Source: Lachnospiraceae bacterium (lineage in GTDB: Bacteria; Bacillota; Clostridia; Lachnospirales; Lachnospiraceae). From it: 64,000 nt of DNA. Under the pieces are notes generated by a model. That model saw only the letters and a program-made list of their open reading frames with translations. It was not told the origin of the DNA and searched no databases. Positions 1 to 64,000 of the stretch are shown here, piece by piece (position 1 is the stretch's first letter; every line of letters begins with the position of its first letter). The position numbers and the translations under genes are program-made. Location: contig SVEQ01000002.1 in the NCBI GenBank assembly GCA_015057325.1, positions 186,001 through 250,000 on the forward strand, in the 5' to 3' direction.

Positions 1-186
1 GAAAGGAACGATTACTGCCCAACCAGGCTCACCTGCTTTTGAGTAAATTTTCCACTCACATACAAGCATAAAAATACCTACTACAAGACAAATGACAAAG
101 TATATTCCCGCAAATGCTGAAAGCGCTGCTACAGCTGTAGGATCTACGTCGTATTGTGAATAGTCAGTTAAAAATGATAAAAACAT
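1..186 (-). CDS. DUF5684-like small membrane protein, C-terminus outside window
   Basis: Only the first 62 codons are in the window; the gene runs off the left edge. The start at 186 is preceded by a strong AGGGGG ribosome-binding site. One membrane segment spans about residues 22-42 and is followed by KAGEPGWAVIVPF, which matches the (K/S)xAGxPGWAxIIPxYN signature of DUF5684-type multi-pass proteins, often found beside signal peptidases. The family has no firm function. It has its own promoter at 220-248, so it is probably transcribed separately from the exporter genes upstream. Confidence 0.6.
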   Translation of the reverse strand, partial: MFLSFLTDYSQYDVDPTAVAALSAFAGIYFVICLVVGIFMLVCEWKIYSKAGEPGWAVIVPF

Positions 187-219
187 AATTTTTATCCCCC
201 TTATAATTTATGATTTTTG

Positions 220-248
220 AATTTATCATTTTTTTACTGCCTTGTCAA
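220..248 (-). promoter_or_regulatory. SigA-type promoter of the DUF5684-like gene
   Basis: On the minus strand TTGACA (243-248) and TAAATT (220-225) are separated by exactly 17 bp and lie about 35 bp upstream of the start codon at 186. Confidence 0.55.
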
Positions 249-301
249 TATATGTATATTTTTGTCAAACACATTTTGATTACCAATACAAACACAAGAA
301 T

Positions 302-2653
302 CTATTCCACATTCTTAAGTGCTTCATCCATAGGAACTCTCTTAATTTTAAAGAACTGGAACAGTGCAACAACAAGGTACGTAACAAGCATAAGAGAAAA
401 CATTTCCGCATAGAGCCTCGGTGTTATAATAAGTTCAAACCAACCGCCATAGCCTTTTAAGAATATTCTAAGTATTACCTGGAAAAAGGCTGTATTGATT
501 ATCATTGACATTATTGCAGAGAAAACAACAACCCACACTGAAGACATCAGATAAAGGCTTGAAATCTCGCCATTGGAATATCCCAAAATCTTTGTCATCG
601 AAATTGACGTTGTGTTTTTCTCAAGAATAATCTTTGTAAGCAGGAATATAAGCAATGCAAAGAGTACAAGCGCAAACACATTGAGCATTCCAAAAAGCGA
701 TCCCATAGAAACGTCCATCTGTCTTGACAAAGCCGTAAGGTCGTCCTCCGTAATCTGCGTTGCAATATTGTCCTCACGAAGATAAGTACCCTCAAGATTG
801 ACATCAGAGAAATATCCGTTATAGAAGTTACTGTCCTTCTTACCCGTAATCTGCCCCATGAAAATATCCATCTGGTCATCTTCGTCACTCTCATTTATTA
901 TCACATCTTCAAAAACATCACACCAATTATCCTTTGTCATGTATATTCCAAGACTTGATTTGCATTCCCTAATCCCTCTTACTTCAAACGCATATAAATG
1001 ATTCCCGAACTCTTCTTTCATAGTTATGATATCACCGCGTTTTAAGTTATATTTTTGTGCCATATCAGAGGTTATAACAACGCCCTCATCAGGTATATCC
1101 CAATCTGCAAAATACTTAGTGTTATCATATATTCCGTATAAACTTATATCCTCAGGATCATAGAAATCATCAATCATCTTAAGTGTCGTTACGCAATACT
1201 TTTCCGCAACATCTTCAGGCAGTTCCTGCTTGGCCTTGATAATATACTGATAGTCACTAGGCTTATATTTGATAGCATTTTCACTATAATTACGAAGTAG
1301 CGGTGTCATAATCAATCCAAACATAAGCAAAAGTCCCGCAAAAACAATTCCAAAAAACAGTGTCACATAACTGCTTACATTTTGCAAAATAACTCTGATA
1401 CGAAACCTTGTAAAGAACTTGAAATGTGGAAGCTTAACCGCTTTCTTTCTCTTATGCTTCACTATATCTCTTCTTATGAATTGCAAAGGTGTAAATGATA
1501 ACTTCCGCCACAACTCTATACTGATAACAATGGTCATAATCAAAACAGGAATTACCGTCGTCTTCACAAATGCTTCAGAACTGAAGTATGAAACATAATG
1601 TGTGAGGCTGTAACTATCCCTGTACATATTAGCTGCGATATCCTCAAACACCGTATATCCCAAAACATTCCCAACAAGTGCAGCCGCAAGTGTTACAATC
1701 ACCGGTGATATAAGATAATGCCTAAATATTTCGCCTTTTGTATATCCTGAAGCTCGAAGAGTTCCGATAACCGTTGCTTCACGCGTTACCATATGACCTA
1801 CAGTTACCGCAAATACAAATCCCATAATTGCAACAAGAACATACAAAAGTACAAGCATCATAGGTTTGTCGTGTCCCATATCATTGCCCGCGAAATGAAT
1901 TGCACTATTGGCATACTCCGGTATGAAGTTTTTTAGAGAATTACTTGTTTCAATCGCATCCATCGCAATGTCAGTTGCAAGATCATCTGAAACCTCTTTC
2001 TCATCATTTTTATCCTTAGGCTTTTTATTGTAAAGCCATGCATAACTGTAAATATATTTATCCTTGTATTCCTCAAACGCTTCATCGGAAATGATTCCGA
2101 CTCCAAACTTCACACTATCAAACATAATGTCGTTGTTGTTCTTATGAAGTGTACTGTAATCGGTAAGTGCAACAATTCCTACAATATGATAAGTCTTACC
2201 GGAAAGCTTGATATTCTCACCAAGCTTCATATTGTTATTCTTAAGAAAAAGTCTGTCAAGTGCAATCTCATCTGCAGTTGTCGGAAGTTCGCCGTCTAAA
2301 AGATCAACCTTGTTAACCTCATGTCTTGGCTTAAAAAGACGAAGTATTGCACCCTTTTGTTTTCCCTCATTTTCATCTTCTAACTCAACGTAAAAGTTCT
2401 CATAAAGCTTAACACCGTGCTTTTCTATCTTCGGAATAAGTTCCTCTTCAGGCTTTTTATCAAGCACAAAGTGACCATTTTCTATATTGTATTTTTCAAA
2501 TGAATTATCATATTCTATACGAAGTCCCCTCATTGCAACAAGAAATCCTGACACAAAACTGATTGTCAGTGTCATAAAAAGAAAAATCGCAATATATTTA
2601 AAGAACTCATGAAAAAGATCACGTGGAATACGTTTCCAAAGTGGATTTTTCAT
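302..2653 (-). CDS. FtsX/MacB-like ABC transporter permease (783 aa)
   Basis: Large permease with an N-terminal membrane segment (about residues 17-40), a long extracytoplasmic region, a first FtsX-type membrane domain near residues 265-395, a second extracytoplasmic region, and a second FtsX domain near residues 650-780. This duplicated layout is typical of Firmicute exporters of the BceB/YtrF/MacB class that move peptides, lipids or antimicrobial compounds or sense envelope stress. It follows its ATPase by 26 bp, so the two form one operon read from about 3440. No histidine kinase lies next to the pair, so the BceRS-type sensing arrangement is not evident. The substrate cannot be told from sequence. 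Confidence 0.85.
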   Translation of the reverse strand: MKNPLWKRIPRDLFHEFFKYIAIFLFMTLTISFVSGFLVAMRGLRIEYDNSFEKYNIENGHFVLDKKPEEELIPKIEKHGVKLYENFYVELEDENEGKQKGAILRLFKPRHEVNKVDLLDGELPTTADEIALDRLFLKNNNMKLGENIKLSGKTYHIVGIVALTDYSTLHKNNNDIMFDSVKFGVGIISDEAFEEYKDKYIYSYAWLYNKKPKDKNDEKEVSDDLATDIAMDAIETSNSLKNFIPEYANSAIHFAGNDMGHDKPMMLVLLYVLVAIMGFVFAVTVGHMVTREATVIGTLRASGYTKGEIFRHYLISPVIVTLAAALVGNVLGYTVFEDIAANMYRDSYSLTHYVSYFSSEAFVKTTVIPVLIMTIVISIELWRKLSFTPLQFIRRDIVKHKRKKAVKLPHFKFFTRFRIRVILQNVSSYVTLFFGIVFAGLLLMFGLIMTPLLRNYSENAIKYKPSDYQYIIKAKQELPEDVAEKYCVTTLKMIDDFYDPEDISLYGIYDNTKYFADWDIPDEGVVITSDMAQKYNLKRGDIITMKEEFGNHLYAFEVRGIRECKSSLGIYMTKDNWCDVFEDVIINESDEDDQMDIFMGQITGKKDSNFYNGYFSDVNLEGTYLREDNIATQITEDDLTALSRQMDVSMGSLFGMLNVFALVLFALLIFLLTKIILEKNTTSISMTKILGYSNGEISSLYLMSSVWVVVFSAIMSMIINTAFFQVILRIFLKGYGGWFELIITPRLYAEMFSLMLVTYLVVALFQFFKIKRVPMDEALKNVE

Positions 2654-2679
2654 ATTTATTCTCCTCTCTTACCTTCAAT

Positions 2680-3378
2680 TTACCAGTCAAGTTCAACTGC
2701 AGGTATCTTGGTTTCATTGACGTAATCCTTACGAATCATGCCGTCACGAAGCTTAATAACCCTATCTGCCATGTTTTTGATTGCATCATTATGTGTAACC
2801 ATAATTACCGTGTTGCCGTATTTCTGATTAACCTCTTCTATAAGCTTAAGTATCTCCTTAGATGTGTTGTAATCAAGCGCTCCTGTCGGCTCATCGCAAA
2901 GTAATATATCCGGATTTTTAACTATTGCTCGACCGATTGCGGTTCTTTGCTGCTGTCCACCTGATAACTGATTAGGCAACTTATGACGATGCTCGTATAA
3001 GCCAAGCGTTCTTAACAAATCGTCAATATCAAGCGGCTTGTCACTTAAGTATGCGCCAACCTCAATATTCTCCTTAACATTAAGGTTAGGTATAAGGTTA
3101 TACATCTGGAATATGTAGCCTAAATGATTCCTTCTGTATTTTGTAAGTTGCTTCTCTTTCATATCAGCCATCTTAACCCCGTCGATAGAAACGTTACCGC
3201 TGTCAGGCGAGTCTATTCCACCGATTATATTAAGCAGTGTTGACTTACCCGAACCTGAAGGTCCCAAAAGCACACATATCTCACCCCTGTTAATCTGACA
3301 GTTAATGCCCTTTAATACATCAACCCTGCTATCGCCTTCTCCAAAGCTTTTCTTAATGTCATTTAATTCAAGAAACAT
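2680..3378 (-). CDS. ABC transporter ATP-binding protein (LolD/MacB family, 232 aa)
   Basis: Complete ABC ATPase: Walker A GPSGSGKST at residues 39-47, Q-loop near 91, signature LSGGQQQR at 138-145 and Walker B ILLCDEPTGALD from 158. The LSGGQQQR signature and EPTGALD segment are characteristic of the LolD/MacB/FtsE group that partners FtsX-type permeases, which matches the gene just downstream. It is the first gene of a two-gene operon with a promoter at 3442-3470 whose -35 is overlapped by an inverted repeat. Confidence 0.88.
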   Translation of the reverse strand: MFLELNDIKKSFGEGDSRVDVLKGINCQINRGEICVLLGPSGSGKSTLLNIIGGIDSPDSGNVSIDGVKMADMKEKQLTKYRRNHLGYIFQMYNLIPNLNVKENIEVGAYLSDKPLDIDDLLRTLGLYEHRHKLPNQLSGGQQQRTAIGRAIVKNPDILLCDEPTGALDYNTSKEILKLIEEVNQKYGNTVIMVTHNDAIKNMADRVIKLRDGMIRKDYVNETKIPAVELDW

Positions 3379-3441
3379 AAGACTCCTCCTCTCATGATTG
3401 TAAAACCCTTTTGCAAACAGTTTTATATGCTGCTCGCATAC

Positions 3442-3470
3442 ACTATATCACAACCATTTCAATATATCAA
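3442..3470 (-). promoter_or_regulatory. Promoter of the FtsX-type ABC exporter operon
   Basis: Minus strand TTGATA (3465-3470), 17-bp spacer, TATAGT (3442-3447); about 65 bp upstream of the ATPase start. Good SigA match. Confidence 0.6.
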
Positions 3471-3494
3471 TATATGAACATACATTCATATATT
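3469..3494. promoter_or_regulatory. Inverted repeat (candidate operator) at the exporter promoter
   Basis: Perfect 10-bp arms AATATATGAA (3469-3478) and TTCATATATT (3485-3494) with a 6-bp spacer. The dyad touches the -35 hexamer of the exporter promoter, a position from which a bound dimer could block or recruit RNA polymerase. No regulator gene is adjacent, so the binding protein is unknown. Confidence 0.4.
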
Positions 3495-3499
3495 ATCCA

Positions 3500-3532
3500 A
3501 AAATAATTTGGTTAGTTTTCACTAACCAAATT
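3500..3532 (-). terminator. Terminator of the maf-MATE-radical SAM operon
   Basis: Perfect 12-bp stem (3505-3516 with 3521-3532) and GAAA loop on the minus strand, followed by ATTTTTGG. It lies 38 bp beyond the radical SAM stop codon. Confidence 0.75.
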
Positions 3533-3570
3533 TATATTACACCGTTTCTTATCTTTTGTAAAGAATTATT

Positions 3571-5340
3571 TTATAAATGTGAAATAATCGTATAACCGGC
3601 ATCCCTGCTTAACGGATTTCTTTTCTCATAATCAAATACAACATAGCATGTGGATTCTCTGTTATTACCATCAATCCAGAAAGACGCTTTTCCAGCTATC
3701 GGTTCTATATGCATACATCTTGAAGCAACCTTTGAATCATAGCCCTCTTTTACAAGTGATAACTCATCATTTCCACCGTTCTTAAAGAAATCGTTATAGA
3801 CATTCTTATCTATAGGCTCACACCCGCTCCATGAAGGTCTGTTCTTCGCATTTTCTCTCAAGTAATAATCAAATATAAGAAGGCTGTCAAATATAAGTAA
3901 ATCATCGCCAACATGCTCCTTAAAGAACTCCCTCAGAAGTTCATAACGTGCTTCTCTCTTATATCCTATTCCCTTCACCGTCTTCTTCTCATAAAAATCG
4001 GCAAGGTTTTTGTATAATTCAAAAGGTGTGTCGAAGAAGCCTTCCATGTATGCAACCGTATGCTGAAACTGGTCACTGTTATAATATACCTCTACCATCT
4101 CCTCGATATTTTTAAGTACCAATATCTCCTCGTAGGAAATCCATTTGGTTGCCAGGACTTCATATGGTTGCTCGTCTCTATATATCAAGCCATATTCCTT
4201 GACCTGTTCCTCCATATACGAACCTTTAAGCACCTTTAAAAACCCTAACTGAAGCTGATTAGGTTTCATAGCATATGCTGCATTAAATGATTCCACAAAC
4301 GAATTGTAATCCTCATATGGAAGTCCCGCTATAAGATCCAAATGCTGATGGATATTGCCCATCTCATTTATAGCAAGCATATTGCTTTTGAGTTTATCAA
4401 TATCCATTATCCTGCGTATTTCCTGAATTGACCTTGTATTAGTCGTCTGCAAACCAATCTCTAACTGGATAAGTCCCGGCCGCATACGTTTAAAAATATC
4501 CAGATCCTCTTGTTCAATCAAATCTGCAGATATTTCAAAATGAAAGTTTGTTATTCCGTTATCGTTATCGCATAAATACTGCCATATTTGCCGTGCTCTT
4601 TGTCTGTCACAATTAAACGTTCTATCAATAAACTTAACCTGCTTAACTTTACTATCCAAAAAGAAAGACAGCTCTTTTTTAACCAAAGATAAATTTCTAA
4701 ATCGAACACTCTTGTCTATTGAAGACAAACAATAACTGCATGAAAAAGGGCAACCCCTGCTTGTCTCATAGTATAATATTTTATTCTCAAAGGAATCCAA
4801 ATCGTCATATATAAAAGGGATTTCATCCATAGACAAAAGAGCACGAGGTTGGTTACAAAGCACCTCACCGCATAAGTTTCTGTATGTTATTCCCGGTATG
4901 TCTGAAAGTTCAATATCATTTCCGGTGTACTTACTAACAAGATCAAAAAATGTTGCTTCACCTTCACCGACAATTATTCCATCAATAAACTTATTATCTA
5001 AAAGCAATTCTTTGCTGTTATAGCTAACTTCAGGCCCGCCGAGCCATATCAAAAGTGAAGGGGAAACTTTTTTCAATTCCTTTGCAATTATCAAGACCTC
5101 GGAAATATTCCATATATAACAAGAAAATGCAATCAATGTTGCATTTTCTTTGTATAGTGACTGCATAATAAGATCAAGATTATGATTAATGGTATATTCT
5201 TTTATCGATAATAAAAGCGATTCGTCATTGCCATATTTTTTGTGCCAATTGACTCTCGTATACGCTTCAATATCATATACTGCAAGATTAGAATGAACAT
5301 ATTTTGCATTTAATGCTGCCAATACAAACTTCATTTTCAA
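3571..5340 (-). CDS. B12-binding-domain radical SAM protein, DUF4080 type (589 aa)
   Basis: Residues 1-140 form a cobalamin-binding-like Rossmann region. The radical SAM cluster motif CPFSCSYC follows at residues 197-204 (C197, C201, C204), within a TSRGC context typical of the BchE/MiaB-related B12-radical SAM superfamily. The C-terminal part matches DUF4080, found in many Clostridia and of unknown substrate. Such enzymes use S-adenosylmethionine and an iron-sulfur cluster for methylation or other radical chemistry. It begins 7 bp after the MATE stop codon and ends the maf-MATE-radical SAM operon. The lack of the canonical B12-ligating DxHxxG motif is common in this subgroup and leaves cobalamin binding uncertain. 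Confidence 0.8.
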   Translation of the reverse strand: MKMKFVLAALNAKYVHSNLAVYDIEAYTRVNWHKKYGNDESLLLSIKEYTINHNLDLIMQSLYKENATLIAFSCYIWNISEVLIIAKELKKVSPSLLIWLGGPEVSYNSKELLLDNKFIDGIIVGEGEATFFDLVSKYTGNDIELSDIPGITYRNLCGEVLCNQPRALLSMDEIPFIYDDLDSFENKILYYETSRGCPFSCSYCLSSIDKSVRFRNLSLVKKELSFFLDSKVKQVKFIDRTFNCDRQRARQIWQYLCDNDNGITNFHFEISADLIEQEDLDIFKRMRPGLIQLEIGLQTTNTRSIQEIRRIMDIDKLKSNMLAINEMGNIHQHLDLIAGLPYEDYNSFVESFNAAYAMKPNQLQLGFLKVLKGSYMEEQVKEYGLIYRDEQPYEVLATKWISYEEILVLKNIEEMVEVYYNSDQFQHTVAYMEGFFDTPFELYKNLADFYEKKTVKGIGYKREARYELLREFFKEHVGDDLLIFDSLLIFDYYLRENAKNRPSWSGCEPIDKNVYNDFFKNGGNDELSLVKEGYDSKVASRCMHIEPIAGKASFWIDGNNRESTCYVVFDYEKRNPLSRDAGYTIISHL

Positions 5341-5347
5341 ACCTCTC

Positions 5348-6700
5348 CTACTGCTTTTGCAATTCCTTTGTATTCATTAAAAATCTCATAAAATCAACAA
5401 GAACAAGAATAGCACAAACAACCCATATAATAGGCTCTAATATGCATACTCCGAAATAACCAAGCTTACGACTTATAATGCCAACAGCCCCAAACTTAAA
5501 AGCCATTTCCACTATACTTCCGGCAACAGGAACCATTTTGCGCCCAAGCCCCTGCAAGGAACTTCTAAGTACCAAAAGCACTCCAAGCACCATGAAAAAT
5601 GCAATGTTGATTCTTATATACCTATTAGATGTTGCAATTACAAACTCATTGCTTGTACCGCTTATCAAATATATTAATTTCGTTCCGAAAATATATACTA
5701 CCGCTATTGCAAACAGACTCCACACCCAGGAAATAAGAATACACTTCTTAATTCCTTCACGGATTCTGTCATAGTGACCCGCACCAAGATTCTGACTTGC
5801 AAAGGTCGATGCCGATACGCTGATCGTACCCATAACAAGCATAAACAAGTCGTCAACCTTTCTGGCGGCCGTATGCGCTGTAATAATATCACTTCCAAGA
5901 TAATTAACCGCTCTTTGTAGCGCAACCGAACCTATTGATACAACAACAAGCATAAGTCCCATTGAAAGTCCCATAGAAATCAACTCTTTGACCATGGACA
6001 TATCAGTGTTAAGACCTTCTTTTGTAAATGCCAGTTCTTTGCTCTTCGTATAAACATACAGCATACAAAGAATTACCGAAACCGCCTGTGCAATAACCGT
6101 TGCAGTCGCAGCACCCTTAACGCCCCAGCCAAAGTATTTTACAAAAATGTAATCTAACATAACATTGATTATTGAAGAAATAATCAGGAAAACAAGTGGC
6201 ATACGGCTGTTACCGATTGCACGCATTAGTCCCGAAAACATGTTATAAAAACACGTAATAACACAAAATGTAATTATTATCTTAAGATAGCTTTCCGTCT
6301 CATTTATTATCTCTGAAGGTGTTGATAAGGCTCTTAATATTGTCCCCAGCAAAAGCCTGCTTGCAACCGTCATAATCGTTGCAATAATTAACGTAAGCAC
6401 ATAACTTACTGCAACCGCTTTCCTCATATTATCGTAATCCTTAGCCCCATAATACCTTGCAATAATAACCGAAAAACCATTGGTTATACCATACACAAAA
6501 CCAATTATCAAACTGACTATCGGTGCGGAAGCTCCTACTGCCGCAAGACTATGATCACCTAATATATGTCCGATAATTGCTGTATCCGCCACATTATATA
6601 GCTGTTGAAAAACATTGCCTATGAGAATCGGGAACGCAAATGTAAGGATTGCCTTAGTAATCGGTCCCTCTGTCATATAATTTTCTTTGATAAAAATCAC
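5348..6700 (-). CDS. MATE family multidrug/toxin efflux transporter (450 aa)
   Basis: Twelve predicted membrane segments over the full length. The N-terminal TEGPITKAILTFAFPILIG and QQLYNVADTAIIG segments are hallmark MATE family sequence (NorM/DinF-like, Na+- or H+-driven efflux). Length is normal. The first start is a GTG at 6700 with poor spacing to a ribosome-binding site; the ATG eight codons later (6676), giving MTEGPI, is a reasonable alternative. It sits between maf and a radical SAM gene with 7-bp gaps and is clearly cotranscribed. Substrate unknown. Confidence 0.88.
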   Translation of the reverse strand: MIFIKENYMTEGPITKAILTFAFPILIGNVFQQLYNVADTAIIGHILGDHSLAAVGASAPIVSLIIGFVYGITNGFSVIIARYYGAKDYDNMRKAVAVSYVLTLIIATIMTVASRLLLGTILRALSTPSEIINETESYLKIIITFCVITCFYNMFSGLMRAIGNSRMPLVFLIISSIINVMLDYIFVKYFGWGVKGAATATVIAQAVSVILCMLYVYTKSKELAFTKEGLNTDMSMVKELISMGLSMGLMLVVVSIGSVALQRAVNYLGSDIITAHTAARKVDDLFMLVMGTISVSASTFASQNLGAGHYDRIREGIKKCILISWVWSLFAIAVVYIFGTKLIYLISGTSNEFVIATSNRYIRINIAFFMVLGVLLVLRSSLQGLGRKMVPVAGSIVEMAFKFGAVGIISRKLGYFGVCILEPIIWVVCAILVLVDFMRFLMNTKELQKQ

Positions 6701-6707
6701 CCCACAA

Positions 6708-7301
6708 TTATTTTACATCGATATTCTTAAGTACCTGATACAACCTTGCAATCGGCAGACCGACTACATTGTTATAATCTCCGTTTATCTGCTTGATGTG
6801 AACCGCAAACGGTCCTTGTATTCCATACGCTCCAGCCTTATCCATACAATCCTTAGTGTCTATATACTCTTTAAGCTCATAAGGTGTAATCGGATAAAAT
6901 GTAACATCTGTCCTCTCATGGAATAACTCTGTATGTATGCCATCCTCTGCCTTATATATTACGCATACTCCTGTGTAAACCTGATGTACTCTGTCAGATA
7001 AAAGATTGAGCATATCAAATGCTTCCTGTTCGTCTTCAGGTTTTCCAAGTACTTCTCCGTCATACCACACTATCGTATCTGCCCCAATTACAATCATTTC
7101 TTTTTTTGACGTGGCCGACTCTTTGTCAAACACATCCTTAGCTTTGATGTAAGCAAGATTCTCGCATATATGGTCAGGTGTATCACCTTCTATTTTTTCC
7201 TCTGCATCAGAAGGTATAACTGTAAATGTTAAGCCTGCCTGCTCTAGAAGTTCCTTTCTTCTAGGTGAGCCTGATGCAAGTATAATAGGTATATTCTTCA
7301 T
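6708..7301 (-). CDS. maf: Maf-like nucleotide pyrophosphatase (197 aa)
   Basis: Begins with the Maf signature ILASGSPRRKELLEQAG (about residues 7-23) and contains the catalytic-site segment GADTIVWYDGEVLGKPED. Maf proteins hydrolyse dTTP/UTP or modified nucleoside triphosphates to monophosphates and are linked to control of septum formation. Length is normal for the family. The gene is first in a three-gene operon with MATE and radical SAM genes; the biological link is not obvious. Confidence 0.92.
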   Translation of the reverse strand: MKNIPIILASGSPRRKELLEQAGLTFTVIPSDAEEKIEGDTPDHICENLAYIKAKDVFDKESATSKKEMIVIGADTIVWYDGEVLGKPEDEQEAFDMLNLLSDRVHQVYTGVCVIYKAEDGIHTELFHERTDVTFYPITPYELKEYIDTKDCMDKAGAYGIQGPFAVHIKQINGDYNNVVGLPIARLYQVLKNIDVK

Positions 7302-7380
7302 AAGTCATCATCCCTTTCAAACACTGATATTAATTGGTTTTCATTTTATCACAACTGTCACCATACAACAACATAGCACT

Positions 7381-7408
7381 TTGCTTTTTGTATCATTTAT
7401 GCTATAAT
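7381..7408 (+). promoter_or_regulatory. Promoter of the DtxR-type regulator
   Basis: TTGCTT (7381-7386), 16-bp spacer, TATAAT (7403-7408), 32 bp upstream of the start codon at 7441. Confidence 0.6.
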
Positions 7409-7420
7409 ATGCAAAGCATA
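7408..7420. promoter_or_regulatory. TATGC-AAA-GCATA dyad over the regulator's start site
   Basis: Perfect 5-bp arms around AAA, lying directly after the -10 hexamer and covering the expected transcription start. A likely autoregulatory operator for the DtxR-type protein encoded next; this is positional inference. Confidence 0.35.
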
Positions 7421-7440
7421 CTACTATCGGGAGGTTACGT

Positions 7441-7806
7441 ATGGAAATTAACGAATCAGCTGAAGATTATCTTGAGACAATACTTATTCTCAGCAAGAAA
7501 CTACCCGTTGTACGTGGTGTAGATATCGCCACTGAAATGGGCTTTAAGAAATCAAGCGTAAGTATAGCAATGAAGAACCTTCGCGAAAAAGGTCATATTG
7601 TTGTTTCAGATGCGGGATATATTACTCTTACAAAAACAGGCAAAGAAATTGCCGATATGATATATGAGCGTCATGAGACATTTCGTAAATGGCTTATTAA
7701 TATGGGGGTTGATGAAACTGTTGCAGCAGAGGATGCCTGCAAGATGGAACACGCGATTAGCAAAGAAAGTTTTGAAGCAATTAAAAAAAGTATAACCGTC
7801 GGATAA
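7441..7806 (+). CDS. DtxR/MntR family metal-dependent transcriptional regulator (121 aa)
   Basis: N-terminal winged helix (residues 1-70) followed by a DtxR-type metal-binding and dimerisation segment; the SH3-like third domain of long DtxR members is absent, as in MntR. The metal-site region reads DACKMEH, with Cys where DtxR/IdeR has its Cys ligand and Glu-His conserved, whereas MntR has Glu at the Cys position. This suggests iron-type rather than manganese-type sensing. Ribosome-binding site GGGAGG lies 6 bp upstream. The gene is monocistronic, with a promoter, a dyad over the start site and a strong terminator. No metal transporter is adjacent, so its regulon is elsewhere. Confidence 0.82.
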   Translation: MEINESAEDYLETILILSKKLPVVRGVDIATEMGFKKSSVSIAMKNLREKGHIVVSDAGYITLTKTGKEIADMIYERHETFRKWLINMGVDETVAAEDACKMEHAISKESFEAIKKSITVG

Positions 7807-7826
7807 AACCGACGGTTATTTTTTTT
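7792..7826. terminator. Bidirectional terminator between the DtxR-type gene and pta
   Basis: Eleven-bp stem ATAACCGTCGG / CCGACGGTTAT with loop ATAAAA, followed by eight T on the plus strand and by a seven-T run on the minus strand, so it can serve both convergent genes. The stem overlaps the regulator's stop codon. Confidence 0.85.
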
Positions 7827-7837
7827 GTAATATTAAA

Positions 7838-8821
7838 TTATGACAATGCAGCTGTTATAATTGCCATAGAGTAAACTTCTGTCGCTGTACAACCTCTTGA
7901 AAGGTCATTGATTGGTGAATTTAGACCGAGAAGAATAGGACCATATGCTTCAAAGTTACCCATTCTCTGAGCAATCTTATATCCGATATTACCTGCATTA
8001 ATATCAGGGAATATAAATGTATTCGCACTTCCTGCAACCTCTGAACCCGGACATTTCTTCTTGGCAACTTTAGGTGAAACTGCCGCATCAAACTGCATCT
8101 CTCCATCAATAGGAACTTCAGGATTTCTCTCTTTAGTCTTTCTTGCAGCATTTCTCATCTTATCTACATCTTCACCCTTACCGGAACCTTCTGTTGAATA
8201 ACTTAAGAATGCAACCTTAGGATCAACTCCAAATACTCTTGCACAACGTATTGTCTCTTCTGCTATCTCAACTAACTCGTCTTCTGTAGGCTTAATGTTG
8301 ATTCCGCAATCTCCCATTGCAAGAACTTCATTACCACCTGTTGCCGAAGGACGAACCAATATGAAACATGATGAAACCAAAGAATTACCTGGCTTTGTCT
8401 TGATAAGCTGTAACGCCGGTCTTACTGTATCAGCAGTTGAATATGTAGCACCACCAAGAAGCGCATCTGCATAACCCATCTTAACAAGCATTGTTCCAAA
8501 GTAATTGTTCTCTTTGAGAATCTCTTTTGCCTGCTCAGGTGTTACACCCTTACTTTTTCTGATTTCACAAAACTCTTCCACCATTTTATCCAAATCAGGG
8601 AAGTTGTTCGGATCAATAATCTCTGCACCTCTTATATTAAAGCCTGAATCTTCAGCAGCCTCATATATCTCTTCAGGATTACCAACCAATATCGGATGAA
8701 GGAAATTACTTGCAAGCAATCTTGATGACGCCTCAAGAATTCTTGAATCGCTTCCTTCTGTAAATACTATTCTTTTAGGATTCTTTTTAAGAATCTCAAT
8801 TAACTGTCCAAATCCAAACAT
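7838..8821 (-). CDS. pta: Phosphate acetyltransferase
   Basis: Converts acetyl-CoA and phosphate to acetyl phosphate and CoA, feeding ATP production by acetate kinase during fermentation. The protein (327 aa from the chosen start) matches the Pta catalytic domain along its whole length; visible conserved stretches include DALLGGATYSTADTVRPALQLI, SYSTEGSG and the C-terminal NDLSRGCTATEVY. An upstream in-frame ATG (8854) exists, but GGAGGG is spaced correctly only for the ATG at 8821, giving MFGFGQ. Acetate kinase, often the next gene, is not adjacent. Own promoter at 8864-8891. Confidence 0.93.
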   Translation of the reverse strand: MFGFGQLIEILKKNPKRIVFTEGSDSRILEASSRLLASNFLHPILVGNPEEIYEAAEDSGFNIRGAEIIDPNNFPDLDKMVEEFCEIRKSKGVTPEQAKEILKENNYFGTMLVKMGYADALLGGATYSTADTVRPALQLIKTKPGNSLVSSCFILVRPSATGGNEVLAMGDCGINIKPTEDELVEIAEETIRCARVFGVDPKVAFLSYSTEGSGKGEDVDKMRNAARKTKERNPEVPIDGEMQFDAAVSPKVAKKKCPGSEVAGSANTFIFPDINAGNIGYKIAQRMGNFEAYGPILLGLNSPINDLSRGCTATEVYSMAIITAALS

Positions 8822-8843
8822 TCTATTCATTCCCTCCATAAAT

Positions 8844-8855
8844 ATTGTATACAAT
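8844..8855. promoter_or_regulatory. ATTGTATACAAT palindrome at the pta transcription start
   Basis: Perfect 12-bp palindrome immediately downstream of the pta -10 hexamer, covering the expected start site. TTGTATACAA-type palindromes are bound by several GntR-family repressors; the cognate protein here is unknown. Confidence 0.4.
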
Positions 8856-8863
8856 CTTATTTC

Positions 8864-8891
8864 ATTATATAATTTTTTTGTAATTTCTCAA
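8864..8891 (-). promoter_or_regulatory. pta promoter
   Basis: Minus strand TTGAGA (8886-8891), 16-bp spacer, TATAAT (8864-8869); start site about 35 bp upstream of the pta ATG. Confidence 0.65.
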
Positions 8892-8953
8892 CCCATTTTA
8901 TGAAGTTTTTTCTCAAATAAATGTCTTTTTTTCAATACATAGAATGAACTATG

Positions 8954-10300
8954 TCAAAATCCCATGCTTTTAAGCTTTGCAACCAATTGAACATAGAACT
9001 CTCTTACGTCAAATCCGTCAAAATTCTCACGGTTAAGATCGATCATATCGCCATGCGATATTCCGCGCTTTCCCTTTACAGTAAGGAAGTTGTATTCCTC
9101 TCCCCATTTAAATGAGTTCTCTCCGACAAGTCCGTCATTAGCACCGTCAAATGCATTTACCAAATGATATGAAAAATTAAGTGGAAATCTTCCGCTGCCT
9201 GCTTTGTTAAGTTTTGAACCGATACTTTGATAATATACTCCCTCAACATTTGGCAACTCTTCGTTACGTTTCTTGCAGGCTGTTGCCGTAAGGTCTGTTA
9301 CGGCTTTAATGAAATCAGGGTCATGATCTCCCAAACGCTTAAGTGCACCATTATATGTATTGGCAATCACTTCTTTTTTTCCTTCCGAAATCTTTGAAAG
9401 AAGATAATCCGCAAACTCACATCCTCGATGAGGTGTATTGATTGTTGTAAGGGACGCAACATGCTCTTTAATTCCCGGAATGTTAAGTGCATATCTGCTG
9501 TCTAATCCACCTTTGGAATGAGCAATTATATTAACTTTCTCACAATCATACTCTTTGCATATTTCAAGAATCTTGTCTGCAACTTCCTGCCCGCATTCTG
9601 CAACCGATGATGCCGACTGCTGTTGTCCGTAGAATATTGTTGCACCATTTTCCTCGAGTTCTTTCGGGATTCTTCCCCAGTAATTAAGATATCTGAAATC
9701 TCTGAAAAACACGCCGTGAACGAGAAGAATCGGATACTTCGTAGCACATATTCTATCGTCATGACGCTTTGCATTTTCGATAATCTTGTTATTCTCAACT
9801 TCTACTTCACGTCCAACAGTTTTGATTATGATTCCAAGAACAATAAGATGCGCAATCGGAATCATTCCGCATATAAGTCCCCATATGCGAATTCGAAATC
9901 CCAACTGTTCCGAAGTTAAGTATACTCTTATAATTCCGTTCCAAAAAACAGTATTCTCTATAAGAACAAGCATAAGTATATTGGCTATCCACAATTTATA
10001 ACTGATTGTTACAGTATTAAATGCGCCCAATAATCCGGCTATACTATAGATTACTCCAACAGTTGTTGAAACAATAAAAATGATTAACAACTCATGGCCT
10101 TTTGCACATCCCCTTAACCTTTTTGTTTCGGGCTTTTTGCAAGCGTACAAAGGATTAATATTAATTAAAATAAACCAAGCAACGAGTAATAAAATTACCG
10201 GCACTTTGTATCTATCAACATTAAATATCTTAACCAATGTTAAAACATCAGCCAACAACAGTACCACAATAGTGTTAATCATTCTTATAAAGTATTTCAT
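8954..10300 (-). CDS. Membrane-anchored alpha/beta-hydrolase, triacylglycerol lipase-like (448 aa)
   Basis: About residues 10-160 hold four or five membrane segments. A lipase-type alpha/beta-hydrolase domain follows, with YPILLVHG (oxyanion hole, 189-196) and the nucleophile elbow AHSKGG, Ser at 262. The first glycine of GxSxG is Ala, as in many bacterial lipases. The later NAFDGANDGLVG and GISHGDMID segments supply plausible catalytic Asp and His. The ATG at 10300 has a spaced AGGGGAAGAG site; a TTG seven codons upstream is less likely. It follows nadC by 29 bp and may share its transcript. Substrate (membrane lipid or acyl ester) is unknown. Confidence 0.75.
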   Translation of the reverse strand: MKYFIRMINTIVVLLLADVLTLVKIFNVDRYKVPVILLLVAWFILININPLYACKKPETKRLRGCAKGHELLIIFIVSTTVGVIYSIAGLLGAFNTVTISYKLWIANILMLVLIENTVFWNGIIRVYLTSEQLGFRIRIWGLICGMIPIAHLIVLGIIIKTVGREVEVENNKIIENAKRHDDRICATKYPILLVHGVFFRDFRYLNYWGRIPKELEENGATIFYGQQQSASSVAECGQEVADKILEICKEYDCEKVNIIAHSKGGLDSRYALNIPGIKEHVASLTTINTPHRGCEFADYLLSKISEGKKEVIANTYNGALKRLGDHDPDFIKAVTDLTATACKKRNEELPNVEGVYYQSIGSKLNKAGSGRFPLNFSYHLVNAFDGANDGLVGENSFKWGEEYNFLTVKGKRGISHGDMIDLNRENFDGFDVREFYVQLVAKLKSMGF

Positions 10301-10329
10301 ATATTCTCTTCCCCTAAACAAGCCCTACT

Positions 10330-11178
10330 TTAAATCGCATGAAGATTCTTAAGCGACAAATCAAGTATCGGTGCAGAATGTGTAAGTGCACCGGATGATA
10401 TATAGTCAACTCCGATATCGATAAGATTTGCAACATTTTCCTTTGTTACATTACCGGAACATTCTGTTTCAGCTTTGCCGTCAATAATCTTGATAGCTTC
10501 CTTCATAGTATCTTTGTCCATGTTATCAAGCATGATGATATCGGCACCTGCCTCAACAGCTTCCTTAACCATGGTTAAATTCTCTACTTCAACTTCTATT
10601 TTTCTTACAAACGGTGCATACTCCTTAGCCATTGCAACAGCCTCTTTGACGCCACCTGCAGCTCCAATATGATTGTCTTTTAAAAGTATTCCGTCTGACA
10701 AGTTGTATCTGTGATTATATCCTCCACCGACTTTAACCGCATACTTCTCAAAAACACGCATATTAGGTGTTGTCTTTCTTGTATCAAGAAGCTTTGTCTT
10801 ACTTCCCTTAAGAAGAACTGCAATCGAATGTGTATAAGTTGCAATTCCACTCATTCTCTGCAAGTAGTTAAGAGCTGTTCTCTCGCCTTCAAGAAGAACT
10901 CTTATATCACCTTTGATGACTCCAAGAAGTTGTCCGCTCTTAACTTCATCACCGTCTTTTGCCTTGATATCAAACTCTGTCTTTGCATCTAACAACTCAA
11001 ATACTCTGCAAAATACAGAAAGTCCTGCAATAATACCGTCCTGTTTGCATATAAGTTCAACCTGTCCTAACTGATAATTAGGCATTACCGAGTTAGTAGT
11101 TATATCCTCACTTGTTATATCCTCGCGAAGAGCCTGAAGTATCAGGTTGTCTACATTTAAGTTCATTAATTCTCTCAT
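10330..11178 (-). CDS. nadC: Nicotinate-nucleotide pyrophosphorylase (carboxylating)
   Basis: Transfers phosphoribosyl from PRPP to quinolinate with decarboxylation, giving nicotinate mononucleotide in de novo NAD synthesis. Length (282 aa) and conserved segments fit the family: ERTALNYLQRMSGIAT, TKLLDTRKTTPNMR, KYAVKVGGGYNHRYNLSDGILLKDNHI, and the C-terminal GVDYISSGALTHSAP. The start has GGAGG nine bp upstream. It lies 47 bp downstream of nadB. nadA, the quinolinate synthase that should act between them, is not in this window. Confidence 0.96.
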   Translation of the reverse strand: MRELMNLNVDNLILQALREDITSEDITTNSVMPNYQLGQVELICKQDGIIAGLSVFCRVFELLDAKTEFDIKAKDGDEVKSGQLLGVIKGDIRVLLEGERTALNYLQRMSGIATYTHSIAVLLKGSKTKLLDTRKTTPNMRVFEKYAVKVGGGYNHRYNLSDGILLKDNHIGAAGGVKEAVAMAKEYAPFVRKIEVEVENLTMVKEAVEAGADIIMLDNMDKDTMKEAIKIIDGKAETECSGNVTKENVANLIDIGVDYISSGALTHSAPILDLSLKNLHAI

Positions 11179-11225
11179 TTAACTTATCCTCCAAAATCTG
11201 TTAATTCTTATACTCTTATGAAATA

Positions 11226-12617
11226 TTATCCGTTAAAACCAGGTCTTACCTGTTCTCTAGCAAGATAGAAATAATCCTTCGACACATCTACATAGGTTTT
11301 ATCAGGTACATAACCTTCACTGCCCGCTTTTTCAAAGTAATCCTCGCACCAAGAATGGTCTATTGCCTCATAATTATTGGCAATGTCCTCGGCACCACGT
11401 TTAGCCCATACAAGACTTTCAAGAAGTGAATTACTTGCAAGACGATTAGCTCCGTGAACTCCGTTACATGCAGTTTCTCCCGCTGCATAAAGCCTTCCCA
11501 TTGATGTATGTCCGTCAAGGTCAACCTTGACTCCACCCATAAAATAGTGCTGTGCAGGAACAACCGGAATAGGCTCCTTTGTTATGTCGTAGCCCTGCTC
11601 GATACAGGTCTTGTATATATTAGGGAAACGATGTTTTACCTCTTCCGCATCAAGATGCGTAACGGAAAGTCTTACATGGTCTGTTCCCTCTTTTGCCATC
11701 TGTTCCTTGATTTTCTCGGTCAGTCTGTCTCGCGGAAGCAACTCATCAACAAATCGGTTACCGTCCTTATCAAGAAGAATTGCACCCTCGCCTCTTACCG
11801 ACTCGGATATAAGAAAACGTCTGCCTGTAATCTTAGCAAACAAAGTAGTCGGATGAAGCTGAACATAGCTGATATCCTTTAACTCTATGTTATGCTTTGT
11901 AGATATCGCAACCGTATCTCCCGTTAAATGTCTGAAATTAGTGGAATGTTTGTAGAGTCCTCCGACGCCACCGCAAGCCCAAATAACATAGTCGCTGTAT
12001 ATCTTCATGACTTTAATATCGCCAACACCACTGTCATTTGATGTTTCATTTACTATCTCAACACTTCCATCAATTGCAAGACTGTCACACGCACCATGCA
12101 CATTATCATTGCAAGAAACCATAACACCGTAACATACATTGTCTTTTTCCAATATATCCACCATGGTTGTATGTTCAAATATAGAAATGTTATCTCTTTC
12201 TTTAACTCTTGCAAGCAGTTTTGAAGTAATCTCTTTTCCCGTAAGATCCTCATGATGAAGAATACGCGAAGCGGTATGAGCACCCTCTTTTGTATAAGTG
12301 AACTCACCCTGCTTTCTTTCAAACTCTACACCGAAATCAACAAGTTCACGAATGATATCCTGCGACGAACGAATCATAAGTTCTACCGCTGCCCTGTCAT
12401 TTTTGTAATGTCCTGCACGCATTGTGTCCTCGAAAAATGCAGCATAATCATCCTCATTTTTGAGCACGCAAATACCACCCTGTGCCAGATATGAATCACA
12501 TTCCTCCATATCGCCCTTGGTGATTATTGCAATATCCTTATCCTTTGGTAAATGCAGTGCCGCAAATAGACCTGCAACACCATTTCCTACGATAACTACA
12601 TCATAGTTCTTCTTCAA
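11226..12617 (-). CDS. nadB: L-aspartate oxidase
   Basis: FAD enzyme that oxidises aspartate to iminoaspartate, the first step of de novo NAD synthesis. The dinucleotide-binding GNGVAG (residues 11-16) is at the N-terminus, followed by the fumarate reductase/succinate dehydrogenase-like signatures YLAQGGI, HHEDLTGKEI and GRLYAAGETACNGVHGANRLASNSLLE. At 463 aa it is shorter than the roughly 540 aa of E. coli NadB; the C-terminal helical domain is trimmed to a short tail. The start codon is TTG with GAGGATATAACA upstream. It is followed by nadC and preceded by a small acidic protein gene and argH. Confidence 0.93.
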   Translation of the reverse strand: MKKNYDVVIVGNGVAGLFAALHLPKDKDIAIITKGDMEECDSYLAQGGICVLKNEDDYAAFFEDTMRAGHYKNDRAAVELMIRSSQDIIRELVDFGVEFERKQGEFTYTKEGAHTASRILHHEDLTGKEITSKLLARVKERDNISIFEHTTMVDILEKDNVCYGVMVSCNDNVHGACDSLAIDGSVEIVNETSNDSGVGDIKVMKIYSDYVIWACGGVGGLYKHSTNFRHLTGDTVAISTKHNIELKDISYVQLHPTTLFAKITGRRFLISESVRGEGAILLDKDGNRFVDELLPRDRLTEKIKEQMAKEGTDHVRLSVTHLDAEEVKHRFPNIYKTCIEQGYDITKEPIPVVPAQHYFMGGVKVDLDGHTSMGRLYAAGETACNGVHGANRLASNSLLESLVWAKRGAEDIANNYEAIDHSWCEDYFEKAGSEGYVPDKTYVDVSKDYFYLAREQVRPGFNG

Positions 12618-12689
12618 TGTTATATCCTCATTTTATCTGTTATTGTCTTATTCCGAATCCATTTAATATCTTTATCTGTCAAGCAGTAA

Positions 12690-12944
12690 TTACTGTTCAT
12701 CTTCCTCTGGCTTGATATCATCATCATTACCAAGATCATCATAATTATCAAAAAGTACCGGCTCAGAAAAATCATACGAATCAATATTACCGTATACCTT
12801 ACGAACCTGCTCATCCACCTCATCCTTGAGAGGTTGTAACTTTTCTACAGGAACGCCCAACATCATTGAAACCTCATTGATGTCTATCTTTCCCTGCAAC
12901 ATTCTTTTTGCAGCATCTAATGTTGCCTTGTCTGTGTTATTCAT
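12690..12944 (-). CDS. Small acidic protein of unknown function (84 aa)
   Basis: Not assignable to a named family. Residues 1-50 look helical (TLDAAKRMLQGKIDINEVSMMLGVPVEKLQPL), a pattern resembling a short DNA- or protein-binding helix pair, and the C-terminal third is strongly acidic (DNYDDLGNDDDIKPEEDEQ). GAGGTAG ribosome-binding site upstream of the ATG. It sits between argH (44-bp gap) and nadB (72-bp gap) on the same strand, so it is likely cotranscribed. Confidence 0.6.
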   Translation of the reverse strand: MNNTDKATLDAAKRMLQGKIDINEVSMMLGVPVEKLQPLKDEVDEQVRKVYGNIDSYDFSEPVLFDNYDDLGNDDDIKPEEDEQ

Positions 12945-12988
12945 AACTACTACCTCTATTCTCTCAAATTATTCCATCCATTATAACG

Positions 12989-14368
12989 TTATATCCCTTT
13001 CAGATATTCCTCATTTATTGCGATAACTTTCTCCATAGAAGTACGACTTGGTGCACCTATAGTCTCGCGTTTTTCCACACAAGTCTTTAAGCTTATCGCC
13101 TCGTAAATATCATCTTCAAAAACGGGCGAAATCTTCTTGTACTCCTCAAGGCTCATATCATCAAGCGAAATATTCTTATCAATACAATAAAGCACAAGCT
13201 GACCGACAATACCATGTGCATCACGGAACGGAACACCCTTACCTACAAGATAATCAGCAGCATCTGTCGCATTGGTAAAGCCCTTCTTTGCACTCTCTTC
13301 CATGGTTGCTTTATTAACACTCATAGTTTTAATCATTCCGGTAAATAACGCAAGACAGCCTTTAACCGTATCAATTGCGTCGAATGTAAACTCTTTATCC
13401 TCCTGCATATCTTTGTTGTATGCAAGCGGAATACCCTTCATTGTTGTAAGCATCTGCATAAGAGCACCGTACACTCTGCCTGCCTTACCTCTTACAAGCT
13501 CCGCAATATCCGGATTCTTCTTCTGTGGCATTATCGAACTACCGGTACTATACGCATCATCTAACTCAACAAAACCATACTCATTCGAGTTCCAGATAAT
13601 AATCTCCTCTGAAAATCTGCTTAAATGAACCATTATCGTTGACATTGCTGACAAAAGTTCGATAACATAATCTCTGTCGGACACCGAATCCATGCTGTTT
13701 AAAGTTGCTCCTTTAAAGCCAAGAAGCTCTGCTGTCATTTCACGGTCTAACGGATATGTTGTTCCCGCAAGCGCTCCGGCACCAAGTGGACAATAATTCA
13801 TTCTCTCGTGTATATCACAAAGTCTTCCGTAGTCTCTCTTAAACATTTCCATATATGCTCCAAAATGATGAGCAAGTGTTATAGGCTGAGCCTTCTGTAA
13901 ATGTGTAAAGCCCGGCATAAATGTATCAAGATGCTCCTTCATAAGACCATGAAGAACCACCATAAGATCTTTGACAAGTTCCTTTAAGTTCTCAATCTCT
14001 TTTCTGGTATAGAGTCTCATATCAAGAGCAACCTGGTCATTTCTTGAACGTCCTGTATGAAGCTTCTTGCCGGCATCCCCTATTCTATCAATAAGATTAG
14101 CCTCAACAAAACTATGGATATCCTCGTACTCTGATGTAATCTCAAGTTTTCCACTCTCTACATCCTTTAAAATACCGGTAAGTCCCGAAAGAATCTCATC
14201 ACGTTCTGCCTCTGTAAGCACACCTGTTGCAGCAAGCATTTTCACATGTGCCATGCTACCTTCTATGTCCTCTTTATAAAACTTCTGATCAAAGGTAATG
14301 GACGCATTAAAGTTATAAACCAACTGGTCTGTTTCCTTCGTGAAACGTCCTCCCCATAATTGTGCCAT
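12989..14368 (-). CDS. argH: Argininosuccinate lyase
   Basis: Cleaves argininosuccinate to arginine and fumarate, the last step of arginine synthesis. The 459-aa protein carries the fumarase/aspartase superfamily signature [12 protein letters not shown] (around residues 278-289, catalytic Ser in the flexible loop) and conserved N-terminal LWGGRF and [15 protein letters not shown]. Start ATG has AGGAGG nine bp upstream. No other arg genes are adjacent, although the fumarate produced can be recycled to the aspartate that nadB consumes. Confidence 0.97.
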
Positions 14369-14410
14369 GGTAGTGTCCTCCTAAATGTATGTAATATCAT
14401 TTTTAAACAT

Positions 14411-14450
14411 AAAAACCCACGAACATTTTACTATGTTTATGGGTTTTTTT
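14411..14450 (-). terminator. Terminator after the macrodomain gene
   Basis: Imperfect 12-bp stem (14414-14425 with 14434-14445) followed by five T on the minus strand and seven T on the plus strand. It separates the Nudix-macrodomain operon from argH. Confidence 0.65.
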
Positions 14451-14480
14451 CAATAAAAAAAGCGATTTAAGTATAATGTG

Positions 14481-15320
14481 TTAATGTTTGAAAAATCTTT
14501 CAAACGTCCTGTAATTTATATCGTCGTCAGCTCTGCAATATACAGCAAATTCTATATTCTTAAAAGCTTTAAGATAATCCTTAATCACATTATACGCTGC
14601 CTGTGCTACTACATTAGGATTATTTTTAAATGCACCACATCCGAAGGCACCAAGGATTATCGTATCAGCACTTTCATTTACAGCCACATCAAGAATACGT
14701 CTTAAACGTTTCTCATGTATTGCAAGAAGTTCCTTATCAGATACCTTAATCCTCTTATTTCCGTCACCCGAATTATACCCATTACTTGGTTTATCCCTAA
14801 GATTTGGTGCCGCACAGGTTATCACATCAACGTAATACCAGTCACTTTCTTTCATCAAAACAGGATTTGCAGTATCTGATTTGAATACCGCAACATTCGG
14901 CGTGTAGATTATATCATCATTATGGATTGGATTTCTTTCATTTCGATGTGGTGTATAAAAACCATTCCACATCAACGGTGTATTAAGGGAGAAATATAAG
15001 CCTGAACATCTGCAAATACATTCCTCCTGGGCATTTGCCCCCTTTGTCACACCACCACCCGGATTAGAAGCCGACGCAAAGTTATGTACAACAACCTTTC
15101 CAGCCTTATATGCTTTTGCAGCGTCAAGTGTTCTTTTTTTAGATACAGTCACCTTAGCATTTTCTTCAAAGCGGTTAAGATTAGGGGTTGCTACTTTGTC
15201 ATTTTCCAATATAAGTTTCTGCCCGCCAGTTGAGTTCTTAACTGCCTCCGATAATTTACTATTTGTTTTACAAAGTTTTTCCGTATCCTCAAACAAAGCA
15301 ACATTTTCACTTCTTCCCAT
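14481..15320 (-). CDS. TIGR02452 family microbial PARG-like macrodomain protein (279 aa)
   Basis: Contains the bacterial-type poly(ADP-ribose) glycohydrolase signature GGGVTKGANAQEE (about residues 88-100), with the preceding VHNFASASNP and following CICRCSGLY that define TIGR02452. Members bind ADP-ribose and some remove ADP-ribosyl groups from proteins. The Gln-Glu-Glu catalytic pair is intact, so activity is expected. It lies 27 bp downstream of a Nudix/NrtR-like regulator, and the two form an operon centred on ADP-ribose or NAD turnover. No ADP-ribosyltransferase is visible nearby, so the biological substrate is unknown. Confidence 0.85.
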   Translation of the reverse strand: MGRSENVALFEDTEKLCKTNSKLSEAVKNSTGGQKLILENDKVATPNLNRFEENAKVTVSKKRTLDAAKAYKAGKVVVHNFASASNPGGGVTKGANAQEECICRCSGLYFSLNTPLMWNGFYTPHRNERNPIHNDDIIYTPNVAVFKSDTANPVLMKESDWYYVDVITCAAPNLRDKPSNGYNSGDGNKRIKVSDKELLAIHEKRLRRILDVAVNESADTIILGAFGCGAFKNNPNVVAQAAYNVIKDYLKAFKNIEFAVYCRADDDINYRTFERFFKH

Positions 15321-15347
15321 ATTTATAGTCCCCTTTCAACAAATTAT

Positions 15348-16106
15348 TTATCGCTTGTAACTATAATGCATAACAGGTTTACCAACTCCGTGAACCTGTT
15401 TTCCAAGTTCCTTCAGTCTTTTGTCATACCTGTTCTTCATCGTCTTTACAAAATATGACCTCTCATATTCATGCCCCGAAATAGTATCATATATCGCTTT
15501 AAGTTGAGGCATTGTAAAATTCTTCATGTTAGGCAGAAATTGAAATGCTATATCCGTGTAATCAAGCTTCCCTCTTAATCTCTCAATCGCCATATCAATT
15601 ATCCTATAGTGGTCAAATGCAATATCTGATTCCTGAAGTAGCAAACCAATATCATCATTTTCAAAATACCAGCTGTCATTCTTTCTGATAACATCAACCA
15701 ATGCTGCATTTTTAGCGTCATCACCTGATTTTATGTTTAATTTATCGAATGGCACCATTGCAATATAGGCTGTTGTAATTACCCACCCTCTCGGATCTCT
15801 TCCTTTTTCAGAAAATGTGTATAGCTGTTCCAAATAAACACCCTCAACTCCCGTTTCCTCCATCAATTCTCTACGTGCCGTGTCGAGTAATGATTCATCT
15901 GACGCTGCAAAACCACCTGGAAGAGCCCATTTATTCAAGTATGGATGATTTCCTCTCTGAATAAGCAAAAGTTTTAATTCTTTATTTTTAGGCACTACTG
16001 TAAAAACAAGGATATCTGCCGTAACAGAAGGTCTTTCATATTTTGTAAGATCATATTTTTCCAAAAACTCCTTTTCTGAACCGGTTGTTTCATATAACTC
16101 TGCCAT
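15348..16106 (-). CDS. Nudix hydrolase with NrtR-like C-terminal winged helix (252 aa)
   Basis: Residues 25-150 form a Nudix domain. The box GX5EX7REUXEEXGU is complete (GFAASDE then RRELMEETGV), so hydrolysis of a nucleoside diphosphate derivative such as ADP-ribose is possible. Residues 160-252 resemble the winged-helix DNA-binding part of NrtR, the ADP-ribose-responsive repressor of NAD genes. True NrtR regulators often have a decayed Nudix box; this one is intact, so it may be both enzyme and regulator. Two near-identical dyads bracket its own promoter, which fits autoregulation. It is followed by the macrodomain gene. Confidence 0.82.
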   Translation of the reverse strand: MAELYETTGSEKEFLEKYDLTKYERPSVTADILVFTVVPKNKELKLLLIQRGNHPYLNKWALPGGFAASDESLLDTARRELMEETGVEGVYLEQLYTFSEKGRDPRGWVITTAYIAMVPFDKLNIKSGDDAKNAALVDVIRKNDSWYFENDDIGLLLQESDIAFDHYRIIDMAIERLRGKLDYTDIAFQFLPNMKNFTMPQLKAIYDTISGHEYERSYFVKTMKNRYDKRLKELGKQVHGVGKPVMHYSYKR

Positions 16107-16123
16107 ATTTTTGTCTCCTTGAT

Positions 16124-16143
16124 TTGAGTAATGTTTACTCTTA
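16124..16143. promoter_or_regulatory. Operator-like dyad 1 of the Nudix-macrodomain operon
   Basis: Core GAGTAatgttTACTC (16126-16140) covers the expected transcription start just downstream of the -10 hexamer. The 20-bp extended site matches dyad 2 at 18 of 20 positions in the same orientation. Confidence 0.6.
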
Positions 16144-16148
16144 ATATA

Positions 16149-16177
16149 TTAATAACATATATTTTTGTGTTTGTAAA
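16149..16177 (-). promoter_or_regulatory. Promoter of the Nudix-macrodomain operon
   Basis: Minus strand TTTACA (16172-16177), 17-bp spacer, TATTAA (16149-16154). It lies between the two dyads. Confidence 0.65.
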
Positions 16178-16184
16178 GATTTTT

Positions 16185-16204
16185 TTGAGTATTTTTTACT
16201 CTTA
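16185..16204. promoter_or_regulatory. Operator-like dyad 2 of the Nudix-macrodomain operon
   Basis: Core GAGTAtttttTACTC (16187-16201) lies just upstream of the -35 hexamer, 61 bp from dyad 1, close to six helical turns, so that both sites face the same side of the DNA. Confidence 0.6.
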
Positions 16205-16220
16205 TTGTCATTTTAAAAAT

Positions 16221-16259
16221 TCCCTGATACGAATCTATAATAATTAAAAGTATCAGGGA
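16221..16259 (-). terminator. Terminator of the ABC-F gene
   Basis: Ten-bp stem TCCCTGATAC / GTATCAGGGA with a 19-nt loop, followed on the minus strand by ATTTTTAAAA. Confidence 0.65.
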
Positions 16260-16283
16260 TTATCATAATAATTTTCAGTTCTC

Positions 16284-18113
16284 TTATTGCATCTTTGAAA
16301 ACTTATCTACCATATCCTGCAATTCTACAAACCTATTGAGTTTTTGTTCAATCAACAATTCCAGTTCTTCTTTCTCTTTTGTAAGTTCTGTTAATTTAAC
16401 AAAATCTGTGGCAGTTTTCACAATAAGACTATCAAGTTCTTCATTTCTTTTTTCCATACTTTCAATTTCTTCTTCAATCGTATCATATTCCCTCTGTTCG
16501 TTAAATGAGAGCTTTGTTTTCTCCCTGGGTGCACGATACTTTTTATTTTTCTTTGAATCATTTTCCGCCTTATCGTTTTCATTGTTGATTTTACTAACAT
16601 CCCGCTGCGTATCCATCTGTTTCCTATGTTCAAGATACTCCGAATAACCGCCCTCACTTTGCTGTAATGTTGTACCTGACTCAAATGAGAAAATCCTTGT
16701 CACGACTCTGTCAAGGAAATACCTGTCATGCGATACCGTTAATACAATACCGGCAAAACTATCAAGATAGTCCTCAAGTATTCGCAACGTCATAATATCA
16801 AGATCATTTGTCGGCTCATCTAGTATCACTACATTAGGTGCTGTCATGAGCACTTTCAAAAGATAAAGTCTTCTTTTCTCTCCTCCCGACAATTTCTTTA
16901 AAGGTGCATACTGCATATCTGCATTAAATAAAAATCTCTCGCACATAGCCGAAGCAGAAACTGTACCTTCCGTTGTCTCAATATATTCTGCCGTCTCTTT
17001 GACATAGTCAATGACTCTCATCTCATCATCCCATGATGCCTTATCAAACTCATTTTCCTGTCCGAAATATCCTATTTTGATTGTTTGTCCGATATCAATA
17101 GATCCGCTGTCTATTTGAATGTCACCGATTATACACTTTAGAAGTGTTGATTTTCCACATCCGTTTGGCCCAATAATTCCAATTCTGTCTAACTTGTTAA
17201 ATGTATATGTGAAGTTCTCAAATAGAGTTCTGTCCCCGTATGCTTTGGAAATATCATCAAGAATAATGGTCTTATTACCCATACGCGAAGGCAGAGAACT
17301 TAGTTCAACAAAACGTTCTTCCTCCGGACGTTTTCTGTCACGCAGTTCTTCAAATCTTTTAATATGCGCTTTCTGTTTGGTTGAACGGGCCCTCGCACCT
17401 CTTCTTATCCACGCAAGATCTTTCTTAAACAACGTTGCAGCTTTTCTTTCAGCGGCTTTCTCATAATCAAGGCGCTGCTGTTTTAATTCAAGATAACCGG
17501 AATAATTAGCCGTATAACGGTATGCGTTTCCTTTATCAATCTCTATAATCTGATTGGTTACTTCATCAAGAAAGTATCTGTCATGAGTAACCATAAGAAT
17601 AGCACCATTGTATCTTTGCAAAAAGTTTTCCAGCCATTCTATCATTTCCGAATCCAGATGATTGGTTGGCTCATCTAAAATCAAAAGATCGGCAGGTGTC
17701 ATAATTGCAGACACCAATGCGGCTCTCTTCTTTTGTCCTCCGGATAACACAGACGGATTACATTCAGGATCATCAATTCCAAACTTTGCAAGGTTCGCTC
17801 TGATTTCACCCATTTTATCCCAATGATCATTACCTGCATATATCGCGTCGGTAATGTTCTCCAAAAGTGTTTTATTCATGTCAAACTGCGGATTTTGCGG
17901 AAGATAAGAAATCCTCACATCATTGCCTTTTACCAATTTGCCGTCATCAGCTTCAATAAGTCCCGCGGTAATTGCAAGCAAAGTGGATTTTCCTGTACCA
18001 TTTGCACCGACAACACCTATCTTATCCGAGTCGTCTATACCGATACACACATTATCCAAAACCGCTTTTTCCATATATGTTTTTGAAATATTTTCCAGAT
18101 TAAGTATATTCAA
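16284..18113 (-). CDS. ABC-F family ATPase, Uup/EttA-like (609 aa)
   Basis: Two ABC ATPase domains without membrane segments. The first has Walker A GANGTGKST (36-44) and signature LSGGQKKR. The second has GPNGCGKST and LSGGEKRR near residues 315-425. A charged coiled-coil C-terminus (about 520-609) is typical of Uup. ABC-F proteins act on ribosomes, in translation-factor or antibiotic-protection roles. The conserved linker between domains (about 240-290) is present and of ordinary length, arguing for a housekeeping Uup type rather than a specialised resistance protein. TTG start with GGGGAAAG site. Monocistronic with its own terminator. Confidence 0.88.
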   Translation of the reverse strand: MNILNLENISKTYMEKAVLDNVCIGIDDSDKIGVVGANGTGKSTLLAITAGLIEADDGKLVKGNDVRISYLPQNPQFDMNKTLLENITDAIYAGNDHWDKMGEIRANLAKFGIDDPECNPSVLSGGQKKRAALVSAIMTPADLLILDEPTNHLDSEMIEWLENFLQRYNGAILMVTHDRYFLDEVTNQIIEIDKGNAYRYTANYSGYLELKQQRLDYEKAAERKAATLFKKDLAWIRRGARARSTKQKAHIKRFEELRDRKRPEEERFVELSSLPSRMGNKTIILDDISKAYGDRTLFENFTYTFNKLDRIGIIGPNGCGKSTLLKCIIGDIQIDSGSIDIGQTIKIGYFGQENEFDKASWDDEMRVIDYVKETAEYIETTEGTVSASAMCERFLFNADMQYAPLKKLSGGEKRRLYLLKVLMTAPNVVILDEPTNDLDIMTLRILEDYLDSFAGIVLTVSHDRYFLDRVVTRIFSFESGTTLQQSEGGYSEYLEHRKQMDTQRDVSKINNENDKAENDSKKNKKYRAPREKTKLSFNEQREYDTIEEEIESMEKRNEELDSLIVKTATDFVKLTELTKEKEELELLIEQKLNRFVELQDMVDKFSKMQ

Positions 18114-18151
18114 AGTTCTTTCCCCTTAGTTGTTTTTGTTATTAGCAATTT

Positions 18152-18940
18152 CTATGCTCTAATATCCTTCTTTGAATATTTCACGTAGCCTACAATAATT
18201 CCAATCACCATAAATGCAACGCCACACGCCACATACTCGCTGTTTAGTGCGTGCTCATTTATTATATCAGAAGCCTCCGTATATCCAAACGGTGTGATAT
18301 ATTTGAGCACTTCCGCATCCTTTGAAATGTTCGCAATAATATTCAGAAAATACATAAGCGACGCAACGCCTATTCCGATTCCCGCACCGGCTTTGGTTAT
18401 AAATGCGGATATTCCGAAACATATTCCCGCAATCTCAAACTGCATTATAAGATACGCAAGGTGAAAAAGCATTATATCCTTCCACTCAACATCACCGTCA
18501 ATCATCAATACCGATACGCATGAGCAGACAAGTACTATCGCATTTAATATTATAATTACAACAAATGCTCCGAGAAGCTTTTCCGTGATAACTCTTACTC
18601 TCGATACAGGGTGAGTCATCAAAAACTCTGCAGTTCTGTCACGCTCCTCCTTCATAAGCGCACCAATTCCTGTAACCGCTGCAAAGAACGCGCCACCAAT
18701 CCCCAATATGTTGCCGCCCTCAACTCCGTAAAAGCCGATAAGCGTTCCGAAGTTTAACTGATCCATTCCAAATGCTGCCGTGAAATTGCCCATTGATGAA
18801 AACATCTCATTGACGCCATCCATTTCAGCCTCCATATCCGGATACATAAGCACGCACGCCGCAATAAGAAGTCCTATCGAAAGGCTCCATATAACAACTG
18901 ATAATCTTTGACTTTTTAATTCCTGCTTTAATATTGCCAT
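18152..18940 (-). CDS. ABC-2 type exporter permease (262 aa)
   Basis: Six predicted membrane segments, with the ABC-2 family hallmark of a loop MKEERDRTAEFLMTHPVSR between segments two and three. Chosen start is ATG 18940 (MAILKQ), because GAGGGG is spaced for it; the upstream ATG overlaps the site. It lies four bp after the ATPase stop and is the third gene of a TetR-ATPase-permease operon. Such exporters move drugs, bacteriocins or lipids; the substrate cannot be deduced. Confidence 0.83.
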   Translation of the reverse strand: MAILKQELKSQRLSVVIWSLSIGLLIAACVLMYPDMEAEMDGVNEMFSSMGNFTAAFGMDQLNFGTLIGFYGVEGGNILGIGGAFFAAVTGIGALMKEERDRTAEFLMTHPVSRVRVITEKLLGAFVVIIILNAIVLVCSCVSVLMIDGDVEWKDIMLFHLAYLIMQFEIAGICFGISAFITKAGAGIGIGVASLMYFLNIIANISKDAEVLKYITPFGYTEASDIINEHALNSEYVACGVAFMVIGIIVGYVKYSKKDIRA

Positions 18941-18944
18941 GTCA

Positions 18945-19811
18945 TCACCCCTCATAATAATTCATGAATATTTCTTCCAAACTTGGTTCTGTAATATTAA
19001 CGTTACTCAAATCGCTATCTGCCAGTTTCTTAAGGAGTAGTTTGACATCGCCCTTATACAGAAAACTTGTCACATCATTCTCAACCTTTAAGTCGTTGAT
19101 ACCGGAGATACCCTCGGCATCAAAATCACCTGTAAGCGTTACCTTCTTCGCACCTGTTTCCTCTAACTTCTCAACCTTGTCAGACACTATAATTCTTCCA
19201 TCTCGTATAAATGCTGCCGTGCGACAATGGTTTTGCACCTCTGAAAGAATATGCGAAGAGAAGAAGATAGTTGAACCTTTCTCATTCTGTTCTTTTAATA
19301 TTTCAAAAAACTCTCTCTGCATCAAAGGATCAAGTCCGCTTGTTGGCTCATCAAGAATCAAGAGTTCAGGCTCATGCTGAACTGCACAAACAATTCCGAC
19401 CTTCTTACGATTACCAAGTGATAAGTCATCAACCTTTTTATTGACGTCTATTGATAATCTATCACATAAAAGGTCTGCCTGTTCTTTGCATTTCTTATGA
19501 CGAAGATCTGCCGAATATTTAATAACTTCAGAAACCTTCATTCCGCTTGTAAAATTAATCTCCGACGGCAGATATCCAGCACGCGACAATATCTCATTTT
19601 TCTGCGATACTATATCGTATCCGAGTACCTTTGCACTTCCTGATGTCGGACTTATAAGTCCCAGCAAGGTTCTTATCGTAGTTGATTTGCCCGCACCATT
19701 TGGCCCGATAAAACCAAAGAAATCGCCCGTTTCTACAGAAAGTTCCAGTTCATTGATACCCCTGCTCGCCCCATACATTTTTGTAAGTTTATCTGTCTCA
19801 ATTGCGTTCAT
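18945..19811 (-). CDS. ABC transporter ATP-binding protein of an ABC-2 exporter (288 aa)
   Basis: Walker A GPNGAGKST at residues 36-44, signature LSLGNRKK, and Walker B LLILDEPTSGLD. LSLGN replaces LSGGQ, as is usual in the CcmA/DrrA-like exporter group. A C-terminal extension of about 80 residues follows the ATPase core. The start codon directly abuts the TetR stop (TAAATG), and its stop lies in the permease ribosome-binding site, so the three genes are translationally coupled. Confidence 0.88.
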   Translation of the reverse strand: MNAIETDKLTKMYGASRGINELELSVETGDFFGFIGPNGAGKSTTIRTLLGLISPTSGSAKVLGYDIVSQKNEILSRAGYLPSEINFTSGMKVSEVIKYSADLRHKKCKEQADLLCDRLSIDVNKKVDDLSLGNRKKVGIVCAVQHEPELLILDEPTSGLDPLMQREFFEILKEQNEKGSTIFFSSHILSEVQNHCRTAAFIRDGRIIVSDKVEKLEETGAKKVTLTGDFDAEGISGINDLKVENDVTSFLYKGDVKLLLKKLADSDLSNVNITEPSLEEIFMNYYEG

Positions 19812-20432
19812 TTATTCCGCCTCCCTTAGATATATTTTTTCCCAAAAATCTATCATTTTCTTGTAATCATCCCTAACACGCTCTATATCCAACTCACCAT
19901 CTGATTTTTGCAGCATCTCATACATATATCCCTCAGATGCCAGGTACATGTCACGATACATCATATTAAGATCAATGCCTTCCTTTATCTTTAAAGGATC
20001 AATATACGGAACGGTTACGCTTGTCTTAAGCTGAGTATACGGTTCTATAATTTTAAGCAATTCATCCTTAATCTCAGGATCTCTTTCATAGTATGCTCTT
20101 ATTGAGAAATTGCCCATATCGGGATATTCAAAATACATATTTATCTTTGCAATCAATGCATTATACATTATTTTAAAAATATCATTTCCCTCATAAATAT
20201 TGCTATTCATTAACCTCTGTTTGGTTATATCCTCTACCTGATGCCATAAAAAAAGATAGAATTCCTTTTTATTTTTAAAATAAAAAAATAATAGAGCCTT
20301 ACTGATTCCGGCCTCAGCAGCAATCTCATTCATAGGGCTTTTTCTGTATGAATTCTGCGAAAACACCCTAAAGCCCGCATTAATGATTCTGTTCTGCTTT
20401 TCTTTTGGCAGTGCGTAAAACTTATCATTCAT
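19812..20432 (-). CDS. TetR/AcrR family transcriptional regulator (206 aa)
   Basis: N-terminal TetR helix-turn-helix: KQNRIINAGFRVFSQNSYRKSPMNEIAAEAGISKALLFFYFKNKKEFYLFL (about residues 10-60). The C-terminal ligand domain is divergent. GGAGG spaced 9 bp selects the ATG at 20432. First gene of the exporter operon and probably its repressor: an inverted repeat overlaps the transcription start. Confidence 0.88.
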   Translation of the reverse strand: MNDKFYALPKEKQNRIINAGFRVFSQNSYRKSPMNEIAAEAGISKALLFFYFKNKKEFYLFLWHQVEDITKQRLMNSNIYEGNDIFKIMYNALIAKINMYFEYPDMGNFSIRAYYERDPEIKDELLKIIEPYTQLKTSVTVPYIDPLKIKEGIDLNMMYRDMYLASEGYMYEMLQKSDGELDIERVRDDYKKMIDFWEKIYLREAE

Positions 20433-20451
20433 ATCAACAAGCCTCCTGTCC

Positions 20452-20480
20452 ATTGACCAATTCGGTTAATAACAATTATA
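20452..20480 (-). promoter_or_regulatory. TetR operon promoter with overlapping operator-like repeat
   Basis: TATAAT on the minus strand (20475-20480) with a weak -35 (TTCTCA, 16-bp spacer). ATTGACC aattc GGTTAAT (20452-20470), an inverted repeat with one mismatch, covers the expected start site, as in many self-repressing TetR genes. Confidence 0.45.
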
Positions 20481-20519
20481 CCCCATTGACCGTATTTGAG
20501 AAGACCCCAAATTATAAAA

Positions 20520-20552
20520 ATATGCCGACAATCAAAATGATCATCGGCATAT
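20520..20552 (-). terminator. Terminator after the 133-aa membrane protein gene
   Basis: Nine-bp stem ATATGCCGA / TCGGCATAT followed by a five-T run on the minus strand, immediately past the stop codon at 20556. Confidence 0.75.
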
Positions 20553-20555
20553 CAA

Positions 20556-20957
20556 TCACAACTTATACTTATTCGAATACAGTGCCACAACTATTGTTGC
20601 AAGCGTGAATACTACAATGTCTACCACCCATGGGAAATGCAGCACATATGCCACTATGGAATACAGAGTATATGCGATTGCAAATATTCCAAAAAGTCTA
20701 AGATGCAGGAATGCATATCGTTTTCTTCGCTGGATGCCTGCCTCAACCGCCTGCTCAAAGGAAACTCCATTCATCCAGTACACCCTGTCCATGAAGTACA
20801 TCATCGCCATTAACGCAACCAAAGCAACGGCTGTAAATTCCATGAATACTCGTATAAGCAAATCTGCACCAAGTGGCAGAAATCCACAAGCAGACATCAA
20901 TCCCATATAAACAACCAGCCAAACAATTAAACCAAGATAACTCTTTTTCATATGCAT
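20556..20957 (-). CDS. Four-segment membrane protein of unknown function (133 aa)
   Basis: Hydrophobic throughout, with four predicted membrane segments (about residues 8-26, 34-52, 82-105 and 108-128) and a charged loop QRRKRYAFLHLR between the second and third. No family recognised. It starts 13 bp after the acyltransferase and ends at a terminator, so it is the last gene of that unit. Start could be the ATG at 20957 or 20951; spacing to AAAGG favours the first. Confidence 0.6.
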   Translation of the reverse strand: MHMKKSYLGLIVWLVVYMGLMSACGFLPLGADLLIRVFMEFTAVALVALMAMMYFMDRVYWMNGVSFEQAVEAGIQRRKRYAFLHLRLFGIFAIAYTLYSIVAYVLHFPWVVDIVVFTLATIVVALYSNKYKL

Positions 20958-20970
20958 GCACTACCTTTCT

Positions 20971-22044
20971 TCAGGACTTTTTCTTCTTCATGCCAAGTAC
21001 CATCCATCTGTACCCCGGAATGCGTGATATGATCTCATAAAGAATATATCCGCCTCCAAATCCTGCGATAAGACTAAGCATATATGCTAAAGGTGCCGAT
21101 ACCAGCCCCGGCTTTGCAAGATAAAGTCCAACCGCTGATATTCCAAGATAATGGAACACGTAAAGTCCAAAACTTCTTGTGCTCATCCACTTTGTAAATG
21201 CATTGGCGAAGTCAAAGTATTTTGCAAAGCATCCAATTAACGCAAGACACATAAAATAACTGTACGAAAGAAACAGTACGGAACGATTGACCGGCTTATC
21301 GGCATAATTATCACCGAAATACTTAATGCAGAACCATATACAAAGGACTACTGATACTGCCAATAACAATAAGCTCCATTTCTTCAACACTTCTATTACT
21401 TCGTCATGAGATAACACATAATATCCAAGCAGAAATACGAAGAAATAATAACCAAACCGATACACTACAATAAGTGGCGTATTAAGTATCTGCGCCATCA
21501 AAAATGCAGGAACAAACAGTGCTATAAGAACCGGAAAATTAACCTTCCTGCCTATATTAAGCAATGCTCCCTTCTCAATCTTTTTAACAACAATAAGAAG
21601 TAATGAGAATATCCAAAGCAACTGTATATACCATAGCACTCCTATACCACTTAATATTGTTCCAATCACCTTGCCGACAGGCGGCAATTCATCACTATTG
21701 ATAACTCCCGATATAGATGCATTGACATACCCCTGAATAAATTGAAATGCAAAAAGTCCTATTGTTACAGGCACTAGTAATTTACTTGTTCTGCTCTTAA
21801 TAAATTCCTTATTTGTATGGTTATCAAGATACAGTTTTGAACTAATTCCCGAAACCATGAATAAGATTGGCATAAACCATGGATATACTATATACTGATA
21901 TACATCATAATATTGCACATCAAGGCTGGTTATCTTACCTACCACACCAACGATTCCTTCGGCATTATACATATAGAACACATGGTAGATTACAACAAGA
22001 ACTACCGTAAACCATCTTATATTATCTAAATAATGCTTTCTCAT
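20971..22044 (-). CDS. Acyltransferase 3 family membrane protein (357 aa)
   Basis: About ten membrane segments; the N-terminal RKHYLDNIRWFTVVLVVIYHVFYMYNA segment contains the conserved Arg-Trp and His of acyltransferase 3 (OafA/YrhL-like) proteins, which O-acetylate or succinylate surface glycans. The ATG at 22044 has GGGAG 10 bp upstream; the longer reading starts at a non-ATG codon without a site. Located between the SPFH/RHH pair and a small membrane protein. Substrate unknown. Confidence 0.82.
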   Translation of the reverse strand: MRKHYLDNIRWFTVVLVVIYHVFYMYNAEGIVGVVGKITSLDVQYYDVYQYIVYPWFMPILFMVSGISSKLYLDNHTNKEFIKSRTSKLLVPVTIGLFAFQFIQGYVNASISGVINSDELPPVGKVIGTILSGIGVLWYIQLLWIFSLLLIVVKKIEKGALLNIGRKVNFPVLIALFVPAFLMAQILNTPLIVVYRFGYYFFVFLLGYYVLSHDEVIEVLKKWSLLLLAVSVVLCIWFCIKYFGDNYADKPVNRSVLFLSYSYFMCLALIGCFAKYFDFANAFTKWMSTRSFGLYVFHYLGISAVGLYLAKPGLVSAPLAYMLSLIAGFGGGYILYEIISRIPGYRWMVLGMKKKKS

Positions 22045-22101
22045 AATTACAATTCTCCCGTTCTCTTGCACCAATTAAGCAAGTCATTTCACAAAATACC
22101 A

Positions 22102-22299
22102 TTACTTGATATTAAACTCCGGTGATTCATCAAGAGTCTGCGATACATACTTACCGTCTTTCTTTCTCTGCTTAACACATTCTGTAAGCAGATACTCTAT
22201 CTGTCCGTTGACAGATCTAAAATCATCCTCCGCCCATGCGGCAATGGCATCGTAGAGCTTCGCATTAAGGCGAAGGGGTACCTGTTTCTTTTCAGCCAT
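22102..22299 (-). CDS. Arc-like ribbon-helix-helix DNA-binding protein (65 aa)
   Basis: Residues 4-45, KKQVPLRLNAKLYDAIAAWAEDDFRSVNGQIEYLLTECVKQ, fit the beta-strand, helix, helix pattern of Arc/MetJ-type regulators (alternating VPLRL strand and SVNGQIE turn). The ATG overlaps the SPFH stop codon by one base, so translation is coupled. Arc-like proteins bind tandem short sites as dimers of dimers; an array of TGATATCA-like boxes lies at the promoter of this two-gene operon and is the obvious candidate target. Confidence 0.82.
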   Translation of the reverse strand: MAEKKQVPLRLNAKLYDAIAAWAEDDFRSVNGQIEYLLTECVKQRKKDGKYVSQTLDESPEFNIK

Positions 22300-23315
22300 T
22301 AATAAAGGCTACCTGAATTAACGACCGGCTGCGCGTCGTGGTTGCCGCAAAGAACAACAAGCAGATTGGAAACCATTGCCGCCTTACGCTCCTCATCCAA
22401 ATCTACCATATTACCTTCTTTGAGTCTTTCAAGTGCCATTTCAACCATACCAACAGCACCGTCAACTATCATCTTCCTTGCATCGATAATTGCTGCTGCC
22501 TGCTGTCTCTGAAGCATTACTGCTGCAATCTCTGTTGCATAAGCAAGATATGTAATTCTTGCATCAACTATCTCAAGTCCTGCGTCCTTAACCTTGTCCT
22601 GAATCTCCTCTTTGATACGATTTGCAACAAGTTCAGTCGAACCACGAAGACTTCCGTCATCTGCCTGACCGTCACCTGTTGTATCTACATTGTCAGTAAC
22701 ATCATACGGATAAACCTTAACGACATTTCTTACTGCCGCATCACACTGCAATGAAAGATATTCCTTATAATTATCTACTGCAAAAACTGCCTTGGCAGTA
22801 TCATTTACTCTCCACATAACTGCCACAGCAACTTCCACCGGATTACCCAAAACATCATTAACTTTCTGTTTGCTATTAGAAAGAGTCATAACCTTAAGCG
22901 ATATCTTCTTGCTCATAATAGCTGCAGCTGCTTCTGCTGTCTCTGCTGACGATTTAGATGAACCGCCGTTAATATCACCACTCTGTCCAAGTCTTGTTCC
23001 TGCTGCAGGGTTAAATGCTGTAACAAACGGATTAACAAAGAAGAATCCGTCACCCTTAAGTGTTCCAACATACTTACCAAAAAGTGTAAGAACAAGCGCC
23101 TCATTGGGCTTAAGAACTTTAAGTCCTAAGAAAAGCAACCAGCCAAGGCAAAGGTATATTCCGCTGATAACCGCAATAAGAGGATTGCTATTTGTTCCTC
23201 CATATATAATGCCTACTGTAGCTACCGCATAAAGCGCCAGTATCAGAAAAAGCATCAAGCCTCCTGTCTTGTGTCCACTAATAATTTTCTCCTCAATAAT
23301 CTTGTTGTCTTCCAT
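22299..23315 (-). CDS. SPFH (band 7/prohibitin-like) membrane protein (338 aa)
   Basis: Two N-terminal membrane segments (about residues 18-36 and 43-63) are followed by [30 protein letters not shown], the classic start of an SPFH domain, and a C-terminal helical region with [36 protein letters not shown] proteins oligomerise in membranes and scaffold microdomains or proteases. No NfeD partner is adjacent; instead the next gene is an Arc-like regulator. AAGGAGG site upstream of the ATG. Confidence 0.88.
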
Positions 23316-23362
23316 AAGTCATTCCTCCTTACCATTGTATATAAATTAAATACTACTGCGAA

Positions 23363-23421
23363 AGATATCACCTTCAGCATATGATATAGAATCATTTCTC
23401 TGTGATATCATTCTGATATCA
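23363..23421. promoter_or_regulatory. Array of TGATATCA-like boxes at the SPFH-RHH promoter
   Basis: Boxes AGATATCA (23363-23370), TGATATAG (23382-23389), TGATATCA (23403-23410) and TGATATCA (23414-23421) are spaced 19, 21 and 11 bp, close to two, two and one helical turns. They occupy the region from the -10 hexamer into the leader. Confidence 0.5.
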
Positions 23422-23451
23422 TTATAATAACACATAATTTCCCAATGTCAA
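23421..23451 (-). promoter_or_regulatory. Promoter of the SPFH-RHH operon
   Basis: Perfect TTGACA (23446-23451) with TATTAT at 16-bp spacing (23424-23429) or TATAAT at 19 bp (23421-23426). Confidence 0.7.
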
Positions 23452-23462
23452 GATAGAAAATG

Positions 23463-23494
23463 AAAAAAGCACCCGCTAAATTAGCGAGTGCTTT
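23463..23494 (-). terminator. Terminator of the GH16 gene
   Basis: Strong stem AAAGCACTCGCTAA / TTAGCGGGTGCTTT on the minus strand followed by a T run. A tract of eight G (plus strand, 23496-23503) lies just upstream of the hairpin in the transcript sense. Confidence 0.8.
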
Positions 23495-23528
23495 AGGGGG
23501 GGGTATGAAATTGAAGGAATATAAACAA

Positions 23529-24926
23529 TTATTCCGTAATATCCTCGTATCTAACATTCTGGATATGCACAGTCGATGTATATCCATGATGACCCATATT
23601 AAACTCAAGTCGTCCGTTATTGTCATCTTTCTCATCTGATGTAAACTCAAATGTGAATGTCTGATATTCTGTAGTTAAATCAAGCGTTGTATCCTGTAAG
23701 TATCTTATCCATCCTGCTGTCGGAGCAGATACACATACAACAATATCTCTAGCCTCATCAGCCTTGGCATCAAAAGTTACTCTATAAGTATGTCCCTTAA
23801 TAACAGGAAGTTCAGGCTGTACAAGCTGTACTGAATACTCTTCTGTTCCATCATTTTCTGATGTGATAGTCATTGTATTATCAGCAATCGAAGCTTCACC
23901 CTCGCCACCGTTGAAGAGAAGGAACTTCCAATTAACATCATCTGTAAGATCCTCTGCCTCAGAGAAATCACCGTTGAAGATATAATTACCATCTTCTAAT
24001 GGCTCTCTATACTGTACTTCCGGTTTAGATACGTTAGTATCATACTCATCCTTCTGATATACTCTTACATAATCGATTTCAAACTCAGCCTTGTCAAAAT
24101 CAGTTGAATCGTCAGGATTACCCGGCCAGTCACCACCAACAGCTAAGTTCATCTGTACAAAAAATGGCTGATCAAATGGTGCCGGATAAGGCTTCTCGTC
24201 CTCACCCTGAACTGCTGTAAACCAATCATTTACTGTGAGTACAAGCTCATCATCAGTATAGAAGCGCATCTCTCCCGGCTCCCACTCTACTGAATACTCA
24301 TGGAAATCTTCTGAATAACTTCCGCTATCCAATACTCTTGTACCCTGCTGCTCTGCATGTGGCTCACCATAATGAATTGTAGAATATGAAGTCTTGGTAT
24401 CATCACCAAGTACTTCCATGATATCTATCTCACCACATTTTGGCCACTGTCCGTAATGTTGCTCATCCTGAGGCATCATCCAAATAGCAGGCCACAAACC
24501 TTTTCCTTCAGGAACCTTTGCACTTACAACAACTTTACCATATGTAAAGTCAGTCTTATTCTGTCCTTTAATCTTACCTGATGTATAGTAATCCTTACCG
24601 TCTTTTTCTGTCTTAATTGCCTTAAGTACCATCTTACCGTCTCTTACAAAAACGTTGTCAGTAGATGTTGTATACTCCTGTAATTCGTTATTGGTCCAAC
24701 CCGGCTCATGTGGATCGTAATCCCATTTACTTTCATCCATAGAGTCTCCGTCGAACTCATCACTCCACAAGAGGTTATAACCTTCAAGTTCGGGTGTTTC
24801 TGTCTTTTCTACAGTCTCATTTGTAGATGCTTCTGTACTGTTTCCTCCGGTCTTACCGCATGCTGTAACCATTGACACTGTCATAACTGCAGCAAGTGCG
24901 ATACACATACATTTTCTAAGCCTCAT
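23529..24926 (-). CDS. GH16 beta-glucanase (laminarinase/lichenase-like) lipoprotein with C-terminal CBM (465 aa)
   Basis: Lipoprotein signal with lipobox VTAC (Cys23), then a Thr/Glu-rich linker. The GH16 catalytic domain covers about residues 48-290: LLWSDEFDGDSMDESKW at its start and the catalytic EIDIME near residue 167 (nucleophile and acid/base Glu with the assisting Asp). The EIDIME form is that of beta-1,3- and beta-1,3-1,4-glucanases. A C-terminal carbohydrate-binding module of CBM4/9 type (about 310-462, NGDFSEAEDLTDDVNWKF to HIQNVRYEDI) follows. The product is a surface-tethered glucan hydrolase for plant or yeast beta-glucan. Monocistronic. Confidence 0.9.
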   Translation of the reverse strand: MRLRKCMCIALAAVMTVSMVTACGKTGGNSTEASTNETVEKTETPELEGYNLLWSDEFDGDSMDESKWDYDPHEPGWTNNELQEYTTSTDNVFVRDGKMVLKAIKTEKDGKDYYTSGKIKGQNKTDFTYGKVVVSAKVPEGKGLWPAIWMMPQDEQHYGQWPKCGEIDIMEVLGDDTKTSYSTIHYGEPHAEQQGTRVLDSGSYSEDFHEYSVEWEPGEMRFYTDDELVLTVNDWFTAVQGEDEKPYPAPFDQPFFVQMNLAVGGDWPGNPDDSTDFDKAEFEIDYVRVYQKDEYDTNVSKPEVQYREPLEDGNYIFNGDFSEAEDLTDDVNWKFLLFNGGEGEASIADNTMTITSENDGTEEYSVQLVQPELPVIKGHTYRVTFDAKADEARDIVVCVSAPTAGWIRYLQDTTLDLTTEYQTFTFEFTSDEKDDNNGRLEFNMGHHGYTSTVHIQNVRYEDITE

Positions 24927-25117
24927 ATAATCTCCTCCGTTCTAAAAATACATCTTGTCTTTTTGTTACTTTTGTATTACTCCTCCAAGATATATAATAT
25001 ATTAACATTTTATCCGAAAACACACAATTATCTTTGCCTTTTTATGTTGTTTTTATCATTATTCTGACATTATTAAAATATTATACAAATCATTTTGTGC
25101 ATGTATTTTTCTTTAAT

Positions 25118-25147
25118 TTAACAATACTTATACACTCTTTATATAAT
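25118..25147 (+). promoter_or_regulatory. Promoter of the 311-aa lipoprotein gene
   Basis: TTAACA (25118-25123), 18-bp spacer, TATAAT (25142-25147), 46 bp upstream of the start codon. Confidence 0.5.
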
Positions 25148-25193
25148 CTATGGTATCATTTATAAAAAGTATGAAAGAAAGGAAAGAGTTCCA

Positions 25194-26129
25194 ATGAAAA
25201 TAAAAAAATATTCCATATTAATAATTGCGGCTCTATGCCTTCTTCTTACAGGTTGTGGCCATGTCAAAAGTGCCAAAAAACTTTTCAAACAAGCCAAAAG
25301 AGAACATGGCAAGTGCGAAGTGGTTTCCAAATCAGAAACAAAAGAAAAAACCGTTGTTCGTCTCCGTGATGATTTGCAGGGATTTGAATATGAAATAGTA
25401 AGTGCCATGCATGGTATCGTCATAGATGGTTCTTCCTTTGGTTCGCTTCCAAGCACAACCGACTCTTTTGAAATGAGTCTTCATTCTTATGTTACCGACC
25501 AATTAAAACCCAAATTAGATAAACTATGCACAAAATATAACGCCACATACGAAGACGGCTACGACAAAGAATTAATAAAATTTATCCTGACTTCTCCAAA
25601 CAAGGATGCCAATGCTGTCCCACTTGTGGAAGCTGCCGCAAAGCTTTATCAGGAATACAATGTTGAAAACCGTTTGGATAAATGCTATGTTTCAGTAGAA
25701 CATGATAATAAATGGTTCAAGGAAAAATACCCATATCCGACCGACCCCGAAACACTTTATTCTGAAGACAGCTACCTCTATTCAAGTGCCGGTTCTTCTA
25801 TTGCAAAACACATTGGGAGTGCCAACCTTCCCGATTGTACATTCAGAGACAAAGAAGCCGAAACAGATGACTACTATCTTGAAATGGCTAAAATGAAGAA
25901 TCCCGACGCTGTATTTGTACGCAAAGAAAAGAAGACCTTTGCCGATAGCGGTGCAAACCTTCACGACGTTATGCACACCATAGGTGAAAAGTCTCCTGAA
26001 AAAACGACCGACCCTGTAACATTTTATTATTATTCGGTAAACGGGAAAGAATTCTATTTGTGTGATTTTCTTGTTCAAGATACCGGCACATGGTATACCA
26101 ACTACAACGAAGTATTTTTAAAGAAATAA
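25194..26129 (+). CDS. Lipoprotein of unknown function (311 aa)
   Basis: Signal peptide with lipobox LLTGC (Cys21), then a Lys-rich segment and a soluble domain. No family recognised; mixed alpha/beta character with conserved-looking stretches such as YYSVNGKEFYLCDFLVQDTGTWYTNYNE at the end. AAAGGA ribosome-binding site upstream. It is one of the few plus-strand genes, divergent from the GH16 gene and convergent with the VanY-like gene. No terminator is evident in the 16-bp gap to the convergent gene. Confidence 0.65.
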   Translation: MKIKKYSILIIAALCLLLTGCGHVKSAKKLFKQAKREHGKCEVVSKSETKEKTVVRLRDDLQGFEYEIVSAMHGIVIDGSSFGSLPSTTDSFEMSLHSYVTDQLKPKLDKLCTKYNATYEDGYDKELIKFILTSPNKDANAVPLVEAAAKLYQEYNVENRLDKCYVSVEHDNKWFKEKYPYPTDPETLYSEDSYLYSSAGSSIAKHIGSANLPDCTFRDKEAETDDYYLEMAKMKNPDAVFVRKEKKTFADSGANLHDVMHTIGEKSPEKTTDPVTFYYYSVNGKEFYLCDFLVQDTGTWYTNYNEVFLKK

Positions 26130-26145
26130 TTGTTATATCTTTATA

Positions 26146-27018
26146 TCAATTCACATATTCCTCTAATGTAAGACCGCATTCATACATTTGGGCTGCGGCC
26201 TCCTTACCTACATATCGATAATGCCACGGCTCATAATCAATTCCGGTTATGTCCTCTTTGTCCTGCGGATATCTTAAAATGAAACCGTATTTATACGCAT
26301 TATTATATAACCACTCATATACATCTTCATTATCAGAACCCATTTCCTCTGCTGCATTTATATCAAGTGCGATACCAAGCTCATGTTCAGATGTTCCCGG
26401 TTTTGCAACCCATTTCTTTGCAAGTTTTTTTGCTCCTGCTTTCGAATGACCTTCAGCCCTATACGCATCAATTTTATCCTGCATCATTTTCTCCTGTTCT
26501 TCATATGTGCGATAACCTTCTCCGACAACCGGATACACACCCTCTGCTCTCATGTCATCAAACATGTTCTGTAAATCAGGATAAATTCTGGAATCAACCT
26601 GCACACCGTTCGAAAGCGTCGTCAATTCTACATCATATCCATCAGGAACCGGGTTATTTTTATTTACAAGAATCAACTTCCAGTCACCATCATATACTCT
26701 CCCGGCCTCATCACCTTTATTTTTAAAAAGACTAAATGAAAGTTTCGTCAGACCACTTTGCTTAATACCACCCTCAGGCACATCTATATAATCTCCAAAA
26801 GACATAAGACTGTCACTATTTCTTACAATATACCTACGCATATCTGCGCCGACACAAACTATCAAAAAGAAAAAACCGACAGCCGCCACAAGCATTGCAT
26901 TATTCTTTATGTGCTGTCTTTTTTTCTTTCTCAACACTTTTTTACTTTTAACATTTCTTTTAGTACTGGTTCTGTAATCTGTGTAATCATCAAATCCTAC
27001 AATTTCTCCTATCTGCAT
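26146..27018 (-). CDS. VanY-type D-alanyl-D-alanine carboxypeptidase, M15 family (290 aa)
   Basis: One N-terminal membrane anchor (about residues 40-60) and an extracellular M15B peptidase domain. The zinc site is SEHELGIALDI (SxHxxGxAxD) plus EPWHYRYVG, giving the His-Asp-His triad, with the substrate-binding GEGYRTYEEQ upstream. Such enzymes trim terminal D-Ala from peptidoglycan precursors. The start ATG at 27018 is selected by GGAGGT. It lies downstream of a VanRS-like pair but beyond a strong terminator, so it is a separate transcription unit. No VanG/VanA ligase, VanX or VanT is near, so this is not a full glycopeptide-resistance cluster. Confidence 0.87.
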   Translation of the reverse strand: MQIGEIVGFDDYTDYRTSTKRNVKSKKVLRKKKRQHIKNNAMLVAAVGFFFLIVCVGADMRRYIVRNSDSLMSFGDYIDVPEGGIKQSGLTKLSFSLFKNKGDEAGRVYDGDWKLILVNKNNPVPDGYDVELTTLSNGVQVDSRIYPDLQNMFDDMRAEGVYPVVGEGYRTYEEQEKMMQDKIDAYRAEGHSKAGAKKLAKKWVAKPGTSEHELGIALDINAAEEMGSDNEDVYEWLYNNAYKYGFILRYPQDKEDITGIDYEPWHYRYVGKEAAAQMYECGLTLEEYVN

Positions 27019-27081
27019 AAATGCCACCTCCATTATATTTACGTCTATCTAATAGTTATCAGACAGATTATCTAAATAAAA

Positions 27082-27109
27082 AATGTACCGATTTGTTTCT
27101 CGGTACATT
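27082..27109 (-). terminator. Terminator of the response regulator-kinase operon
   Basis: Ten-bp stem AATGTACCGA / TCGGTACATT followed by a seven-T run on the minus strand. Confidence 0.85.
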
Positions 27110-27205
27110 AAAGATAGCAAATATATAATTGTAGTGTTTTCGTAATTTCTATAAAGTATCTTGCATTTATATGCTATATTTCTTACGATAATCTTACAGA
27201 CGTAA

Positions 27206-28363
27206 TCACGGCAGTTCCACAACAAACCGTATTGTCTCATTTTCACTCTCTGCAACAATGCTTCCGCCATGCGCTTCCACAAGTTGCTTAGCAATAGCAA
27301 GTCCAAGACCGGATCCGCCTGTTGTTGTACTCCTTGATGAATCAACACGATAGAACTGTTCAAATATTCTTTCGAGTTTTTCTGCAGGAATGGTCTTACC
27401 TTTATTCTCAATCACAAATCTTATAGTTTTATCTTCTGTATCTTTCTTGGCAAAACCAAGATTAACCTTAATATCCGTATCCTCATAACTGTAATGAATA
27501 GCATTACGGATAAGATTATCAATAACGCGCTCAATCTTATCAACATCAACATATGCCTCAATATCAGCATTTATCTCTTTGACAAAACTAAGCTTCTTAT
27601 CAACAAGTAACGGCTCGAATTCAAACAATATCTGTTCAAGCATTACAGAAAGATTAACATTTCCCTTCTCAAGTTCTATCTTATGGATATTGTATCTTGT
27701 TATCTCAAAAAGTTCATTGATGAGTTCCTCTAATCGAAGAGACTTGTTAACAGCCACATCTGTGTAGCGTGCTCGCATCTCTTTTGATATATCCGGCTCA
27801 TCCTTTAACAATGTAAGGTAGCCTATAACACTCGTTAGCGGTGTTTTTAAATCATGTGCAAGATATGTTACAAGATCATCTTTTCTTGTAGTCTCGGCAA
27901 GTAATTCAGCCTCTCTCTTCTGCTCTCTTAATTTAACTTCAGAAATCTTGGCAAAGACCTCACCATATTCGCTTGGAATATCTGCCGGAAGCGGTTCATC
28001 ATTTACGATAAACCTATCCATATATTCCGCAATCTGTGCAGCACTTTCCTGCATACTAGAGCGTTTTCTTTTCTCTAAAATAAATAAGAAAACTACGGTA
28101 CATATTGAGACTATAAATAAAATCACCTGCAGACAATAATACTTAATCGTCGACCAATCCACCGTGTGAACCAGCATAGTCTGACCATTTTCATCAAATC
28201 CTGTATATTCATAAGCCAATTCTCTATCAAGCCAATCAAGGAGCACACCATTTGATACTTCATCAACGAAACTGTATAGTCTATAGATTATCATAATAAA
28301 CAGCACAGGAATTACTATAAACTTTGCAATTTTCCATACACTCTTCCATATACTTTTTTTCAT
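27206..28363 (-). CDS. VanS-like sensor histidine kinase (385 aa)
   Basis: Two membrane segments (about residues 10-30 and 70-92) flank a short extracellular loop. A HisKA domain has the H-box YLAHDLKTPLTSVIGYL (phospho-accepting His). The HATPase domain has N-box DNLIRNAIHYS and G-boxes FEQFYRVDSSRSTTTGGSGLGLAIAKQL. The H-box and small sensor match VanS-type kinases. The ATG at 28363 is chosen because GAAAGG precedes it. It follows the response regulator by 29 bp and forms a two-gene operon. Confidence 0.88.
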   Translation of the reverse strand: MKKSIWKSVWKIAKFIVIPVLFIMIIYRLYSFVDEVSNGVLLDWLDRELAYEYTGFDENGQTMLVHTVDWSTIKYYCLQVILFIVSICTVVFLFILEKRKRSSMQESAAQIAEYMDRFIVNDEPLPADIPSEYGEVFAKISEVKLREQKREAELLAETTRKDDLVTYLAHDLKTPLTSVIGYLTLLKDEPDISKEMRARYTDVAVNKSLRLEELINELFEITRYNIHKIELEKGNVNLSVMLEQILFEFEPLLVDKKLSFVKEINADIEAYVDVDKIERVIDNLIRNAIHYSYEDTDIKVNLGFAKKDTEDKTIRFVIENKGKTIPAEKLERIFEQFYRVDSSRSTTTGGSGLGLAIAKQLVEAHGGSIVAESENETIRFVVELP

Positions 28364-28392
28364 GGCAATCCTTTCAAATACACTATACGTTA

Positions 28393-29088
28393 TCAGCCTT
28401 CGATTTTGTACCCAACGCCCCATACAGTCTTGACAAACTTTGGCTTTCTGGGTTCATCACCAAGCTTCTCACGAAGTCTGGCGATATGCGCCATTACAGT
28501 GTTGTTACTGTTAGAAAAATATTTCTCTTTCCAGACATTTTCAAAAAGTTCCTCTGACGAAACAACAATACCTTTTCGTTCGCAGAGATACCATAAAATA
28601 TCAAATTCAATCGGTGTAAGCGACAGTTCCTTGCCGTATAATTCACATTTATGTGTATCCTTGCACACATATAAACCGTTCTTGTCATACTCAGGAATAG
28701 TTTCAACTTCAGCCGTGTTGTACCTCTTATATCTTCGCAACTGAGTTTTAACTCTTGCCACCACTTCTAACGGATTAAACGGTTTAGTCATGTAATCATC
28801 GGCTCCCATTGACAAACCATTTATCTTATCCATATCTGAATTGCGGGCAGTAAGCATAATTACAGGGAAAAGATACTTCTCTCTTATCTGTCGGCAGAGT
28901 GTAAGTCCATCCGTATCCGGGAGCATTATGTCCAAAATCACAAGGCTCACATCTTCATTCTTAATATAATTAAATGCGTCACTTCCATTTTCCGCCTTCA
29001 AAACAAAATATCCCTCATTTGAAAGATAGACCTCTAACAAATCTGCTATATCCTTTTCATCCTCAACGACCAAAATCTTATCGTTCAT
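28393..29088 (-). CDS. OmpR/VanR family response regulator (231 aa)
   Basis: Receiver domain (1-115) with phospho-acceptor Asp in LVILDIMLPDTDG and switch Lys in GADDYMTKPF. C-terminal winged helix (about 135-230) with LSLTPIEFDILWYLCERKG and the terminal RLREKLGDEPRKPKFVKTVWGVGYKIEG. First gene of the operon with the VanS-like kinase. The downstream VanY-type gene is a reasonable target, but this is inference. Confidence 0.9.
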   Translation of the reverse strand: MNDKILVVEDEKDIADLLEVYLSNEGYFVLKAENGSDAFNYIKNEDVSLVILDIMLPDTDGLTLCRQIREKYLFPVIMLTARNSDMDKINGLSMGADDYMTKPFNPLEVVARVKTQLRRYKRYNTAEVETIPEYDKNGLYVCKDTHKCELYGKELSLTPIEFDILWYLCERKGIVVSSEELFENVWKEKYFSNSNNTVMAHIARLREKLGDEPRKPKFVKTVWGVGYKIEG

Positions 29089-29179
29089 TTATAATTGTTC
29101 CTCCGCCCTACTTACTATTATATCTTCACACAATATATAAATTCAAACCAATAATTCTTACAAATTCACACGGAACATA

Positions 29180-30121
29180 TTACTCCTCAAAAAGCGGTGT
29201 TGAGAAATATCTTTCTGCAGTATCCGGAAGCACAGTAACTACCGTCTTTCCCTCGCCCAGTTTTTCTGCTAGTTTAATAGCAGCTGCAACGTTAGTACCG
29301 CTTGATATTCCGCACATGATACCTTCCTCTCTGGCAAGTCTCTTTGCAGTATCTATTGCTTCTTCATCTGTAACAACATATATCTCATCATATATACTTT
29401 GGTTGAGAATGTCCGGAATAATTCCATCACCAATCCCCATCTGAATGTGGGTTCCGATTGTTCCACCTGCAAGTATGGCGGCATTTTCCGGCTCAACAGC
29501 CCAGATCTCAATATCAGGATACTGTGCTTTGAGTACTTCTCCAATTCCTGTTATTGTTCCACCTGTTCCTATTCCAGAACAAAAACCATGAATAGGCTTT
29601 GCAACCTGTGCCATTATTTCAAGTCCGGTATGCTTCTTGTGAGCCTTTGTATTATTCTCATTCTCAAACTGTTGCGGAACAAATACATTCGGATTCTTCT
29701 CTTTCATTTTGAGTGCTGACTTAAGACATTCCTCAATACAAGCACCTATATCTCCTGCATCATGAATAAGACGAACCTCTGCACCATAATGACGCACCAA
29801 TTTTCTTCTTTCTTCACTAACAGAATCCGGCATTATTATAATTGTACGGTATCCTCTGACAGCACCTACGAGTGCAAGTCCAATTCCCTGATTACCGCTC
29901 GTCGGCTCAACAATAATTGTATCCTTGTTAATAAGACCCTCTTTCTCTGCCTGACGTATCATATTATAGGCAGTTCTAGTCTTAATTGAACCGCCGACAT
30001 TAAGACCCTCCATTTTTACAAGCACTTCAGCACTTCCGGGCTTTGGAAGTTTGTTAAGTCTTATTACCGGTGTCTGACCTATTGCTTCCAAAATATTATT
30101 GCGAATCATATTCTCAGCCAT
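29180..30121 (-). CDS. Cysteine synthase family PLP enzyme (313 aa)
   Basis: Fold-type II PLP enzyme of the O-acetylserine sulfhydrylase group. The PLP lysine lies in GGSIKTRTA, where most CysK have KDR instead of KTR. The phosphate/substrate loop reads PTSGNQG, against TSGNTG in classic CysK. The glycine-rich GTGGTITGIGE is normal. The two substitutions mark a Clostridial subgroup and leave the exact sulfur or amine donor open. Its start overlaps the end of an aminotransferase gene (TAATATG), so the two are coupled and may catalyse successive steps. Confidence 0.82.
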   Translation of the reverse strand: MAENMIRNNILEAIGQTPVIRLNKLPKPGSAEVLVKMEGLNVGGSIKTRTAYNMIRQAEKEGLINKDTIIVEPTSGNQGIGLALVGAVRGYRTIIIMPDSVSEERRKLVRHYGAEVRLIHDAGDIGACIEECLKSALKMKEKNPNVFVPQQFENENNTKAHKKHTGLEIMAQVAKPIHGFCSGIGTGGTITGIGEVLKAQYPDIEIWAVEPENAAILAGGTIGTHIQMGIGDGIIPDILNQSIYDEIYVVTDEEAIDTAKRLAREEGIMCGISSGTNVAAAIKLAEKLGEGKTVVTVLPDTAERYFSTPLFEE

Positions 30122-30122
30122 A

Positions 30123-31334
30123 TTACATTACCTCTTCAACACTCTTCTTAAGTATTGCAACTGCTTTATCACAATCTTCTTTAGTTATAATAAGTGGTGG
30201 AACCATACGTATGATACGGTTAGATGTTGCTGTAACCAAAAGCTTATTCTCCATAGCCTTAACCTTAACTGCAACGGCATCAACGTCTTCAAACTCAACG
30301 CCCACCAAAAGTCCGAGTCCGCGAACTTCTTTTACATGAGGAAGTGTTTTTAACTGTTCCTTGAAATACTCACCCATTTCTTTGGCATTCTCACCACAAT
30401 TTGCTTCTATCATTCCTGTTATGGCAGCATATCCTGCAGCACAACAAACAGGGTTACCTGAGAAGGTACAACCATGAGAACCCGGATTAAGTGTCTTTGC
30501 ACATTTTTCTGTAAGCACTACACCACCAAGTGGAAGTCCGCCGCCAAGTGCCTTTGCCATAGAAAATGCATCCGGTTTAACACCATAATGCATCCATGCC
30601 ATAGCCTCACCACAACGATACCAACCTGTCTGAACCTCATCAAACAAAAGCAATATTCCCTTCTCATCACAAAGATCACGAAGTCCCTGCAAGAACTCCT
30701 TAGTTGCAGGATATACACCACCTTCACCCTGACAAGGCTCAACCATTATTGCACATGTATTCTCTGTCACTGCTTCCTTGAAGCTTTCGATATTATTGTA
30801 TTCCGCATACTTAAATCCCGGAAGATTTGGAATAAATCCCTTCTGAATTGCTGTCTCCGGCTGTCCTGTAGCAGTAAGTGCCGCAAATGTACGTCCATGG
30901 AAACTCTTCTTAGCTGTAACTATCTCATAACGATTAGGTCCGTAATTCTCAACACCGTATTTACGAGCCATTTTTATCATTGCCTCGTTAGACTCACTTC
31001 CTGAGTTCTGGAAAAATACACGGTCAAATCCTGTTGTCTCGCAAATAAGCTTAGCAAGCATTGCCTGTGGTACATTATACGGGTAGAGGCTCACATGCAT
31101 TACCTGCTCAACCTGTTCTTTTACCGCATCAACAATCTTAGCATTACAGTTACCAAGCGAATTAACCGCAATACCTGCATAGAAATCAAGATACTCATCC
31201 CCATTGGTATCCTTCACGTAACAACCATCTGCCTCTTCAATTACAATCGGAAAATGATATCCGATATCAAGCAGATACTTATCAGAAATCTCAATTATAT
31301 CTTCCTTACTTAATCCAAAATCCTTACTCTTCAT
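30123..31334 (-). CDS. Class III (ArgD/GabT-like) PLP aminotransferase (403 aa)
   Basis: Class III aminotransferase: LDFYAGIAVNSLG near the N-terminus, NSGSESNEAMIKMAR for cofactor binding, FDEVQTGWYRCGEAMAW, and the PLP lysine in FSMAKALGGGLPLGG. Closest to acetylornithine/4-aminobutyrate aminotransferases, but no arginine synthesis genes are adjacent. It is immediately followed by the cysteine synthase-like gene in the same operon, which argues for a role other than plain ArgD. Confidence 0.82.
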   Translation of the reverse strand: MKSKDFGLSKEDIIEISDKYLLDIGYHFPIVIEEADGCYVKDTNGDEYLDFYAGIAVNSLGNCNAKIVDAVKEQVEQVMHVSLYPYNVPQAMLAKLICETTGFDRVFFQNSGSESNEAMIKMARKYGVENYGPNRYEIVTAKKSFHGRTFAALTATGQPETAIQKGFIPNLPGFKYAEYNNIESFKEAVTENTCAIMVEPCQGEGGVYPATKEFLQGLRDLCDEKGILLLFDEVQTGWYRCGEAMAWMHYGVKPDAFSMAKALGGGLPLGGVVLTEKCAKTLNPGSHGCTFSGNPVCCAAGYAAITGMIEANCGENAKEMGEYFKEQLKTLPHVKEVRGLGLLVGVEFEDVDAVAVKVKAMENKLLVTATSNRIIRMVPPLIITKEDCDKAVAILKKSVEEVM

Positions 31335-31352
31335 AACTCATTCATCCTTTCT

Positions 31353-32231
31353 TTATTTCAATATCTCTACTTCTACTCTGTTATATGGAATCTCAATTCC
31401 GTTCTCATCAAATACAGCCTTAACATTCTCCCTAAGTGCCCACAAAGCAGCCCAGTAATCAGATGTCGAGGCCCACGCCCTTATCGCAATCGTCATTCCG
31501 CTGTCATCAAAGCTCGATATAAATATATCTTTAGGTTCTCCATCAAGAATCCTGTCATCTTGCGAAAGAACGTCATTTACAAGTTCCTTTAATTTCTTAA
31601 GATCCGTATTATAAACGACCGGAATTGTAATTTCCAATTTCCTTTTTGGCTCGTTGGTAACATTTATAAGACTGCTGTTAGTAAGTATTCCGTTAGGAAT
31701 AACCACAAGCTTGTTATCATGTGTAAGCAATCTCGTATAGAAAATGTCAATCGATACAACACTACCCTCGTTGTGCCCGTTATTCTCAACTATGTAATCG
31801 CCGACCTTAAAGGGTTTTAACAAAAGGATAAGGACACCACCGGCAAGATTAGAAAGTGCACCCTGAAGTGCAAGACCAACTGCCATTGACGCTGTGGTAA
31901 GTATTGCCACAAAGCTTGTAACCTCAAAGCCTACAATAGTTGCTGCCGTAATAAATACAAGTATATAACATATTACCCTGATTATCGAGAGCAAAAAGCC
32001 GGCAACAGAATTATCAATCTTTGACCTTTCAAACCCGCGCCTTGCAAGCTTGACAAACCAGCCTGTTATCTTAATTCCTATAAATATGAATATAAATGCT
32101 GCAATAACGCTTCCCGACTTATCTATAAGCCACTTAATCACTTCGTCCAGCGTTTCTTTAACCAAGTCAACGGACTGTTCAACATTAGCCGCCGCTTCTT
32201 CAACAGACAAAGTTGCTGTTTCCAATACCAT
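31353..32231 (-). CDS. MscS-type small-conductance mechanosensitive channel (292 aa)
   Basis: Three membrane segments (about residues 38-58, 78-98 and 103-125), the last with the Gly/Ala-rich pore pattern SMAVGLALQGALSNLAGGVLILLLKPFKVGDYI diagnostic of MscS. A cytoplasmic beta domain follows. Protects cells from hypo-osmotic shock. N-terminal helix residues 1-35 are charged. AAAGGG site upstream; monocistronic or read from its own promoter. Confidence 0.92.
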   Translation of the reverse strand: MVLETATLSVEEAAANVEQSVDLVKETLDEVIKWLIDKSGSVIAAFIFIFIGIKITGWFVKLARRGFERSKIDNSVAGFLLSIIRVICYILVFITAATIVGFEVTSFVAILTTASMAVGLALQGALSNLAGGVLILLLKPFKVGDYIVENNGHNEGSVVSIDIFYTRLLTHDNKLVVIPNGILTNSSLINVTNEPKRKLEITIPVVYNTDLKKLKELVNDVLSQDDRILDGEPKDIFISSFDDSGMTIAIRAWASTSDYWAALWALRENVKAVFDENGIEIPYNRVEVEILK

Positions 32232-32320
32232 AAACTCACCCTTTCAATCTAAACGTAGTTAATAATTATCCATTATACTATCTGACAGCAAAAATACAAC
32301 GTTTTTATCTTATAAAATAC

Positions 32321-32352
32321 AAAAAAGCTGTTACCTATTACAAGTAACAGCT
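32321..32352 (-). terminator. Terminator after the GlgB-like gene
   Basis: Nine-bp stem AGCTGTTAC / GTAACAGCT then six T on the minus strand; 15 bp past the stop codon. Confidence 0.82.
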
Positions 32353-32366
32353 CTTATAATACATGT

Positions 32367-34793
32367 TTATTTTGAAGAATCCGCTTTCTTAACTGCCGTT
32401 TTTTTTGCAACAGTTTTCTTAGCCACGGTCTTCTTTTCAGATGTCTTCTTAGCTATCGTTTTCTTGGCTGAAGTCTTAGCAGCAGTCTTCTTAGTAGTTG
32501 TTTTCTTGGTCGTAGTCTTCTTAGCTGCAACCTTCTTCTCAACCTTAGGCTCTTCATAAGGAACCGCTTCCTCATCTGTAAGCTTGAAAATGCTCATAGA
32601 TAAAGGTGCAAGGTTAATCACAATCGAATTCCTTCTGCCGTCACACGTAGAACGTCTGCTTGCTCTTACATGCGGATTAACGCTTCCGTCTCCACCAAAC
32701 TTTGTAAGTTCGCTTGAAAAGATTTCCTTGTAATTACCTACATGTGGAACTCCCACCTTGTAATCCTCATGCGTAACAGGTGTAAAATTACAAATAATAA
32801 GAAGAGTATCTTCTTTCTTACCTGTCTTTCTAAGGAATGAAACCACGCTGTCATTGGCAGCTGAATCATTAATCCACTCAAAACCTTCTGTATTGTTACC
32901 TAGCGCATATAACGCCGGCTCACTCTTATAGAAATGATTAAGTGCTTTCACATAACCGCGAAGTATTGTGTGAGCATCAAAATCAAGAAGATCCCATTCA
33001 AGTTCTCCGGTCTCTGAAAACTCTTTAAACTGTGCAAACTCCTGTCCCATGGCAAGCAATTTCTTGCCCGGATGAGTCATCATGCAACCGTACAACAAAC
33101 GAAGATTAGAGAATTTCTCCTCATATCCACCCGGCATCTTATCAACTATTGAGCCCTTACCGTCTATTACTTCATTATGCGAAAACTCCAATATGTAATT
33201 CTCATCATAAGCTGTTCCCAAACTGTCAACAAGCTTCTTATGCTCATATCTTCTGTATAACGGATCAAGCGACATATACGACAACAACGTTCTCATCCAC
33301 GATGTGTTCCACTGATAATCAAAGCCCATTCCGCCTTCATCAACATCATTGGTAAGCATTGGCCAGCCTGACTCTTCCTCAACAATCATCATGCAGTATG
33401 GGAAGCGCTCATTTATTATCGTATTCAAATCCTTCAAAAATGCTATAGCATCAAGGTTCTCATTACCGCCATACTGATTAGGAATCCAGTTACCGTAACT
33501 TCTTCCGTAGTCAAGATATAACATTGATGCAACACTATCAATTCTTAATCCGTCTAAATGATACTTAGACACCCAGTAGAGTGCATTGCATATAAGGTAA
33601 TTTCTTACTTCCTTACGTCCGTAATCAAATATATATGTACCCCATCTCGGATTCTCGCTTCTTCTGGAATCTTCCGGCTCATAGAGAGGTTGTCCGTCAA
33701 ATCTTGCAAGTCCGCTCTCATTCATAGGGAACTGACTTGGAACCCAGTCACAAATAACACCGATGCCCTTACTATGCATGTAATCAACAAAGTACATGAA
33801 ATCTGTCGGAGTACCGTATCGTGAAGTGGGTGCATAAAAACTTGATGTCTGATATCCAAAGCTGCTGTCATTCTCATGCTCCATAACCGGCATAAGCTCT
33901 ACATGAGTATAACCCATGTCTGCTACGTACTTTGCCAATTCCTTGGCAATCTCTCTATAAGTGAAGAACTCTCTACCGTCCTTAGGTCTCTTAAATGATC
34001 CCAAATGAACTTCATAAATGTTCATTGGAAGTTCCTGCTTAGCAACCTTCTTATCCTGAGAAATCTCAGATGACAACGCATTCATATATTGTGCATCTTT
34101 CCACTCATAAGAAAGATCTGCAACCATTGAAGCATTACCCGGACGAAGTTCGCAGGCATTGCCATATGGATCCGGCTTCATGAAAATGTTGCCGTTGGAA
34201 TTAAGTATTTCATACTTATAGATTTCACCGGTCTTAAGGCCCGGAATAAAGAGTTCAAACAAACCTGAATACTCAATTCTTCTCATAGTGTGAACTCTTC
34301 CGTCCCACTTGTTAAAGTTACCGACTACAGAAACGCGCGTAGCTCTTGGCGCCCACACTGCAAACAAAACTCCCTGCACACCATCAAGCATACATGGGTG
34401 TGCGCCAAGCTTCTCATATATTTCATAATGAACACCATCATTAAACCTGCTTATATCAATAGGATCAATAACCGGCTCAAATGAGTACGGATCAATGAAA
34501 TCATATTTCTTTCCGTCAGGATATGTAACCTTAAACGAATATACGAAACACTTTTCATCCGGAATTTTAATTGTAAAGAAACCGGGTATTCTGTCACTTA
34601 CAAGCTCAAACTTTTGTTTTGAGTTGTTCTTAACCGCAACAACCTTATCAGCTCCGGGATAGTATGCATTAATATAGACTCCATCAGTTGTCTCATGCAT
34701 TCCCAAAATATGATGCGGATTGTCATGTCGGCCTGCAACAAGTGCATCTACCTCAGCCCAGTTAATTGCAAATACAGCTCTTTTATCAGCCAT
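32367..34793 (-). CDS. glgB: GlgB-like 1,4-alpha-glucan branching enzyme homologue with altered active site and H1-like tail (808 aa)
   Basis: CBM48 region (about 130-220) and GH13 barrel. The nucleophile Asp is present in GLRIDSVASM (D419) and the acid/base Glu in VEEESGWP (about 473). However, the region I His of DWVPxHFP is Gln (Q354 in DWVPSQFP), and the region IV Asp of SHDEV is Asn (N540 in SHNEV). Both were checked at the codon level (CAG and AAT). These residues normally bind substrate and stabilise the transition state. Residues about 750-808 are a Lys/Thr/Ala tail of AKKT-type repeats resembling histone H1. The gene follows a P-loop kinase gene. It may be a poor enzyme, a glycogen-binding protein, or a lineage variant that remains active. 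Confidence 0.85.
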   Translation of the reverse strand: MADKRAVFAINWAEVDALVAGRHDNPHHILGMHETTDGVYINAYYPGADKVVAVKNNSKQKFELVSDRIPGFFTIKIPDEKCFVYSFKVTYPDGKKYDFIDPYSFEPVIDPIDISRFNDGVHYEIYEKLGAHPCMLDGVQGVLFAVWAPRATRVSVVGNFNKWDGRVHTMRRIEYSGLFELFIPGLKTGEIYKYEILNSNGNIFMKPDPYGNACELRPGNASMVADLSYEWKDAQYMNALSSEISQDKKVAKQELPMNIYEVHLGSFKRPKDGREFFTYREIAKELAKYVADMGYTHVELMPVMEHENDSSFGYQTSSFYAPTSRYGTPTDFMYFVDYMHSKGIGVICDWVPSQFPMNESGLARFDGQPLYEPEDSRRSENPRWGTYIFDYGRKEVRNYLICNALYWVSKYHLDGLRIDSVASMLYLDYGRSYGNWIPNQYGGNENLDAIAFLKDLNTIINERFPYCMMIVEEESGWPMLTNDVDEGGMGFDYQWNTSWMRTLLSYMSLDPLYRRYEHKKLVDSLGTAYDENYILEFSHNEVIDGKGSIVDKMPGGYEEKFSNLRLLYGCMMTHPGKKLLAMGQEFAQFKEFSETGELEWDLLDFDAHTILRGYVKALNHFYKSEPALYALGNNTEGFEWINDSAANDSVVSFLRKTGKKEDTLLIICNFTPVTHEDYKVGVPHVGNYKEIFSSELTKFGGDGSVNPHVRASRRSTCDGRRNSIVINLAPLSMSIFKLTDEEAVPYEEPKVEKKVAAKKTTTKKTTTKKTAAKTSAKKTIAKKTSEKKTVAKKTVAKKTAVKKADSSK

Positions 34794-34816
34794 TTTTATC
34801 TCCTAACGCTGTTTCC

Positions 34817-35386
34817 TTATTCACCACGTAATTGCTTAACAACTCTCTTGATAGACTCGTTATATTCCTCTTCAGAAGAGTTCTCAAAAACAATCAATTC
34901 TTTGATGTTGTCAGGTTGATTGAAATTACAACCTGCAATATATTCATCCCAATGCTCAAGCTTCCATGTGTCTCTGTCAGAGTTTCTCTTAATCATACGC
35001 TCCTTGCATACTTCAACTCTTGTGTTAACCCAGATTACAACAAGCTCTGCACCATGCTTTGCAAGTCTTGCTCTTAACGAATCAAGATACTCATCATCTC
35101 TTATCTCATCTGTAAACGGAGCATTAATAAGAACTGTATCATTATAATCCAATGCTTCCATTGCCAAATCTAAGACACAATAATATTCGTAGTCACGGAT
35201 TTCTCTCTGGAAGAAATCAGAGGAACGGTTGTACTCCTCACCTGCAACCTTGAAAATCTGCTTTGATAATACAATAAGTGTATCCTTATCAAGATAAACG
35301 CAGTTAGTCAAAGCCTTAGCAAGTTGCTTGGAAATAAATGTTTTTCCACATGCCGGTGGTGACGTAACCAATATTAAATGTTTCAT
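34817..35386 (-). CDS. P-loop kinase-like ATPase of unknown substrate (189 aa)
   Basis: Walker A SPPACGKT (residues 9-16) near the N-terminus, then an acidic lid-like region and a C-terminal helix; overall an AAA_33/zeta-like small-molecule kinase fold. VIWVNTRVEVCKERMIKRN resembles the LID segment of nucleoside or sugar kinases. No partner antitoxin is present, so a zeta-toxin role is unlikely. It is the first gene of an operon with the GlgB-like gene (23-bp gap) from a promoter at 35482-35510. Function not known. Confidence 0.7.
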   Translation of the reverse strand: MKHLILVTSPPACGKTFISKQLAKALTNCVYLDKDTLIVLSKQIFKVAGEEYNRSSDFFQREIRDYEYYCVLDLAMEALDYNDTVLINAPFTDEIRDDEYLDSLRARLAKHGAELVVIWVNTRVEVCKERMIKRNSDRDTWKLEHWDEYIAGCNFNQPDNIKELIVFENSSEEEYNESIKRVVKQLRGE

Positions 35387-35481
35387 AATTAATGTGCCTC
35401 CTTCTTTTATCTAACGCAATTTTAAACTTAAATTAATCATATTTATTGTACATTTTCTCGTTAAGTACAATACCGAACAGA

Positions 35482-35510
35482 ATTATAACACAAAATAGCA
35501 ATTATGACAA
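35482..35510 (-). promoter_or_regulatory. Promoter of the kinase-glgB operon
   Basis: Minus strand TTGTCA (35505-35510), 17-bp spacer, TATAAT (35482-35487), about 95 bp upstream of the kinase start. Confidence 0.65.
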
Positions 35511-35564
35511 CGAATTTCATATTAAATTTGTCATAAATAATACTGATTTTTTAAGGGATTTTAA

Positions 35565-36344
35565 CTATATATCAAGGTATGCTTTCATGTTTCTCAATGC
35601 ATTCTTCTCAAGCCTTGATACCTGTGCCTGCGAAATGGCAATCTCATCCGCCACCTCCGTCTGCGTTTTCCCCTCAAAAAACCTAAGTTTTATTATATTA
35701 TACTCCCTATCTGACAATCTTTTCATGGCTTCCTTTAGCGAAATATCCTCTACCCAGTTATCTTCCTTATTCTTTTTATCCTTAACCTGATCCATAAGAT
35801 ACAAGGCATCTCCGCCCTCCTGGTAAATCGGGTCATATAAAGAAACAGGTGTTGCGATTGCATCAAGGGCCATTACAACCATCTCTTTTTCCAAGTCGAT
35901 TTCTTTTGCAATCTCATCAATTGTCGGTTCTCTATCTTCTTCCTTAAGTATTTTCTCCTTCGCATAGATTGCCTTATACGCTATATCTCTTAACGACCTC
36001 GAAACTCGTATTGCATTATTGTCCCTTAAATATCTTCTGCACTCACCTATAATCATTGGTACCGCATAGGTTGAGAACTTAACATTTAAACTGCGGTCAA
36101 AATTATCAATCGCCTTCATCAAGCCAATACATCCCACCTGAAAAAGGTCATCAGCATTCTCACCTGCTGACGAGAAACGTCTTATTACCGACAAAACAAG
36201 TCTAAGATTACCCTCTATTAACTTTTGTCTGGCAGACGAATCTCCCTTTTCAATTTTCTCAAACAGTTCTTCTTTTTCCTCATTTGTAAGAAGGGGCAAT
36301 TTCGACGTATTAACGCCACATATCTCCACTTTTCCCGATGCCAT
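35565..36344 (-). CDS. sigG: Sporulation sigma factor SigG (259 aa)
   Basis: Forespore-specific late sigma factor. Sigma-70 region 2 has DDLFQVGCIGLMKAIDNFD and NVKFSTYAVPMIIGECRRYLRD, and region 4 has LKLRF-like IIKLRFFEGKTQTEVADEIAISQAQVSRLEKNAL. The N-terminal KVEICGVNTSKLPLL is a SigG hallmark that interacts with SpoIIAB/CsfB. GAGGAGG selects the ATG at 36344 and gives the usual length of 259-260. Adjacent to sigE and spoIIGA as in most spore-forming Clostridia. Confidence 0.95.
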   Translation of the reverse strand: MASGKVEICGVNTSKLPLLTNEEKEELFEKIEKGDSSARQKLIEGNLRLVLSVIRRFSSAGENADDLFQVGCIGLMKAIDNFDRSLNVKFSTYAVPMIIGECRRYLRDNNAIRVSRSLRDIAYKAIYAKEKILKEEDREPTIDEIAKEIDLEKEMVVMALDAIATPVSLYDPIYQEGGDALYLMDQVKDKKNKEDNWVEDISLKEAMKRLSDREYNIIKLRFFEGKTQTEVADEIAISQAQVSRLEKNALRNMKAYLDI

Positions 36345-36434
36345 CGCCTTGTCCTCCTCAACTTCTTTACTGTTAAGGATTAACAAATATGACAACATTT
36401 ATTCTGTTTTACCAAACCCAATAATTACCTTTTG

Positions 36435-37187
36435 TTATGAGCCAATACGAATCATCTCTTTTTTTAATCGTTTCATAATCTTTTTCTCTAATCTCGAAAT
36501 GTACGATTGTGATATTCCCAAAAGGTCAGCCACCTCTTTTTGTGTAAGTTCCTCGCCTTTCGGGTTGTTAAGTCCAAAGCGAAGTTCAACTATCGTCTTT
36601 TCCCTGTCAGACAGTATTCCCATAGCCTTCTTTAGTAGTTCTTTATCGACCTCATCCTCCAAATCCCTGTAAATAATATCCTCTTCAGTCCCCAAAATAT
36701 CCGAAAGCAACAATTCATTTCCGTCCCAGTCAACATTTAACGGTTCGTCAATAGACACCTCCATTTTTGTTTTAGCACTTCGTCTTAAATACATCAAAAT
36801 CTCATTTTCTATACATCTTGAGGCATATGTAGCCAGTTTGATTTTCTTATCAAGTTTAAATGTATTTACAGCCTTAATTAGCCCTATTGTTCCTATGGAA
36901 ATGAGGTCTTCAACACCAACTCCCGTATTATCAAACTTCTTTGCAATATAAACAACAAGCCGAAGGTTATGCTCTATCAGTATACTTTTTACTTCGGTGC
37001 TGTCATATTCCTCCAACTTCTCCAAAAGCTTACGTTCCTCCTCCGGTTCTAGCGGAGCCGGAAGAATATCCGCACCGCCAATATAGTGTATCTCTTTACT
37101 CGGTGAAAACAACATTCCCGCAAAGTTTTTTACCATGGTTAGTTTTAATTTATCACCACTTATAATATTCACCTGTCTATCCTCCAT
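36435..37187 (-). CDS. sigE: Sporulation sigma factor SigE (250 aa)
   Basis: Mother-cell early sigma factor, made as pro-SigE with an N-terminal pro-sequence removed by SpoIIGA. The pro-region (about residues 1-30) is followed by region 2 ([39 protein letters not shown]) and region 4 ([32 protein letters not shown]). Starts six bp after the spoIIGA stop. Length slightly above the 239 aa of B. subtilis. Confidence 0.95.
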
Positions 37188-37193
37188 ACATTC

Positions 37194-38051
37194 CTACATA
37201 TCATCAAAAAATAATAAGCCCTTGTACTCTTTTTTGTGAAAGAGCAGGGCATTGGCAACCGCAACCGGCTGTTTTATCAAACGTTTTCCACTATCCGCAA
37301 GCACAATCTCATCTAACAAAAAACACAAAAGCTTACCTGATGATTTCCCGACACTTTCATATGCAATCTCGTGAAAACAGACATTCCTTTGTGTTTTTAA
37401 CAACAACGGATTAAACGGGTTAAAATCCTTATTTATCATATATTCTTTTACAAACAGCATTTCTTCTTCCGGCAATATCTTCTTAACGACCTCCTCTGAC
37501 AACAGGATTGTCGGCTTATTAAACAACGGATCCCACAAAAGGTTTCCGGTGTCGAGGTACATTTTCTCACTTATATTCTTACCGTTGTGACAAATCACAA
37601 CACTACAAACATTATTAAGTATCCGCTTCCTCTTAAAGGTCCAATCAGTCAAAACAAAGACCGCTGTCCCCGATAAAAAAAGCAAAGCCAACAATGTATA
37701 AATACCCATATATGTATTTGGAAGTTTGTACTTTACAAAGTTGATAACACCACCCATAAGAACCATTATCGTGGTGGACAGGCACCATTTTTTTATCAGC
37801 CCTCTTTTTCCGAGTGCAACAAATACAGTACCAAGACCGGTTCCCATAGATAACATCATTCCCTTTACTCCCAGAAACATTCGCGGTCGAATGACAAAAG
37901 GAAGTATAATCACCGCTCCCAATCCTGCCCCAAGCATTATTCTGATTAATTTAATATCCTGCTTTAGCAAACGACAAGTTATAACCAAGACAATGACGTT
38001 GGCAACAAAATTAATCAAAAACACAAGGTCAAGATATACAGTAATTTGCAC
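37194..38051 (-). CDS. spoIIGA: Sigma-E processing peptidase SpoIIGA (285 aa)
   Basis: Five N-terminal membrane segments (about residues 5-150) and a C-terminal aspartic protease half-domain with the DTGNLL active-site motif (about residue 166). It cleaves pro-SigE at the septum when triggered by SpoIIR. GTG start with GGAGG spaced correctly. Transcribed as spoIIGA-sigE(-sigG) from the region after the ftsZ terminator, where a Spo0A-box-like site is seen. Confidence 0.93.
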   Translation of the reverse strand: MQITVYLDLVFLINFVANVIVLVITCRLLKQDIKLIRIMLGAGLGAVIILPFVIRPRMFLGVKGMMLSMGTGLGTVFVALGKRGLIKKWCLSTTIMVLMGGVINFVKYKLPNTYMGIYTLLALLFLSGTAVFVLTDWTFKRKRILNNVCSVVICHNGKNISEKMYLDTGNLLWDPLFNKPTILLSEEVVKKILPEEEMLFVKEYMINKDFNPFNPLLLKTQRNVCFHEIAYESVGKSSGKLLCFLLDEIVLADSGKRLIKQPVAVANALLFHKKEYKGLLFFDDM

Positions 38052-38088
38052 ACAAAACCTCCTGATTTAATCATGAAAAAGTATATCC

Positions 38089-38120
38089 TTTAATATGGTC
38101 AAAAACAGTCGAAGTAAAAG
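38089..38120 (-). promoter_or_regulatory. Candidate Spo0A box and promoter of spoIIGA
   Basis: AGTCGAA on the plus strand (38107-38113) shares the GTCGAA core of the Spo0A box (TGTCGAA). A possible promoter, TTTACT-17-TATTAA on the minus strand, places the box directly beside the -35 element, as in Spo0A-activated genes. One mismatch in the box; moderate support. Confidence 0.35.
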
Positions 38121-38149
38121 ACCTGCAACCGCATAAATGAGCACAAAAA

Positions 38150-38178
38150 AACTGCGTTACCATAAAAGTAACGCAGTT
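38150..38178 (-). terminator. ftsZ terminator
   Basis: Eleven-bp perfect stem AACTGCGTTAC / GTAACGCAGTT followed by seven T on the minus strand, just after the ftsZ stop. Confidence 0.9.
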
Positions 38179-38193
38179 AATACTGTTATAAAA

Positions 38194-39585
38194 TTAACGT
38201 CTCTTCAAGAACTCAGGAATCTTGATGCTTCCGTCCGCTTCCTGTCTTGGAGCCTGTGGTCTCTGTGTTGTTACAGGTGCTGTCTGAGCAGGTGCACCAC
38301 CCTGTGCTCCATTAAGGAATGAAGGCTTTGGTGCTGCTGCAGGTCTTACTGCAGGATTAACAACAGGCTGTCCACCATATGTAGGATTGTTACCCGGTAT
38401 ATTAACTGATGTAGGAGCACTTTCCTGTGTAGCAGGTCCTGCCGGACGATATGCATTAGCACCCGCATTAGGTGTCTGTGCTGCTACCTGATTCTGCAAC
38501 GGCTGTAATGTTGGTGCCTGTGCAGGTGTCTGTGGTGCTGTAGGTGCCGGAGCAACCGAAGGTGCTGCCTGTGGCTGAACAGGTTTTGTAAATGCCGGCA
38601 TAGAAGAGAATCCACCGAATGTATTCTTCTTAGCTGCTGCCTCAATTCCTGTAGCAATTATTGTAATGCTAACCTCATCTCCCATTGTCTCGTTATCAAC
38701 AGTACCGAAGATAATATTAACGTTCTCGCCAGCTGCTTCTGTAAGATAGTTAACAGCATCATATGCCTCTATCATACCGATGTTACCTGCGAAGTTGATA
38801 ATAATATCTGTTGCACCGGATACGGTTGTCTCAAGAAGCGGAGACTCCATAGCCTGCTTAATAGCTTCAACTGCTTTGTCCTCACCGTTAGAACGTCCGA
38901 TACCGATATGAGCAATACCCTTATCTCTCATTACTGACTGGATATCAGCAAAGTCGAGGTTGATGATACCCGGACTCTGAATGAGGTCTGTAACACCCTG
39001 AACACCCTGCTGTAAAACTTCATCAGCTTTCTTAAGCGCATCAGGAATTGTTGTTCTCTTATCACAAATCTGCAAAAGCTTGTCATTAGGAACAACTATC
39101 AATGTATCAACGTTGTCCTTCAAACGATCAATACCTGCAATTGCATTATTCATACGAGGCTTACCTTCGAAAGAAAATGGCTTTGTAACAACACCAACTG
39201 TAAGTATTCCAAGATTCTTAGCTATCTCGGCAACAACCGGAGCTGCACCTGTACCGGTTCCACCACCCATACCACAGGTAACGAAAACCATATCTGCATC
39301 TTTAACCAACTCAGTAATCTCTTCACGATTCTCTTCAATGGCTCCTGCTCCAACTTCAGGCTTGGCACCTGCACCTAATCCCTTAGTGAGTTTCTCACCA
39401 ATCTGAATCTTAGTAGGGGCTTTTGATGTAGCCAGCACCTGCTTGTCCGTATTAATAGCAACGAGATCAACACCATTGATGTTCTCATCCACCATACGGT
39501 TAACTGCATTGTTTCCGGCTCCTCCCACACCAATAACGAGTATCTTAGCTGGTCCTTTTTCTTCCAATGTTTTTATTTCAAGCAA
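38194..39585 (-). CDS. ftsZ: Cell division protein FtsZ (463 aa)
   Basis: Tubulin-like GTPase that forms the Z ring. GTP-binding [11 protein letters not shown] and the tubulin signature [16 protein letters not shown] are intact, as are the T7 and later loops. Residues about 325-440 form an unusually long Pro/Ala/Gln-rich linker, ended by the conserved C-terminal peptide [10 protein letters not shown] that docks SepF/FtsA-type partners. Start codon is TTG with AAGGAGG. It has its own promoter and terminator, separating it from the dcw genes upstream and spoIIGA downstream. No ftsA precedes it, as in many Lachnospiraceae. Confidence 0.97.
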
Positions 39586-39642
39586 GGTAATATCCTCCTT
39601 ATAAAAAATTTTCTTTTCTTATATTTATACACATACATGTAT

Positions 39643-39671
39643 ATAATACTGTTTTTCGTTTAAAATATCAA
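39643..39671 (-). promoter_or_regulatory. ftsZ promoter
   Basis: Minus strand TTGATA (39666-39671), 17-bp spacer, TATTAT (39643-39648). A palindrome ATACATGTAT lies right after it at 39633-39642. Confidence 0.65.
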
Positions 39672-39701
39672 GTATCTTTAACGTTTTTTTAAGAAAAAAT
39701 G

Positions 39702-40448
39702 CTATTTTTTCTCCTTAAATGATGCCGTTCCCACCGCTGTATCAAACTCTCGCATATTAAGAACGCCTTTTTTCCCTTCTAAGCCATCCAAAATCTGCCT
39801 CAAATCGGTCAATTGCTCTTCTATGTTAGACCCATCACCTAACTCAATTCTTATATCATCGTGGAACATCAAAACTTCATTTTCCGAAGTGAACTGAATA
39901 GAATCTATCTGCAGTTTATATTTGTTAATCAACTGCGTGATTTTAAGAATAAGTTTGAATCGCTTTTTATCTTTAATCGGCAGTTTTTCATGTAGTTCCA
40001 CGCTATCAAATGTCATTCCCGTTATACACGGTGCATCTGACAATTTTGTCAGCGAAATTTCAAGAACATATCCGTCCTGATCAAAATAAACATATCTATC
40101 CATGTACTCAATACAACCGGCAAGCGATTTCTCATATACGGTTACCGTAACCGTATGAGCATTTACATAATCAATACTGATCTTCGCAACAAACGGTATG
40201 TCTTTAACCGGATGAAACTTATTCTTAAGCATCATGATTACGCTGTTGTCAACATAGCCGTTTTCTTTGATTATCTTTGTGATTTCATCTTTTGTATAAT
40301 GCTTGTTGCCGGTCACCTGTATCTTGTCAATTTTAAAACAAGTAAGCAATATAATAACCGCCAAAATCAAAACCACAGCGACAACAGCCGCGATTATACC
40401 ATTCGTCTTTTTTTGAAATTGAATTACATTTCCTTCATTTTCACTCAT
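39702..40448 (-). CDS. ftsQ: Cell division protein FtsQ/DivIB (248 aa)
   Basis: Bitopic protein: one membrane segment (about residues 16-38), then a POTRA domain starting FKIDKIQVTGNKHYTKDEITKII, and an FtsQ domain. Part of the FtsQ-FtsL-FtsB complex that activates septal peptidoglycan synthesis. Last gene of the mraZ-to-ftsQ operon, nine bp after murA. Confidence 0.88.
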   Translation of the reverse strand: MSENEGNVIQFQKKTNGIIAAVVAVVLILAVIILLTCFKIDKIQVTGNKHYTKDEITKIIKENGYVDNSVIMMLKNKFHPVKDIPFVAKISIDYVNAHTVTVTVYEKSLAGCIEYMDRYVYFDQDGYVLEISLTKLSDAPCITGMTFDSVELHEKLPIKDKKRFKLILKITQLINKYKLQIDSIQFTSENEVLMFHDDIRIELGDGSNIEEQLTDLRQILDGLEGKKGVLNMREFDTAVGTASFKEKK

Positions 40449-40457
40449 AACAACCCT

Positions 40458-41732
40458 TCATACGTATGCAATGTCGACTCCAAGACTTGCAACATCACCC
40501 ACTATATCCTCATAACCCCTCTCAATAAATGATATATCGGTTATGGTAGTATATCCTCTGGCCATAACGCCGGCTACAACAAGTGCTGCTCCCTGTCTTA
40601 GGTCCGTAGCCTTAACCGTATGACCTTGTATTTCTTTTTTGCCGTTGATAATCATTTTATTCTTATCAACTGTTATATCCGCATCAAGTTTGGAAAGTTC
40701 TTTTGCAATCGAAAAGCGATTTTCAAATACCGTTTCCGTAATAACACTTTCTCCCGATGCCCTCATCAAAACTGCCGCAAGAACCGGTTGCAAATCCGTA
40801 GGAAAATCCGGATAAATGCCGGTTGAAAAATCTCCGGCTTTAACAAATCCATCCGAAGCAATTCTGATACTGTCATTGATTTTAATTATACATGCACCTA
40901 GTTTTATACAAACCAAAATAACATTTTTCAAATATGAAATATCATTTATTCCGGTAAGTCTTACTTCGCTGTTCATTGCTGTCGCAAGCAAAAGATATGT
41001 TCCCGCAACAATTCTGTCATAAACATTAGTGTAAGTTACACTCTTTAAAAGAGCACAACCTTTAATTATTAACACGTCCGTACCGATACCCTCGATACAG
41101 GCGCCCATACTCGTAAGATATTTACAAAGTTCAATCACTTCAGGCTCTTTTGCAACGCCTCGCAAAACCGTCACAGACTCAATACCGCTTGCTGCTATCA
41201 AAAGATTTTCCGTTGCACCGACGCTTGGATATCGCAGCGTATAATCACAACCACTCAATCCGCTTGAAGCACAACACAAAACACCTTCATCACAATCAAC
41301 ATTAACATTCATGGCTTTGAAGCCATCTATGTGTATATCTATCGGACGCATTCCTATTGCACAACCACCGGGCATCCCAAGTCTTGCTTTTTCCCATTTG
41401 GCAAGCATAGAACCTAACAGCAAAACCGACGATCGAAGTTTACATGTAAGTTCCTCCGGAAGGCACGCATAACGTGCATTTGAAGTATCAATTGTAAGGA
41501 CATGATTGGTAAGCGTAGTCTTAACATTGAGACATTCAAGTAGTTTACACATCACTTTGACATCTTCAATATGCGGACAATTATATATTACCGATACGCC
41601 ATTGGCTAACAACGTGGCTGCAATAATTGGTAATACCGTATTCTTTGATCCCTGAATACTTACCGTCCCCTTCAAGCAAGATGTTTCCCTTACACTTATC
41701 GCCTTCAAAACAACCCACATCCATTTACACAT
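40458..41732 (-). CDS. murA: UDP-N-acetylglucosamine 1-carboxyvinyltransferase (424 aa)
   Basis: Transfers enolpyruvyl from PEP to UDP-GlcNAc, the first committed step of peptidoglycan precursor synthesis and the target of fosfomycin. Lys-Asn of the active site (GSKNTVLPIIAA), the loop Cys in PGGCAIGMRPIDIHIDGF (the PEP-binding Cys, so fosfomycin-sensitive type), DFPTDLQP and ERGYEDI are all present. The protein is unusually Cys-rich. The first ATG lacks a ribosome-binding site; a TTG at 41708 gives the family-typical N-terminal length. Part of the division operon; a second MurA may exist elsewhere. Confidence 0.9.
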   Translation of the reverse strand: MCKWMWVVLKAISVRETSCLKGTVSIQGSKNTVLPIIAATLLANGVSVIYNCPHIEDVKVMCKLLECLNVKTTLTNHVLTIDTSNARYACLPEELTCKLRSSVLLLGSMLAKWEKARLGMPGGCAIGMRPIDIHIDGFKAMNVNVDCDEGVLCCASSGLSGCDYTLRYPSVGATENLLIAASGIESVTVLRGVAKEPEVIELCKYLTSMGACIEGIGTDVLIIKGCALLKSVTYTNVYDRIVAGTYLLLATAMNSEVRLTGINDISYLKNVILVCIKLGACIIKINDSIRIASDGFVKAGDFSTGIYPDFPTDLQPVLAAVLMRASGESVITETVFENRFSIAKELSKLDADITVDKNKMIINGKKEIQGHTVKATDLRQGAALVVAGVMARGYTTITDISFIERGYEDIVGDVASLGVDIAYV

Positions 41733-41774
41733 ATATACTATATTATGCCAACAAATGAAGGATTGTGAACAAAA

Positions 41775-42920
41775 TCAATATTCTTTTGGTATATGTATTC
41801 TTCCGGCAACCGAAAGTACAAGCCCCATTTCAACCAACAAACAGAAAAGTGCGGTTCCACCATAACTGATAAACGGAAGCGGAACTCCTGTCGGTGGTAT
41901 TGTATTGGTTACAACCGCGATATTAACAAGCACTTGAACCGATACATGAGTAATTACTCCGACAACAATCAATGCTCCAAAAAGATCCGGTGCACTCATT
42001 GCAATAACCACACATCTCCAAACAAGCATTACAAACAATGCAATAACACACGCAGCACCAAAAAGTCCAAGTTCCTCACACACAACAGAAAAAATCATAT
42101 CGTTATGTGACTCAGGAATAAAACCAAGTTTCTGAATACTCTGTCCTAACCCTTTACCAAATATTCCTCCCGAGCCAATTGCATATAGTGACTGCAATGT
42201 CTGATATCCCTTTTCGTAATTTTCTGGATGTCGCCATATCTGTATTCTCTCCATACGATACGGAGCGATTATTAAGAATACCGTCATAAGAACAGCCATC
42301 ACAATACCAAAGCCTACAAACTGTCCAATTTTAGGACTTGTAACAAAAACGATCATAAAAATGATTGATCCACAAATAATTGCTGTACTTAAGTTTTCGT
42401 AAGCAATCAATCCTGTTGCAATCAACGGAACAGCAGCAACCCTAACCATAATCCTAGGGTCACCTATTCTTGCAGATTTAATAGTTGCCATATGTGCCGT
42501 AAAAAGAATTATTGCGATCTTTGCAACCTCCGAGGGCTGAAACTGAAATCCTGCTATGCTGATCCATCTTGTAGCACCGTGAGATGCTGTACCCAACACA
42601 AACACAAGCATCAACAATACTAAGGAAGCCGCAATTGCAATCAATGAAAATGCTTTCCAAATATGATAATCAAGTTTGGAAACAAATATCATTACGGCAA
42701 TTCCAATAATCGCAAACATACTTTGTCTTTTTAAGTAATAAAAAGACGTACCCATTTTCAATTCAGCAGTATACGAACTGGTACTGTAGACCATTACCAG
42801 GCCAAGTGCAACAAGAAAAAGCACAAGAAAAAGTAGTTGAAAATCAAAGTACACAGACTTTTCTTTATTGGATTTTAGATTTCGTCTTTTTCTTCTCACT
42901 AATCTGGGTTTTGCTGCCAT
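41775..42920 (-). CDS. ftsW: Lipid II polymerase FtsW (SEDS family, 381 aa)
   Basis: Ten membrane segments with SEDS signatures GATRWISIAGFQFQPSEVAKIA, SHNDMIFSVVCEELG and the C-terminal TGVPLPFISYGGTAL. Polymerises lipid II at the septum with a class B PBP. N-terminus is basic. Its context in the dcw operon supports FtsW (or SpoVE in sporulating relatives). murG, usually next to ftsW, is absent. Confidence 0.93.
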   Translation of the reverse strand: MAAKPRLVRRKRRNLKSNKEKSVYFDFQLLFLVLFLVALGLVMVYSTSSYTAELKMGTSFYYLKRQSMFAIIGIAVMIFVSKLDYHIWKAFSLIAIAASLVLLMLVFVLGTASHGATRWISIAGFQFQPSEVAKIAIILFTAHMATIKSARIGDPRIMVRVAAVPLIATGLIAYENLSTAIICGSIIFMIVFVTSPKIGQFVGFGIVMAVLMTVFLIIAPYRMERIQIWRHPENYEKGYQTLQSLYAIGSGGIFGKGLGQSIQKLGFIPESHNDMIFSVVCEELGLFGAACVIALFVMLVWRCVVIAMSAPDLFGALIVVGVITHVSVQVLVNIAVVTNTIPPTGVPLPFISYGGTALFCLLVEMGLVLSVAGRIHIPKEY

Positions 42921-42947
42921 ATCAACTCTCCTACATTGGAATAATCA

Positions 42948-44309
42948 CTACATCATTTTTCTTACCAATTCTTTAAACTGGTCTCCGCGTTGCTCATAAT
43001 TTTCAAACATTCCCCAACTTGCGCATGCAGGTGATAACAAAACTGCCTCACCCGGCTCTGCCTCATCGGCACATATCTTAACCGCTTCTTCAAGACTGTC
43101 TGCAAACACATAATCTGTAAAACCGTATTTCTCGGCAGTATCAGCAATAAGTTTAGCCGTCTGGCCAATCAATACAAGTTTTTTCACCTTGCCGTCAAAC
43201 GCCTTAATCCAATCATCAAAAGGAACTCCCTTATCATATCCTCCGCCGATAAGTACTGTTTTTCTGTTCATTGCCTGAATGCCCTTAATCGCAGCATCAG
43301 GGTTAGTTCCTTTAGAATCGTTATAATAAGTAACACCATTTACTTCTTCTACAAACTCAATACGATGTTCAACACCCTTGAATGTCTTAAGCACATCTGT
43401 GATTTCTGCAACAGGCACTCCCATGTAATACGCAACGGCAATTCCTGCCATATAATTCTCCAAGTTGTGCTGACCAAGAAGAATAAGTTTGCTTCTGTCA
43501 ATAACCGATATTTTCTGCCCCTTATCAACAATAACTATCTCGTCACCATCAAGGCAAACACCGTCTTCTAACTTATCCACACCGCTGAAATATACAACCT
43601 TTGCTTTAACTCTTGGATCGTGTGCCATCTCTCTTGTTATCGGATCATCATAATTAAGTACAATGTAATCATTCGCTGTCTGATTGCGGCAAATATCAAG
43701 CTTAACCGACGCATAATTCTCCATCGTATGATGTCTGTCTAAATGATCCGGAGTAACGTTAAGTACTGCGCTTACCTTCGGGCAGAACTCTTCAACCGCT
43801 TCTAACTGGAAAGAAGAAACCTCCAATGCAATAAATGATTCCTCATTTGTATCCAATGCTGCATCTGTATAAGGTAATCCGATATTGCCGACAACGAAAC
43901 TGTTGCTTGTATGTTTTTTTAATATCTCTCCCACAAGTGATGTCGTTGTTGTCTTTCCGTTAGTTCCTGTTATTGCAGCAACCTTGCCCGCACCGGCACG
44001 ATATGCCAACTCAATCTCACTCCATATCGGAATATTTTTTTCACTAACCTGTTTTGCAAGTTCCGATTCAATAGATATTCCGGGACTTATTATCATAACA
44101 TCAATCGTTGATAATATCTCATCATTGACTGTTCCCAACACTATTCCAACATTTTCTCTGTCATCAAGTTTTGACAAAACATCCTCGACATTTAGATCTG
44201 TCTTGCCATCATAAAACATAATCTGAGCACCCATTTTCTGCAAGAGTTTAGCAGAACATATTCCACTTTTTCCGGTACCTGCAATTAAAAACTTCTTAGA
44301 AAAATCCAT
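42948..44309 (-). CDS. murD: UDP-N-acetylmuramoylalanine--D-glutamate ligase (453 aa)
   Basis: ATP-dependent addition of D-Glu to UDP-MurNAc-L-Ala. The P-loop AITGTNGKTTTTSLVGEIL (about 113-131), the DHLDRH region, the FKGVEHRIEFVEEVNGVTYYNDSKGTNPDA segment and a C-terminal Rossmann domain match MurD. GGAGG selects the ATG at 44309, four codons inside the longest frame. murE and murF, which act next, are not in this cluster. Confidence 0.95.
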   Translation of the reverse strand: MDFSKKFLIAGTGKSGICSAKLLQKMGAQIMFYDGKTDLNVEDVLSKLDDRENVGIVLGTVNDEILSTIDVMIISPGISIESELAKQVSEKNIPIWSEIELAYRAGAGKVAAITGTNGKTTTTSLVGEILKKHTSNSFVVGNIGLPYTDAALDTNEESFIALEVSSFQLEAVEEFCPKVSAVLNVTPDHLDRHHTMENYASVKLDICRNQTANDYIVLNYDDPITREMAHDPRVKAKVVYFSGVDKLEDGVCLDGDEIVIVDKGQKISVIDRSKLILLGQHNLENYMAGIAVAYYMGVPVAEITDVLKTFKGVEHRIEFVEEVNGVTYYNDSKGTNPDAAIKGIQAMNRKTVLIGGGYDKGVPFDDWIKAFDGKVKKLVLIGQTAKLIADTAEKYGFTDYVFADSLEEAVKICADEAEPGEAVLLSPACASWGMFENYEQRGDQFKELVRKMM

Positions 44310-44372
44310 ATCTTCCTCCATATATCAAACATTTAACTTCGTAAAAATAATAATCATCAATATCAGGTAAAA

Positions 44373-45332
44373 CTATAACGCAAGTAATCCAACCAAGCAC
44401 AATATCGTTGTAACAATAGCAAATATTGCAACAACTTTTGTTTCAGGCCAACCCGAAAGCTCAAAATGATGATGTATCGGTGCCATTTTGAATACTCTTT
44501 TTCCTGTCTTTTTAAAATAAAGCACCTGTATAATAACAGAAACAACCTCAAGCAAATAAATGAAACCGACAATCACAATGTAAATCGGCATCTTAAGCAT
44601 AACAGCAGTTGCCGCAATCAATCCTCCAAGTGCAAGCGAACCCGTATCACCCATAAATACTTTTGCAGGATATACATTGTAAACCAAAAATCCCAAAAGA
44701 GCTCCGACAACCGCACAGGTTATAGGCTCAAGTCCTGAATGAACACCGATTGAAACAACCGTAAAAAATGTTCCCGTAAGAACGGTGATTGATGACAAAA
44801 GACCATCAAGACCGTCTGTAAAATTGGTTCCGTTAACTGTTCCGATTACAACAAAGAAAAGGAATGGGTAGAAAAGAAATCCCATATTCCACTCCGCTCC
44901 GTTTGTAAACGGAATAATTACTGAAGTTCCAAGATCAGTATAGTTTGCTATGTAATATGCAAAAACAGCACACACTAGAAACTGACCAACCATTTTTTGC
45001 CATGCTCTAAGTCCCATGGAACGCTTCATTACCACCTTGATGTAATCATCAAGAAATCCCACAAGTCCATATCCTAATGTAACAAACAAAACAGGCAATA
45101 TTACCGGATTGCTTTTAACATAGAAAAGCGATGTAATAACAATACTGCAAAGAATGATAAGTCCACCCATTGTCGGCGTTCCTGATTTCTTCAAATGAGA
45201 TTCAGGTCCATCATCTCTTACAAACTGTCCGAATTTCAATTTCTTCAAAAACGGTATCATTATCGGACAAAGAAAAACGCTTATTGCAAATGCAATACAA
45301 ATCGGCAATAAAACCATGTAATTAGTCTTCAT
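44373..45332 (-). CDS. mraY: Phospho-MurNAc-pentapeptide transferase (319 aa)
   Basis: Ten membrane segments. Signature residues FVRDDGPESHLKKSGTPTMGG, GFLDDYIKV (Mg2+-binding Asp-Asp), TDGLDGL and the C-terminal APIHHHFELSGWPETKV are complete. Makes lipid I from UDP-MurNAc-pentapeptide and undecaprenyl phosphate. Located between a class B PBP and murD. Confidence 0.96.
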   Translation of the reverse strand: MKTNYMVLLPICIAFAISVFLCPIMIPFLKKLKFGQFVRDDGPESHLKKSGTPTMGGLIILCSIVITSLFYVKSNPVILPVLFVTLGYGLVGFLDDYIKVVMKRSMGLRAWQKMVGQFLVCAVFAYYIANYTDLGTSVIIPFTNGAEWNMGFLFYPFLFFVVIGTVNGTNFTDGLDGLLSSITVLTGTFFTVVSIGVHSGLEPITCAVVGALLGFLVYNVYPAKVFMGDTGSLALGGLIAATAVMLKMPIYIVIVGFIYLLEVVSVIIQVLYFKKTGKRVFKMAPIHHHFELSGWPETKVVAIFAIVTTILCLVGLLAL

Positions 45333-45409
45333 AATTCATTCCTACCCTTTTGTAATATTATTTTAACCTTATTAGTATAAGACCTTTTAACCTATTTATC
45401 AACCTTTAA

Positions 45410-47185
45410 TCAGTCACCCTCTTCAACATATATCGTTGACATCGCGGCTTTTAGTTCTTCTTGCTTGTAATCGGCTTTCATTCCCATATACGGCAAAATG
45501 TTTTCAAATATCTCCGACATCACAGGTGCTGCTATTGTACCACCGTAATATATTCCTGTTGGTTCATCTATCATTATAAGCCCTATGATTTGAGGATTAT
45601 TGGCAGGCGCAAATCCAAGAAATGAGGAAATATATTTCCCTGTTCCCCTCGGAAGTTTTTCAGAAGTTGCTGTTTTGCCACCAACACGGTATCCAACAAC
45701 ACGACCTTTTGCTCCCGAACCCTCTGCAACAACCGCTTCAAGCAATTCTTTCATAGTTTTTGAGGTTGATTTCTTAATCACCTTCTCTTTTTCTGTATAA
45801 GAGTAATTCTTTACAACCTCGCCATTTTCATTCGTTGCATACATCGCAAAATGCGGCGTTACAAGTTTGCCGCCATTTATTATCGCACTAACTGCACGCA
45901 ATAGTTGTAACGGTGTTATCTGAAACGACTGCCCAAAACTCATGGTTGCAAGTTCAACTGCACCAACATTTTCCTTCTTGTGCATAATCGAACCTGCTTC
46001 TCCCGGCAAATCAACTCCGGTTTTCTCGAATAGTCCAAGTTTTTCGTAGTTCTTATACATTTTGTCAACGCCTACTCTTGCGCCGACATCTATAAAAACA
46101 GGATTACAGGAATTCATTATGCCCTGCTTAAATGTCTCTGTTCCATGCCCTGCTTTCTTGTGACATTTTATTCTTCTGTCCTCCACCACACGAAATCCCG
46201 GACATGAAAATGTATCATTTACATTAACAACCTTTTCCTCAAGTGCAGCAGTTGCTGTCACCGTCTTAAATGTTGAGCCCGGCTCATATGTATCATTTAT
46301 GCAAAAATTACGCCACATATTGTTAAGCGCATCACCAAGTTCCTTTTCATTCAGATTTTTATCTGACTTACCAACAAGTTTGTACGGTTCATTAAGATTA
46401 TACTCCGGCACATTGACCATAGCATAAATCTCACCGTTTTGTGGATTCATAAGCACTACAGACACACGTTTTGCATCTTTGGCTTTTTGAACTTTTTTTG
46501 CTGCCTGTTCGGCATACTTTTGTATATTAACATCTATAGAAATATGTAAATCATTGCCTGCTATCGGTTCTATTCTGCTTTCGGCTTCATTTTTTATCTC
46601 TACTCCGTTAGCATCTGTAAGCGTAAGAATACTTCCTGCCTTTCCCGAAAGCACCTCATCATAAGAAACCTCAAGTCCGACTATTCCCTGATTGTCAGAA
46701 CCGGTAAACCCAAGCACTTTACTCGCCAACTCGTCATAAGGATAATATCTTTTGTAATCCTCATCAATCATAACACCGGCAAGTTTCATATCCCTAAGGA
46801 CATCTGCCGTTTCTTTATCTACGTTGCTTTTTATTTTTTCACGTATTGTGTTGGCTTCAACCTTTTTTCTGATTTCTTCTTCATTCATTCCAAGTACATC
46901 ACACAAGGCTTTAACTACCGTTTCCTCGTCTCTTACTTGGGAATGGATAACCGATATCGAGCACACCGGCTTGTTGCCCGCAAGTTCAACACCGTTTCTG
47001 TCATATATCACACCACGTTTAGCTTTGATGCTTCTTTGGCGTTGGTGCAAATTCTCCGCCTTCGTCAGATAATACTCAGACTTTGCAATCATCAAGTACG
47101 AAAGCCTTGTCAGCAACAGTGCAAAAGATATAAGCATCATAATTGAAAGAAATAAAATCTTTCTCTTTGTATATGTTTTTGGCAT
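45410..47185 (-). CDS. Class B penicillin-binding protein with KTA in place of KTG (591 aa)
   Basis: Division-type transpeptidase: an N-terminal membrane anchor (about residues 10-28), a PBP dimerisation domain, and a transpeptidase domain. SxxK is STFK (304-307), SxN is SCN (359-361), and the third motif reads KTA (504-506), confirmed by the codon GCA. In almost all PBPs this is KTG or KSG. The change sits on the strand that lines the active site and can lower beta-lactam affinity. Second of two tandem class B PBPs, probably PBP2B/SpoVD-like duplicates in the dcw operon. Confidence 0.88.
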   Translation of the reverse strand: MPKTYTKRKILFLSIMMLISFALLLTRLSYLMIAKSEYYLTKAENLHQRQRSIKAKRGVIYDRNGVELAGNKPVCSISVIHSQVRDEETVVKALCDVLGMNEEEIRKKVEANTIREKIKSNVDKETADVLRDMKLAGVMIDEDYKRYYPYDELASKVLGFTGSDNQGIVGLEVSYDEVLSGKAGSILTLTDANGVEIKNEAESRIEPIAGNDLHISIDVNIQKYAEQAAKKVQKAKDAKRVSVVLMNPQNGEIYAMVNVPEYNLNEPYKLVGKSDKNLNEKELGDALNNMWRNFCINDTYEPGSTFKTVTATAALEEKVVNVNDTFSCPGFRVVEDRRIKCHKKAGHGTETFKQGIMNSCNPVFIDVGARVGVDKMYKNYEKLGLFEKTGVDLPGEAGSIMHKKENVGAVELATMSFGQSFQITPLQLLRAVSAIINGGKLVTPHFAMYATNENGEVVKNYSYTEKEKVIKKSTSKTMKELLEAVVAEGSGAKGRVVGYRVGGKTATSEKLPRGTGKYISSFLGFAPANNPQIIGLIMIDEPTGIYYGGTIAAPVMSEIFENILPYMGMKADYKQEELKAAMSTIYVEEGD

Positions 47186-47219
47186 GTTCTTCCAAATCCG
47201 CTTTTTATTAATTCTATTA

Positions 47220-47288
47220 CATGCCCTGACCTGTTATGATTATTCTATACATACAGACGGCACGACCTGCATTTAATCAGGTCATGCC
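47220..47288 (-). promoter_or_regulatory. Intercistronic hairpin with alternative pairing between the two PBP genes
   Basis: In the 121-bp gap, GGCATGACCTG (47278-47288 on the minus strand) can pair with CAGGTCGTGCC (47259-47269) or with a third copy, CAGGTCAGGGCATG (47220-47233). No T run follows, so it is not a simple terminator. It may be an mRNA processing or attenuation element. Confidence 0.35.
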
Positions 47289-47306
47289 ATATAATTTCAT
47301 TATTTG

Positions 47307-49370
47307 TTAAGTACCACCGTTTCCTGTATCAACACCAACATCCGGACTATCCGGCGGTTGATCATTAGTTGGCTGATCTCCGCCCTGCGGGGTTTCCGTT
47401 GTTGTTTCAGTTGTGGTCTCTGTTGTTTGATTAGTTTGTGTTTCAGTAGTTACATTGAGATCATTTGCCAATCTTTCATTTGGAGCATCTCCTTCAAAGA
47501 TCGGTGTTGCCTGCTCATCTCCAATATCTTCTCCGCTGCTTTCATTTCCGGAGCCGGTTTGATAAATGTTCATATAAGGCAACAATTCCTGAAAAATCGA
47601 TTGTGCAATTATTGTTCCGAGTCCGGAACTTGCCTGATCCTCAACGTGCGGTTCATCTACCGTTACATAAACCACCACCTGCGGGTTTTCAACAGGGGCA
47701 AATCCGATAAATGATAACAGATACTTTCCGTTTCCTCGCGGAAGTTTTTCGGCAGTACCTGTCTTACCACCTATCGTATAACCTTCTACCTGTGCCTTTC
47801 TGGCAGTACCGTTACTAACAACCTCTGCAAGTGCATTTCTCATAAATGCCGAGGTTTCAGAAGAAATAGTTTTTCTCAAAACCGTCGGCTCGATATTTTT
47901 GATGACGCCGCCATTCTCATCAACTATCTGCTTTACAAGGTGAGGCTCGTAGTAATTACCACCATTGACTACCGAGCAAAATGCTGTTCCAACCTGCATC
48001 ATTGTAACAGTAAGACCCTGACCGAATGATGAGGTTGCAAGTTCAACCGGATTAAGCTTATCCTCTTTGTATATCAAGCCGTAAGCCTCTCCCGTTAAAT
48101 CTATGTGAGTCGACTGACCGAAGCCGAACACATCCTGATATTTCGCAAAAGTTTTTCTTCCTTCTGCCTGTGCTATCTGCATTAAAGCAACGTTACACGA
48201 TTGTGTAAGCGCCTGTTCCACCGAAACCTGTCCATGTCCTTCGTGGTTATGACAGTGAATTGTTGCATCCGCGACCTCTAATTTACCACCGCAGAAAAAC
48301 TGCTCATCTCCATTAAGCACACCATCTTCTAGCGCTCCGGCAATTGTAAATGTCTTATACGTAGAACCCGGTTCAAAACCATCAGAAATGATGTAATTAC
48401 GCCAAGCCTGATTAAGATGATCCAATCTTTCATCATCCGACAAGGCTTTTATCTGTTCGGATATACTTCCCTCTTCACCGGATTCAAACTGATAAGCAAT
48501 AGCACTATCCTCATAAGGCTCATTCAAATCATAACTGTTTGAATTAGCCATTGCCAAAACTTCTCCACTGTTAGGATCCATAACCAGCACCGACACATTC
48601 TTAGCTCCGGTCTGATTCATAAATGCACTTATTTTTTTCTCTACAATGTTTTGTGCATTAGCATCTATGGTTGAAATTACGTTATAGCCGTTAATCGGTG
48701 CCTTTGTAGTTCTTTCCAACGTCATATCCTGAGTTAGATATCCGTATTCTCTACCATTGGTACCATTTAGTTCATCATTATAATATCCTTCAAGTCCACC
48801 TTGTCCTACATTACCACTTACAGTAAAACCAAGCGCATGACAAGCAAGAGACTTGTATGGATAAAATCTTTCATATTCGTCTTCAAACCACACACCCTTA
48901 ACGTTTTTTGCATCGTCTTTGGCATGATTAGTTGTAAAATCCTTAAAATCTTTTATCTCATCATAAGTAAGTTTTTTAAGCATTTTCTTATATAACGAAC
49001 CACTGTCCTTTAACGCCTCATCAATTGCATCGTCCGTTAAATTAAAATATTTCTTCAATGCGGCAGTTGTATCCTTTTTAACTTTGTCGCTTTGAAGAAT
49101 ATTCTTAGGTTCAATAATTAAATTATATACTTTCTCACTTGTGGCAAGCTGTGTTCCGTTACGATCAAGTATGTCTCCTCTTCTATAAGGGATTTCTATA
49201 CTGTCATAACTTTGCTGTGCCAGAACTATCTTTTCATATCTCTTTCCGTCTTTAACGTTTATACGAAGAATAACATAAACCAGAAAAAGAAATGCAATCG
49301 TCAAGGCAACAGACACAACAAGCAACTTCCATTGCATTCTAGCAAGAAATTTTTTTCGCTTCTTTGCCAT
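47307..49370 (-). CDS. Class B penicillin-binding protein, SpoVD/PBP2B-like (687 aa)
   Basis: N-terminal membrane anchor (about 13-35), PBP dimer domain with RRGDILDRNG, and a transpeptidase domain with SxxK STYK (336-339), SxN SCN (about 390) and an intact KTG in GGKTGTAEK (about 542). A C-terminal extension of about 80 residues is rich in Thr, Glu, Gly and Pro (TTETTTETPQGG) and low in complexity, possibly a wall-spanning or cell-surface spacer. First of the two tandem class B PBPs, directly after ftsL. Confidence 0.9.
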   Translation of the reverse strand: MAKKRKKFLARMQWKLLVVSVALTIAFLFLVYVILRINVKDGKRYEKIVLAQQSYDSIEIPYRRGDILDRNGTQLATSEKVYNLIIEPKNILQSDKVKKDTTAALKKYFNLTDDAIDEALKDSGSLYKKMLKKLTYDEIKDFKDFTTNHAKDDAKNVKGVWFEDEYERFYPYKSLACHALGFTVSGNVGQGGLEGYYNDELNGTNGREYGYLTQDMTLERTTKAPINGYNVISTIDANAQNIVEKKISAFMNQTGAKNVSVLVMDPNSGEVLAMANSNSYDLNEPYEDSAIAYQFESGEEGSISEQIKALSDDERLDHLNQAWRNYIISDGFEPGSTYKTFTIAGALEDGVLNGDEQFFCGGKLEVADATIHCHNHEGHGQVSVEQALTQSCNVALMQIAQAEGRKTFAKYQDVFGFGQSTHIDLTGEAYGLIYKEDKLNPVELATSSFGQGLTVTMMQVGTAFCSVVNGGNYYEPHLVKQIVDENGGVIKNIEPTVLRKTISSETSAFMRNALAEVVSNGTARKAQVEGYTIGGKTGTAEKLPRGNGKYLLSFIGFAPVENPQVVVYVTVDEPHVEDQASSGLGTIIAQSIFQELLPYMNIYQTGSGNESSGEDIGDEQATPIFEGDAPNERLANDLNVTTETQTNQTTETTTETTTETPQGGDQPTNDQPPDSPDVGVDTGNGGT

Positions 49371-49401
49371 TTTTTCTCCCTGTTCGCATAAAGTTTTCCG
49401 G

Positions 49402-49848
49402 TTACTCTTTAGGAATATCTTTAAACTGTTTCACATAATCAGGATTACTTGCTTTATACATTACCACCTGGTCTGTTGTTGCATACTGCATTCCCAAATC
49501 ATTAACCGCAAAATCATAAATCTCAACAAGATCTACCGAACTTTCAAGTCTCTTACTTGTCTCATTATTGCTGTCTGTAAGAGTATTAAGATTTCTTTCA
49601 AGAGAAGAAATCTGTCTTCTCTGCTCTGTAACGTTTGATTCAAGCATTAACATTGTTATGCATGACACAAACAAAAATCCGGTTGCAACCACAAGTGCCA
49701 TCATGTATTGAAGGTCAAATGCTCTTGCTTTTCTTGCATTTTTTGCAATTTTCGGATTTACTTTGCGCTCTCTCTTACGCTCCGGCCTTTCCTCTATTCG
49801 AGGTGCCACATCCATTTTTCTTACCGCATTACCCTCAAAGTAATACAT
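49402..49848 (-). CDS. ftsL: FtsL-like septum formation initiator (148 aa)
   Basis: Bitopic protein with a very basic cytoplasmic N-terminus (ERPERKRERKVNPKIAKNARK), one membrane segment (about residues 52-74) and an extracellular coiled coil (NVTEQRRQISSLERNLNTLTDSNNETSKRLESS). Size and its position between rsmH and the first PBP match FtsL of other dcw clusters. AAAGG nine bp upstream picks the ATG at 49848 over longer non-ATG starts. Confidence 0.82.
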   Translation of the reverse strand: MYYFEGNAVRKMDVAPRIEERPERKRERKVNPKIAKNARKARAFDLQYMMALVVATGFLFVSCITMLMLESNVTEQRRQISSLERNLNTLTDSNNETSKRLESSVDLVEIYDFAVNDLGMQYATTDQVVMYKASNPDYVKQFKDIPKE

Positions 49849-49933
49849 TTGCTGATTCCTTTCGTTCACGCTCTTCATTCCCCTTTTCCACACACCGTTT
49901 TCATCTGTGTCTTATAATCTATATAAATACCAA

Positions 49934-50875
49934 TCATTGTCTCTCGAAAATTCTAAGTTTTGCACTTTTGCTTCTCCTGTTAGCAGCAAGTTCTTCTTCC
50001 GAAGGAAGAATAGGTTTCCTCGTTATTACTTTCCCTTTCGGAATCTTGCCACAAACACATTTAGGAAAGTCGGGAGGGCATGTACAAGGATTTTCATTAT
50101 TTCTAAATATCCTCTTTACAATCCGATCTTCTAAAGAGTGGAAGGTAATTATGCATATTCGGCCCCCTGGATTCAGCAGATCTATCATTTGGTCAATGGA
50201 TTGTTCGAGAATGGTCAGTTCCCTGTTTAGTTCAATCCTGATAGCCTGAAAGGTTCGTTTGGAAGGGTGCCCTCCTGCAGACCTAGCTCTAATTGGTATA
50301 GCAGCCTTAATTATTTCATTAAGTTCGTATGTAGTTTCAATCTCCTTTTCTTTTCTCGCATTAACAATATGCTTTGCTATATTTTTGGCGAATCTTTCCT
50401 CCCCATAGTCGCGAATAGCGCGAAAAAGTTCCATCTCTGAATATTGGTTCACAATGTCCTTTGCCGTGATGTCATTTCTCTGATCCATTCTCATATCCAG
50501 AGGGGCATCTTCCCTATAAGAGAAACCTCTTTCAGGAGTATCTAATTGATAGGAGGATACCCCCAAATCCAGCACGAACCCATCCACGCCATCCACGTTT
50601 AGTTCCTGCAGGACCCGGGGGATTTCTCGATAATTGTCTCTTACTATATCTATTTTTAATTTTGTATTATAAGGAGATAGCCGGATGGCTGCCGCCTCAA
50701 TCGCAGCAGCATCCTGATCTATCCCTATGAACCTTGCTTTATCGGACAGTTTCTCGCATACATGAAATGCGTGTCCTCCACCACCTAATGTTCCATCAAC
50801 ATAGGTGCCGTCTTCTTTAATATTGAGTCCCTCTATTGTTTCATTAAGTAGTACTGATGTATGGGAAAACTCCAT
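49934..50875 (-). CDS. rsmH: 16S rRNA (cytosine-1402-N4)-methyltransferase
   Basis: SAM-dependent methyltransferase of the ribosomal P site. Conserved [13 protein letters not shown] and [15 protein letters not shown] (SAM-binding) open the protein; [31 protein letters not shown] and the C-terminal [10 protein letters not shown] are diagnostic. Length 313 is typical. Second gene of the dcw operon, 25 bp after mraZ. Confidence 0.97.
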
Positions 50876-50900
50876 TATGTCTCATCCTTTCAATCAGGTA

Positions 50901-51347
50901 TCAGATATTAAATCCCAAATCTTCAATACTCAATGCTAATTCATCAATATCGATATCCTCAATATTATTCTTTTCATCCCACTTATCCTTGCTCCATATT
51001 TCAGCATGATCTCCAACACCGGCAATAACAACTTCTTTGGAAATTGACGCAAACTCTCTTAAGTTTCCCGGAAGAAGTACTCTTCCCTGATTATCAACTT
51101 CACAATCAACTGCTCCCGCCTGAAAGAAACGCTTGAAGGTTCTTGCTTTGTCATTAGTAAGTGGAAGCTCTCTTAACTTTCCTTCAAACACTTCCCACTC
51201 ATCATTAGGATAAGCAAACAAACATCCGTCTGTTCCTCTGGTAATAACGAAAGACATACCTAACTGCTCTCTGAGTTTTGAAGGTACAATAAGTCTTCCC
51301 TTGGCATCTATTGTGTGATTATATTCACCCTTTAATCCCTTGGACAA
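50901..51347 (-). CDS. mraZ: Transcriptional regulator MraZ (148 aa)
   Basis: Double AbrB/SpoVT-fold DNA-binding protein that controls the dcw operon. GEYNHTIDAKGRLIVPSKLRE and a second repeat (AVDCEVDNQGRVLLPGNLREFASI) give the paired DxxGR motifs. The in-frame GTG at 51356 overlaps the ribosome-binding site; the TTG at 51347 has GGAGG eight bp upstream and is the better start. Five 10-bp boxes at the promoter match the known repeat spacing of MraZ operators. Confidence 0.95.
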   Translation of the reverse strand: MSKGLKGEYNHTIDAKGRLIVPSKLREQLGMSFVITRGTDGCLFAYPNDEWEVFEGKLRELPLTNDKARTFKRFFQAGAVDCEVDNQGRVLLPGNLREFASISKEVVIAGVGDHAEIWSKDKWDEKNNIEDIDIDELALSIEDLGFNI

Positions 51348-51400
51348 GACCTTCACCTCCCGTTAATCATCTTTCGTTTCGCAAGATGTGACTTGAGGCA

Positions 51401-51450
51401 AATCCACCACATTTCACCACATCAAACCACTTCCTACCACTTACAACCAC
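51401..51450. promoter_or_regulatory. Five tandem MraZ boxes
   Basis: ACCAC occurs at the end of five consecutive 10-bp units on the plus strand (GTGGT on the minus strand), with no break in phase from 51406 to 51450. The array begins where the -10 hexamer ends and covers the start site and early leader of the mraZ operon. Confidence 0.85.
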
Positions 51451-51451
51451 T

Positions 51452-51480
51452 ATTGTACCCCAAAGGGTTACATAATGCAA
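51452..51480 (-). promoter_or_regulatory. mraZ (dcw operon) promoter
   Basis: Minus strand TTGCAT (51475-51480), 17-bp spacer, TACAAT (51452-51457). Confidence 0.75.
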
Positions 51481-51764
51481 CACTAGATTTATGTAAATCA
51501 CGTGGTGAAATTGGCTAATATTTTCGAAAATCCTTTGTGCACATTGTACAGTTTTTATGCATTATTTACGTATATTTTTACATCAAAAACACTATATCTT
51601 GTGTTTTTGCATTTTTACCAAATCCATATATTGCGTTTTATGGTAACCTGTATACAATATTGGCTATTTTTTGCAAAATCGAACGTATTTTCGTAGATTT
51701 TTGCAGTTGATCATTTTATCCCACAATCCCCACCTACGCTCCACCACCGTCAGTTTTACACCAC
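51481..51764. other. Intergenic region upstream of the dcw operon, no gene seen
   Basis: About 280 bp of T- and A-rich sequence between the dcw promoter and the lgt terminator. Open frames here are short, lack ribosome-binding sites and show no coding bias. One GTGGT on the plus strand (near 51502) and ACCAC copies near 51742 and 51759 echo the MraZ box but are out of phase. Confidence 0.5.
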
Positions 51765-51803
51765 AAAAAAAAAACTGCCTTAATGCATAATCACATTAAG
51801 ACA
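51765..51803 (-). terminator. lgt terminator
   Basis: Ten-bp stem (51776-51785 with 51794-51803, one G-T pair) followed on the minus strand by ten T. Confidence 0.85.
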
Positions 51804-51850
51804 ATCCTTGTTTTTCTTATCATTTATACAATTTTGTTATACTGATATCT

Positions 51851-52759
51851 CTACTTACTTTTATTCTGCTTCATTCTCATAATAACAATATATATCGTTG
51901 CAGCCACAACACAGAGTGCGGCCAGAAGCTGAGACACCTTAAAGTTTCCAAACGGCAACATTAACGAATCTGTACGCAACGCCTCTATCCATACTCTACC
52001 AAGTCCATATCCCCAAAGATACATAGCACACAACTCTCCATCAAACTTCTTATGTCTTCTGTATAAGAAGATGACCAGCAAAACGAGAGCATTCCACAAT
52101 GACTCATATAAAAATGTTGGGTGTACCTGTATAAACTCTTTGCCATCAAATGAAGTAACGTTGTCTATCATTTCCTGTGTTATTATTCCAAGATTGGCTT
52201 TTGTTACCAGGAAGTTTTTACCCCCAAACCAATCAGACGGAATTGCCATTGCAAACAACGAGTTTGTATATCCGCCAAATGCCTCTCGGTTAAAAAAGTT
52301 ACCCCAGCGACCAAGAATCTGTCCTGCAAGCACGCCCATACAGCATGTGTCTAACATCAATGTAAGTTTCTGCTTTCTTACCTTTGCAAAAATAACAAGG
52401 GTAATAATACCGGCTATAATACCGCCGTATACTGCAAGCCCGCCACCACGGATATTAAACATACCCTTAATTGTCGCACCAATGCCCTGACCTGATTTGA
52501 CGTAATCCTTAAGGCTAAACAACACATAATATATACGTGCACCCAATATTGCAGGAATAACCAACCACAATATATAATCGAGATACAATTCAGGATCCTG
52601 TTTAGTTCGCTTTGCCTCTGCCGCCATTACAAAATATGCAAGTATAAACGACAACGCAATAATAACTCCATAAAAACGGATTTCAAAACCAAACACACTA
52701 AAACCGTCTTTTACATTTTTTAATGTAATACCCACATTAGGAAATCGTATTTCGTACAT
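51851..52759 (-). CDS. lgt: Prolipoprotein diacylglyceryl transferase
   Basis: Seven membrane segments; transfers diacylglyceryl from phosphatidylglycerol to the lipobox Cys. The Lgt signature GRWGNFFNREAFGG (with the essential Arg and Asn) and HPTFLYESLWNALV are present. GGAG selects the ATG at 52759 (302 aa). It would modify the several lipoproteins encoded in this window. Sits downstream of ychF with a 48-bp gap. Confidence 0.95.
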   Translation of the reverse strand: MYEIRFPNVGITLKNVKDGFSVFGFEIRFYGVIIALSFILAYFVMAAEAKRTKQDPELYLDYILWLVIPAILGARIYYVLFSLKDYVKSGQGIGATIKGMFNIRGGGLAVYGGIIAGIITLVIFAKVRKQKLTLMLDTCCMGVLAGQILGRWGNFFNREAFGGYTNSLFAMAIPSDWFGGKNFLVTKANLGIITQEMIDNVTSFDGKEFIQVHPTFLYESLWNALVLLVIFLYRRHKKFDGELCAMYLWGYGLGRVWIEALRTDSLMLPFGNFKVSQLLAALCVVAATIYIVIMRMKQNKSK

Positions 52760-52807
52760 ATCCACTCCATCCCGCCGCATAATTTATACAGCATTTTTCA
52801 TTGATAA

Positions 52808-53905
52808 CTATACGTTGAACTTAAAGAGAATAACATCTCCGTCAACAACAACATATTCTTTTCCTTCTGAACGAACAAGTCCTTTTTCCTTTGCTGCAAG
52901 CATAGAGCCATTCTCAACAAGGTCCTTATAGTTAACAACTTCTGCACGGATAAATCCGCGTTCAAAATCAGTATGTATCTTTCCTGCTGCCTGAGGAGCC
53001 TTTGTTCCCTTTGTAATAGTCCATGCTCTCGTCTCATCCTCTCCTGTTGTAAGGAACGATATAAGACCAAGTAACGAATAACTTGCACGAATAAGCTTAT
53101 CAAGTCCTGACTCTGAAAGTCCAAGGTCTTCAAGGAACATTTTCTTTTCATCATCTTCCAATTCAGAAATTTCCTGCTCAATCTGAGCACATACAGCAAA
53201 CACTTCTGAATTGTATTCCTTTGCATACTCCTTAACCTTGGCAACATTAGCATTATCAGCGCCATCATTTGCAAGATCATCTTCAGCAACATTAGCCGCA
53301 TATATAACAGGCTTCGCTGTAAGAAGATTGTACTCTTTCATCCACTTTTCTTCATCTTCACCATCTACCTCAAATGTTATTGCAAGCTTACCTGCCTCAA
53401 GATGCTCCTTGATACGCTTCATGAACTCAACCTCGCGAGCAATATCCTTATTGTTATTAGCTGCTCTCTGATTCTTTGTTATTCTCTTATCAAGAACCTC
53501 AATATCAGAGAATATCAACTCAAAGTTAATTGTCTCGATGTCTCGAAGCGGATCGATACTTCCATCAACATGCACTACGTTAGAATCCTCAAAACATCTA
53601 ACCACATGAACAATAGCATCAACCTCTCTTATATTTGCAAGGAACTGGTTACCAAGTCCCTCACCTTTAGATGCACCTTTAACAAGTCCTGCTATATCAA
53701 CAAACTCAATAACCGCAGGGATTGTTTTCTTTGAATTGTGCATTTTAGTAAGCACATCCAATCTTTCATCCGGCACCGGTACAACACCCACATTAGGATC
53801 TATTGTACAGAACGGATAATTGGCAGATTCTGCACCTGCTTTTGTCAAAGAGTTAAATAATGTACTTTTACCTACATTCGGTAATCCAACTATGCCAAGT
53901 TTCAT
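52808..53905 (-). CDS. ychF: Redox-regulated ribosome-binding ATPase YchF
   Basis: Obg-family P-loop ATPase. Walker A GLPNVGKST (7-15) at the N-terminus, DIAGLVKGASKGEGLGN for switch II, a NxxE-type base-recognition motif in place of NKxD (NVAEDD region), a coiled coil, and a C-terminal TGS domain ending VVVDGDVILFKFNV. Length 365 is standard. Acts at the ribosome and in oxidative stress response. Confidence 0.95.
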   Translation of the reverse strand: MKLGIVGLPNVGKSTLFNSLTKAGAESANYPFCTIDPNVGVVPVPDERLDVLTKMHNSKKTIPAVIEFVDIAGLVKGASKGEGLGNQFLANIREVDAIVHVVRCFEDSNVVHVDGSIDPLRDIETINFELIFSDIEVLDKRITKNQRAANNNKDIAREVEFMKRIKEHLEAGKLAITFEVDGEDEEKWMKEYNLLTAKPVIYAANVAEDDLANDGADNANVAKVKEYAKEYNSEVFAVCAQIEQEISELEDDEKKMFLEDLGLSESGLDKLIRASYSLLGLISFLTTGEDETRAWTITKGTKAPQAAGKIHTDFERGFIRAEVVNYKDLVENGSMLAAKEKGLVRSEGKEYVVVDGDVILFKFNV

Positions 53906-53963
53906 TTTCTATATATACCTCCCAGAAAGTCTTATAATTCCTATACCGTAGTATATCTATCCC

Positions 53964-54008
53964 ACAAAAAGCGATATACAGCAAAACATACTTTACCATA
54001 TATCGCTT
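53964..54008 (-). terminator. Terminator after the GGDEF gene
   Basis: Ten-bp stem AAGCGATATA / TATATCGCTT with a 20-nt loop, followed by TTTTTG on the minus strand. Confidence 0.6.
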
Positions 54009-54124
54009 CAAAAGTCCATAATTATTGAAAGTACCCAATGTTCTTACTGTAGGGTAACATTTTTGTGCAATCCATCACTTTCTTTCATACAGCGATTACT
54101 ACCAAAACTTACAATTGTACTTTC

Positions 54125-55435
54125 TTATTCCTTAAGCTGTCTTTTATTCTCATACATCATTTTGTCGGCACGTTCAAAGACACCCGTTACTTTTCCGTCT
54201 GTCTCCGGATTAAAATCAGAATATCCGACTGCGATTACAGGACCATTTTGCCCTTTCAGGTTTTTTTGTACTTTATCTTTAAGGTTTTTTATCAGTTTTT
54301 CCCTCGCCGTATAATCATCACCACGAAGGAAAACCGCAAATTCATCCCCTCCTATGCGAAATACAGGACTGTGAACAAACGTATTACACAGAAGTTTTGC
54401 CGAAGCTTTTATGTATTCATCTCCTGCGCTATGCCCTTCCGTGTCATTTATCTGTTTCAGTAAGTTTATATCGCATACTGCTATCGCAAAAGGAAGATAA
54501 TCCACACCATTATCAATATTCGTCTGAACAGACTTTTCAAGTTCCGCATACGCCGTCTTATTCTTAGTGCCTGTAAGTTCATCTCTTCTTGCAAGTTCTC
54601 TTTCAGTATTAAGTGCCTTCAGATGATCCTGTTCTTTTTTCTTCTCATCATTTATATTTTCTATACCGATTATAAGGTGCTTTTTGTCGCTGGACTTCCT
54701 GGCTCTAAGTCTTATGTATTGAGGCTCTTTTTCAATGATATGCCGATATTCTATACCAAAAGCTTTTTTGCTCTCCAACTCGGAGAGAAGAAAGTCCTTC
54801 CTTGTACGTTCCAGTACTCTTTCAATATCATGTGGATGCACGATAAAAGGGGCTATTCTCCTTGCCTCCTCAAAAAAATCAGGTGCCTCATTCTGTACTT
54901 CAAGTTTTCCAAATATATTATTGGTCGTGTAGCTCACATAGCTGTTATCTGACAAATCCACATAGTAGATAACATCATAATTCGACGCAAGGCTTTCCGC
55001 AATCTGTGAAAAAGTAACATGTTTCTTATGTAAGTCTTCCGCCGTTATCTCATCATTAATATCCTTTACACAAAGCACAAAATGCTCCCCGTCATTTGCA
55101 GGTATGATTGTAAACCTGAAATATCTCGGTTCCCCCGAGACCATAATGCGATATTTGTATGAAAAAGACTTCCTGTCCTTAAGTTTCTCAAGCATTACTT
55201 CTTTGTAATACAAACCTTCTGCAAATTCCCTATCATCAGGATGAGCATATCTTCTCGCATTTTCACGTGTTTCACTGTAGAAATCCTCGCCTTTTGTCGG
55301 AACATGCATAGATTCATACATTTTGCTTGGCGAAAACTCCGAATATTTTCCTGTTTCAATATCAATATAGAAAATATCCTCATAATCTCTTGCAAGGCTT
55401 TGTGCTATCTCCGCAAACATCCCGCTATACTCCAT
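54125..55435 (-). CDS. Dual PAS-like sensor with GGDEF diguanylate cyclase domain (436 aa)
   Basis: Two successive PAS-like modules of about 120 residues (starting EIAQSLARDYEDIFYIDI and QIAESLASNYDVIYYVDL) each end in a LCVKDINDE/GIENINDE linker, indicating an internal duplication. The C-terminal GGDEF domain (about 275-436) has DELTGTKNKTA, the active-site RIGGDEFAVFL and C-terminal ADKMMYENKRQL. The motif is intact, so c-di-GMP synthesis is expected. The RxxD inhibitory site five residues ahead of GGDEF is missing. No membrane segment, hence a cytoplasmic sensor. GGGAGG picks the ATG at 55435. Confidence 0.87.
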   Translation of the reverse strand: MEYSGMFAEIAQSLARDYEDIFYIDIETGKYSEFSPSKMYESMHVPTKGEDFYSETRENARRYAHPDDREFAEGLYYKEVMLEKLKDRKSFSYKYRIMVSGEPRYFRFTIIPANDGEHFVLCVKDINDEITAEDLHKKHVTFSQIAESLASNYDVIYYVDLSDNSYVSYTTNNIFGKLEVQNEAPDFFEEARRIAPFIVHPHDIERVLERTRKDFLLSELESKKAFGIEYRHIIEKEPQYIRLRARKSSDKKHLIIGIENINDEKKKEQDHLKALNTERELARRDELTGTKNKTAYAELEKSVQTNIDNGVDYLPFAIAVCDINLLKQINDTEGHSAGDEYIKASAKLLCNTFVHSPVFRIGGDEFAVFLRGDDYTAREKLIKNLKDKVQKNLKGQNGPVIAVGYSDFNPETDGKVTGVFERADKMMYENKRQLKE

Positions 55436-55511
55436 TTCCAACACCTCCCGGTATTCCTTGCATATATTCATGTAGCAAATACTAATCTGACAATTTAAAT
55501 ACCTTACTTCT

Positions 55512-56141
55512 TTATTCCTTCCAAGTAATATTATATGTCACACCATCAATCTTACCCATCTCAACAATGTATTCCTCAATAATATCCTTTGCCTGCTCTT
55601 TTGCAGTCATTAACAGTGATGAATTGTTCTCTATCTTTTCTTTCATAAGTCTTTCAGCTTCGCCTATTGCTTTCGTCTGATCCTCGGCAGTGATAGGATT
55701 TTTCTGAATAACCTGATCTGTTGACATTACATACGAATCATCATTCCATCTGTCATGCAGAACATGACAGGTAACCTGCGGCCTAGGCAGCCACACGGTA
55801 ACGTCTGTTCCGTCTTGTTCCATTCTTATTTCACCTGCACGAAAACTTATCTCTGCTTCACCCACATACTCAATCCAGAACACTCTCTCCTTTTCACCTA
55901 AATGAGCAATTCCCGTACCGGGCTCTTTGACGGATTTCGCCACATTATGATACTGACACTTCAAGGTTACAAGTTCGCAAATCTCCTGTATTTTTCCAAT
56001 CTGTAACTTATTAACCACTTTCTTCTCAGTTGTTGCAATTTCTGTAGTTGTAACTTCAGTAATATTGTCCTTTGCCTGACCACAACCTGTCAGCAGAATC
56101 GATATAGCAATTAATACTGCGATACATCTTCTATTTCTCAT
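55512..56141 (-). CDS. DUF4230 lipoprotein (209 aa)
   Basis: Signal peptide with lipobox LLTGC (Cys22), then a Thr/Glu-rich segment and a DUF4230 domain (about 55-200) characterised by KLQIGKIQEICELVTLKCQYHNVA and VTVWLPRPQV. Function unknown. It overlaps the end of the upstream paralogous gene by 11 bp, and GGAGG within that gene gives the start at 56141. Confidence 0.75.
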   Translation of the reverse strand: MRNRRCIAVLIAISILLTGCGQAKDNITEVTTTEIATTEKKVVNKLQIGKIQEICELVTLKCQYHNVAKSVKEPGTGIAHLGEKERVFWIEYVGEAEISFRAGEIRMEQDGTDVTVWLPRPQVTCHVLHDRWNDDSYVMSTDQVIQKNPITAEDQTKAIGEAERLMKEKIENNSSLLMTAKEQAKDIIEEYIVEMGKIDGVTYNITWKE

Positions 56142-56808
56142 CACCGTCAGCCTCCTCTCCGTATGCAAGGATTATAACAGTATACGTTTCGCCCTCTTCG
56201 ACCAAATTTAACCACGGTTTAATTATTGCCTTTTCAGCAGTTTTTACCGTTTCTGTAGCCGCCATTTTAAACTCGTTGTCATTTTCAACTTTTGTTCTGA
56301 TATCTTCAGATGCTTTTTCAAATGCTTCAGAAGCAACAGTTTCTGTATTATATTTCTCATCAACAAATATGTACTCTAACGTACCTGCATTAACTTCAGG
56401 TGGATACACCTTCACTTCAGGCAACCGTATTGTAATTGTCTTACTATCTTTATCCACTTTTAATTTTATATCTTGAATATTATCTATTCCTGCTTTTACC
56501 GTTCCCTCATAAGCAACATAGTATTTCGCAGCACCTTCATCATCTGTCACTGCAACATAGCCGTTATATGGATATTCTGCGGTATACAAGCGACCCGAAC
56601 GCACCACCTCTTCAAGTCGTGCATCAATATTGGTGGTTACCTTTCCTTCCTCACCAATGACGCTTTCTTCAACTTTGTCGGCAATGCTTTCTCTCTGTTT
56701 GTATGCATGTCTGATTACCAAAACCGCAATAGTAATCATAACTACAATGATTAAAAGCATTATCAATATTAATTTATTTTTCCACTCACCGTGTTTTTCC
56801 TTCTCCAT
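56131..56808 (-). CDS. DUF4230-type membrane-anchored protein (225 aa)
   Basis: Basic N-terminus, one membrane anchor (about residues 12-36), then an extracytoplasmic DUF4230-like domain with LEEVVRSGRLYTAEYPYNGYVAV and ITIRLPEVKVYPP, parallel to the WLPRPQV part of the neighbour. The pair appears to be a duplication in which one copy became a lipoprotein and the other kept a signal anchor. Role unknown; envelope location suggested. Confidence 0.75.
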   Translation of the reverse strand: MEKEKHGEWKNKLILIMLLIIVVMITIAVLVIRHAYKQRESIADKVEESVIGEEGKVTTNIDARLEEVVRSGRLYTAEYPYNGYVAVTDDEGAAKYYVAYEGTVKAGIDNIQDIKLKVDKDSKTITIRLPEVKVYPPEVNAGTLEYIFVDEKYNTETVASEAFEKASEDIRTKVENDNEFKMAATETVKTAEKAIIKPWLNLVEEGETYTVIILAYGEEADGDEK

Positions 56809-56842
56809 AATCAACCAACTCCAATCAAAACATGTCTATATC

Positions 56843-56873
56843 TACAAAAAGCAGCGTTTCCCCACGCTGCTTT
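56843..56873 (-). terminator. yebC terminator
   Basis: Nine-bp stem AAAGCAGCG / CGCTGCTTT followed by five T on the minus strand. Confidence 0.75.
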
Positions 56874-56902
56874 CTATTGTTAAAATAATGCAATTATAAT
56901 AA

Positions 56903-57631
56903 TTACTCATCCCAATTGTGGTAAACTGCCTGGACATCGTCGTCCTCATCAAGCAAATCAAGAATCTTGTTCATCTTCTTGATATCTTCTTCACTTGTGA
57001 GTTCAACATATGTCTGCGGAACCATTGTAACTTCTGCCGAAGCCATAGTAACACTTGCCGCCTCTAAAGCTTCACGTACAGCAGAGAAATCATCAGGGGC
57101 TGTAAGAATCTCGAAGCTATCCTCTTCTTCTGCAAAATCTTCCGCTCCTGCATCAAGTGCTATCATCATAAGATCATCAGCTTCCATGTCGCACTCTTCC
57201 TTAGCAACAATAATCTGACCTTTCTTATCAAACATAAATGATACACAACCGGTAGTTCCAACATTTCCACCGCCCTTTGTAAATGCATTTCTAACGTTAG
57301 AAGCTGTTCTGTTCTTGTTATCTGTAAGTGCATCTACAATAATAGCTGTTCCGTTAGGACCATATCCTTCATATGTAATACCCACATAGTTAACGGCACT
57401 CGCATCACCTGCGGCCTTCTTAATACCACGCTCAATTGTATCATTTGGCATATTGTTAGCCTTCGCTTTAGCAATAACATCACGAAGTTTTGAGTTGTTA
57501 TTAGGATCCGGACCACCCTCTTTAACCGCTACCGCAATTTCACGTCCGATGATTGTAAATATCTTTCCTCTTGCTGCATCGTTCTTTTCTTTTTTATGCT
57601 TAATATTGGCAAACTTTGAATGTCCTGACAT
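56903..57631 (-). CDS. yebC: YebC/PmpR family transcriptional regulator (242 aa)
   Basis: Starts with the invariant [32 protein letters not shown] and has the family segments [56 protein letters not shown] fixes the start at 57631. YebC proteins act as DNA-binding regulators and, in recent work, as helpers for ribosomes at proline stretches. Own promoter at 57675-57703. Confidence 0.95.
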
Positions 57632-57674
57632 AATCAAATCTCCTTTTTATCCCTGTAATCTTAAAACATAGGAC

Positions 57675-57703
57675 ATTTTACCATTATGACAGTACTTTTT
57701 CAA
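57675..57703 (-). promoter_or_regulatory. yebC promoter
   Basis: Minus strand TTGAAA (57698-57703), 17-bp spacer, TAAAAT (57675-57680). Confidence 0.65.
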
Positions 57704-57704
57704 G

Positions 57705-57721
57705 CATGAATATCATTCATG
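57705..57721. promoter_or_regulatory. CATGAAT-ATC-ATTCATG dyad between yebC and the LysR gene
   Basis: Perfect 7-bp arms around ATC directly upstream of the yebC -35 in the divergent intergenic region. It has the size of a LysR-type recognition site, so control of the divergent regulator or yebC is possible. Confidence 0.4.
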
Positions 57722-57818
57722 TATATGTTGATAATTTGGCATCTATCTGTTATTATATTTCTGTAGTTAAACAAATGTACAATGATTGAAATAATATAGA
57801 TATCAAAGGAGATTAACA

Positions 57819-58694
57819 ATGACTTTATTGGCATATCAAATATTTCAAACGGTAATAGAACAAGGAAGTTTCCAAAAGGCTGCACAGGTGCTTAACCTAA
57901 CACCCTCAGCTATAAGCCATGCTATTTCCACAGCAGAAAAAGAATTGGGATTCCCTTTATTTAATCGAAACAAGAACGGAATCACTCTAACAAGTTACGG
58001 AGAAAACCTTCAGCCTTACATTCTGACAGTACTTAACAGCGATGCGAAACTGCAGCAGGCAATATCCGAGTTCAACGGTCTCACCACAGGTTCCGTCAAA
58101 ATAGGAACATTTTCTTCCGTATGTACAAGTTTCATTCCGGATATAATCGGTGCTTTTTCAAGTTCACACCCCGGAATAGAAATTAAGATTTATCAGGGAA
58201 CATACGAAGATGTATATAACTGGCTTAAAACCGGTGTTGTTGATATCGGATTTTTATCAGATTCAAGTTGCAGAGAACTTACAATGACTCCAATATACGA
58301 AGATGAATTGATGCTTATCGCACCAAAGGATTACAAGACAAAGCACAGAAAATACGTAGATATAAAAGAATTGGACGGAGAAAACTTCATTTCACAACGT
58401 GAAAGTACAGATGCTGATGTTCAACAGCTCTTTGAGAAATATAATCTAACTATCCGTTCAACATGTCACGTCGTTGATGACTTGAGCCAGATTGCAATGG
58501 TTGCCTCAGGACTTGGAATATGTATAATGCCCCAACTCGTTATGCAAAACATACCATTTGATGTTAGCATTTATCCATTAAGGCCTTCAGAGCATCGAAC
58601 AATCGGAATATGTACGTTAAATGACGAGCTTATGGCACCGGCTGTAAAATCAATGTATAAACAGATTCTTAATTACTTCAAATCGTTAAAATAA
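57819..58694 (+). CDS. LysR family transcriptional regulator (291 aa)
   Basis: N-terminal winged helix: LLAYQIFQTVIEQGSFQKAAQVLNLTPSAISHAISTAEKELGFPLFNRNKNGITLTSYG (residues 3-61). The C-terminal domain (about 90-290) is a periplasmic-binding-like effector domain. AAAGGAG ribosome-binding site eight bp upstream. Divergent from yebC and convergent with serS, with a shared terminator. Effector and targets unknown. Confidence 0.93.
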   Translation: MTLLAYQIFQTVIEQGSFQKAAQVLNLTPSAISHAISTAEKELGFPLFNRNKNGITLTSYGENLQPYILTVLNSDAKLQQAISEFNGLTTGSVKIGTFSSVCTSFIPDIIGAFSSSHPGIEIKIYQGTYEDVYNWLKTGVVDIGFLSDSSCRELTMTPIYEDELMLIAPKDYKTKHRKYVDIKELDGENFISQRESTDADVQQLFEKYNLTIRSTCHVVDDLSQIAMVASGLGICIMPQLVMQNIPFDVSIYPLRPSEHRTIGICTLNDELMAPAVKSMYKQILNYFKSLK

Positions 58695-58698
58695 AAAC

Positions 58699-58734
58699 AA
58701 GGCATACCCCAAAAGGTATGCCTTAATTTTTTTT
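58699..58734. terminator. Bidirectional terminator between the LysR gene and serS
   Basis: Perfect 10-bp stem AAGGCATACC / GGTATGCCTT with loop CCAAAA, followed by eight T on the plus strand; on the minus strand a GTTTTT run follows. Confidence 0.9.
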
Positions 58735-60010
58735 ACTGTATCTTTTCTTTGCCACCCATGTATGGCTGAAGAACCTTAGGAATATTAACTGTTCCGTCTT
58801 CATTTAAGTTGTTCTCCAAGAAAGCGATAAGCATTCTAGGTGGTGCAACAACTGTGTTATTAAGAGTATGTGCAAAGTACTTGCCATCTTCTCCCGCAAC
58901 ACGAATCTTAAGTCTTCTTGCCTGAGCATCTCCAAGATTAGAGCAACTTCCAACCTCAAAGTACTTCTTCTGACGTGGAGACCAAGCCTCAACATCAATT
59001 GATTTAACCTTAAGATCTGCAAGATCACCCGAACAACATTCCAATGTACGAACAGGAATATCCAAACTTCTGAACAAATCTACTGTATTCTGCCACAACT
59101 TATCAAACCACATTGGGCTCTCTTCAGGCTTACATACAACAATCATTTCCTGCTTCTCAAACTGGTGAATACGATAAACACCTCTTTCCTCGATACCGTG
59201 AGCACCTTTTTCTTTTCTAAAGCAAGGAGAATAACTTGTCAAAGTCTTAGGAAGCTGATCCTCCTTGATGATTGTATCGATAAACTTACCAATCATAGAA
59301 TGCTCACTTGTTCCGATAAGATAAAGATCCTCACCCTCAATCTTATACATCATGGCATCCATCTCTGCAAAACTCATAACACCTGTAACAACATTTGAGC
59401 GAATCATAAATGGAGGCACACAGTAGGTAAAGCCTCTGTCAATCATAAAGTCTCTTGCATAAGAGATGATTGCTGAATGAAGTCTTGCAATATCTCCCAT
59501 AAGATAATAGAAACCATTACCCGCAACCTTACCTGCACTATCAAGATCAATTCCGTCAAACTTCTCCATAATCTCTGTATGATATGGAATCTCAAAATCA
59601 GGAACTACAGGCTCGCCAAACTTCTCAATTTCAACATTCTCGCTATCATCCTTACCGATAGGTACTGAAGGATCGATAATGTTAGGAATTACCATCATTA
59701 TCTCTGTTACTCTTTCAGAATACTCTTTTTCAAGTTTTTCAAGTTCAGCTAATTCCTCAGCCTTCTCTGTTACCTGTTTTTTAGTCTCTTCAGCTTCTTC
59801 TTTCTTGCCCTGCGCCATCAAAGCACCAATCTGCTTAGCAATCTTGTTCTTCTCTGCACGAAGTGCATCTGCCTTACCCTTGGCATCACGACTCTTCTTA
59901 TCAAGTTCAATTACTTCATCAACAAGCGGAAGCTTATCATCCTGAAACTTATTCTTGATATTCTGCTTCACAACGTCAGGATTCTCGCGTAAAAACTTAA
60001 TGTCTATCAT
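58733..60010 (-). CDS. serS: Seryl-tRNA synthetase
   Basis: Class II synthetase. The N-terminal long helical arm (about 30-110, coiled coil that grips the tRNA-Ser variable arm) is followed by a catalytic core with motif 2 (SYSPCFRKEKGAHGIEERGVYRIHQFEKQEM) and motif 3 (LNNTVVAPPRMLIAFLENN). Length 425 is normal. AGGAGA upstream of the ATG. A perfect 14-bp inverted repeat overlaps its promoter region. Confidence 0.97.
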   Translation of the reverse strand: MIDIKFLRENPDVVKQNIKNKFQDDKLPLVDEVIELDKKSRDAKGKADALRAEKNKIAKQIGALMAQGKKEEAEETKKQVTEKAEELAELEKLEKEYSERVTEIMMVIPNIIDPSVPIGKDDSENVEIEKFGEPVVPDFEIPYHTEIMEKFDGIDLDSAGKVAGNGFYYLMGDIARLHSAIISYARDFMIDRGFTYCVPPFMIRSNVVTGVMSFAEMDAMMYKIEGEDLYLIGTSEHSMIGKFIDTIIKEDQLPKTLTSYSPCFRKEKGAHGIEERGVYRIHQFEKQEMIVVCKPEESPMWFDKLWQNTVDLFRSLDIPVRTLECCSGDLADLKVKSIDVEAWSPRQKKYFEVGSCSNLGDAQARRLKIRVAGEDGKYFAHTLNNTVVAPPRMLIAFLENNLNEDGTVNIPKVLQPYMGGKEKIQ

Positions 60011-60042
60011 AGTCTTTCTCCTAATAATACTTATTTACATTT

Positions 60043-60084
60043 AAATGCGAAACTCACACATCTTTGACAATGAGTTTCGCATTT
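60043..60084. repeat. Perfect 14-bp inverted repeat in the serS leader
   Basis: AAATGCGAAACTCA (60043-60056) and its exact complement (60071-60084) with a 14-nt loop. Its right arm abuts the serS -10 hexamer, so a transcript started about 60078 would lose part of the stem. No T run follows on the minus strand, so it is either an inefficient glgA terminator or an operator. Confidence 0.7.
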
Positions 60085-60112
60085 ATTATACATAATAATA
60101 ATTTTTTTGCAA
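60085..60112 (-). promoter_or_regulatory. serS promoter
   Basis: Minus strand TTGCAA (60107-60112), 16-bp spacer, TATAAT (60085-60090). Confidence 0.6.
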
Positions 60113-60118
60113 TACTTA

Positions 60119-61570
60119 TTAATAGCCAAGCAGCAAACTATATAACTTCATATACTTCTCTGCAGATTTATCCCATGAGAAGTCTTCCTTCATTGCTCTA
60201 ACAACCATCTTGTTCCAATCGTCTCTATGGTCATAATAAACTTCTTTTGAATAGTTGATAATCTTAAGCATCTCGTCAGCATTATAATTGGTAAACGAGA
60301 AGCCTGTTCCGGTACCCTCGTACTCATTGTAAGGAACCACCGTATCCTTAAGACCACCTGTTTCTCTGACAATCGGGATTGTACCGTAACGAAGTGCAAT
60401 AAGCTGAGTCAAACCACATGGTTCAAACCTTGACGGCATAAGCACTGCGTCCGCAGCGGCATACAACTTATGAGCCCTTTCATCAGAATAGAAAATATTA
60501 GCCGAAACTCTATCAGAATAAACCCACTGATAATGCTTGAACATGTTCTCATACTTAGGCTCGCCCGTTCCGAGTACAACAAACTGAACATACGGATCAA
60601 CTATTCCTTCCATAACCCAATCAATAAGATCAAGTCCCTTCTGATCGGTAAGACGCGAAATAATCGCTATCATATACTTACCCTCATCAACCGGAAGACC
60701 TAGTTCCTTCTGAAGTTCCATTTTGTTGGTTGCTTTGCCCTTCTTGTAACTTCTGATATTGTACTTCTTAAAGAGTTTATCATCCTTGCTCGGATCATAG
60801 ACGTCATAATCAATTCCGTTAACAATACCGCAAAGCTTCCTGTTATGGAATCTAAGCATATCATCAAGGCCCTCACCATATTCAGGCGACTGAATCTCTC
60901 CCGCATAAGTATCACTTACTGTGGTAATGTAATCAGAAAATACCATACCGGCTTTAAGCATGTTGCCGTCCTTATAAAACTCCATTCTGTCAGGCGTAAA
61001 TACATAGTCAGGAAGTCCCGATATGTACTTAAATGTCTTAACATCCCATACACCCTGGAACTTAAGATTATGAATTGTCATAATAACCTTGGTTCCGGCA
61101 AAGAATGGATTATCATGATATAGAGTTCTAAGATAAACAGGAACAAGTCCAGCCTGCCAATCATGACAGTGTATTACGTCCGGCTTAAAGTTAATAACCG
61201 GAAGAATTGCAAGTGCTGCTTTACTAAAGAAAGTAAACTTCTCAATATCAAATCTTATTGTTCCGTATGGTGCCCATCCCGAAAAATAATACTCATTGTC
61301 GATAAAGTAATATGTAATTCCGTCCATCTCATATGTCATTATTCCTACATGCACGTTCTCAAAACGCTGTCCCAAATCCATGTAAAAATGATGAACATAT
61401 TGAAATTTTTCTCTATACTCCCATGGAATACATGTATAGTTAGGAATAACAACTCTTACATCGTATTCATCCTTGGGAAACATCTTCGGAAGCGCTCCGA
61501 CAACATCAGCCAACCCGCCGGTTTTGATAAACGGAACACATTCTGACGCAACAAAAAGTATATTCTTCAT
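60119..61570 (-). CDS. glgA: Glycogen synthase (ADP-glucose type, GT5, 483 aa)
   Basis: Transfers glucose from ADP-glucose to alpha-1,4-glucan. The N-terminal KTGGLADVVGALPK holds the ADP-glucose-binding KTGGL motif. The C-terminal acceptor region FEPCGLTQLIALRYGTIPIVRETGGLKDTV contains the catalytic Glu segment. Length 483 is usual. GGAGGG gives the ATG at 61570. Monocistronic promoter at 61604-61632. Unlike the GlgB homologue in this window, its active site looks intact. Confidence 0.95.
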   Translation of the reverse strand: MKNILFVASECVPFIKTGGLADVVGALPKMFPKDEYDVRVVIPNYTCIPWEYREKFQYVHHFYMDLGQRFENVHVGIMTYEMDGITYYFIDNEYYFSGWAPYGTIRFDIEKFTFFSKAALAILPVINFKPDVIHCHDWQAGLVPVYLRTLYHDNPFFAGTKVIMTIHNLKFQGVWDVKTFKYISGLPDYVFTPDRMEFYKDGNMLKAGMVFSDYITTVSDTYAGEIQSPEYGEGLDDMLRFHNRKLCGIVNGIDYDVYDPSKDDKLFKKYNIRSYKKGKATNKMELQKELGLPVDEGKYMIAIISRLTDQKGLDLIDWVMEGIVDPYVQFVVLGTGEPKYENMFKHYQWVYSDRVSANIFYSDERAHKLYAAADAVLMPSRFEPCGLTQLIALRYGTIPIVRETGGLKDTVVPYNEYEGTGTGFSFTNYNADEMLKIINYSKEVYYDHRDDWNKMVVRAMKEDFSWDKSAEKYMKLYSLLLGY

Positions 61571-61603
61571 ATGCAACCCTCCAAGAAATCAAATTCTTTA
61601 AAT

Positions 61604-61632
61604 ATTATACCTTTTTTAGCAATCAATGTCTA
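61604..61632 (-). promoter_or_regulatory. glgA promoter
   Basis: Minus strand TAGACA (61627-61632), 17-bp spacer, TATAAT (61604-61609). Confidence 0.7.
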
Positions 61633-61651
61633 TGCTTGTAAATGATTTTTA

Positions 61652-62254
61652 TTATCTAAGTTCATCCAAAGTTTTCTTGTAGCCTTCTATGAAATCCTGA
61701 AGGAAAACGCGAACCTCCGGAAGATCCATTGCTGTCAACTTCTCATAAACCGCAGACTTGGCACTACCAAACTCTTTATTACCCGTCTTCTCTTCTTCTA
61801 TACATTTGATATATGCCGAAATCCTGTCCGCCGCCTTAACAAGTCTCTTCATGTATTCTTCTTCGGGTGAAGGGAAAAATATCTTTTCATACTCTTCCTT
61901 CATGTATTCAGGAAGCATCGAAAGAAGCTCCATGGCGGCCTGCTTTTCAACATCCTTATAAGCATCCTTTGTAGCCTTATTATAATACTTAATCGGCGTT
62001 GGCATATCGCCTGTAATAATTTCCGTACTGTCATGATACATTCCCATAACCGCCGCACGTTCAGCATTTATATTATTACCAAACTTCTTATTGGATATAA
62101 GCGCAAGTGCATGAGCAATCATTCCAACCTCAAGAGAGTGTTCACTCAAGTTCTCCGGATACGAATTACGCATAAGAGCCCACCTGTTAATATATTTCAT
62201 TCTGGATACCATCGCAAAGAACGAACTGCCCTCCGACTCATATTGTCTATCCAT
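61652..62254 (-). CDS. YfbR-like HD-domain 5'-nucleotidase (200 aa)
   Basis: HD-domain phosphohydrolase: RMKYINRWALMRNSYPENLSEHSLEVGMIAHALA, then the metal-binding GMYHDSTEIITGDMPTPIKY, with His-Asp pairs as in E. coli YfbR, a 5'-deoxynucleotidase. Length 200 matches. AGGAGG ribosome-binding site. It is the last gene before the CRISPR array; nothing in it suggests a Cas role, although HD nucleases occur in other CRISPR types. Confidence 0.88.
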   Translation of the reverse strand: MDRQYESEGSSFFAMVSRMKYINRWALMRNSYPENLSEHSLEVGMIAHALALISNKKFGNNINAERAAVMGMYHDSTEIITGDMPTPIKYYNKATKDAYKDVEKQAAMELLSMLPEYMKEEYEKIFFPSPEEEYMKRLVKAADRISAYIKCIEEEKTGNKEFGSAKSAVYEKLTAMDLPEVRVFLQDFIEGYKKTLDELR

Positions 62255-62364
62255 ACAATCTCCTCCTAATAAACATTTCCTATCTAATTATACAAATCAA
62301 TAAACATCATTAGTATATCATTACATTATAGCTAATTCAAACATTTCGCAGAAATGTTTACACT

Positions 62365-62397
62365 AAAAAAATCTGTCACCTACGTAACAGATTTTTT
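62365..62397. terminator. Terminator at the distal end of the CRISPR transcript
   Basis: Ten-bp stem AATCTGTTAC / GTGACAGATT on the minus strand (one T-G pair, A-T rich extension) followed by a T run. It ends one base before the last repeat, as expected for a precursor crRNA transcribed from the right. The T run on the plus strand means it could also stop reads toward the array. Confidence 0.8.
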
Positions 62398-63170
62398 GTG
62401 TCAATGCCCTTACTCGGGCTTCTTCCATTTCTACCTCCTCGCTATTATGCATTGGAGCACCTGGATGGACAGTGTCAATGCCCTTACTCGGGCTTCTTCC
62501 ATTTCTACACAAAACTAGCTTTATACATTATAGCAGGGTTTATTGTGTCAATGCCCTTACTCGGGCTTCTTCCATTTCTACGCATGATGCATATGATAAG
62601 TTAATCGGAACATTATATGTGTCAATGCCCTTACTCGGGCTTCTTCCATTTCTACATGATATTTGAATCTAAATTTGAGGTAAGAAAAGAGGTGTCAATG
62701 CCCTTACTCGGGCTTCTTCCATTTCTACAAGAGAAGAAGCCGGACAGACTCTACGTTAATACGGTGTCAATGCCCTTACTCGGGCTTCTTCCATTTCTAC
62801 CTCTTGGCATTGATGATAATTACTATATTTATTATTTGTGTCAATGCCCTTACTCGGGCTTCTTCCATTTCTACGAAAAAGGAGGTAGATGTTATGAACA
62901 CAGAGACAATGTGTCAATGCCCTTACTCGGGCTTCTTCCATTTCTACAGATTAATACAAAGATCTTTAGTATGATCTCAGATATGTGTCAATGCCCTTAC
63001 TCGGGCTTCTTCCATTTCTACCTCTTACTAAGAGAGAATTGAAAGTTATATCTAAGAATGTGTCAATGCCCTTACTCGGGCTTCTTCCATTTCTACGCTG
63101 AGAGAATGGCAGATGATCCTAAGCAGATGAAAAGTGTCAATGCCCTTACTCGGGCTTCTTCCATTTCTAC
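62398..63170 (-). CRISPR. CRISPR array, 11 identical 37-nt repeats and 10 spacers (type VI-A-like repeat, no cas genes in the window)
   Basis: Repeats start at 62398, 62472, 62545, 62619, 62692, 62764, 62838, 62911, 62985, 63060 and 63134; all are identical, including both end copies. Spacers are 37, 36, 37, 36, 35, 37, 36, 37, 38 and 37 nt. On the minus strand the repeat begins GTAGAAATGG and ends GGGCATTGACAC. It can form GCCC-GAGTAA-GGGC, extended by AAT/ATT across a 7-nt one-sided bulge. That short bulged stem and the GGGC-rich 3' half resemble Cas13a repeats of Lachnospiraceae. Minus transcription is supported by a promoter at 63305-63333 and the terminator at 62365. No cas1, cas2 or effector gene lies between yfbR and the window end; the type call is therefore from the repeat alone. 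Confidence 0.93.
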
Positions 63171-63182
63171 CCTCGAACCCGC

Positions 63183-63200
63183 AAAGCCTTGATTTTACTA
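63183..63200. repeat. Left copy of an 18-bp inverted repeat, in the CRISPR leader
   Basis: AAAGCCTTGATTTTACTA on the plus strand, 13 bp from the promoter-proximal CRISPR repeat. The same 18 bp occur inverted at 63460-63477. Confidence 0.75.
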
Positions 63201-63304
63201 AGTACAATTCAGACACAATGCACATAATTGTCTGACAATTTAAATTTTCTGCTTTTTTGAGCTCATTTTTGGGGTTTTTACGAAAGACTATTAAATACTT
63301 GAAT

Positions 63305-63333
63305 ATTATACAACAATAACACAGAAAAATCAA
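63305..63333 (-). promoter_or_regulatory. Promoter of the CRISPR array
   Basis: Minus strand TTGATT (63328-63333), 17-bp spacer, TATAAT (63305-63310). The expected start near 63298 leaves an AT-rich leader of about 128 nt before the first repeat. Confidence 0.65.
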
Positions 63334-63365
63334 CATAACGCCTGTTGATTTGAACATATAAACAC

Positions 63366-63390
63366 AAAAAAGATACTCTTGATGAGTATC
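63366..63390 (-). terminator. Terminator upstream of the CRISPR promoter
   Basis: Seven-bp stem GATACTC / GAGTATC with a five-nt loop and six T on the minus strand. It insulates the array from transcription arriving from the right. Confidence 0.65.
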
Positions 63391-63526
63391 CTTTCCCATC
63401 TAAAAGCAACGACCGAGCCGGCAGGCGAGAAGATCGAACTCTGTACGTCCCCTGAAACGTAGTAAAATCAAGGCTTTCAAGACTCTCTAATTCAAAATGA
63501 ACAACAAATGAACACAAATATTATAA
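63391..63526. other. Non-coding stretch between the 60-aa gene and the CRISPR leader
   Basis: No credible gene. It holds the right copy of the 18-bp inverted repeat (63460-63477), two AATGAAC direct repeats near 63496-63513, and a tRNA-like TTCGATC on the minus strand without a foldable tRNA around it. Together these look like remnants of an integration site. Confidence 0.4.
63460..63477. repeat. Right copy of the 18-bp inverted repeat
   Basis: Exact reverse complement of 63183-63200. The pair bounds a 295-bp segment holding the CRISPR promoter and the terminator upstream of it. Confidence 0.75.
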
Positions 63527-63564
63527 AATGGACGATTAATCTCATCACGCTTTAATCGTCCATT
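63527..63564 (-). terminator. Terminator of the 60-aa gene
   Basis: Perfect 13-bp stem AATGGACGATTAA / TTAATCGTCCATT, which overlaps the last codons and stop of the 60-aa gene, followed by TTTTAT on the minus strand. Confidence 0.7.
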
Positions 63565-63727
63565 CTACCCTGTTCTTATTAAAATATAATCTGACTGTCT
63601 TCATCTGACCAAACACCACGATATGAGTCTCTCCGTCTTCTGTCACACGAATTCTCATAGGTATAACCTTACCGGTATGGCAGTGTTGACAGATTACATC
63701 CAGATTCTCTCCTTCATATCTTCCCAT
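63545..63727 (-). CDS. Small CxxC protein under LexA-type control (60 aa)
   Basis: Reads MGRYEGENLDVICQHCHTG at the start, giving a CxxCH pair, then a beta-rich stretch (VIPMRIRVTEDGETHIVVFGQMKTVRLYF). Similar MG(K/R)xEGExLDVICQHCHTG openings are, as far as I recall, found in Clostridia near SOS genes; in those the protein is longer, so this may be a shortened copy. GAGGTG ribosome-binding site selects the ATG at 63727. A near-consensus LexA box lies in its promoter, so expression is expected on DNA damage. Function unknown. Confidence 0.7.
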   Translation of the reverse strand: MGRYEGENLDVICQHCHTGKVIPMRIRVTEDGETHIVVFGQMKTVRLYFNKNRVEWTIKA

Positions 63728-63752
63728 AAGACACACCTCTTTCGTGCATCTT

Positions 63753-63781
63753 ATTATAGAACACTCGTTCGGTTTCGTAAA
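63753..63781 (-). promoter_or_regulatory. Promoter of the 60-aa gene
   Basis: Minus strand TTTACG (63776-63781), 17-bp spacer, TATAAT (63753-63758), 26 bp upstream of the start codon. Confidence 0.7.
63759..63770. promoter_or_regulatory. LexA (SOS) box
   Basis: GAACACTCGTTC on the plus strand fits GAACNNNNGTTC exactly. In the wider Firmicute consensus CGAACRNRYGTTYC the minus-strand site matches 13 of 14 positions. It fills the spacer next to the -10 hexamer. Confidence 0.75.
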
Positions 63782-63843
63782 GAGATGTTCATATCCATAA
63801 AAACAATACCATTAGGGTCTGTTTGTCAAGTGCAGACGTTTGT

Positions 63844-63879
63844 AAAAACATAACCGGTACCTTAAAGATACCGGTTATG
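63844..63879 (-). terminator. Terminator of the gene entering from the right edge
   Basis: Eleven-bp stem CATAACCGGTA / TACCGGTTATG with loop CCTTAAAGA and five T on the minus strand, starting 10 bp after the stop codon at 63889. Confidence 0.85.
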
Positions 63880-63888
63880 CTTGAATAA

Positions 63889-64000
63889 TTATTTAACTAC
63901 AGCCTTTACTCCGATATTCTTCTTTGTAAAGAACTTCTTATACTTCTTAATGTATTTCTTATTTTCTTTCTTTGAACCTACTTTAACTTTAACAATAAGC
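63889..64000 (-). CDS. C-terminal fragment of a lysine-rich protein, gene continues past the window
   Basis: The last 37 codons are visible, ending KKYKKFFTKKNIGVKAVVK. The strong Lys content and the terminator right after the stop codon show a real gene end. The family cannot be named from this fragment; it resembles the C-terminal repeat ends of secreted or surface proteins as much as anything else. Confidence 0.55.
   Translation of the reverse strand, partial: LIVKVKVGSKKENKKYIKKYKKFFTKKNIGVKAVVK

Follow-up and report, generated by a model that had tools for sequence, protein, structure and literature searches.

The window, a stretch of 64,000 nucleotides from a Lachnospiraceae genome, encodes a homologue of the branching enzyme GlgB, hereafter copy B, in whose active site the transition-state-stabilizing Asp has given way to Asn. 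The reading that we favor, with a probability of roughly 0.6, is that copy B is an ancient GlgB whose branching activity would have been wholly or nearly lost on the branch leading to its genus, a group of gut bacteria, and which would have been retained as a glucan-binding protein. Its open reading frame is intact, as judged from the translation, and Pfam assigns it the domain succession GlgB_N, CBM48, barrel and C-terminal domain. Its scores exceed the curated cut-offs of the branching-enzyme equivalog models NF003811 (816 bits; cut-off 741), NF008967 (802; 577) and TIGR01515 (780; 464), while its score with the Pfam Glyco_hydro_70 model, 20.2 bits, is under the cut-off of 24. The features of the locus are as follows.

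32367–34793, minus strand: copy B, GlgB homologue of 808 residues, GH13_9 branching-enzyme fold with altered active site (open reading frame and translation, NCBIfam NF003811, crystal-structure fold match)
34485–34760, minus strand: GlgB N-terminal domain, residues 12-103 (Pfam PF22019, 110 bits)
34161–34412, minus strand: CBM48 carbohydrate-binding domain, residues 128-211 (Pfam PF02922, 98 bits)
32934–34031, minus strand: GH13 catalytic barrel, approximately residues 255-620 (boundaries assigned by us)
32370–32540, minus strand: basic C-terminal tail rich in Lys, Thr and Ala, residues 752-808, variable among orthologues
33873–33875, minus strand: codon of E307, Pro to Glu in 24/24 orthologues
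33732–33734, minus strand: codon of Q354, cag, region I (canonical His)
33651–33653, minus strand: codon of N381, His to Asn in 24/24 orthologues
33537–33539, minus strand: codon of D419, nucleophile
33378–33380, minus strand: codon of E472, acid/base
33372–33374, minus strand: codon of E474, two residues from the acid/base, Ser to Glu in 24/24 orthologues
33174–33176, minus strand: codon of N540, aat, region IV (canonical Asp)
34817–35386, minus strand: AAA_33 P-loop kinase-like gene (kin), 23 bp upstream of copy B (Pfam PF13671, 50.8 bits; synteny)
35482–35510, minus strand: promoter-like site TTGTCA-17-TATAAT, extended -10, preceding the kin/copy B pair (consensus scan)
32323–32355, minus strand: terminator-like hairpin with T-rich tail, directly 3' of copy B (consensus scan)

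Region I of copy B reads CDWVPSQFP, with Q354 in place of the canonical His, and region IV reads FSHNEV, with N540 in place of the Asp, while region II (GLRIDSVASM) and region III (IVEEESGW) harbor the nucleophile D419 and the acid/base E472. The Asp-Glu-Asp triad of GH13 enzymes is hence incomplete, its third member being replaced. The alignment to the solved GlgBs runs without gaps across regions I and IV, and the residues that flank N540, namely S538, H539, E541 and V542, are invariant in 43 relatives, so that Q354 corresponds to the conserved His and N540 to the conserved Asp. The same observations rule out that a shifted residue fills the role of the Asp, an arrangement that the first-pass annotation of this DNA had named as a reason to abandon its own interpretation; it was looked for in the alignment and not found, and that interpretation would stand in this respect. 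The annotation had also described the two substitutions themselves and the retention of the nucleophile and the acid/base Glu, all of which are borne out by the motifs, the codons and the alignments, but in speaking of two substituted residues it understated a change that extends to 22 otherwise invariant columns (see below).

Each of the 26 genomes sampled from the genus has copy B, at 71-96% identity; two of them have gene fragments only, which leaves 24 aligned orthologues. Position 354 carries Gln in 23 of these and His in one (L029). At position 540, 22 have Asn, two have Thr and none has Asp. The genus-wide occurrence of Gln was established from these alignments. The only fragment read that covers the motifs (L035) also has Gln and Asn. 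Since the changes recur in the orthologues, they do not stem from sequencing error, and a pseudogene is likewise ruled out by the Gln in 23/24, the lack of Asp in 24/24, and the intact core reading frames of the 24 full-length copies. D419 and E472 are retained in 24/24, as are Y314, R417, H539 and E541. Two orthologues depart further from the common pattern. One (L023, G009 C11) has lost D349 (D349G, CGWVPSQFP) and has Thr540 and Asn420, a further loss in the active site. The other (L029/L059), which is nested in the clade, has His354 (SHFP) and keeps Asn540; its His may be a reversion, or Gln may never have become fixed in that lineage.

Loss of the third catalytic Asp is expected to entail loss of activity in GH13 enzymes. 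The first-pass annotation had set the His-to-Gln change in region I beside it. Gln is, however, the usual residue at that position in active GH70 transglycosylases, and the change is therefore not diagnostic of inactivity (PMC5388325, PMC5577214, PMC4919382). In GH70 enzymes, the Gln, the Arg, the nucleophile, the His and the transition-state Asp form hydrogen bonds with the glucosyl unit at -1, and the region-IV Asp belongs to the catalytic trio that GH13 and GH70 share. Copy B thus resembles the GH70 glucansucrases and 4,6-alpha-glucanotransferases in having Gln for the GH13 region-I His, but unlike them it has lost the transition-state Asp (PMC4919382, PMC5388325): of the GH70 combination of region-I Gln and intact triad it has the first and not the second. 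The Asp-to-Asn replacement would be the serious change in copy B, and the only one of the two to carry weight for a loss of activity.

Orthologues at approximately 60% identity in other Lachnospiraceae (NE2001, AC2031, LC2019 and others) are fully canonical. Those of the sister genera (e.g., NE2001 L073, AC2031 L080 and L066) share with copy B an upstream kin gene and differ from it in that the active site is canonical in all of them. In the tree, copy B and the sister orthologues group together with a support of 100, also when the altered columns are masked, and each sister genome has both this GlgB copy and an A-type copy. Gene order in the genus is ftsZ, spoIIGA, sigE, sigG, kin, glgB, mscS, argD. 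In the sister group, kin lies 1.4-3 kb upstream of glgB, and mscS follows glgB in some cases; the sister loci read in detail have a DUF1015 gene between kin and glgB (e.g., L066 4728-5963), which is absent there in the genus of the window. In more distant relatives only mscS follows glgB, in many of them. As the sister orthologues are canonical at a partly matching locus, the loss in copy B is derived, most simply by one event on the branch to the genus. The first-pass annotation had raised the question of whether the changes are lineage-wide among Lachnospiraceae GlgBs; within the genus they are (23/24 and 24/24), and they are derived. They are also rare, as a region-IV pattern accepting Asp or Asn gave 113 matches in 291 Clostridia genomes of 181 genera, 112 with Asp and one, that of the window, with Asn. 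A family-wide search for SHNEV in 397 genomes returned the window as the sole match; this pattern was limited to TCN serine codons, and the Clostridia-wide search is therefore the better evidence of rarity.

The same genome encodes two additional GlgBs with intact catalytic residues, as the annotation had suspected for at least one other enzyme.

51028–53439 of contig C18 (G000): copy A, canonical paralogue, 50% identity to copy B
24332–26131 of contig C15 (G000): copy C (L003), third GlgB, approximately 600 residues, 38% identity to copy B

Copy A belongs to one family with copy B and has a similar basic C-terminal tail, but its motifs are all canonical (DWVPAHFP, ALRVDAVASM, IAEESTSW, ISHDEV). 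In copy C the His, Asp, Glu and Asp are conserved, although region I has the sequence FVMVHFA, and GlgB_N was not seen in it. The copy B model is matched at 36% identity by another GlgB of about the length of copy C, FdBE2 of Faecalibacterium duncaniae (21kg). Canonical catalytic residues are found in copy A (L001, L036-L040) and in copy C, both places being matched in most genomes of the genus, and the two copies accompany copy B in nearly all 26. Two full-length glycogen synthase genes (glgA) are present, one in the window at 60119-61576, 25 kb from copy B, and the other at G000 C19:28954-30375, together with one phosphorylase. With copies A and C intact, branching can occur elsewhere in the genome, and with these synthases and the phosphorylase, glycogen metabolism is expected to be functional without copy B.

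The remodeling of copy B extends well beyond the two motifs. Among 183 reference columns that are at least 98% invariant in 79 canonical GlgBs, 22 are replaced in most copy B orthologues, and these are concentrated in the barrel (21 of 131 columns, vs. 1 of 52 elsewhere; Fisher p 0.006). In a matched comparison of each clade against all others, 27/207 columns were replaced in copy B, 7/207 in the sister orthologues, 4/192 in copy A and 3/193 in the A-type sister copies. New residues have become fixed at many positions: E307, T316, F319, N381, E474, S475 and M489 in 24/24 copy B orthologues, S353, Q354 and S420 in 23/24, and V471 and N540 in 22/24.

Such a pocket, conserved anew, might belong to an enzyme of changed chemistry or substrate, a slow or different glucanotransferase or hydrolase working through D419 and E472 in surroundings rebuilt by E307, E474, N381, T316 and Q354. 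We regard this as a genuine, if clearly less probable, alternative. The retention of the nucleophile, the acid/base and the other subsite -1 residues in 24/24 orthologues speaks for it, as do the seven positions fixed to a single new residue each and the precedent for Gln354 in active GH70 transglycosylases. Against it stand the Asp found in all 112 other clostridial region-IV matches, a residue that is catalytic in both GH13 and GH70, and the two orthologues with Thr540, one of which also lacks D349, as would better fit relaxed catalysis. Its most specific form seems rather unlikely: copy B would then be catalytically active through a novel arrangement of the GH13 active site, which does without the region-IV Asp and uses the new Glu307 and Glu474, and its substrate or linkage would differ from that of GlgB. 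Damage and new conservation coincide in this pocket, so that sequence alone cannot separate a pseudoenzyme from altered specificity. The conservation in 24/24 of D419, E472, R417, H539 and Y314, which a dead site need not keep, the Gln of GH70 and the His of L029 would all count against a dead site. A dead or nearly dead site nevertheless appears most likely given the genus-wide loss, its derived state, the 22 columns, the fixation of new residues, purifying selection, the keeping of canonical copies, and rarity.

The barrel of copy B is under strong purifying selection, with a dN/dS of approximately 0.023, equal to that of copy A, although only five pairs were unsaturated for copy B. At the same time, barrel divergence is 2.19 times that of copy A, copy B being the faster in 205/205 pairs from the 21 genomes with both copies, while the corresponding ratio in the sister genomes is 1.07. 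Purifying selection combined with a faster rate argues for altered constraint rather than decay.

The equal constraint on the two barrels, the equivalog-level scores and the match to the GlgB fold could suggest that copy B branches glucan as an ordinary GlgB does, with Asn and Gln tolerated at the two positions. The AlphaFold model has a mean pLDDT of 87 and a confident GlgB fold, and Foldseek matches it to Cyanothece BE1 (E 5e-82) and to 3k1d (TM 0.9). Like the GlgBs of Cyanothece (BE1; 5GQX, 5GR2), E. coli (1M7X) and M. tuberculosis (3K1D), copy B comprises GlgB_N, CBM48, the barrel and the C domain; it is approximately 41% identical to them and shares D419, E472, R417, H539, Y314 and D349, but it differs in the region-IV Asn, the region-I Gln and 20 more invariant columns. 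This concentration of replacements in the barrel, the doubled rate confined to this genus and the loss of the aromatic residues F523 and Y527 make an ordinary enzyme improbable. The latter two are replaced by variable polar residues in the copy B clade and lie on either side of position 526, which corresponds to Cyanothece L541, one of the residues mutated in the published Cyanothece structures; surface binding sites on domain A of the Cyanothece enzyme have been reported to influence activity and chain length. Low AlphaFold confidence at loop 307-317 was considered as a sign of disorder brought about by the changes, and was dropped because confidence is also low at the equivalent loop 298-311, and at 534-538, when a canonical orthologue (L066) is modeled as a control; since the active-site loops are poorly predicted in either case, the models cannot tell the two apart. 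A gene decaying toward loss, as the faster evolution relative to copy A and the further losses in orthologues such as L023 (D349G, Thr540) might suggest, is scarcely credible and already disfavored by the 24 full-length copies with intact core reading frames, the barrel dN/dS of about 0.02, and the new residues fixed genus-wide at approximately 75% protein identity.

If copy B is a glucan-binding protein that no longer branches, Asn540 and Gln354 would keep the capacity for hydrogen bonding while losing the charge or the imidazole, and together with Y314, R417, D419, E472 and H539 they would hold a glucosyl unit in subsite -1. Because such a site would not support formation of the covalent glucosyl-enzyme intermediate, copy B might bind alpha-glucan chains without cleaving them. 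W640 is kept in 24/24 orthologues, as are W147, F160 and W163 of CBM48. The annotation had proposed a glycogen-binding pseudoenzyme or an enzyme of altered specificity; the intact N-terminal and CBM48 domains and the Asp-to-Asn change partly support this proposal, the His-to-Gln change lends it nothing, and a loss of activity would be likely.

Copy B may then take part in the building of glycogen as a partner or modulator without catalysis of its own, in a manner comparable to that of ISA2 alongside ISA1 in plants. ISA2 is a non-catalytic GH13 paralogue of ISA1 and, like copy B, has lost conserved catalytic residues, coexists with an active paralogue and is maintained by selection (PMC12510319). 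Unlike copy B, ISA2 belongs to GH13_11, lacks at least four of five conserved residues, the nucleophile among them, and is a binding partner of ISA1 (PMC12510319); copy B keeps the nucleophile and the acid/base. Non-catalytic GH13 paralogues such as ISA2 shape starch in plants, and copy B would be comparable in having a working paralogue in the same cell. Our literature search found no paper on this clade and no description of a comparable bacterial case, in which a branching-enzyme pseudoenzyme is maintained by selection throughout a genus. Equivalog scoring gives EC 2.4.1.18 to copy B although a catalytic residue is missing, and standard annotation probably mislabels it as a branching enzyme; branching capacity of rumen and gut genomes deduced from glgB counts would be wrong where copy B is counted.

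The kin gene and copy B are probably transcribed together. As the total of promoter-like sites in the consensus scan equals the chance expectation, an operon is no more than plausible. Within the genus, kin is 94-99% identical, far more conserved than copy B (about 72-97% in this comparison), and it stays near glgB across the sister genera.

A function for the basic C-terminal tail in copy B is unsupported, given that its length ranges from 1 to 126 residues across the orthologues. Similar Lys/Thr/Ala-rich, histone-H1-like tails of up to approximately 126 residues and very variable length are found on GlgBs of several Lachnospiraceae clades, including copy A in L172.
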